DNA of 26,055 nucleotides from a virus, in IMG/VR virus record IMGVR_UViG_3300050119_000036, positions 1-26,055 of that record. The stretch is one strand, 5' to 3'. The position numbers and the translations under genes are program-made. Below the pieces are notes generated by a model, which saw only the letters and a program-made list of their open reading frames with translations, did no database searches and was not told the DNA's origin. Position 1 is the first letter of the stretch. Each line of letters begins with the position of its first letter. Shown here piece by piece: positions 1 to 26,055 of the stretch.

Positions 1-172
1 CGCCGTTGCCGATGGGGATCCAGTCGCCCCTTCCTCCGGCAGTATACCACAACCGACGCCCGCCGTGGTCGCCGTATACCCTCGCGCGGGCCTCCCGGGC
101 GGCGGCCCGCGCGAGGGTATAATCTGTATGGCCGAGATAGTACCGCTGGTCGTCGTCGCCGGCCACGCTCAC
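1..172 (-). CDS. Hypothetical protein, partial (runs off left edge)
   Basis: An open frame starts at a GTG that overlaps the TGA stop of the upstream gene (GTGA junction at 169-172) and stays open to the window edge, about 57 codons. The visible part is rich in Tyr, Arg and Ala and ends with a WIPIGNG stretch; I do not recognise a family. The GTGA coupling and the same strand as all neighbours support it as a real gene. A perfect 17-bp inverted repeat (75-91 and 105-121) lies inside the coding sequence and would fold as a very stable mRNA hairpin. Function unknown. Confidence 0.6.
   Translation of the reverse strand, partial: MSVAGDDDQRYYLGHTDYTLARAAAREARARVYGDHGGRRLWYTAGGRGDWIPIGNG
75..121. 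repeat. Perfect 17-bp inverted repeat inside a gene
   Basis: The arm at 75-91 (TATACCCTCGCGCGGGC) is matched exactly in reverse complement at 105-121, leaving a 13-base GC-rich loop. It lies within the coding frame of the leftmost partial gene. No T-run follows on either strand, so it is not an ordinary terminator. The outer motif TATACCCT recurs at 1202-1209 and 1338-1345 in the regulatory island. Confidence 0.85.
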
Positions 173-693
173 CACTCGGTCCTCACTTCAACGTCGGGCC
201 AGCCGTCCTTAGCCAATTCGTCCGCGACAAACCGGCCGAGCTCCCAGTTCTCTGGCGCGGCCTCCTCGATCTCAACGCAGTACCAGGCGCGATGCCGAGA
301 ACGGCACCAGTGGACCCCGACGACTCCCAGGTCGGCCCAGTTAATCGGTTGGGGCGTGCCTCCGTGCTTGAGCGCCGCCTGGATCGCCAACTCAGCCCGG
401 GTTTCGATCATTCCCAACTGCCGGTCCAGCGAGTCGAGCATCGAGATGGTGATGAGCGGCTGTCCAGGGTGTACGGTCTCCACGCCCTGCGTCTCGTTGG
501 ACTCAAGCTGCCGGATGAGGCGCTTGAGGGTCTGGCGGAGCCGACGCGCCATCGGGGCGTCGAGGTTTACGGCCGCGTGCGCCCGATCTAACGGGTCGGC
601 CGCCGCCCACATGGCGATTCGGATGCTCTGGTGGTCGTCCTCGTCACTCTCGGGGCGGGCGACGATGGTCTGTCCGGGGTTCAGGGTCTGCAT
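169..693 (-). CDS. Hypothetical protein (174 aa)
   Basis: The ATG at 693 follows a good ribosome binding site (GGAGGA, about 8 bases upstream). The product is mixed charged and helical in its first two thirds: an Arg-rich helix at roughly residues 48-65 and a predicted helix near 84-110. A compact C-terminal stretch (about 120-174) contains several Trp residues and ends VEVRTEW. I recognise no catalytic motif or family. It lies in the small leftmost operon after a 60-residue CxxC protein and before the truncated edge gene. It could be a cytoplasmic phage accessory protein; no function is assigned. Confidence 0.7.
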   Translation of the reverse strand: MQTLNPGQTIVARPESDEDDHQSIRIAMWAAADPLDRAHAAVNLDAPMARRLRQTLKRLIRQLESNETQGVETVHPGQPLITISMLDSLDRQLGMIETRAELAIQAALKHGGTPQPINWADLGVVGVHWCRSRHRAWYCVEIEEAAPENWELGRFVADELAKDGWPDVEVRTEW

Positions 694-863
694 CCTAGCG
701 TTCCTCCCAGGGCCCGCCGGACGGGCGGGTCGTCGGCGATGTGCTTGTCGATGATACCACGAAGGGTCACGAAGGCTGGCGGACGGTGGCTGACGCCACA
801 GTCAACACACGCCCCGGCGATGTCCACCAGCCCATCAGGCCGGATCGGGTAGTTGAGCTTCAC
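681..863 (-). CDS. Small CxxC protein, unknown function
   Basis: A 60-residue product starts at a GTG that overlaps the previous gene's stop (GTGA at 860-863), which fixes the start. A single C-x2-C pair lies at residues 19-22 with His26 close by and a further Cys at 58, so four potential metal ligands exist, but spacing does not match a zinc finger I know. Its 3' end overlaps the start of the 174-residue gene by 13 bases, in keeping with the coupled translation used throughout. A zinc-stabilised small phage protein is an inference only. Confidence 0.6.
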   Translation of the reverse strand: MKLNYPIRPDGLVDIAGACVDCGVSHRPPAFVTLRGIIDKHIADDPPVRRALGGTLGCRP

Positions 864-1051
864 GCCGGAATCTCCTTCTCCCACGTGACGGTCGAAATCT
901 GCTTACGGGTGAACAAGCCCGCCATCAAGCTGTACATCTGCTTGCGCGAGGACTGGCCCACGATGCCCCAGCCGTCGGCATACATCTTCGTCGCGTCCTT
1001 CTGGAAGGTCCGGTATCCCCTGTACTTCTTGACCCATACGTGCTTCGCCAT
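860..1051 (-). CDS. Hypothetical protein (63 aa), first gene of leftmost operon
   Basis: The ATG at 1051 is preceded by GAGGAG with a short spacer, and a TTGACA-N17-TAGGGT promoter lies about 40 bases further upstream, so this is the first gene of the operon. The product is basic and aromatic, with a central GWGIVGQSSRKQ stretch and an ISTVTWEKE end. This resembles small beta-rich proteins of actinobacteria and their phages in which a 'dGW.vvsqs...g...TRK..itVTy' pattern recurs, but I cannot name the family. No membrane segment is seen. Confidence 0.7.
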   Translation of the reverse strand: MAKHVWVKKYRGYRTFQKDATKMYADGWGIVGQSSRKQMYSLMAGLFTRKQISTVTWEKEIPA

Positions 1052-1084
1052 CTGAGCTCCTCTGAACTGGCCCCCAGCAGGGCC

Positions 1085-1120
1085 TACCCGAACCCTACCA
1101 CGTCCCGTGCGGGATGTCAA
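1085..1120 (-). promoter_or_regulatory. Sigma-70-type promoter for leftmost operon, with embedded palindrome
   Basis: On the minus strand a perfect -35 box TTGACA (1115-1120) is separated by 17 bases from TAGGGT (1092-1097), a -10 form common in high-GC Gram-positive bacteria. The spacer contains the palindrome TCCCG-CA-CGGGA, a possible operator. The start of the 63-residue gene is about 40 bases downstream of the -10 box. Confidence 0.6.
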
Positions 1121-1204
1121 GCCCGCCCCTGAGTCGAGGCCTCCACCGGCAGGGTTGACAAGCGGGGGTCAGACGTGCTACGCGCGCGCGCGTTTAAACG
1201 TTAT

Positions 1205-1297
1205 ACCCTATATACCTCTAGACCCTATATACCTCTAGACCCTATATACCTCTAGACCCTATATACCTCTAGACCCTATATACCTCTAGACCCTATA
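1205..1297. repeat. Five perfect 17-bp direct repeats (iteron-like) plus partial sixth
   Basis: ACCCTATATACCTCTAG repeats without change at 1205, 1222, 1239, 1256 and 1273, followed by the first eight bases of a sixth copy. Each junction creates CTAGACCC, so the otherwise uncommon tetranucleotide CTAG is clustered. A period of 17 bp is in the range of iterons bound by initiator or repressor proteins. Confidence 0.9.
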
Positions 1298-1323
1298 GCC
1301 GCCATGGTTAGACAGACAAGGGT

Positions 1324-1344
1324 GGGTATAGACCGTCTATACCC
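1324..1344. promoter_or_regulatory. 21-bp palindrome, candidate operator
   Basis: The arms GGGTATAGAC (1324-1333) and GTCTATACCC (1335-1344) are perfect reverse complements around one central base. The sequence shares TAGACC and TATACCC with the neighbouring 17-bp iterons, suggesting one DNA-binding protein might recognise both. No T-run follows, so it is not a terminator. Confidence 0.65.
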
Positions 1345-1351
1345 TTAGACG

Positions 1352-1396
1352 AAAAAAGACCCCTAAGCATTTAAGGAGTTAAAGTGCTTAGGGGTC
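1352..1396 (-). terminator. Rho-independent terminator of the lysis operon
   Basis: Read on the minus strand, a perfect 12-bp stem (arms 1385-1396 and 1358-1369, GACCCCTAAGCA paired with TGCTTAGGGGTC) is extended by an inner TTTAA/TTAAA pairing and is followed directly by six T residues (1357-1352). It lies about 80 bases after the stop of the cysteine peptidase gene and would end transcripts coming from the structural and lysis genes. Confidence 0.9.
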
Positions 1397-1413
1397 TAGG
1401 GTCTAGGGTCTAG
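1393..1413. repeat. Three tandem 7-bp GGTCTAG repeats
   Basis: GGTCTAG occurs three times without a gap, overlapping the base of the terminator stem. The reverse complement CTAGACC is the same core that recurs at each junction of the 17-bp iteron array, so the two arrays face each other in inverted orientation across the terminator and the 21-bp palindrome. Confidence 0.75.
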
Positions 1414-1474
1414 ACGGTTGCTACCTATAGGTTACAGAACTTGAAGTACTTGACAAACCTATACGTATACAGAG

Positions 1475-2242
1475 CTACAGCGCCAAGGACTTAATATCTG
1501 CGAGGAGGGCTGCCTTGTCAATCTTCGGACCGGGACCATGTCCCTTCTCTAGCACTTCCATGCTGATGACGGCGTCGCACTCGTCCATGTACGCGGCAAG
1601 GAAGCCGTAGCTCATCTTCCGGCGCTGGCCCCAGGTGATGATCTCACAGGAGTCGTCGTCGTACCCGACGCCAAGGATGCAGTGCCCGCCCTCGATAGGC
1701 GAGCCCTTCACTACCGTGATCTCACGGCCGGGAATCCCGAACTGGTCCTGCATCGATTGCGGGCATTGTATCCCCATGAAGGCGAAGCCAAACAGGTCGA
1801 TGCACCGTTGGAAGGCGACAAGGCTATCAGTCTTGACGGGGGCGAACGCTCCGATCCGGTTAACCTTCGTCCCGATAGGCGCGTACGGCGGCGCGAACAG
1901 ACCGTACCGCTGCCAGGTGAGCAGGTGGGTGGCGACGACGAGGCCGGTGTCGGACCCGCCTGTCTCGTGGAAGTACTGCTCGCTGATCTCGGGGTCGGTC
2001 GGCTCGTAGTCGTGAGTCCCGAGAAGCGCGTTCATGGCCTTGATCGCGTGGTCAGTCCCCGCCTCGACGCAGTCCCCGAGCGTGTCGTTATCGGCCATCC
2101 CCCAGCCCCCCGCGGGCACCGGCGCGACGACCTTGCCGGCCGGCTGCGGAGGCTTCCCGAGCAGATAGTCCTCGGCCCAGCCTAGGGCGTGATACCTGAT
2201 CGCGGGCAGCTTACCTAGCTTCAAGTGCTGGAAGTCGGTCAC
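1475..2242 (-). CDS. Papain-like (C39-like) cysteine peptidase, stand-alone
   Basis: A 255-residue protein with the layout of papain-fold peptidases: Cys58 in NDTLGDCVEAG, His187 in EGGHCILGVGYD, and the ITWGQ strand at 202-206 that would supply the third active-site residue. The same three blocks are seen in the first domain of the phage lysin encoded at 2899-4524 (Cys59, His191, ETWGS). No signal peptide is visible. The GTG start overlaps the stop of the two-TM holin candidate (GTGA), which implies co-translation and a role in lysis, perhaps cleaving peptidoglycan stem or cross-bridge peptides. Alternatives are a maturation protease or an anti-host factor. Fold and active site are well supported; the substrate is inference. 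Confidence 0.75.
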   Translation of the reverse strand: MTDFQHLKLGKLPAIRYHALGWAEDYLLGKPPQPAGKVVAPVPAGGWGMADNDTLGDCVEAGTDHAIKAMNALLGTHDYEPTDPEISEQYFHETGGSDTGLVVATHLLTWQRYGLFAPPYAPIGTKVNRIGAFAPVKTDSLVAFQRCIDLFGFAFMGIQCPQSMQDQFGIPGREITVVKGSPIEGGHCILGVGYDDDSCEIITWGQRRKMSYGFLAAYMDECDAVISMEVLEKGHGPGPKIDKAALLADIKSLAL

Positions 2243-2466
2243 TGCGGCGCGGCCGACGTGAACCCGGTACTAAAGCCGTTCTCGACGGCTACAATCACGG
2301 CCGTCAGGACACCGGCTGCTGTGGTGACGAGCGCTGCATAGTGGACGACGGACGGAACGCCGCCGTACGTCGCGACGACGATGCCGGTGGCCGTGACCAC
2401 GAGGCCGAGGATCACCTTCACATCGGTCAGCGCGACTAGGATCTGCTTCAGGGTCGGTAGGGTCAT
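2239..2466 (-). CDS. Two-TM membrane protein, holin candidate
   Basis: The 75-residue product starts at an ATG preceded by AGGAGG. It has two hydrophobic stretches (about residues 17-36 and 43-62) separated by a short GG-containing turn and ends in a short polar tail, the usual shape of small phage holins. It sits directly between the lysin gene and the stand-alone cysteine peptidase, with which it shares a GTGA junction. The gene is the first downstream of the three 98-bp promoter repeats, so its expression may be controlled separately from the rest of the late operon. The role is inferred from topology and position only. Confidence 0.7.
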   Translation of the reverse strand: MTLPTLKQILVALTDVKVILGLVVTATGIVVATYGGVPSVVHYAALVTTAAGVLTAVIVAVENGFSTGFTSAAPQ

Positions 2467-2533
2467 GGTTCCTCCTGGGAGATAGGTGCTGGGAAATAAG
2501 AACACGGAACGGGGTTATGCACGGCACTGCATA

Positions 2534-2563
2534 ATTATGCATAGGTGGTCGTCATGATGCCAA
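2534..2563 (-). promoter_or_regulatory. Candidate promoter, repeat copy 1
   Basis: Minus-strand TTGGCA (2558-2563) and CATAAT (2534-2539) are separated by 18 bases; each matches the sigma-70 consensus at five of six positions. The -10 box is part of the palindrome TGCATAATTATGCA (2528-2541), and a third TTATGCA half site lies at 2515-2521, so a bound repressor would block the promoter. The holin candidate starts about 70 bases downstream. Confidence 0.55.
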
Positions 2564-2631
2564 CACTGTACCACGGGAGATAGGTGCTGGGAAATAAGAA
2601 CACGGAACGGGGTTATGCACGGCACTGCATA

Positions 2632-2661
2632 ATTATGCATAGGTGGTCGTCATGATGCCAA
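2632..2661 (-). promoter_or_regulatory. Candidate promoter, repeat copy 2
   Basis: Identical copy of the TTGGCA-N18-CATAAT promoter with the overlapping 14-bp palindrome (2626-2639), 98 bases upstream of copy 1 and pointing the same way. Confidence 0.55.
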
Positions 2662-2729
2662 CACTGTACCACGGGAGATAGGTGCTGGGAAATAAGAACA
2701 CGGAACGGGGTTATGCACGGCACTGCATA

Positions 2730-2759
2730 ATTATGCATAGGTGGTCGTCATGATGCCAA
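2730..2759 (-). promoter_or_regulatory. Candidate promoter, repeat copy 3
   Basis: Identical copy of the TTGGCA-N18-CATAAT promoter with the overlapping 14-bp palindrome (2724-2737). It is the copy farthest from the holin gene and transcribes through the other two units. Confidence 0.55.
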
Positions 2760-2810
2760 CACTGTACCACGGGAGGTACGCTTCGGGCAGCTGCAACGAG
2801 AGGCGCCGCC

Positions 2811-2837
2811 AAAACCGTACCCGTGGGAGTACGCTTT
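2811..2837. terminator. Possible bidirectional terminator after the lysin gene
   Basis: A hairpin at 2816-2833 pairs CGTAC with GTACG and continues through a G-T wobble and a further G-C pair, leaving a four-base loop. TTTT follows on the minus strand (2814-2811), and TTTT follows on the plus strand (2835-2838). The T-runs are short, so termination may be partial. Confidence 0.45.
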
Positions 2838-2852
2838 TGCCATAATCTCGAT

Positions 2853-2884
2853 CTCGGGTACTCGGGTACTCGGGTACTCGGGTA
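2853..2884. repeat. Four tandem copies of CTCGGGTA
   Basis: An 8-bp unit is repeated four times without change just downstream of the lysin stop codon. It is a simple sequence repeat in non-coding DNA; no function is evident. Confidence 0.85.
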
Positions 2885-2898
2885 CTGTGGACTAGAGA

Positions 2899-3147
2899 CT
2901 ATGGGAACGGCAGCCCGAGCTCCGCTGCGGTGGCAGCGTTTGCCGGGGTGCCGAAGGCCATCGGGTCGGCTACCGGGGCGGTTGGAGCGTTCCAGACCCG
3001 TGGCGCCTTGCTACCGGCGACGGCTCCGACGGCCAGCGCATCAGCATGCTGGGCCGCGCTCTCAAGCCACCGGAAGGCGGTAAGACCATCGCCTGCGAAC
3101 GAGGCGATGGTCCCGTGGACATTCTTCGCGTAGAACACGACTAGCAT
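2899..3147 (-). CDS. Internal in-frame start: separate lysin C-terminal domain (82 aa)
   Basis: Within the lysin gene, codon 460 is an ATG preceded by AGGAGG (3153-3158) with a five-base spacer (3148-3152), as good as any start in the window. It lies exactly after the proline linker. Initiation here would make the C-terminal domain alone. Several phage endolysins are known to produce a free cell-wall-binding domain from an internal start and to assemble with the full-length chain. Use of this site here is inferred from sequence. Confidence 0.5.
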   Translation of the reverse strand: MLVVFYAKNVHGTIASFAGDGLTAFRWLESAAQHADALAVGAVAGSKAPRVWNAPTAPVADPMAFGTPANAATAAELGLPFP

Positions 3148-4524
3148 TTTTCCCTCCTGAGGCGGGGGTGGCGGCGGTGGGACGGCTCCCAGGATCGCCG
3201 GGTTGAACGCGTCTAAGTCGACGGCGCCGGGGAAGCCGACCTCGGCAGACCCGAGCGAGTACTGGACAGCGAAGTCGCCAGCGGCCAGCGCGGTTGCGCC
3301 CGGACGGGCGGTCCACTGGCGTCCCAGCGGCCCCATGTTCTCAAGGTAGTACTCGTTGCAGTAGTGGAACGCCCCGGCGCCACAGAGCGCCAGGAACTCC
3401 TTGTGCCAGGCGACGTTATCGGACCAGTCCATGCCGCCGCTCACCTCGTCGTCCACCATGGGCGGCAGGTCGAGGACGGTTGAGCCGACGTAGGCCGTGA
3501 AGTAATCATGCTCCCCTTGCGCAGAGTTGGCCGAGGGGTGCGACATGTGGTACGCGCCGACCTTGATGCCGGCCGCGCGCGCGCCGGCCACCTGGACGTG
3601 GAAGTTCGGACTCTCGTAGAACCGGCCCTCTGTCGCCTGGACGAACGCGACCTCAACGCCGGCGGCCTTCGCGGTAGCCCAGTTGATGTTGGCTCCTTGC
3701 CAGTTCGAAACGTCGACGCCGCGGACGAGCCCGACCGGCGCGGATGGCGCTGCACTAGCGGGTCCCGCGAGTTGCCTCATGTCTCCCTCCAGGGCGGCAA
3801 GGTCCACCATCGGATCGCCCGCCCAATCGTTGCTGACGCACAGATAGAGCCCCGAGCAGTACGCGTCCCACCACGCCCACGATGCCGTCTGAGTCGAGCC
3901 CCAGGTCTCGAACGTCACGCCATCCGCGTCATATGCGCTGACGAGTGCGCAGTGCCAGCCCCATGAGCCAACCACCGCGCCCGGGCCGGTCGTGACCTCC
4001 CACTCCTCGCCCGCCACGCGCTGCGTGTCGGCGTCTATCGGCAGCCCGAGCAGCGAGCCACCACCTCCGAACAGGCTGAGCGCCGTCTGGGCCAGGAGGT
4101 GGTCGGTCGGCTCGACGACAGCCCAGGCCAGCAGTGTGTCCTGGTCCGCGCCGGGGGTTGCGCCGGGCGGCGCCGGGAAGCCGGTCGCCGCCCAGAGGTC
4201 CAGCGCCGCGGGCATCGATACGCCGACAGTCGTACTGCCGCCGGTTAGATACTCATACCAGGCCAGGATCTCGGCATCGGTGTAGATCCGGTCCCGGCCG
4301 AGAAACCGCTGCCACGCCTCGATCTGGTGGCTGACAAAGGCGGGGATGCAGTCTGAGGCGTACCCGTTCGCGTCGTACGGGTACGTGCCGCCGCCCGGCA
4401 CGACCCACGACGTGGGCGGCGCAGGGATAGCGGATCGGTCCGGCAGGTACTTCTCCAGCCGCAGGGCCCGACGGCCGAGCGGCTGGGTGGTCCAGGCCGC
4501 GCCTAGCCTCAGCCCTGGCGTCAC
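2899..4524 (-). CDS. Modular endolysin: papain-like peptidase + GH25 muramidase + C-terminal domain
   Basis: A 541-residue lytic enzyme. Residues about 40-235 form a papain/C39-like peptidase: Cys59 (YASDCIPAF), His191 (SWGWHCALV), and TWGS at 207-210. Residues about 266-445 are a glycoside hydrolase family 25 muramidase: RGVDVSNWQG with Asp271, FVQATEG with Glu299, GAYHM, the acidic PMVDDE motif (358-360) and VDLDAF (436-438). A run of prolines at 449-455 links to a C-terminal domain (about 460-541), probably for cell-wall binding. It would cut both peptide and glycan parts of peptidoglycan. The GTG start overlaps the stop of the one-TM holin candidate (GTGA). There is no signal peptide, so release should depend on a holin. 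An in-frame internal ATG at 3147 carries a strong ribosome site. Confidence 0.88.
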   Translation of the reverse strand: MTPGLRLGAAWTTQPLGRRALRLEKYLPDRSAIPAPPTSWVVPGGGTYPYDANGYASDCIPAFVSHQIEAWQRFLGRDRIYTDAEILAWYEYLTGGSTTVGVSMPAALDLWAATGFPAPPGATPGADQDTLLAWAVVEPTDHLLAQTALSLFGGGGSLLGLPIDADTQRVAGEEWEVTTGPGAVVGSWGWHCALVSAYDADGVTFETWGSTQTASWAWWDAYCSGLYLCVSNDWAGDPMVDLAALEGDMRQLAGPASAAPSAPVGLVRGVDVSNWQGANINWATAKAAGVEVAFVQATEGRFYESPNFHVQVAGARAAGIKVGAYHMSHPSANSAQGEHDYFTAYVGSTVLDLPPMVDDEVSGGMDWSDNVAWHKEFLALCGAGAFHYCNEYYLENMGPLGRQWTARPGATALAAGDFAVQYSLGSAEVGFPGAVDLDAFNPAILGAVPPPPPPPQEGKMLVVFYAKNVHGTIASFAGDGLTAFRWLESAAQHADALAVGAVAGSKAPRVWNAPTAPVADPMAFGTPANAATAAELGLPFP

Positions 4525-4709
4525 CCAGCGACCTCGCCGGGACTCGGCTCGGGCGGGTGCTGCTCGGTGGTCCCGGCGTGCATCCGCTTCAGCTTCTCAA
4601 GCTCAGACTTAGCCGTGGCGATCACGTGGTTCTGGACGATAACGCGCCAGACGGTTACGGCCATACCGGCGAACAGCGCCAGGTCATACCACGTGAATCC
4701 CCCGGTCAT
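4521..4709 (-). CDS. One-TM membrane protein, holin or spanin-like candidate
   Basis: A 62-residue product with an ATG start behind GGAGATGACTAC. One hydrophobic segment (about residues 8-26) is followed by a charged helical tail (SELEKLKRMH) and a Pro/Glu-rich end. A single N-terminal TM with a charged cytoplasmic tail fits class III-type or accessory holins of phages of Gram-positive bacteria. The gene overlaps the lysin start (GTGA). Together with the two-TM protein at 2239-2466 it gives two holin candidates flanking the lysin. Position and topology are the only evidence. Confidence 0.65.
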   Translation of the reverse strand: MTGGFTWYDLALFAGMAVTVWRVIVQNHVIATAKSELEKLKRMHAGTTEQHPPEPSPGEVAG

Positions 4710-4750
4710 GTAGTCATCTCCTGTGTTACCTTGCTCGCCGTTCTGCCCTC

Positions 4751-4969
4751 CTACTCATCACTTGAGTGGTACTCCATAAATGCGTTATACGCCGTGAGCG
4801 CCTCCACCCAGCGCATCCGGGCGACTAGCGCGCCTTCGATGGCCTCAAGGTAGCCCTCACCAGTCATCTCGCCCCGGTGCAGCATCTCGATCACTTCGGC
4901 GATGGCGTCGTCGAGCCGGCGGCACCGTGCGTCGAACCACAGCCGCCAGCCGCGGTACTCGGCAGCCAT
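4751..4969 (-). CDS. Hypothetical protein (72 aa)
   Basis: Starts at an ATG overlapping the previous stop (TGATG at 4967-4971). The product looks entirely helical and rich in Ala, Glu and Arg (GWRLWFDARCRRLDDAIA followed by alternating acidic and hydrophobic residues), with no membrane segment. It sits between the coiled-coil/TM protein and the one-TM holin candidate, so it may be part of the tail-tip or lysis region. No family recognised. Confidence 0.65.
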   Translation of the reverse strand: MAAEYRGWRLWFDARCRRLDDAIAEVIEMLHRGEMTGEGYLEAIEGALVARMRWVEALTAYNAFMEYHSSDE

Positions 4970-5391
4970 CAGTGGACCAAGTGCCCGATAAGGCCGCCGA
5001 GGACCACAAGTACGACGCCGATCACGGCATAGACACCCAGGTAACGCGCCTGGGCGCCTGACTCGTAGTGGCGGTCTTCGTCGCGTTCGTCACGGATAGA
5101 CCTGCCTGCGCTCTGGTTAACGATCGCCTGCAACTCGTCGATTTTGGAGCCCAAGGCGTTCATTCTGAAATCGGCCTCAATCCGGGCCGTCTCGAAGCGC
5201 TTATCGGTTGCAATCTCGGCCTTAAGGACCGCCTCCTTCTGCGCCAGCAGGGCAGCCTGGACGGCCTTGTCCGCCGCCTGGAGCGCTGCCGCCACAGCCT
5301 TGTCCGAATCTCCGAACCGCTGGTCCATGTAGGTCTTGAGCGTGGCGACGGTCCAGCCGTTCGGCGGGCTGGCTACGGAGACCCTGGGCAT
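4969..5391 (-). CDS. Coiled-coil protein with C-terminal membrane anchor
   Basis: A 140-residue product whose ATG overlaps the preceding stop (TGATG). Residues about 14-95 form a long Ala/Lys/Glu-rich helix with heptad-like spacing (DKAVAAALQAADKAVQAALL and on), then a charged stretch, then one strong C-terminal TM (about 117-138, ending GLIGHLVH). Comparable coiled-coil plus TM proteins stand between the minor tail genes and the lysin in many actinophages and are often listed as membrane or holin-like proteins. It may be a lysis regulator or an anchor; the shape is clear but the function is not. Confidence 0.7.
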   Translation of the reverse strand: MPRVSVASPPNGWTVATLKTYMDQRFGDSDKAVAAALQAADKAVQAALLAQKEAVLKAEIATDKRFETARIEADFRMNALGSKIDELQAIVNQSAGRSIRDERDEDRHYESGAQARYLGVYAVIGVVLVVLGGLIGHLVH

Positions 5392-6089
5392 CAGTCCGTC
5401 GTCCAGGTGAGGAGATCCAGGGCGGGCAAGGTGCCAGAGGTGAAGGTCGGCGTGCAGACTCCGGTCGTACCGACCGCCCACTTGCAGATGGCTGGAGCGA
5501 TGGTGTCGGCCGACACGAGGGTCAGGTTGCGCGCCGGGTACGCGGTGGCCGGTAGCGTGAAGGCCGGCGCGGTGGTTATCCCGCCCGAGATTATGCCACC
5601 CAGCCGGACGACATCGCCAGTAACCCGGTAGCCCGCAACCGTGCCACCCGTGGCTGGTCCGCTCGAGCTGGACCACGAGTTGGTGTACGTGGGAATCGGC
5701 AGCCAGCCCGTATCCTGCGCGCCTGCGACGACGTGCCAGTTTCCGCCGTCACACAGCAGGGTGATGGAAGCACCAACAGCAGAGATCTGGATCGTGGTGG
5801 TTGATGCAGGGATGCCCGGGCCGAGGAAGTCGCCATAAATGCCCGAGTTGATCGTGATCGTCCCGGCCGTGTTGTCGGCCTTCTTGACCGCGATGATGTT
5901 CCCGGCGACGCCTGGGCTGGGAAGCGTCATCGTGAGGGCGCTAGCGCCCGTGGTGACGATGTAGGCCCCTCCCGCGACAAGGGGGTTCGTGGACGCGGAT
6001 ACGGCGATTGGGTACAGCACCATGTCGGCCAGCTGGTTCATCTCGGGCGACGTGAGGATCTGGCCTAGCGTGAAGTTCGGTTGCGCCAT
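5391..6089 (-). CDS. Tail-tip / fibre protein, probable receptor-binding
   Basis: A 232-residue product with ATG after AGGAGG. It is Ser/Thr/Gly-rich and beta-strand-like throughout. The N-terminal part (about 1-50) may attach to the tail, residues about 50-125 give short repeats of hydrophobic strands, and the C-terminal domain (about 127-232) shows GWLPIP, then GYRVTGDVVRLGGIISGG and FTLPATAYPA, a pattern typical of C-terminal domains of actinophage minor tail or fibre proteins. It lies between the minor tail protein and the lysis genes, the usual place for host-recognition proteins. The receptor cannot be deduced. Confidence 0.7.
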   Translation of the reverse strand: MAQPNFTLGQILTSPEMNQLADMVLYPIAVSASTNPLVAGGAYIVTTGASALTMTLPSPGVAGNIIAVKKADNTAGTITINSGIYGDFLGPGIPASTTTIQISAVGASITLLCDGGNWHVVAGAQDTGWLPIPTYTNSWSSSSGPATGGTVAGYRVTGDVVRLGGIISGGITTAPAFTLPATAYPARNLTLVSADTIAPAICKWAVGTTGVCTPTFTSGTLPALDLLTWTTD

Positions 6090-6118
6090 GTCGCCTCCTA
6101 TACTGCCCGTTTCTCGGA

Positions 6119-7396
6119 CTAGATGGGTAGTTGGTTAACGTCGAGGACGCCAAGCGTGGCGCTGTCCAGCACGAAGCCGAAGGCGGGCACGGTGCCGAAG
6201 CCGAACTTCACGCGGTATGTGGACCCGGAGGCATCGAGCGCGTAGTTGATCGACTCGACGTACGACGGGATCGCGATCACCGCTGGTGTCCCGCCGCCCG
6301 GCGGAGTCCGCTTCACCCACGCAAGCGACATCAGGTCGAGCGCGGCCAGCGACGCCTGTTGCGTCGGGCTCAGCCCCGCCATCTCAATCTCAAGCGTATC
6401 GAAGCGCACCACGGGGTTCTGGTAGATGCTCAGCACCCAGTTACAGAGCGCCAACACCGCCGTATCGTCCACGTTCTCGACGGTTGGGAGCGTGAGGCTG
6501 CGGAGCTGGTAACGGATCTGACTGGTGTAGTTGTTCGCCGCCATCTGAGCGCCACCGTTGCGGGTGCCAAGGACCTGGTTATACAACAGACGGGTTGCGC
6601 TCACCATGCCGACGTCGAAGTAGCCGAAGGCACCGGCTGCGATGTCGGCGGCAACGTCCGAGAAGGTCGTGGCGAACCCATACGCCTGCTCAGACTCTGC
6701 GATCCAGTACCGGTCGTGGAACTGGATCACGCCGTTCGCGTCGACGAACAGGAAGCCCCACTCAGACGCCGAGATGTTCTGCATGTCGGTCAGCACAACG
6801 TCACCCGGGAATGACGTGCCATACGTGCCCGCCTGGATCGTCGCCAGGCCTGCGGCAATGCTGGTCGGCGCCGCGTAGCCGTTGAGCGCCAGCAGGCCGA
6901 GGATCCTCGCGCCGCTCTGCTGCTGAACCAGGCTCTGGTTCACGACGTATGTGTTCGCCAGGATCGAGAACGTGTCAAGGCAAGTGACCGCAACGGTGCA
7001 GATGTTCGGCTTCTGGTAGCTCACGTCATAGTCGTCGACGATGCCGGTAAACACAGGTACGCCTGCTACGAGTATCTGGACTGGCGTCCGGGGCACGACG
7101 CCGGGATAGTACATGGACGCGGTGTTCGTCGGGTCGAACAGGCGGGACTCGTTGCGGAGCGTGAACGAGCATGTGCCGGTGGTGAACTGGTCGGCCTCGC
7201 GGGAGCGGCCCCGGCCTGTCGCGATCTGGCCCGATACATGCGCCGACACGTCGGTCCAGGGCGGCATCGCGCCTGCGCCGCCCAGCACGTCTGTGGAGTC
7301 CAGCAGGCCATAAACGGGATCGTCCAGCCGGAACAGGGGCCCAGAGCCGGGTATGACGTTGAAGCCGACGAGGACCTGGACGGTTGGCGCGGCCAC
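6119..7396 (-). CDS. Minor tail protein (tail tip / baseplate hub-like)
   Basis: A 425-residue protein, GTG start two bases after the tape-measure stop. An N-terminal beta-rich section contains the CSFTLRNESRLFDPTN and YYPGVVPRTPVQI blocks, followed by VPVFTGIVDDYDVSYQ; this order is characteristic of minor tail proteins of siphophages of actinobacteria, where they form the distal tail or hub ring. The C-terminal half is also beta-rich and ends VLDVNQLPI. In the canonical order the gene after the tape measure builds the tail tip, so it should act early in tail assembly and in host contact. No peptidase motif seen. Confidence 0.8.
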   Translation of the reverse strand: MAAPTVQVLVGFNVIPGSGPLFRLDDPVYGLLDSTDVLGGAGAMPPWTDVSAHVSGQIATGRGRSREADQFTTGTCSFTLRNESRLFDPTNTASMYYPGVVPRTPVQILVAGVPVFTGIVDDYDVSYQKPNICTVAVTCLDTFSILANTYVVNQSLVQQQSGARILGLLALNGYAAPTSIAAGLATIQAGTYGTSFPGDVVLTDMQNISASEWGFLFVDANGVIQFHDRYWIAESEQAYGFATTFSDVAADIAAGAFGYFDVGMVSATRLLYNQVLGTRNGGAQMAANNYTSQIRYQLRSLTLPTVENVDDTAVLALCNWVLSIYQNPVVRFDTLEIEMAGLSPTQQASLAALDLMSLAWVKRTPPGGGTPAVIAIPSYVESINYALDASGSTYRVKFGFGTVPAFGFVLDSATLGVLDVNQLPI

Positions 7397-7397
7397 G

Positions 7398-9812
7398 TCA
7401 GCCGGTCACCCGGATCGGGATCGTCCCGGTGTTCTGCATGTAAATCTTCAGCTGGTTCACAATCTCCTGCGGCGCGGACCCGATGCCGGCGTTCACGGTG
7501 ATGTTATAGACACCACCGCCCGCGCCGGCGCCACCCGGTCCGCCCGCGCCACCAGCGCCGCCTGCGGCGCTGGTGGACGCGATAGCGGGGAGCGACTGTG
7601 CGCGGGCGAAGCTGGTGGTGAGAAGCTGCTGGGGGATGACGTACTCGGGGCCGGCATCACCTATCAAAGCCAGAGTCGGCTGGGTCACGTATCCGCCCCC
7701 GGCGAAGCCGAGCACCTTCGCAATTGCCCCCGCTCCCGGGATGTTGTTTATAGTGCTCTTGATGGCGTTCCCGAGGATGCCGGCCATGCCGGAGATGGCC
7801 TGTCCAATCTTCGCGGGCAAGCTCGCGAAGAAGCTGACGATGCCAGAGATGAAGCCGCCGACGCCCGAGGTGATCGTGCTCCAAACGGCCGTAACCTTCC
7901 CTGGCAACTGCTCGAAGAAGCCCTCCACCTTGTCGATCATGCCGCTGACGCCGGAGGTGACATCGCCCCATGCCGTGGTGAAGAAGCCCGTGATGTCAGA
8001 CACCACGCCGGAAACGAAGGTCTTGATCTTGCCGAAGTTGAGGACCACGAGCGCGACGAGCCCCGCGACCGCGAGACCGATCAGGATGAAGGGCGCAAGG
8101 GGCAGCAGGAACGCGGCGGCCATAGCGATGCCGGCGCCTACGGCGCCAATCACCATGGCCGCGGTTGCGATTGCCCAACTCGCCGCCGCCGCGACAGCCG
8201 CGCCGATCGCGCCTAGCTGCGCCGGGACCCACGCGACCGCCGCGGTCACGCCACTCGCGACCGCGCCAGCGGCCGCAGTCGCCCATCCGGCCACCATTGC
8301 GCCAGCCGTCGTAGCGGTTGAGATGGCCAGACTAACCAACGTCGGAATCAGCGTGGCCATGATAACGCCCGCCAGCCCGATCAGTACGGGCGTGGGGATC
8401 TTCGCGACGAAGCCGACGAAGGCGCCAACCACGTTGCCAATCCCTGTCACCACGTCGCCTAGGCCGCTCCAGAGGCCGCGCAGGTTCTCGACCCAATCGG
8501 CCGTGTGGGAGATTATCGGCACGATACTGGTGGCAATCCTGACCAGGACAGGCATCAGCACTTCACCGATCTTCGTGCCCACATCATCGACGGTCGCGCC
8601 GATAATCTTCATCTGGTCGCCCATGTTCTGCATCGCCTTCTGGGCGGCAGCATGTGCGAGGCCGGTATTTGTGACCGCGTCCGTGTCCTTCTGGAGAACG
8701 CCGGGGCCAGCCATGATCGTGTCCAGCAGCTTCTTGTTTGCAGAGGTGCCGAACACGACGCCCAGCGTTTGAAGCTGCTGCGCCTGGGTCATACCGTCGA
8801 GCTTCGGCTTCAGTTGGGCCATCACCGCGCCGATGCCCTCGAACTTCCCCTGGGCATTGAACACGTTCAGCCCCAGCGACTGGAACTCAGACTCGTTCTG
8901 CGCCGCCGCGCCCGTCATCGCGCCGATGGCGGTTGGGGTGAGCTGCGCCGTCTTGATAAGCGACGTGATGCCGGTCGTGACAGCCGTGAGCCCCTGCCTA
9001 CCCGTCTCGCCGTGCTCCTTCAGGTCGTCGAGTAGCCCCGCGATCTGACCGAGCGGCGGGGTCAGATCACCAAGCTGGGAGTGCATCTTCGAGACGGCGG
9101 AGGCCACTCCCGTGATGCCCGTGCCCGATATGACGCCAGCCTCGTACAACGTGTTCATGGTCCCGGCCGCGCCGTTGGCCTTGATGCCGAACGCCTGCAT
9201 CGTGTTTGCCAGCGCAGACGTGACGGAGCCGAGCGACTCGCCCGTGGCCGTGGCGCCGTCCATCGCGGCGCGCATCACGGTCATCGCCTGGCCAGAGGTG
9301 AGCGCCTTCCCCTGCGTCGCGTCCAGCTGTGCCGCAACGCCCGCGTACGCCTTCGTGATCGTCGTGCCGGTGAATATCGACGTGCCGGCAGTGTTCAGGA
9401 ACGCGTCGCCTATCCCCTTCGCGGCCGCCTGGGAGATGCCCGCGTTTGCCGCGAGCTGGTTCGTGGCCTTGTCAAACTTGTCCGCCATGTCGAGCGATGC
9501 GGCGCCTATGCCGATAACCGCCGCGCCGACCGCGACGCCGATCATAGGCATAAGCGCGCCGAACTTGCCCGCGCTGGAGTCGGCGTCGTCGAACTTCTTG
9601 CCGACGTTCGTGATGGAGCCGGAGAAGGGGACGCCCCAACTGCCGAGCTTCTCCCCCAGCTGCGTCAGCTTGCCGCCGCTAGACGCCATCTTGTCCATGC
9701 TGGCGGCGCCCTCGTCGGCGACGCCGTTGGCGGCGACGGAGAGTTCGCCGAACGAGCGCAGAGCTTGCGCTGTGTCGGCGCTGACCATCACTCGGACTAG
9801 TTTATCTGCCAC
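7398..9812 (-). CDS. Tape measure protein
   Basis: At 804 residues this is the longest gene in the window. I place the start at a GTG (9812) because GGAGGC lies six bases upstream. Residues about 75-400 resemble the TP901-type tape-measure core (SLDMADKFDKATNQLAANAG, later QLQTLGVVFGTSANKKLLDT). About 425-595 is a long Ala/Gly/Val-rich hydrophobic region with several potential membrane segments. A second amphipathic part (about 600-700) and a Gly-rich linker (about 750-770) precede a short C-terminal domain. The protein sets tail length and, on infection, probably inserts in the membrane. Its place between the chaperones and the minor tail protein fits exactly. Confidence 0.92.
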   Translation of the reverse strand: MADKLVRVMVSADTAQALRSFGELSVAANGVADEGAASMDKMASSGGKLTQLGEKLGSWGVPFSGSITNVGKKFDDADSSAGKFGALMPMIGVAVGAAVIGIGAASLDMADKFDKATNQLAANAGISQAAAKGIGDAFLNTAGTSIFTGTTITKAYAGVAAQLDATQGKALTSGQAMTVMRAAMDGATATGESLGSVTSALANTMQAFGIKANGAAGTMNTLYEAGVISGTGITGVASAVSKMHSQLGDLTPPLGQIAGLLDDLKEHGETGRQGLTAVTTGITSLIKTAQLTPTAIGAMTGAAAQNESEFQSLGLNVFNAQGKFEGIGAVMAQLKPKLDGMTQAQQLQTLGVVFGTSANKKLLDTIMAGPGVLQKDTDAVTNTGLAHAAAQKAMQNMGDQMKIIGATVDDVGTKIGEVLMPVLVRIATSIVPIISHTADWVENLRGLWSGLGDVVTGIGNVVGAFVGFVAKIPTPVLIGLAGVIMATLIPTLVSLAISTATTAGAMVAGWATAAAGAVASGVTAAVAWVPAQLGAIGAAVAAAASWAIATAAMVIGAVGAGIAMAAAFLLPLAPFILIGLAVAGLVALVVLNFGKIKTFVSGVVSDITGFFTTAWGDVTSGVSGMIDKVEGFFEQLPGKVTAVWSTITSGVGGFISGIVSFFASLPAKIGQAISGMAGILGNAIKSTINNIPGAGAIAKVLGFAGGGYVTQPTLALIGDAGPEYVIPQQLLTTSFARAQSLPAIASTSAAGGAGGAGGPGGAGAGGGVYNITVNAGIGSAPQEIVNQLKIYMQNTGTIPIRVTG

Positions 9813-10000
9813 GGCTCGCCTCCACATGATCGGCCCAGGCGCTCCAGCGTGCGCTGCAAGTCGCGCCGAATCTCGCTCAGATCAGGCAGCTCCGGGACGC
9901 TGGCCGGGATGACGGGGGCGCGGCGGTAGCCATTGCCCTGACCGTTTTGCTCTCCGGCCTCGGCCACCCTTCGAAAGGCTTCCTGTAAGTCCCTATTCAT
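9797..10000 (-). CDS. Hypothetical small helical protein (67 aa)
   Basis: The ATG overlaps the stop of the endonuclease VII-like gene (ATGA at 9997-10000), and the 3' end overlaps the tape-measure start by 16 bases. The product has two charged helices (MNRDLQEAFRRVAEA and LSEIRRDLQRTLERL) joined by a Pro-rich middle. It has no recognised family. Position next to the tape measure suggests a tail assembly role, but that is inference. Confidence 0.6.
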   Translation of the reverse strand: MNRDLQEAFRRVAEAGEQNGQGNGYRRAPVIPASVPELPDLSEIRRDLQRTLERLGRSCGGEPWQIN

Positions 10001-10278
10001 GGCTGAAGCTTACCACCAGATCCGAGGCTCGAATCGGAGCCACAGCCGAGGCAGCAGCAGTCCTGGTCAACCAATAAGCCGACATACCGGTCTTCGGTCA
10101 GGCCATACTTGCGCCTCATGTGGCCGAGTTGGTCCTGATAAGGCCGCTGCCCCACCCGGCCAGCATCGTAGTCCCGACGGCATGCGCGGCACACGCGCGT
10201 TCCCGAGGGGTACCCATTCGGATATACCCTTGTGTTCTCCGGGGTCCACGCATGTCCACGATGACAAGTATTCGCCAC
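9997..10278 (-). CDS. Truncated endonuclease VII-like protein
   Basis: A 93-residue product with features of the recombination endonuclease VII family's first half: CHRGH near the N-terminus, NTRVYPNGYPSGTRVCRACRR with a C-x2-C pair, then RKYGLTEDRYVGLLVDQ and CLGCG, where the HNH domain should begin. The sequence then stops after GGKLQP, before the DHDH metal-binding motif and the C-terminal CxxCN, so the nuclease centre is absent. Start is a GTG directly after the gp10-like stop codon. It sits inside the tail gene cluster between a gp10-like gene and the tape measure, an odd site. It may be a decayed homing-type insertion or a DNA-binding remnant with a new role. Confidence 0.6.
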   Translation of the reverse strand: MANTCHRGHAWTPENTRVYPNGYPSGTRVCRACRRDYDAGRVGQRPYQDQLGHMRRKYGLTEDRYVGLLVDQDCCCLGCGSDSSLGSGGKLQP

Positions 10279-10719
10279 TTATATGTCCATCGCTCCATCG
10301 AGTGCTTCTGAGACAGCGGCGAATACCAGGACGGAAACCTCATCGCTCTTGGTCTCCAGCGCCGGGGACAGGTACGGACGCGCCGTCTGCCACACCTGCG
10401 GCAGTGAGAACACCGGCCCGAATACCGGGTGGTCCCAGCCGCCCGGCGCGTACTCCTCTACGGCCCGGAAGTCGGTGCGTGGAAGCCCGACATAGATCGA
10501 AAGCCCCGACATGTAGACCTTGATGGCGTCCGCGATCTTGGACGAGTAGGAGGCGTTCTGCTTCGCCTGCGCGGCGACGATCATCCCCGCCGCCTTCAAG
10601 GTCGCCGTTAGCTCTTTATAGAGCAGCGGCTCGACGGCCTTGAAGTTCACGGCGAGAAAATGAAAGTCCTCAAGGTTGACGTAGACACCGGTGCCCGGCT
10701 TGGAGGTCTCAATGCCCAT
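10279..10719 (-). CDS. HK97 gp10-like tail/neck protein
   Basis: A 146-residue product. Residues about 50-140 show the gp10-family pattern: VAAQAKQNASYSSKIADAI, a beta section, then GGWDHPVFGPV and ARPYLSPALETKSDEV. The family acts in head-tail or tail completion. In many phages it lies between the head-tail connectors and the tail tube gene; here it follows the frameshifted chaperones, which is unusual. The ATG is four bases after the GT stop, with GGGTGA upstream. Family assignment is from pattern memory. Confidence 0.7.
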   Translation of the reverse strand: MGIETSKPGTGVYVNLEDFHFLAVNFKAVEPLLYKELTATLKAAGMIVAAQAKQNASYSSKIADAIKVYMSGLSIYVGLPRTDFRAVEEYAPGGWDHPVFGPVFSLPQVWQTARPYLSPALETKSDEVSVLVFAAVSEALDGAMDI

Positions 10720-10722
10720 GTG

Positions 10723-11168
10723 TCACCCTTGGTTCATGCGGTTGTATGCTACGATCATCGACTCAATCATACCGTCCGGCAGCGAATCGTCTAGCAGGAA
10801 CTGCGGGGGAATGCCGGTGGCCACTGCGAGAGCTGCTATGTTATAGCCGGTGCTGCCTCTTTGAAAGGGGATGACTCTATCTCCAGGTCGATGCCCTCGA
10901 CGGTATCGAGCCACGCCTCAAACGTCGGGAAGTCCGCGGGCGGTCCGCCGTCTGCGCGGCCCCAGCGACGCTCTGCCTCCCACGCCAGCCAGTATGAACG
11001 CGTTGCGGCATCCTCGCCGTTGAACGCGGTGCCCAGGCCAGCGTGGTACTTCTCTTCGAACGCGACCTCCACGGAGGCACGGCACGAAGTCCGAACGACC
11101 GTGCCGTCCACCTTGGAGATGTAGATAACCTTGCGGGAGAATGGGTTGGGTGCCTTGCCACTTGCCAC
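10723..11168 (-). CDS. Tail assembly chaperone GT (by -1 frameshift)
   Basis: The longer tail chaperone is made when ribosomes reading the G frame slip back one base at CCCTTTC (10863-10869) and continue in the frame that ends at 10723, giving about 148 residues. The T part begins QRGSTGYNIAALAVATGIPP and ends NRMNQG; its AALAVATGIPPQFLLDD block is typical of actinophage T extensions. G and GT together are thought to coat the tape measure during tail tube growth. The order major tail protein, G/GT, then tape measure (here after three small genes) is canonical. The downstream open frame has no good start of its own, supporting frameshift expression. Confidence 0.85.
10836..11168 (-). CDS. Tail assembly chaperone G
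   Basis: A 110-residue product starting at a GTG that overlaps the last base of the major tail protein stop. It carries charged helices and a typical position, and ends EAAPAIT about ten codons past the slippery site. Families of this kind are poorly conserved, so the call rests on gene order plus the frameshift signal and the recognisable T extension. It is the abundant form of the chaperone pair. Confidence 0.8.
   Translation of the reverse strand: MASGKAPNPFSRKVIYISKVDGTVVRTSCRASVEVAFEEKYHAGLGTAFNGEDAATRSYWLAWEAERRWGRADGGPPADFPTFEAWLDTVEGIDLEIESSPFKEAAPAIT
10863..10869 (-). promoter_or_regulatory. Programmed -1 ribosomal frameshift site CCCTTTC
   Basis: On the minus strand the G reading frame is ..TCC CCT TTC AAA.., so C-CCT-TTC is an in-phase X-XXY-YYZ heptamer. 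After a -1 slip the codons read CCC TTT, then CAA AGA in the T frame. Both tRNAs can re-pair at the first two positions. I saw no obvious downstream pseudoknot by eye. Confidence 0.85.
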
Positions 11169-11575
11169 TATGAGGTGGCCTTCGTGACTGGTCCGCTGAT
11201 CGGCCAGGTAACGCTGACCTTCTCAAGGTCTCCGATCTTGCCGGCGAGCGGCTTCCAGTCGGTAACGAGCGCATTCATCGTGTACGACGGGTTCGTGGTC
11301 GAGGTCGTGCCCGCCACGGGCAGGACCGCGACGGTGGCGACGGTGGAGAGGAGGGGATAGATCGTCGCCTCGACGGCGCTGCCCGAGAAGTCCTGCTGGA
11401 GCTCTAGCGTGAGCTTGTGGTCTCCGAGACCCGCAAGGCGGGTCTTGCTGCCCGAGCCGAACGCGGTGGAGTCGACATCGGCGAAGGTCTCGTCAATCTC
11501 GACCGAGTCGCACCACGCGGAGAGGTTGACAGAGTTGATAGTGATGCTTGGGTTCAGTAGTACGGTCTTAGCCAT
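11168..11575 (-). CDS. Major tail (tube) protein
   Basis: A 135-residue, beta-strand-rich protein with the family pattern: an N-terminal MAKTVLLNPSITINSVNLS, then VEIDETFADVDSTAFGSG, the KLTLELQQDF block, TNPSYTMNALV and a final KVSVTWPISGP. Hexameric rings of such proteins stack to form the siphophage tail tube. It lies after the tail terminator candidate and directly before the chaperone G/GT genes, as expected. Translation starts at an ATG within the end of the preceding gene. Confidence 0.9.
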   Translation of the reverse strand: MAKTVLLNPSITINSVNLSAWCDSVEIDETFADVDSTAFGSGSKTRLAGLGDHKLTLELQQDFSGSAVEATIYPLLSTVATVAVLPVAGTTSTTNPSYTMNALVTDWKPLAGKIGDLEKVSVTWPISGPVTKATS

Positions 11576-11792
11576 TTTGGTCAGGCTCCTCGTGTGTGAC
11601 CTCGGTGGTCAGGGTGGTTGCGGCCGGTGCTTCCGGCGTGTCATCCGGCGTGTCGTCCGGCGTGTCATCGGGGCGGATGGCGAGATGCCCCCCGGCCAGC
11701 AACGCGGCGATGTTACAGGTGCCGAGCTGCTCCTCGGATAGGACGGTGCCCTCGGGCTGGGCAAAGTTTCCACTGGTTACGATATAGTTCAC
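11568..11792 (-). CDS. Hypothetical protein with DDTP repeat (74 aa)
   Basis: A GTG start (11792) with GGGAGA upstream gives a 74-residue product. The first 45 residues look folded (NYIVTSGNFAQPEGTVLSEE and CNIAALLAGGHLAI); the rest is low-complexity and acidic, with three DDTP units and a Thr/Glu-rich end. Small proteins with an 'f....G....e' N-terminal block occur near tail tube genes of actinophages, but I cannot name this one. Its 3' end overlaps the major tail protein gene by 8 bases. The acidic tail could be a structural decoration or a flexible linker. Confidence 0.65.
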   Translation of the reverse strand: MNYIVTSGNFAQPEGTVLSEEQLGTCNIAALLAGGHLAIRPDDTPDDTPDDTPEAPAATTLTTEVTHEEPDQNG

Positions 11793-11809
11793 GCGGTTCT
11801 CCCAAGCCG

Positions 11810-12262
11810 TTAAGCCGTCACTTCGACAGAAAATGGGCATACGGCATACTCAACGGGCGGGGTGCCGATGCCGAGCGAGCCTGGCGGGCCAGACTCGACG
11901 ACGACTACATCCTGGACGACGCCGCCCAGCGAGCGGGCGCCAACCGCATCGGGCGCCTCCAGCGCCGCGCGGATCGACGACGGGCCATCGTAGGACATGA
12001 AGCCCTCGAGCGACGCCATCGATGTGCGGACGTTGACGCGTCCTACGATCAGGTGCAGGGTGAACTCGTGGTGAACGTTTCCGTTCCCGAACGCGGCATG
12101 GTACGTCACCTTCTCGATGGCCGGCAGGAGTAGCGGGGTTGGCACCTGGTCCGACAGGTACGGCAGGGAGCGGAGCGTAACGCCGTTCGCCTTGGTGTAC
12201 GCGAGGACCGATGCGGAGATGGCGCTGGCGATCTGGGTTACCGATGGTGTTTGATAAGTCAT
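11810..12262 (-). CDS. Probable tail terminator protein
   Basis: A 150-residue product with ATG overlapping the preceding TAA (TAATG). It begins with a helical segment (about 8-25), then alternating strands: the EKVTYHAAFGNGNVHHEF, LHLIVGRVNV and LEGFMSYDGPSSIRAAL blocks, and a final strand ending FSVEVTA. A 'd....g..fl...GP.SIraALe' block followed by a final strand matches tail terminator proteins of siphophages, which cap the tail tube and join it to the head. The position between the connector and the major tail protein supports this. Fairly confident on position, moderate on sequence. Confidence 0.65.
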   Translation of the reverse strand: MTYQTPSVTQIASAISASVLAYTKANGVTLRSLPYLSDQVPTPLLLPAIEKVTYHAAFGNGNVHHEFTLHLIVGRVNVRTSMASLEGFMSYDGPSSIRAALEAPDAVGARSLGGVVQDVVVVESGPPGSLGIGTPPVEYAVCPFSVEVTA

Positions 12263-12333
12263 TATGGCGATGCGGTCATGCAGAGGTACACGATCAGCCC
12301 TCCCAGAACGCAGCCGACGAATAGCGTGATCAT
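12262..12333 (-). CDS. Micro membrane peptide (23 aa)
   Basis: A tiny frame linked on both sides by overlapping codons: its ATG overlaps the connector stop (ATGA at 12330-12333) and its TAA overlaps the next ATG (TAATG). The product is almost one TM helix (ITLFVGCVLGGLIVYLCM) with a three-residue polar tail. The precise double coupling argues it is translated. It may exist mainly to carry ribosomes to the next gene, or be a micro membrane protein like those near 22.4 and 24.8 kb. Confidence 0.55.
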   Translation of the reverse strand: MITLFVGCVLGGLIVYLCMTASP

Positions 12334-13022
12334 GCCACAAGGACCGATTCGTGCATGTACGGCCTGAGCAGCTTCGCCGTGGTCGGGTGCAGCTCGGGCT
12401 TCGCCCGCACGATGCCAGTCTCGCCGAAGGCGGTCGCGCCGAACGGCGCGTTCTTCATGCTGTACAGGCTGAGCGCCTCGAAGATACACGCCTGCTTCAC
12501 GTCAACGGGGATATACGTCCAGCCCCACTGCGCCGTCACCTGGACGAGCGCCTGCTGGTACGGCTGGGCCCAGTTGATCGTGCTCCAGATCGGGAAGTAC
12601 AGGCTCTTGATGCACCGGATGCGGTCGAACGCCCACGGCTGCCCACGGAGCAAGCCGTTCAGCGGCTCGAGCTGGACGTCGCCCGCCTCCAGGGTCCGAC
12701 CGTCGACAACGGTCGGCAGTGCGAACGTGATGCCCGTCGAGAAGTCACCCGCGCCCGCGAAGTCGGCGACAATCTCCAGCCCCTCCATCGTCATGAAGTC
12801 GTCGACCTCCAACAACCACATGTTCTCTGCGACGAACGTGCGGGTCGACGCGGCGGGGTCCTGGTAGAACCGGCGCTCGGTAACGTTCTCGATCTCGCGG
12901 CTTGCCGCGTCGATGGCGAGCGATATCTGGTAGTCGTCGTTGACATCCGTCAGCGGGATTGCAAGCGCGGCCTTCACGTCGTTCAGCGAACAGAGCGGGT
13001 TGATGAGTGGATAACCGGACAT
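12330..13022 (-). CDS. Head-tail connector (gp6-like adaptor)
   Basis: A 230-residue protein with the N-terminal pattern of phage head-tail connectors: LCSLNDVKAALAI, DVNDDYQISLAIDAASREIE and TERRFYQ (about residues 10-53), a helix hairpin that docks on the portal ring. The middle is beta-rich and the C-terminal helix contains VDVKQACIFEALSLYSM. Such adaptors form a ring under the portal. Its ATG overlaps the preceding stop (TGATG). Its place after the capsid and Ig-like genes and before the tail terminator candidate is canonical. It is larger than the usual 100-residue HK97 gp6, consistent with longer actinophage versions. Confidence 0.8.
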   Translation of the reverse strand: MSGYPLINPLCSLNDVKAALAIPLTDVNDDYQISLAIDAASREIENVTERRFYQDPAASTRTFVAENMWLLEVDDFMTMEGLEIVADFAGAGDFSTGITFALPTVVDGRTLEAGDVQLEPLNGLLRGQPWAFDRIRCIKSLYFPIWSTINWAQPYQQALVQVTAQWGWTYIPVDVKQACIFEALSLYSMKNAPFGATAFGETGIVRAKPELHPTTAKLLRPYMHESVLVA

Positions 13023-13300
13023 CAGAACGGCAAAGCCTCCGTGTCAAACTCGCCAACGCCCGAGACCTGCACGGCGCCGGTCCCGATGAACTCATAAAGC
13101 ACCTGAACGGTCCCGAACCCCGTCGTGTCGATGTCAGCAGAGTAGACTCCGGTGGAGATCAGGGCCGGGGTCACCGTGGTGACGACGGTCGTGCCGGCCT
13201 GGGAATACTTCAGGACAACCGTCGTAGGATCGGCCAGCGCGTCGGTCGTGTCCGTGAATGTCCCCGTGACGGTCACGAGGGTTCCGGCGGTATAGAGCAT
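13022..13300 (-). CDS. Ig-like beta-sandwich protein, probable structural
   Basis: A 92-residue product, ATG overlapping the previous stop (TGATG at 13298-13302). It is almost all strands: the TLVTVTGTFTD, TTVVLKYSQAG, TGVYSADIDTTGFGTVQVLYEF and AVQVSGVGEF segments. This pattern (yTaGtlVtVtgtFtD....dPttVvl.....tGvY.adidtt) is common in small actinophage virion proteins next to connectors and suggests an Ig-like fold. It may decorate the capsid or neck. A small structural protein is likely; the exact location on the virion is not known. Confidence 0.65.
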   Translation of the reverse strand: MLYTAGTLVTVTGTFTDTTDALADPTTVVLKYSQAGTTVVTTVTPALISTGVYSADIDTTGFGTVQVLYEFIGTGAVQVSGVGEFDTEALPF

Positions 13301-13479
13301 CAGGTACTCCCGCAGATAGTGTCCGAGAGGACGACGGATGGCGAGGTGTCCGAGGGTACGAAGCATGGGGCGGTGTCGAAGAGAACGGCGCACGGGGCCA
13401 GGTCGGCCAGCGTCGCCACGGGCGACGTGTCGCCCAGCAGCGCGCTTGGCGCGCACTCCGAGGCAGCTACTTCAGGCAT
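13300..13479 (-). CDS. Miniprotein with nine-residue DT repeats
   Basis: A 59-residue product with ATG after an excellent AGGAGG site. After the first 16 residues the chain falls into a nine-residue period: DTSPVATLA, DLAPCAVLF, DTAPCFVPS, DTSPSVVLS, then DTICGST. Asp, Pro and a hydrophobic pair recur at fixed spacing. Cys residues sit at 9, 30, 39 and 57. I know no family with this exact repeat. It lies between a capsid-region glycosyltransferase and the Ig-like protein, and the regular Ser/Thr sites could be modified by the glycosyltransferase, which is speculation. Confidence 0.65.
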   Translation of the reverse strand: MPEVAASECAPSALLGDTSPVATLADLAPCAVLFDTAPCFVPSDTSPSVVLSDTICGST

Positions 13480-15070
13480 GTGCCTTCCTCCTGCGAGCCT
13501 TGCGGTTCGGCGTGGCCCCGGGGCCTTCACCACCAGGGGCGGTGCCAATAGTGCCCGCGGGGCCACGTTGCGTTTCCGTCTCGGCCGACTGTCCCAACGC
13601 AACACGGGCCCGAGACAGGAACAGCGCCTTGTCGGCCTCGACGGTCTCCATTCCCTTGCGGTAGACATCGTCATCGGCGGCCTTGCCGGACATCGGGTGC
13701 AGGTGCTCCACCTGCGAACCGAGCGCGGACTGAAATACGTTACGTTGCTTTGCCGCGGCGGTCCACTCGTCGTCACAGTACCAATGGCCGTAGCCCTCGT
13801 GCACAACGATGCCGGGGCCATCGAAAAAGGTGGCGCCCACCGTATCAATATACTCGCGGGAAATAAGCGGGTGTGTTGCGTGCTCTCCCCTCTGGACACG
13901 GAGGTTCAGCAGGTCGTTAGTGCCAACCACCTTGGCGCCGTAGCGCCGCGCCACGTCCTGGGCCTGGTCGAGCCAGCCGGGGCGGAAGAACACATCATCC
14001 CCGACCAGGAGAATCCACGGGGTTTGGGACTGTGCCTCGGCCGCCTCGGCGGTCCAGGTGTCGTCGACGGTCAGGAAGTGGTACGCCCAGTTCACCTTCT
14101 CGGCAAACGTGCCGGGGTGCTCCAGCGCCCGCGCGCCGTACTTCTTGACCTCTGCGATCTCCTCGGCGTCACCCGGCTCACAAATGAAATACGCCTTGGT
14201 GAGCCCTGTCGTGGCCGTCAATGACTGCATTAGTGTTTTGACGTTCTGTGGGCGGTGTAATACGGGGATCAGAACGTCAACGCGCTCGGTTGCGGGCGGA
14301 GCCATGAAGCTCGCCCAGAAGTCCTCCTCTGCTACCCAGAGGGTCTTTTGGTGGGTCGTCCGTATCCCCGTGTGGACATATAGCGGGATCCCAAGCGTCA
14401 TCAGCCGGTAGCTGAAGCTCACGTCCTCGCCCATCTGCGATCGAATCGCGTGGGTGGCGACAGGCGCCGTTAGGTCCTCACCGCCGTCGGCGACACGGTT
14501 GAACCACGTCTCGCCGTAGGCTTCCTTCATCTGCTCAAGGACTGATCGGTGAATGATGATGCAGGCCCCACCCGTGGCGTGGCACTGGACGAGGGAGTTT
14601 GTTGGGTAGTGTTTGCGGCCGGTCATCCGTGAGACGCCATCGTCCAGCGTTCCAATGCCCGTGTGATTCATCCAGTCCATGATGACGGGGGTGGGGAAGC
14701 AGCGGTAGCCGCCTCTCCCGTCTGAGACGGCCTCGCGATACGCGAACGCTAGGCCGGCGACGACGGGCAGGTGGTGGGTCTCCGCAACGGCCAGCAGGAG
14801 CTCGAGGACGTTCGGCTCAAACCCCATGTCGCTGTCCAGAAAGAACAGCCATTGCTTGTCGGTCGAGAGGAGTTGCTCACACGCCTTATTCCTGGCCTCG
14901 GGAAGTCCCATTGTTCCCGACTTGATGTCGACGTAGCTGCTGATGCGCCGGGTGGTGGCCATGTCAAAACCCATCAGGTCCATAAGGGACCTCTGGAAGC
15001 TCGACGTGACCTCGTTTGTGTGGAGGTATGCCAGGACCACATCATGGGGCGCCACAGCCCGTTCTACCAA
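13472..15070 (-). CDS. Two-domain GT-A glycosyltransferase in head region
   Basis: A 532-residue protein with two glycosyltransferase-like halves. Half one (about 10-255) has a GT-A layout with WLFFLDSDMG (DSD at 79-81) and a later MGEDVSFSYRL acidic block (213-223). Half two (about 262-475) begins VDVLIPVLHRPQNV and has ILLVGDDVFF (357-362). The C-terminus is basic and low-complexity (RKARRRKAHA). Nucleotide-sugar-dependent transfer is expected. Two-domain enzymes of this kind are found among capsid genes of actinophages, where virion proteins can be glycosylated. The TTG start at 15070 overlaps the preceding gene; a GTG at 15055 is an alternative. Acceptor and sugar are unknown. Confidence 0.75.
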   Translation of the reverse strand: MVERAVAPHDVVLAYLHTNEVTSSFQRSLMDLMGFDMATTRRISSYVDIKSGTMGLPEARNKACEQLLSTDKQWLFFLDSDMGFEPNVLELLLAVAETHHLPVVAGLAFAYREAVSDGRGGYRCFPTPVIMDWMNHTGIGTLDDGVSRMTGRKHYPTNSLVQCHATGGACIIIHRSVLEQMKEAYGETWFNRVADGGEDLTAPVATHAIRSQMGEDVSFSYRLMTLGIPLYVHTGIRTTHQKTLWVAEEDFWASFMAPPATERVDVLIPVLHRPQNVKTLMQSLTATTGLTKAYFICEPGDAEEIAEVKKYGARALEHPGTFAEKVNWAYHFLTVDDTWTAEAAEAQSQTPWILLVGDDVFFRPGWLDQAQDVARRYGAKVVGTNDLLNLRVQRGEHATHPLISREYIDTVGATFFDGPGIVVHEGYGHWYCDDEWTAAAKQRNVFQSALGSQVEHLHPMSGKAADDDVYRKGMETVEADKALFLSRARVALGQSAETETQRGPAGTIGTAPGGEGPGATPNRKARRRKAHA

Positions 15071-15381
15071 CGCTGTGACGAGCCTTCCGGGACCTCGGGT
15101 GTACTACCACCTTCGGCGGCATCCGGTGTCTTAGAAGCCCGCTGGAACCGCCCAGCGATGCCTCTGGCGATGCCGGGGGTAGCGGTCGCGCGCTCGACCA
15201 CCGGCGCCGCAGCCGGGGGCACCGTGCGCCGGACGCGGTTCGGCTCGTCGGTGAACAGTTCGGGGCGAGCACGGACCAGCGGGTCTGCGGCGTCCCACGC
15301 CTCGGAGTCAACGATGTTATAGGGCAGCCCCTCGGCGCCCATGATCTGGCACGACGCCGCGCCAAAAACGATCCGGGTCAT
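15064..15381 (-). CDS. Small protein downstream of major capsid gene (105 aa)
   Basis: The ATG at 15381 has AGGAGGG upstream. The N-terminal 50 residues (TRIVFGAASCQIMGAEG and AWDAADPLVRARPELFTDEP) look folded; the 'wdaddPlv...PelF.depp.vrr' pattern recurs in small proteins right after the capsid gene in actinophages. The rest is Ala/Pro-rich and probably disordered. It may be a capsid accessory or neck protein. It is separated from the capsid gene by a stem-loop, the only untranslated gap in the head cluster apart from that before the portal. Confidence 0.65.
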   Translation of the reverse strand: MTRIVFGAASCQIMGAEGLPYNIVDSEAWDAADPLVRARPELFTDEPNRVRRTVPPAAAPVVERATATPGIARGIAGRFQRASKTPDAAEGGSTPEVPEGSSQRW

Positions 15382-15412
15382 GTATTCCCTCCTACGAGCG
15401 ACGGCCCCCAAA

Positions 15413-15453
15413 CCGGCGTCACTGGTCCAGATTTTTCGCTGGGGTGACGCCGG
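15413..15453 (-). promoter_or_regulatory. Stem-loop after the major capsid gene
   Basis: Perfect 10-bp arms CCGGCGTCAC (15413-15422) and GTGACGCCGG (15444-15453) enclose a 21-base loop that has an inner CCAG/CTGG pairing. It lies in the short gap between the capsid stop and the next ribosome site. No T-run follows, so partial attenuation or protection of the capsid mRNA 3' end are more likely than full termination. Confidence 0.6.
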
Positions 15454-15468
15454 CAGGAGGGGTCGAAG

Positions 15469-16923
15469 CTATGAAGCCGATCCGCCCAAGTACCTGAACG
15501 GTAGCGGAGAATCGACGTTGTAGCCGTGACGGCTGAACGACAGGATGCCGCGCTGCCCATTGGGCCGCCCGGTGGCAGTGTCAAACAGGTTCGGAATAAG
15601 CTCGGTGCTCATTCCGACGCGCTGGACCAGTACGAAGTGGGAGAAGTCTCCCAGCACCGCAAGTTGCACCGACGTGCTCGTGGTTCCGGTGAATGCCGGC
15701 GAGTAGTCAGACAGGATGATGGGCCTACCCACGAGGGCGGGCTCATTCGGGGCCAGCAGGTTGATGGTGAAGTCAGCCAGCGCAAGGTTCTGAGATCCAG
15801 AGGCCCCATTACCGAACGCCCGGATGACGCTCTCAACCGACGTATTCATGAGCCATGTCGAACGCTGACGGAACAGTTCCGGGAGCGAACTCCATGCCGC
15901 ACGAATGTCGACCGCGCCGAGGGTGCCCGCCGTGGTGACGGCCACGCGGGAGCCGGTGGTTCCGGCAAGCGCGGTGTAGATACCGGTAGGAGCGGACGAA
16001 CTGCTCCCGGTCATGGTCCCCTGCGCGAGCAGGTTAACATACCCTTGTGCCAGCGTTGCCGCGATCTCATCCGCGAACCCGCCAGGAATGTCCTGGTCAA
16101 GCTCGTACGAGAACGGCACGAAGCCGGTTGCACGGTACACGGGGATGACAGGCTGCGCCAGGATTGGCGAGCCGTCCGCCACGACCGACGCCTCAGCGCC
16201 GTACGTGAACGTCATACCCGTTGACGTGACGCCACGGTAGGCGTCGGTCTCCACCTGGACCACCTTCATCACGGACAGGATCGGGGCGTCCGACGCTCCG
16301 CTGGTCAGGATGATGGTCGGGTCAATCGTGATCGGAATGGCGTATCCGCCGCCACTGTTGCTGCCCTCACTGGACCTACGCTCGATGCTGGATGCCTTCA
16401 CTGCGTCAATCGCAGCGCCTTCCTCAGCGGTAAAGCGGGGATTGGTCTGGAGCAGGGTCTTGCGATACGCGCTGCGGTACGCGTCCGACTCGGTCAGGAT
16501 TGCCCGCTCGGCAATCGACCGCGCACTCACGTCAGTCGCGCCATCGAACAGCCGGGCAACCGTGTCCTGCTGCTTCGCGCTGAGACGCTTCCCGCGCGAC
16601 TCAAGGACTCGCATCCCAGCGTCACGCATCTCCGCAGTAGACGCGCTGCGGGTGTCCACGTCGAACGGCGACTTGGAGTTGATCTGGCCCGGTGCCACAT
16701 GCTCCCCGTCGACCTTGTCGGTGGTCTTGCTGGCGATCTCAGCGACCTTGCGGGCGCGAGTCTCCAGTTCGGTCAGGGACGCGACCGCCGCTTCCCCTTC
16801 CGCGATAGCTGCCGCGAAGCGAGTTTCCTCCTCCTCGGACAGGTCCTCGGTCGTGTCCGCAAAAGCACGGATCTCGGCCTTCAGGGCCTCGACCTGTGCG
16901 CGGACCTCAACTAACTTTGCCAT
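15469..16923 (-). CDS. Major capsid protein, HK97 fold
   Basis: A 484-residue protein. Residues about 1-75 are a charged coiled coil (VRAQVEALKAEIRAFADT) that fits an HK97-type delta domain acting as internal scaffold and normally removed by the prohead protease. The main fold begins near GGGYAIPITIDPTIILTSG, followed by VVQVETDAYRGV, the E-loop and P-domain region, and a C-terminal block including STELIPNLFDTATGRPNGQRG and FSRHGYNVDSPLPFRYL. The ATG is within the end of the protease gene, allowing coupling. It assembles the icosahedral shell. The cleavage site cannot be placed by eye. Confidence 0.92.
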   Translation of the reverse strand: MAKLVEVRAQVEALKAEIRAFADTTEDLSEEEETRFAAAIAEGEAAVASLTELETRARKVAEIASKTTDKVDGEHVAPGQINSKSPFDVDTRSASTAEMRDAGMRVLESRGKRLSAKQQDTVARLFDGATDVSARSIAERAILTESDAYRSAYRKTLLQTNPRFTAEEGAAIDAVKASSIERRSSEGSNSGGGYAIPITIDPTIILTSGASDAPILSVMKVVQVETDAYRGVTSTGMTFTYGAEASVVADGSPILAQPVIPVYRATGFVPFSYELDQDIPGGFADEIAATLAQGYVNLLAQGTMTGSSSSAPTGIYTALAGTTGSRVAVTTAGTLGAVDIRAAWSSLPELFRQRSTWLMNTSVESVIRAFGNGASGSQNLALADFTINLLAPNEPALVGRPIILSDYSPAFTGTTSTSVQLAVLGDFSHFVLVQRVGMSTELIPNLFDTATGRPNGQRGILSFSRHGYNVDSPLPFRYLGGSAS

Positions 16924-17747
16924 TACTTTCCAAATGTTAATAGGGCCATGGCGCGCCTGTACGACTGCGAAGTGCGCCGTTCTTGCGACCCGGAGCCAGC
17001 CTTGCCGCCCTCTGGGTCTGTGTCGTTCGCCGGGTCGAGGGCGCTGGCCTTGTCACGCGCCTCGTTCAACATCCGCTCCACAACGCGGGGGCTTGTGCGG
17101 CTGATCAGGTCAGCCACGAAACGCCCGTCGTGGAGTAGGTGTCGGTAATATTCGTCGGTTCCAGAGCGCACGGCGGCTGACGCCGACGCTGAGGCAGCGA
17201 AGGCGACGGGTCCGAACTCGAACACCTTCGCCTCGACAATGGAGCGCCGGTCCAGCCCTTCGGGGTTGACCGAGCTAACCTTCCCGCGCTCCCACTTGTC
17301 GGCCGGGACCGTGAACTGGAAGCTCGCGCCCAGCTGAGACCCGGTCTTGGTTCCATCAAGCAGGCGGCCCTCCAGCGCCGGCACGATAAAGTTCTTGTTG
17401 TAGTCGGTGTCCAGCAGCGACACGGTGTACGCCGCGCCGGTCTCGTCCTCGGCTAGACTCGTGATCGGGCCTAGCGGCTTGCTGCCCAGCGCCGGGTCGA
17501 GCCCATGCGCAAACAGACAGCGCATCCCGCCCCGGTCGTTCGCGATTGTGTTCGTGAACGCCCCGGGGAGCACGCGCTCCAGATAGCGGCCCTCGGTCGC
17601 GCTGTCCACGGTATACCACGAGTTGAACGTGCTGAAATGGCCGTATAGCTCCCCCACGGTCACGCCCAGCGCTTCGCGCAACTCCAGCGCACCGGGAATG
17701 AATGACGAGCGGATCTGACGAGCTTCGTGGTCGGTGGGGTTTCTCAC
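16923..17747 (-). CDS. Prohead protease (HK97 gp4-like, family U35)
   Basis: A 274-residue serine protease of the herpesvirus-like fold. The catalytic His is in CLFAHGLDPALG (His81), with the following 'LGSKPLG' expected in this family; the catalytic Ser is in SQLGASFQFTV (Ser142); an acidic helper lies in SIVEAKVFEFGPVAF (about 170-184). It matures the capsid by removing the scaffold part of the major capsid protein and then itself. The C-terminal 60 residues are charged and poorly ordered. The GTG start overlaps the portal stop (GTGA). The gene order portal, protease, capsid is classic. Confidence 0.9.
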   Translation of the reverse strand: MRNPTDHEARQIRSSFIPGALELREALGVTVGELYGHFSTFNSWYTVDSATEGRYLERVLPGAFTNTIANDRGGMRCLFAHGLDPALGSKPLGPITSLAEDETGAAYTVSLLDTDYNKNFIVPALEGRLLDGTKTGSQLGASFQFTVPADKWERGKVSSVNPEGLDRRSIVEAKVFEFGPVAFAASASASAAVRSGTDEYYRHLLHDGRFVADLISRTSPRVVERMLNEARDKASALDPANDTDPEGGKAGSGSQERRTSQSYRRAMALLTFGK

Positions 17748-19252
17748 TTGGCGGTTCCTTTATCTGGCGTGGCGTCGGGCTGAGCGTCCGAACCATCCGC
17801 CGGCGCGGGGTTCAGGTGCGCGTCCATGATGGGGTTTGGCGGCGGGACGGGTGCGACGGGGACGGGCTTGGGCGGTGGCTTCTTGGCGGTCTTGAGCGCC
17901 TGTGCGCCTAGCTGCTCCGCCTGGTCGTAGGTCTCCGACTGCAACTGGATCGTGACGAGCCCGGTGTGCTCCAGATTGCTCCAGTCGCTGGTCGTGATGG
18001 CGGTGACGATGGACTCTGGGTCGAACCCGGCGATTACCAGCTGCTGCATCGTGGCCGCGTCAGCCTGCCGCACGGAGGCGGCGTCCTGCATGTCGGCCTG
18101 TAGGAAGGCGACATCGGAATCGTCGTACCAGAGGCGCTGGCCCGTGGGCGGGACGATGAGTGTCTCAAGCGCGCCGGCACATGCCCGCCACAGCGGGCGG
18201 ATCGTGGCGTCCGTGAACCGGCGCCGGGTCGCGGCGTAGTTGCCCGCGTTCAGCGCCGAGCCCTTCAGACCCTCGGAGAGGCCCAGAATGGAGGCCGGAA
18301 CACCGGCCGCGGCGGCGATGCGGGTCTCGCCCTGGGACATCGTGGCGTTCATCGCCAGGTCGTTGAAGTTCGAGCCGACCACCTTGATGTCGACACCGGA
18401 GCCGACGTACAGGGTCTTGAACCCCTGCTGCGGCCCCGTGTGGGTCGACTCCATCCGCTCCTTGAATGAGTTGAACGCGTCAGGGCCGACAGGGTCGGTG
18501 AACTGGACGACGAGGTTCGGCGTCGCCGCATTGCGGAGGAATGAATGTTTATAGTCCACGAGGTCCAAATCGGCCTGCACGTCCGGGAGCAGCGACTGGA
18601 GCCACGAGGCGCCCCGGAACTGGTGGATCGGGTCGGGCATCGGGCGGTAGTGGACCACCTCCTGCGGCGTGAAGATCGCAACGGAGTGCTCGTTCTTGTC
18701 GTGGACCGCGTACCCGATGAGCGTGGTGCCGAACGCCTTGCCGGTAAGCTCGTCCTCCACGTCGCCGGTCAGGATGTGTACTCTGCCCGGGTCCAGGCGT
18801 GACAGTTGATTGGCAACGCCTGGGGTGCGAACCCAGTAGGAGTTGCCATACAGCGACGCGTCGAGCTCCATACGGGCGAGGAGGTCGCTGGTGGTGGCCT
18901 GCGGCCACGGGTGGGCCAGCAGCTGTAGCCCCGGACCATCCGAGATGAGGCCGGGCCGGCCGTTCTTATACTTCTGGAACACGAACCGCGGCTCGGAGAA
19001 CACTGCGCCGCGGACCATGCAGCACATCATCACGATGGGGTCGCGGGTGGCTTCCTTGGCCTTCATCTCGGCCAGGCCGCCGGTCGGGACGATGTAGTTC
19101 ACCCCGTTGAAGGACATCGATTCGAACATACGGAGCCAGTCCGGTATGCTCAATCCGGCCGCCGGTCCAGAATATCTGAGTTCGGTCGGGGGCCCCACCG
19201 TCAACGCGGTCCCCGCGCCAGGCCTATTGAGCAGGCGATCTATTAGACTCAA
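17744..19252 (-). CDS. Portal protein (HK97-type)
   Basis: A 502-residue protein that forms the dodecameric DNA entry ring. Family features: an N-terminal hydrophobic/basic part, KEATRDPIVMMCCMVRGAVF, SDLLARMELDASLYGNSYW, LDPGRVHIL, EVVHYRP, the GASWLQSLLPDVQADLDL block, and the GETRIAAAAGVPASILGLSE segment typical of the clip/stem region. The last 70 residues are Pro/Ala/Asp-rich and disordered. I accept a TTG start (19252) because GGAG lies six bases upstream and no better start exists. About 100 bases separate it from the terminase stop, the longest gap within the head cluster. Confidence 0.9.
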   Translation of the reverse strand: MSLIDRLLNRPGAGTALTVGPPTELRYSGPAAGLSIPDWLRMFESMSFNGVNYIVPTGGLAEMKAKEATRDPIVMMCCMVRGAVFSEPRFVFQKYKNGRPGLISDGPGLQLLAHPWPQATTSDLLARMELDASLYGNSYWVRTPGVANQLSRLDPGRVHILTGDVEDELTGKAFGTTLIGYAVHDKNEHSVAIFTPQEVVHYRPMPDPIHQFRGASWLQSLLPDVQADLDLVDYKHSFLRNAATPNLVVQFTDPVGPDAFNSFKERMESTHTGPQQGFKTLYVGSGVDIKVVGSNFNDLAMNATMSQGETRIAAAAGVPASILGLSEGLKGSALNAGNYAATRRRFTDATIRPLWRACAGALETLIVPPTGQRLWYDDSDVAFLQADMQDAASVRQADAATMQQLVIAGFDPESIVTAITTSDWSNLEHTGLVTIQLQSETYDQAEQLGAQALKTAKKPPPKPVPVAPVPPPNPIMDAHLNPAPADGSDAQPDATPDKGTAK

Positions 19253-19349
19253 CGTGGGCTCCAGTATGGTCGTCCAGGATGGCCGCTACGGCCTCTGGGA
19301 GCGATTCTAAGCCACGACAGCCGGTGCCATGGTGTAACGGGACCTCGGG

Positions 19350-20750
19350 TCAGCCAAACTCCATCCAGACGGTGTTTGCCCGCTTCGCCTTGTCGTAGGC
19401 GAGCGTGAGGGCGACGAGGGGGCTCAGGTCGGTCGAGGTGGCCTTCCGCGACCACATCCAGGCGTCACCCGACTCGCGCCGCCGAGCGCCCGCGACCGCG
19501 GCATCGAGCCGAGGGTGGCGCCTAACCGCAATCTGTCCATCGGCGACAGCGTCGAACAGCCGCCCGCACGCCTGGGCAACCTGGACGAAGCTGTAGTCAT
19601 AGACCTTCACGCCCTTCGCCTCGATCTCGGGCATGAACATGCCCGCCGGCCCGCGAGCGTCGAGGACAACGCCGGTGTTCTGCTTCAGCGCGACCTCGGT
19701 GGCGCGATCTATGAGCCGCGAGACGGGAAGTCCTGCCTCGATCACCTCGCAGCGCCCAGACGAGTCGGCAACGACGATTGCCGCCGCCGTCCGCTCCGCG
19801 TTCAGGTCGATGCCGAACATCAAACCGCCCGCAGGCGCTACGTCGGCTGAGTTGCAGGCGTTCCAGAGCGCGGCGGGCAGGACGCGCTCTTCCGCGGTGG
19901 TCCACTGGTTCAGGAACGCCCGTCGGAACTCGTCCTCGTTCATTGTCCGAAAGGCGTGTTCCACGACGGACTGGTCGATTGTGTGGCCCAGGGCAGGCAT
20001 GCAGCGTCGCCAGGCGTTGCGGTCGGCCGGATCGTCGTCATCCTCGGCCGACCACTCGAAGTAGGCCATCCCCGTGGTCAGCCCGTTGGTGACGGCATCG
20101 CGGCCCGCGTCGACCTTGCGTTTCAGGTAGACAGAGCCTTCGTACCCAGCGGTGGAGACGATGAGGATTTGCGCAGCCCTCCGCGTCGCCATCGACGGGA
20201 TCAGCGCCTGCTCGCGCCGGTCGTCCAGGTCCATCCACGACTCGTCAAGGACCGCGAGGTCGGTGACGGCCCCGTGGCCGGCTGACAGGGACGATGCGAC
20301 GACGTTGATGCGGGAGCCGCCCTTGAACAGAATCCCCTCACCACCGCTTACGCGGAACACGTGCTCCACCGCGGCGGACAGCGCCGACCGCATCAGGATC
20401 GGCGCCTGGTCGTCGATCAGCTTCTTCCGCGCCTCGAAGCCGGTCTGGGCCGTGTACGCGATGTTCTGCGGGCTGCCGAACTTCAGCGCCCGATGAACTT
20501 CAAGCGCTAGGCAGAGGCTCGTCTTGCCGCTTTGCCTGGGGACCAGCACCACGATCTCGCGGTACGCGGGGAGGCCGTTTGGCAGCATCTCCAGCGCCAC
20601 GTCTGCCACCTGCGCCTGCCACGGCTGCAGCGGCGTCCCCAGGAGCTCCGCTACGATCGCGACTTCGTTTCCGAGCGACTTGCGGCTGGGCGTCCGGGGC
20701 GGGGCCCACCTTGGACGACAGCGCCGCGAGGAGGGCTTCGTACTGGTCAA
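19350..20750 (-). CDS. terL: Terminase large subunit (start uncertain)
   Basis: Numbered from a TTG at 20750 (466 residues). Walker A VPRQSGKT (70-77), Walker B LAVLDE (165-170), coupling motif IVSTAG (197-202), then a nuclease domain with Asp315 (MFGIDLNAE), Asp364 (VVLDARG) and Asp441. It cuts concatemers and drives packaging through the portal. The family-like N-terminus APPRTPS starts at about residue 16. No ATG or GTG start exists in frame just before it. The TTG has AGGAGGAG upstream, but lies inside the small terminase frame. Skipping one base at a CCC codon (20699-20703) would instead join small and large subunits. The product is certain; the start is not. Confidence 0.9.
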   Translation of the reverse strand: MTSTKPSSRRCRPRWAPPRTPSRKSLGNEVAIVAELLGTPLQPWQAQVADVALEMLPNGLPAYREIVVLVPRQSGKTSLCLALEVHRALKFGSPQNIAYTAQTGFEARKKLIDDQAPILMRSALSAAVEHVFRVSGGEGILFKGGSRINVVASSLSAGHGAVTDLAVLDESWMDLDDRREQALIPSMATRRAAQILIVSTAGYEGSVYLKRKVDAGRDAVTNGLTTGMAYFEWSAEDDDDPADRNAWRRCMPALGHTIDQSVVEHAFRTMNEDEFRRAFLNQWTTAEERVLPAALWNACNSADVAPAGGLMFGIDLNAERTAAAIVVADSSGRCEVIEAGLPVSRLIDRATEVALKQNTGVVLDARGPAGMFMPEIEAKGVKVYDYSFVQVAQACGRLFDAVADGQIAVRRHPRLDAAVAGARRRESGDAWMWSRKATSTDLSPLVALTLAYDKAKRANTVWMEFG

Positions 20751-21045
20751 CCTTCTCCTCCTCACTTGCTCCGTGTCGGAGCTCAAGCTCAGCGGCTCGA
20801 TATTCCTTCCACATCTGGCTGTTGCCTGACGAGAAGCCATCCACCTGATCGGCAAGTGACCTGAACGCCGCCACCCTTGCGGTGTCAGCGCCTTCGTGGA
20901 TCACTCCCTCCTTGTCGAGCGCGTCGATGGTCAGTTCTGCCGCTGCCCGGTTCGGCCCAATGGGCTCACCAGCCACCGTGCCGCCCAGCACCCTCGCAGC
21001 GCCTTCGCGAAGGTCGTCGCCTCCGACGCGCTGGTTAGCCGGCAT
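20500..21045 (-). CDS. terS: Terminase small subunit (3' part of frame doubtful)
   Basis: ATG at 21045 overlaps the previous gene. Residues 1-110 look like actinophage small terminases: ELTIDALDKEGVI, DTARVAAFRSLADQVD and NSQMWKEYRAAELELR, followed by an acidic EEEKVDQYEALLAALSSKVG. It should recognise phage DNA and regulate the large subunit. After SSKVG (residue about 113) the frame becomes a monotonous Arg/Ala/Gly/Pro stretch that overlaps the large-subunit gene by about 200 bases and looks like an out-of-frame shadow. The true protein may end near here by frameshift, or an indel may exist in the assembly. Confidence 0.7.
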   Translation of the reverse strand: MPANQRVGGDDLREGAARVLGGTVAGEPIGPNRAAAELTIDALDKEGVIHEGADTARVAAFRSLADQVDGFSSGNSQMWKEYRAAELELRHGASEEEKVDQYEALLAALSSKVGPAPDAQPQVARKRSRDRSGAPGDAAAAVAGAGGRRGAGDAAKRPPRVPRDRGAGPQAKRQDEPLPSA

Positions 21046-21223
21046 GGCGATTCGCCTGATGCAGCCGGCCAGCCTCGGCGGCCCGCTCAACATCCTCGAA
21101 GCCGTGCACCTTCCCCCGGGAGCCGTGGTCGCCAATAATGGTCTTGCACAGCGAACAGTGATAGAACCAGCGCTTGCGCCGGTCGACAGTCATATAGCCG
21201 GTCGCGTCGGGCTCCTCAGCCAC
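21035..21223 (-). CDS. Small zinc-finger-like protein (62 aa)
   Basis: A GTG start with GGAGGC upstream. A C-x2-C pair (Cys23, Cys26) and H-x4-H (His55, His60) would make a C2H2-type metal site spanning a basic middle part (SRGKVHGFEDVERAA). Such small zinc-binding proteins are common before terminase genes in actinophages. It could bind DNA or RNA; no closer family recognised. It overlaps both neighbours by 8-11 bases. Confidence 0.65.
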   Translation of the reverse strand: MAEEPDATGYMTVDRRKRWFYHCSLCKTIIGDHGSRGKVHGFEDVERAAEAGRLHQANRHAG

Positions 21224-21410
21224 GGTGAACGCCTCCTGGCCCGTGCGCCTCGCCCCCTAGACACTTTGAGCAGGCAAAGTAGTGCTCCTGGACGGTCAGG
21301 TAGGCCGCGAACCGATCCGGGTTGCGCCGCAAGGCGCGAACCATGTCGCGCCGCTCCTTCCCGGTCGTCAGACCGGGGACGGGTGGGGCGTAGGGCCGCG
21401 AACGGGTCAT
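21216..21410 (-). CDS. Hypothetical CxxC protein (64 aa)
   Basis: The ATG at 21410 has GGAGGG six bases upstream. The product has a Pro-rich start, a basic helix (GKERRDMVRALRRNPDRFAA) and a C-terminal HYFACSKCLGGEAHG stretch with a C-x2-C pair flanked by His43 and His56, possibly one metal site. It directly precedes the other small zinc-ligand protein, and the two could act together. No family recognised. Confidence 0.6.
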   Translation of the reverse strand: MTRSRPYAPPVPGLTTGKERRDMVRALRRNPDRFAAYLTVQEHYFACSKCLGGEAHGPGGVHRG

Positions 21411-21475
21411 TGTCGGCCCTCCAAGCGGGGTCTGGCCTTTCCGGCTTGACGCAAAAACTGTTGACACTGGGTCAT
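21407..21475 (-). CDS. Possible micro-ORF (22 aa)
   Basis: A 22-codon frame starts at an ATG overlapping the stop of the next upstream small frame and ends with TGA overlapping the ATG of the 64-residue gene. The product is basic (MTQCQQFLRQAGKARPRLEG). Only the overlap pattern supports it; it could be a leader for the next gene. Confidence 0.3.
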   Translation of the reverse strand: MTQCQQFLRQAGKARPRLEGRQ

Positions 21476-21642
21476 GGTGGCATCATCGTGCACCGTCGCG
21501 ACCCGCCCCTACGGTAGGAGTTGAGATCAAAACCACAACATGTAGTGTCTGACAGGCGCCAGGCAGCAGCGCCAGCACCTGTGGCGCTACAGATCGACAA
21601 GCGACACCCGCACGGCAACCGATCATCGACATACACATTCAT
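21472..21642 (-). CDS. Possible small Cys-rich protein (56 aa)
   Basis: An open frame in the gap between the HNH gene and the 64-residue gene. It ends with TGA overlapping a further ATG, the junction type used all over this window. The product has six Cys (DDRLPCGCRLSICSATGAG and TTCCGFDLNS). No clear ribosome site precedes the ATG, and composition does not prove coding, so it is a weak call. Otherwise the gap 21411-21694 holds nothing I can support. Confidence 0.3.
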   Translation of the reverse strand: MNVYVDDRLPCGCRLSICSATGAGAAAWRLSDTTCCGFDLNSYRRGGSRRCTMMPP

Positions 21643-21694
21643 GCTGATCACGAATCGCCACCCGTGGTGTCACCCCGGATGTCATCTGGATAGA

Positions 21695-22348
21695 TCACCA
21701 TGTGCGTGATGCCTGTCCACCACCAACCGAACCACCTTGCCGTGCGGCGTACCACTCGGCAACCAACGCACGACTGGCATCGTCCAGGTGGTCTGGGTTA
21801 TGTGCTGCCTCATCGCCATCAACGGTGACGACGGTATGGTGGGGGAACAAGGCAACGGCGTTCGGGTTCGATGATGTGATCCAACACCGTGTGGACGTTA
21901 GGTCACCACGACGAACGGCGTTCAACATCGCATTGCGTTGTTCGTTCGTATGATTAAGCGTTGTGGCGTTTAAGTGGTTTGGATCGTATCCGAGTGATCG
22001 TGCGATCATACCGAAGTCAATGATCTGATCGTCAGTCGAACGATGCGCCAGACAGTACTCATACAACGGTGCATACGGTGGTCCAATCACCAACACGACA
22101 ATCGTCTTAGAACGTCGCCAACGATCTATCGCTGTATGGTTCACACGACCGCTGTTACACGCCTTACACGCTGCTCGTAAGTTGTCAGGATCAAACGACG
22201 GTCCCAGTGGTGGTGGAACGATGTGATCGACAGCCGTTGCCGTTACTCTGCACCGTTTGCCGCGGATCTGGCAAATGTAACCGTCGCGCTCCAGAACCGA
22301 CTTGCGAACTCGCGCCCATGGACCGGAATATTGAGGTGGTCGAGTCAT
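21695..22348 (-). CDS. HNH endonuclease fused to degenerate P-loop domain
   Basis: A 217-residue protein. Residues about 10-70 are an HNH nuclease: RVRKSVLERDGYICQIRGKRC (Cys26, Cys33), AVDHIVP with His42, DNLRAACKACNSGR with Asn56, Cys61 and Cys64. Residues about 82-205 follow the course of a P-loop kinase-like NTPase (VVLVIGPP, IIDFGMIARSLG, NAMLNAVRRG, a CWITSSNPNA strand, HHTVVTVD), but the Walker A loop reads GPPYAPLYE where GPPxxGKST would be expected, so nucleotide binding through Lys is lost. The ATG overlaps the preceding stop. It is visibly less GC-rich than the structural genes, suggesting acquisition. It may act in DNA cutting for packaging, or as a homing nuclease. Confidence 0.75.
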   Translation of the reverse strand: MTRPPQYSGPWARVRKSVLERDGYICQIRGKRCRVTATAVDHIVPPPLGPSFDPDNLRAACKACNSGRVNHTAIDRWRRSKTIVVLVIGPPYAPLYEYCLAHRSTDDQIIDFGMIARSLGYDPNHLNATTLNHTNEQRNAMLNAVRRGDLTSTRCWITSSNPNAVALFPHHTVVTVDGDEAAHNPDHLDDASRALVAEWYAARQGGSVGGGQASRTW

Positions 22349-22452
22349 TTGACGCCAATCGCTTGCGCCACATAGAACGCAAGCACCCAACCGATGAAGG
22401 ATATAGCCGTCAAAGCGACAAAACCGGCTGCAATCAGCGCGTAGCGGATCAT
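22345..22452 (-). CDS. Micro membrane protein (35 aa)
   Basis: The ATG overlaps the glycosyltransferase stop (ATGA), and the TGA overlaps the HNH ATG (ATGA). Nearly the whole chain is one hydrophobic helix (ALIAAGFVALTAISFIGWVL) with a short polar end. Double coupling supports translation. The function is unknown. It might anchor or assist its partner gene, or be a superinfection or signalling peptide, but nothing in the sequence decides this. Confidence 0.5.
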   Translation of the reverse strand: MIRYALIAAGFVALTAISFIGWVLAFYVAQAIGVK

Positions 22453-23108
22453 CTCGCGCCACCACCGTCGATCCAATAGCCGACCTGCGGGTATTCGACC
22501 GTGATCTTTGGCACAAACACGAATTCGACGCCAGCTTGCAGCCAGTGATCGACCAGAATGCCGTCCATCGCATATGAGTCGCCGCCAGCTGTATGCGGGT
22601 CCCAGGTGGCTACGTTCTCGAGTAGTTCCGTTCGGTGGACGATTACAGAGGCGTCAATATGGTTCACGGCGCTACCGGCAGCGATTTGACCGTCTCCGAG
22701 AACTCGACCGTCCGGATATGCCAGCTGCGAGTAGGCAAAACCGGCATTCGGGTGACAATCCAGCGCGGCGACTAACGCAGCAAGGTGGTTTGGTCGCCAA
22801 ACGTTGTCATCGTCGAGGTAGGCCATATACGGTGTCTTGGCGAGCAGGCCGGCCAAAACGCGATTCCAATGTCCCGGCGTTCCGTGCGGACGACCAAGTT
22901 CGCGAACGTCGTAGTGGTCGGCGCGAAGCAGATCGAGTTGCGGGATGTTCTCCCACAAGATCGACCACAGCGCGGAGTCATGACCGTTCGGAACGATCAT
23001 GTGGGTCCAATCGGTGAACGTCTGCGCACGAACGGAGTGAATTGCAGCTAGGAGCTTGTCGTGTCGCGCCGATACGGTCGGCGTAACAACGGTAACGCGC
23101 CTGGTCAC
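22449..23108 (-). CDS. GT-A family glycosyltransferase (family 2-like)
   Basis: A 219-residue enzyme with VTVVTPTVSARHDKLLAAIHSV at its N-terminus, QTFTDWTHMIVPNG, and the nucleotide-sugar-binding motif AYLDDDNVW (Asp99-Asp101). A later HIDASVIVHRTELL block and WLQAGVEFVFV complete the GT-A pattern. It should transfer a sugar from a nucleotide donor, possibly to phage DNA, virion protein or host surface. The start is a GTG directly after an in-frame TAA, so it cannot be longer. Composition is less GC-rich than the head genes. It is a second glycosyltransferase besides the two-domain enzyme at 13472-15070. Confidence 0.8.
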   Translation of the reverse strand: MTRRVTVVTPTVSARHDKLLAAIHSVRAQTFTDWTHMIVPNGHDSALWSILWENIPQLDLLRADHYDVRELGRPHGTPGHWNRVLAGLLAKTPYMAYLDDDNVWRPNHLAALVAALDCHPNAGFAYSQLAYPDGRVLGDGQIAAGSAVNHIDASVIVHRTELLENVATWDPHTAGGDSYAMDGILVDHWLQAGVEFVFVPKITVEYPQVGYWIDGGGAR

Positions 23109-23112
23109 TTAG

Positions 23113-23283
23113 TCACGGCTCCAGCCCCTGGGCCGCCGCTTGCAGGGCATACCATCCAGGCTTGAGTGACCCGGCAGAACCAGCGGGTCCGACGACCAGC
23201 CCAGAGGTGCCCGCGGCCGAACGCGGCATTGGGGTGTGTGTTTCATGTGTCCGCTGGTAAGCGGGCAGCTCTAGGATGGTCAT
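23113..23283 (-). CDS. Small hypothetical protein (56 aa)
   Basis: An open frame whose ATG overlaps the stop of the 94-residue gene (ATGA). The product is Gly/Ala/Pro-rich with LVVGPAGSAGSLKPGWYALQ near the centre, a phrase reminiscent of small phage 'GLVVGPAGSAGS..P.WYAL' proteins, but I cannot name a family. It ends a few bases before the glycosyltransferase start. No TM or metal motif. Confidence 0.5.
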   Translation of the reverse strand: MTILELPAYQRTHETHTPMPRSAAGTSGLVVGPAGSAGSLKPGWYALQAAAQGLEP

Positions 23284-23564
23284 TCGTCGGTGTCGTCAGC
23301 CTCTTCCAGCGCGATGACTGGAAACAGCCGACCGTGGACGTAGCCAGACACCATCGACTCAGCCCATTCGGGCGAGAAGCCGTCAGCGCCGGTCGTCAGT
23401 TCGTGGCGGAACGACTTTGCATCGTCGGCTATGTCCCGCAGGAAGGTCCGCTCGTTATCGACTTCGACGCGGCGAGCGTTGGCGGCTTTGAAGATGTCGT
23501 CCAGCGCGCGAGGCGTCAGAATCGGCTTTGACCTTGGTGTGGCCTTAGTGGTCCGAACGGTCAT
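23280..23564 (-). CDS. Hypothetical acidic protein (94 aa)
   Basis: An ATG at 23564 with GGAGGA and a seven-base spacer. It has a basic start (MTVRTTKATPRSK), then a helical, charged body (DDIFKAANARRVEVDNERTF), and an acidic end (EEADDTDE). Its start lies inside the end of the ribbon-helix-helix gene by 20 bases. This pairing looks like an antitoxin-toxin layout, but the sequence matches no toxin I know, so I leave it as hypothetical. Confidence 0.65.
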   Translation of the reverse strand: MTVRTTKATPRSKPILTPRALDDIFKAANARRVEVDNERTFLRDIADDAKSFRHELTTGADGFSPEWAESMVSGYVHGRLFPVIALEEADDTDE

Positions 23565-23745
23565 TGGCGACTCCTCCAAGGTCGATCCGCTCGATCCGGG
23601 CACCGTGAGGAGCCATTTCTGCGATCTGCCTGGTCTCCTCCACGGCCTGGACGAGGGCCTCGGTCCGGCTGATCCTCTTCTTCGTTGCGAGTTCATCCAA
23701 GGCACGTAGCGTCGCATCGGGCAATTCCACTTGGACAGTGGTCAC
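23545..23745 (-). CDS. Ribbon-helix-helix DNA-binding protein
   Basis: A 66-residue protein. The first 40 residues match the MetJ/Arc/CopG class: a short strand (TVQVELPDA), then helix LRALDELATKKR, a turn at IS and helix RTEALVQAVEET. Such dimers bind operator DNA through the paired strand. The tail is a basic/polar extension. Start overlaps the preceding gene (GTGA-like junction at 23742-23745). It is a candidate for the factor that binds one of the palindromic operators in the left part of the window, which is a guess to be tested. Confidence 0.7.
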   Translation of the reverse strand: MTTVQVELPDATLRALDELATKKRISRTEALVQAVEETRQIAEMAPHGARIERIDLGGVANDRSDH

Positions 23746-24017
23746 GGTGTCCTCTCAGCGGGGGGATTGCAGACGTACACGATGCCAGCGAGCATCAGGC
23801 CAACACCGAAACGGTCGATAGAACTGAGAACATAACGATTACAGCGGTAGCAGCACAATCCGCGGTAGGCGCCCGTCTTGTGGTCGTGATCGACCGCCAA
23901 GCGACGGTTCGGCGATGGTGGGCGGCCGCAGACGGCACATACTCCGCCTTGCTTCGCGAGCTCGGCGTCATAGTCGACCTTCGGAACCGGCGTCCTTGGC
24001 CTCCGTCGTGTCGGCAT
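23742..24017 (-). CDS. HNH protein, recombination endonuclease VII-like
   Basis: I choose the ATG at 24017 because GGAGGA lies six bases upstream, giving 91 residues. The core is CAVCGRP (Cys27, Cys30), LAVDHDHKTG (Asp43-His46), YRGLCCYRCNRYV (Cys56, Cys59, Asn60): the beta-beta-alpha metal nuclease centre of the endonuclease VII/HNH group. T4-type endonuclease VII resolves branched DNA before packaging; small actinophage versions occur widely with untested roles. A hydrophobic C-terminal stretch (about 70-83) is unusual. The N-terminal half of larger family members is absent here. Confidence 0.8.
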   Translation of the reverse strand: MPTRRRPRTPVPKVDYDAELAKQGGVCAVCGRPPSPNRRLAVDHDHKTGAYRGLCCYRCNRYVLSSIDRFGVGLMLAGIVYVCNPPAERTP

Positions 24018-24186
24018 CGGATTCCTCCGGAGGTGGCCCACGACGCCGCCCGGCTCGGCCCCACGGAGGCACCAGGCCGTAGGTATCGATGCTGGGCATC
24101 TTGTCGCTCGGCCGTGGCGACTTCGGATCGTGCTCCCTGAGCCATGTGTCGGCCTCGTCGGACTCGGCGAAGTAGTCGGCTCTCAT
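23968..24186 (-). CDS. Hypothetical protein (72 aa)
   Basis: An ATG inside the first copy of the 61-bp tandem repeat opens a 72-residue frame that begins MRADYFAESDEADTWLREHD and then becomes Pro/Arg/Glu-rich and disordered. It overlaps the next gene by about 50 bases. No family recognised. GAGGAGGTG lies 11-20 bases upstream and may act as a ribosome site. Confidence 0.55.
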   Translation of the reverse strand: MRADYFAESDEADTWLREHDPKSPRPSDKMPSIDTYGLVPPWGRAGRRRGPPPEESDADTTEAKDAGSEGRL

Positions 24187-24294
24187 TTTAGTCCTACACC
24201 TCCTCTCCGCAAAAGGTGTTTAGTCCGGCGAAGTAGTCGGCTCTCATTTTAGTCCTACACCTCCTCTCCGCAAAAGGTGTTTAGTCCGGCGAAG
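24165..24294. repeat. 61-bp tandem duplication across a gene junction
   Basis: Two exact copies (24165-24225 and 24226-24286) are followed by eight bases of a third. The unit spans the last codons and stop of the helix-turn-helix gene and the start codon and first codons of the 72-residue gene. Both genes survive, and a chimeric mini-frame is created between them. Confidence 0.95.
24194..24247 (-). CDS. Chimeric 17-residue mini-ORF made by the duplication
   Basis: The duplicated start codon opens a frame reading MRADYFAGLNTFCGEEV then stop: the first seven residues equal the start of the 72-residue gene and the last ten equal the end of the helix-turn-helix gene. It has the same upstream sequence as the real gene. 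It may be translated, but function is doubtful. Confidence 0.3.
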   Translation of the reverse strand: MRADYFAGLNTFCGEEV

Positions 24295-24695
24295 CCCCGC
24301 AGCTTGGCCAGGGCGTCAAATACGTGAACGCGGACTGTCGGAGCGGCGATGCTCAGCCAGCCTCCGATCTCTCTGCTCGTGTGGTCGAAGATATGAAGCT
24401 CCATCACCTGCCGCTGCCGTTCGGTTAGACCGGCAGCGGCATACACGTCGTTCGTGTTCTGGCAATCGTGCTCCTTCATCCATGCTGCGGTCTGTCCGTG
24501 AAGAACTGCCGGCGTCTCCTTCGACCTCCAGGCGACGATGTCGGCCAGCCAGCTGGTCACGCCCCATATCTCGGCATCCACCATCGCGGCGGCAATGGCG
24601 AACTCGGTGGGTATCCCCCGGTAGGCGCGTTCGGGCGCGACCGGATAACCACCTCCGTCGTAGACGCTGAGGCGCGTCCCCTCGGGCCAAGTCAC
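24255..24695 (-). CDS. Helix-turn-helix protein (sigma region 4 / LuxR-like)
   Basis: A 146-residue product from a GTG that overlaps the stop of the preceding micro gene (GTGA). Residues 90-133 (GLTERQRQVMELHIFDHTS, then REIGGWLSIAAPTVRVHV) fit the four-helix HTH of sigma-70 region 4 and LuxR C-terminal domains, with 'L..rq..v..l......s..EIa..L.....tVr.h...al.kL'. The N-terminal 85 residues have no known domain. Likely a phage transcription regulator or sigma-like factor acting on host RNA polymerase. The start could also be a downstream ATG. The gene's last bases are duplicated in the 61-bp repeat. Confidence 0.7.
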   Translation of the reverse strand: MTWPEGTRLSVYDGGGYPVAPERAYRGIPTEFAIAAAMVDAEIWGVTSWLADIVAWRSKETPAVLHGQTAAWMKEHDCQNTNDVYAAAGLTERQRQVMELHIFDHTSREIGGWLSIAAPTVRVHVFDALAKLRGFAGLNTFCGEEV

Positions 24696-24784
24696 TGCTC
24701 CGGCTCGCGTCCTGCCGCCCACACGATCAGCCCGCAAGCGACCAGGATGCCGAACACGCCCAACCACGAGAACAGCCCAATCAT
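24692..24784 (-). CDS. Micro membrane protein 3 (30 aa)
   Basis: The ATG overlaps the stop of the previous micro gene (ATGA at 24781-24784), and its TGA overlaps the HTH gene's GTG. One hydrophobic helix (GLFSWLGVFGILVACGLIVW) is followed by AAGREPEQ. Third of three such frames in a row; membrane location is likely, function unknown. Confidence 0.5.
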   Translation of the reverse strand: MIGLFSWLGVFGILVACGLIVWAAGREPEQ

Positions 24785-24897
24785 GGGTGCGCCAGGATCA
24801 GGTAGCCGAAGATGGCGAACGAGATCACCCAGAACAGGCAGCAGCCGGTGACGCGGAGGCGGCATCCGTACGGGTACGTGTCGTCCCAGAAGCTCAT
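24781..24897 (-). CDS. Micro membrane protein 2 (38 aa)
   Basis: The ATG overlaps the preceding micro gene's stop (ATGA). A polar start (MSFWDDTYPYGCRLRV) is followed by a hydrophobic helix (CCLFWVISFAIFGYLIL). Three Cys residues lie near the membrane boundary. No family recognised. Confidence 0.5.
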   Translation of the reverse strand: MSFWDDTYPYGCRLRVTGCCLFWVISFAIFGYLILAHP

Positions 24898-24995
24898 GGC
24901 GTCTCGTCCAGCTTCCGAAACTCCTTGCAGACGTGAGCGTCTACCAGATAGGTGCCAAGAACTCCCAGCGCGAACCCGATCACGAACAGGATCAT
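24894..24995 (-). CDS. Micro membrane protein 1 (33 aa)
   Basis: The ATG overlaps the exonuclease stop (ATGA at 24992-24995) and the TGA overlaps the next ATG. An N-terminal hydrophobic helix (ILFVIGFALGVLGTYLV) is followed by a polar, charged tail (CKEFRKLDETP). No family recognised; support comes from the repeated coupling pattern. Confidence 0.5.
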   Translation of the reverse strand: MILFVIGFALGVLGTYLVDAHVCKEFRKLDETP

Positions 24996-25561
24996 CGTAT
25001 ATACCCCAACTCAGCCAACTTCTCGGCCACGCGGATAGTCAAGCGCACGTCGGACCGGCAACGATCCAGCACGGTCGCCCGCTTCGCCTTGGTCTCCATC
25101 GACCATAGGTACTCCCACTCAGTCTCGGACAGGTGCTTCTTCCCCTCTGACAGCTCGAAGTGGAGGCAGAATGCTTCTAGACTCCTGGCAATGCCCTTTG
25201 TGACGATCAGGTCCCGCAGCGTGTCGCGGGCCAGCTTCGGCTTCAGCGGCGCCAGATGGCAGCGAAGCCGCGCGCCCTGGAGAACGGGGTTGTCGTGTTG
25301 TCGAATGTTGTGGCCGCACACGACATCGATCTGGTCCCAGAACTCCGTCCTGAAGCGCTCGAGCCCATCCGTCAAGTCGCTGATCGAGTCCTTGACCATG
25401 AGATTGGGCCTGCCGGCGTTCCTGTGCCAGTAGCCCTCGACTCCATCGAGACTCCAGGCGATCGCGATAGGCAGGGTGAGCGGCGCGTGCTCGCGGAAGC
25501 TCGTCGGCCCGTTCTCAACGTCGTAGAACCCCACGCGCAGCGGGGTCATCCTAGCTTCCAT
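24992..25561 (-). CDS. DEDD-type 3'-5' exonuclease / RNase H-like protein
   Basis: A 189-residue protein with the three exonuclease motifs: VGFYDVENGP (Asp14, Glu16), VVCGHNIRQHDNPVLQ (Asp90), and RCRSDVRLTIRVAEKL (Asp171). Between them lies ARDTLRDLI followed by KGIARSLEAF and KKHLSETEWEYLW, as in RNase H-like phage exonucleases. Expected role is 3'-5' hydrolysis of DNA or RNA with two metal ions in the cytoplasm. In many relatives the last motif is YCxxDV; here it is RCRSDV, so the usual Tyr is replaced by Arg. The ATG at 25561 overlaps the previous gene; an ATG at 25549 with GGAA upstream is an alternative start. Confidence 0.75.
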   Translation of the reverse strand: MEARMTPLRVGFYDVENGPTSFREHAPLTLPIAIAWSLDGVEGYWHRNAGRPNLMVKDSISDLTDGLERFRTEFWDQIDVVCGHNIRQHDNPVLQGARLRCHLAPLKPKLARDTLRDLIVTKGIARSLEAFCLHFELSEGKKHLSETEWEYLWSMETKAKRATVLDRCRSDVRLTIRVAEKLAELGYIR

Positions 25562-25811
25562 CTGACAGGTATCCGGCGATCTCGACGCTGCTAAAATGCA
25601 TCTCCTCGGCCACTGCCGCTAAGTTAGAGGCCTCGTCGATGGTTCGCTTGATCTCGGCATAGGCGTGCTCACGGGCAACCGCAGCCTCACGGCGCTGTCG
25701 TAGGCGGAACTCCTCGGATGCGGGCATCTGGGCTATCCTGATCTGTGACCGGACCTGGTCGCACGCGGCTGCCGTGGCTAAGCGCTGGCGCTGTTCTGGC
25801 GTGAGTGCCAT
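25551..25811 (-). CDS. Hypothetical helical protein (86 aa)
   Basis: An ATG with GGAGA upstream. The product is helical and charged (MALTPEQRQRLATAAACDQV, FRLRQRREAAVAREHAYAEI), with a final MHFSSVEIAGYLSDGS block that might be the second helix of a small HTH. No family recognised. It overlaps the preceding repeat-bearing frame by 34 bases and the exonuclease gene by 11 bases. Confidence 0.65.
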   Translation of the reverse strand: MALTPEQRQRLATAAACDQVRSQIRIAQMPASEEFRLRQRREAAVAREHAYAEIKRTIDEASNLAAVAEEMHFSSVEIAGYLSDGS

Positions 25812-26055
25812 TCGTTCTCCTTTTGGTTCCAGTAGGCGACGGCTCGGCGGGACGCTCCGATGGCAGCCTCGAGCGAGCCACCACCGCGACGGCGTTCCTC
25901 GGCCGTGAAGGTGTGGTTACCGCGACGGCATTCCTCGGCCGTGAAGGTGTGGTTACGTCCACCGCCCCCGCCCCTCCTGCACTCCTCGGCCGTGAAGACG
26001 TGGCGCTCGGCGGGTCGGGCGTGAGCCGCCTTCGCAGCGGCGGAGCGTGGGTCTT
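25778..26055 (-). CDS. Repeat-bearing protein, partial (starts beyond window)
   Basis: An open frame enters from the right edge and ends with TAG at 25778-25780. Three copies of an H(T/V)FTAEE(C/R)RRG unit (two nearly identical, encoded by a 36-bp tandem repeat at 25885-25956, and a diverged third) are followed by LEAAIGASRRAVAYWNQKE. A short motif of helix plus 'RRGG' recalls small DNA-binding motifs such as NUMOD3 or KGG-type repeats, but the match is loose. The start and most of the protein may lie outside the window. It could bind nucleic acid; function unproven. Confidence 0.55.
   Translation of the reverse strand, partial: DPRSAAAKAAHARPAERHVFTAEECRRGGGGGRNHTFTAEECRRGNHTFTAEERRRGGGSLEAAIGASRRAVAYWNQKENEWHSRQNSASA
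25885..25956. repeat. 36-bp tandem repeat in coding DNA
   Basis: Two adjacent 36-bp units (25885-25920 and 25921-25956) differ at one base (G to A). A diverged third copy of the central CTCGGCCGTGAAG core begins near 25980. The length is a multiple of three, so it repeats a 12-residue protein unit in frame. Confidence 0.9.

Follow-up and report, generated by a model that had tools for sequence, protein, structure and literature searches.

What are three identical copies of one intergenic unit doing between two genes of a phage lysis cassette? The window analysed here is a viral contig of 26,055 bases. Its late operon, on the minus strand, contains terminase, portal, protease, capsid and tail genes together with genes for a GH25 endolysin, a holin-like protein and a second peptidase-like protein. 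Between the endolysin gene (stop at 2899) and the holin-like gene (start at 2466) lies an array at 2477-2770, in which sequence comparison within the window identified one 98-bp unit present three times, the copies being base-for-base identical. On the minus strand these occupy 2477-2574 (copy 1, nearest the holin), 2575-2672 (copy 2) and 2673-2770 (copy 3). The array is bounded by a microhomology, GGGAG at 2477-2481 and again at 2771-2775, the latter being a 5-bp partial fourth copy. Each copy contains TTATGCA-N6-TGCATAATTATGCA and, on the minus strand, TTGGCA-N18-CATAAT. A sequence-only reading of this DNA had described three exact copies carrying these elements, with TTATGCA six bases from the palindrome, and every element was located as described. 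Our analysis points to an operator for the arginine repressor ArgR of the host, recently tripled and probably situated at a local promoter that serves the holin and second peptidase, a proposal for which we see the considerations for and against as about evenly balanced.

The endolysin (2899-4524, minus strand) was resolved by protein family search into an N-terminal part resembling phrog_19005 followed by a GH25 muramidase. On the other side of the array, the holin-like protein (2239-2466, minus strand; 75 aa) has two hydrophobic stretches. It matched no family and was named by position and hydropathy, and no relatives of it were found among phages. The second peptidase-like protein (1475-2242, minus strand; 255 aa) belongs by protein family search to phrog_19005, a family whose function is not annotated, and matched a phage 'cysteine protease' weakly; no exact relatives were found in viral contigs. 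Since phrog_19005 is matched both by this protein and by the N-terminal part of the endolysin, the cassette holds two related domain copies, one free and one fused. The late operon ends after the peptidase gene at an intrinsic terminator recognised from sequence and fold (1352-1396, minus strand), with a 12-bp stem followed by T6. The terminator region (1330-1420) gave a fold z of -9.3 and was absent from the list produced by a simple consensus scan. The window also encodes two glycosyltransferase-like proteins (13472-15070 and 22449-23108), one lying among the head genes, the other adjacent to the terminase region.

Two readings of the unit were rejected. Coding was discarded given that 98 is not divisible by three and that the array is crossed by no minus-strand frame of substantial length. 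A structured RNA was discarded given that the folding of the unit does not surpass that of shuffled sequence (z -0.2 and 0.04) and that it has no match in Rfam. Lacking any fold excess over shuffles, the unit was taken as a DNA site. By motif search of the window the palindromic core stands at 2528-2541, 2626-2639 and 2724-2737 in copies 1, 2 and 3, with the TTATGCA half-sites at 2515-2521, 2613-2619 and 2711-2717. When up to three mismatches to the palindrome were allowed, the window contained 4 matches against a shuffle mean of 0.17.

The palindrome resembles the ARG box, whose consensus is AWTGCATRWWYATGCAWT in Streptomycetes and TNTGAATWWWWATTCANW in E. coli (PMC4865122). The window 18-mer ACTGCATAATTATGCATA agrees with the Streptomycetes consensus at 16/18 positions and at 14/14 in the core, a comparison in which the phage host is itself inferred. 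The palindrome fits the ARG-box core, defined as TGNATWWWWATNCA or in its actinobacterial form as TGCATRWWYATGCA, and only 0.0004 matches to TGCATRWWYATGCA would be expected by chance in the window. Set against a two-box arrangement on one face of the DNA with centres 20-21 bp apart, TTATGCA is a degenerate second ARG box centred 20 bp from the core centre. Its half-site at spacer 6 is present and its left half, AACGGGG, is poor; only one half of the upstream box in the pair is good. Similarity alone does not prove ArgR binding, because ArgR proved not to bind a site near loxP of phage P1 that matches the ARG box at 16/18 (PMC2409434).

Sequence relationships suggest an actinobacterial host. 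All 10 terminase relatives found in genomes belonged to Actinomycetota, the best (43%) in a groundwater Actinomycetota genome, and the portal was closest to those of Gordonia phages. A genome scan with the portal alignment gave no match, and no DNA similarity to the window was found in the phage collection. The repressor gene argR was encoded in each of the six actinobacterial genomes carrying related terminases. Those six genomes (about 39 Mb together) held a single occurrence of the pattern. It lies in Arthrobacter GMC3 with argR on one side and argG on the other, both genes being confirmed. In the groundwater Actinomycetota genome a looser box pair, 20 bp apart, lies immediately before argC, identified as such from its sequence. 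The exact pattern was carried by 20/148 Actinomycetes genomes, and argC or argG adjoined 7 of the 20 sites examined. Eight of these 20 sites had an additional exact half-site. Over spacers of 0 to 20 it fell at 6 in all eight and at no other value. The spacer of 6 in the phage element is the same as in those eight chromosomal sites.

Full double ARG boxes at spacer 6-7 were present in six viral contigs. No viral contig had them at spacer 11-12, nor did any contain the control, scrambled half-sites of equal composition. Two pairs of related phages have conserved half-sites and diverged spacer bases and flanks. The 26-nt core of the window element had no exact match in viral contigs. Taken together, the genome, half-site-spacer and viral-contig tests favour an ArgR operator above all other readings of the sequence. 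In sequence and in spacing the palindrome and half-site likely correspond to an actinobacterial ArgR operator, and we are fairly confident that an actinobacterial ArgR would bind the 98-bp unit. The occurrence of double ARG-box elements in unrelated phages is, tentatively, a hint that phages may use ArgR more widely. Noncoding ARG-box-like elements, double or triple, were noted several times in one genome (contig L050, 2820-2854, 3854-3887 and 6953-6987) and in unrelated phage contigs (L052, 10490-10524; L051, 1648-1681; L013/L015; L053, 233-266), with half-sites conserved over diverging spacers. A TAGGTG after the palindrome, common to contigs L012 and L014, was set aside as too weak to build on.

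The operator could instead belong to a repressor of the phage, silencing the lysis promoter in a prophage. A small ribbon-helix-helix (RHH) type regulator is encoded at 23545-23745, the genome is a fragment so that a repressor could lie outside it, and repeated operators are common in phages. However, no further copy of TGCATAATTATGCA was found outside the array in the whole 26,055-base window, the vicinity of the RHH gene included, and the palindrome with its spacer of 6 also marks bacterial argC operators. A phage-encoded repressor is thus improbable. The palindromes had also been proposed as iterons, and tandem repeats bearing palindromes are what a replication origin might show. The period of 98 bp and the position within the late lysis region, between lysin and holin genes, speak against an origin, as does the recurrence of the motif at chromosomal arg genes with the argC architecture. 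No replication initiator was recognised among the neighbouring proteins searched. The iteron proposal thus has no support, and its chance of being correct appears minute.

The promoter-like TTGGCA-N18-CATAAT faces the holin and occurs once per copy (minus strand; 2534-2563 in copy 1, then 2632-2661 and 2730-2759), with its -10 inside the palindrome. It matches the sigma-70-type -35 and -10 hexamers at 10/12 positions with a spacing of 18, inside the usual 16-18. As the copies are identical, the three matches were counted as one independent site, tripled. The chance of a 10/12 site on the same strand in the 236-nt single-copy spacer is about 0.007, and 0.9 sites of at least 9/12 would be expected in the 4 kb scanned. 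Promoters of actinobacteria often differ from the sigma-70-type consensus. The likeness to a promoter is moderate, and the promoter-operator reading stands on one independent site. A leader of about 60 nt, with the ribosome-binding site AGGAGG of the holin-like gene (2471-2476, minus strand), lies between the holin-nearest copy of the element and the holin ATG. The earlier idea of repressible promoters ahead of the holin finds support in its operator/promoter part, which the ArgR-type sequence and spacing make more specific.

The origin of the tripling can be read from a sister contig, IMGVR_UViG_3300037139_000012 (L004/L006), which is 99.7% identical to the window over 19.8 kb (about 50 substitutions) and has one copy of the 98-bp unit. 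Beyond copy number, only two indels distinguish the contigs, each of 1 base and both within the unit. In place of TGCATAATTATGCA the sister has the 13-nt palindrome TGCATATTATGCA, with one base (A) missing. Either that strain can do without an intact site or the contig end was misread; the contig terminates 34 bases past the unit, and sequence there may be less reliable. The single copy is flanked by GGGAGATA and GGGAGGTA, 98 bp apart, and the tandem junctions of the window array fall in GGGAG. As GGGAG bounds the array and is also found 98 bp apart in the single-copy form, replication slippage accounts for the tripling. Local amplification of an intergenic unit, as first suggested, is thus upheld by the single-copy state of a near-identical contig and by the GGGAG microhomology at the ends.

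Alternatively, the triplication might be an artefact, assembly or amplification having inflated one or two real copies to three. The array (302 bp) exceeds usual short reads and the sister contig has one copy; given this length and the possibly unreliable end of the sister contig, the assembled count of three is not provable. Against an artefact, the 5-bp junction microhomology is far shorter than any assembly word, so junction-spanning reads probably exist, and assembly is as apt to collapse repeats as to inflate their number. Junctions in GGGAG are what slippage or short-homology recombination should leave behind, which makes pure assembly invention unlikely. We consider an artefact distinctly improbable.

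A more distant relative was found in contigs G002/G003, which represent the same phage, with a portal 56-57% identical to that of the window. Its gene order of GH25 lysin, membrane protein (holin) and peptidase is the same, and its lysin-holin gap is 70 nt, with neither the palindrome nor the 98-bp unit. The element has thus been gained or lost within the family, and a fixed module of the phage family was ruled out. The comparison of copy number in related phages that had been recommended gives three in the window as assembled, one in the sister contig and zero in G002/G003. Long degenerate 12-bp repeats were seen in this relative, about 48 copies at 3099-3639 of L022 (G003) and about 22 at 2560-2811 of L025 (G002).

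To judge from its sequence, the phage genome is rich in recent tandem duplications. A perfect 17-bp array of ACCCTATATACCTCTAG (1205-1297; 5.5 copies, AT-rich) lies just past the late-operon terminator, and a perfect 8-bp array of CTCGGGTA (2853-2886; 4.2 copies), equal in copy number in the sister contig, directly follows the endolysin stop. Two near-perfect arrays, with 2.1 copies each of units of 61 bp and 36 bp, occur at 24165-24294 and 25883-25956.

The strongest rival explanation is neutral array growth, in which slippage at GGGAG in a length-tolerant spacer tripled an ArgR operator, or some other intergenic remnant, and left lysis unaffected. The sister with one altered copy has an identical endolysin, G002/G003 manages with its 70-nt spacer, and the several other perfect tandem arrays in the window indicate that array growth is common in this genome. 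By contrast, the operator-like content is far above chance and lies exactly ahead of the holin start, and we consider a purely neutral tripling unlikely, if well worth bearing in mind. The proposal that amplification tunes lysis timing gained no support from the same comparisons: the single-copy sister retains the lysin and the holin start, and G002/G003 keeps the gene order without the element. We regard functional tuning by copy number as doubtful.

From the observed sequence, arrangement, copy variation and arg-operator match we infer host identity, ArgR binding, promoter activity, a sign of control and an effect on lysis as follows. Each 98-bp unit would be an intergenic operator for host ArgR, its perfect ARG-box core and the half-site 20 bp off (centre to centre) covering the -10 of the holin-facing promoter. 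When arginine is plentiful, ArgR-arginine would be bound and the local promoter off, leaving the holin and peptidase to be served by read-through of the long late transcript. A drop in arginine, or titration of ArgR by replicating phage DNA, would open the promoter and yield extra holin and peptidase. The tripling would be recent, the product of slippage between GGGAG repeats spaced by 98 bp. With three copies the operator dosage would be higher and as many as three start sites would be available. We give an even chance that the operator really controls the lysis genes. Promoter release may advance or delay lysis, and the moment at which the cell bursts may depend on the arginine or nutrient state of the host. 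Only tentatively do we propose that the phage puts part of its lysis cassette under host ArgR and sets it via tandem operator number, with lysis tracking nutrient state.

Titration could also be the sole function, the array acting as a decoy whose three ARG boxes on replicating phage DNA titrate ArgR and derepress host arginine synthesis, with the lysis neighbours incidental. Several intact boxes do stand together in noncoding DNA, and a decoy would require no promoter. Its position and promoter-like sequence immediately ahead of the holin, and the altered box in the single-copy variant, do not favour a decoy, which we regard as very improbable.

Phages are usually regarded as setting the time of lysis themselves, by way of late transcription and of holin and antiholin. 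With a site for a host amino-acid repressor ahead of the holin, host metabolism would be linked directly to lysis, and operator copy number would be an easily altered dial. Among the papers searched, none described an ArgR operator in a phage lysis region, and a search on tandem duplication at phage lysis promoters found nothing on point. The stoperators of mycobacteriophage L5 are likewise multiple repressor sites in a phage of Actinobacteria. They lack symmetry, lie dispersed and bind the phage's own repressor, whereas the window sites are palindromic, tandem and similar to those of a host repressor. The cer site of ColE1 and the proposed site near P1 loxP are likewise ARG-box sequences on mobile DNA and involve host ArgR. 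Both concern recombination, and the P1 site is not ArgR-bound (PMC2409434), whereas the window array has a promoter context. The closest likeness is to the ArgR operators of actinobacterial argC and argG (AWTGCATRWWYATGCAWT in Streptomycetes), which share the core at 14/14 positions and, in 8/20 chromosomal sites, the spacer of 6. In contrast to these, the window's operators are in a phage, before a holin and a peptidase, in three tandem copies and with one good half in the second box. By its sequence, the array is thus likely an operator of a familiar type, found where, and in as many copies as, one would not expect.
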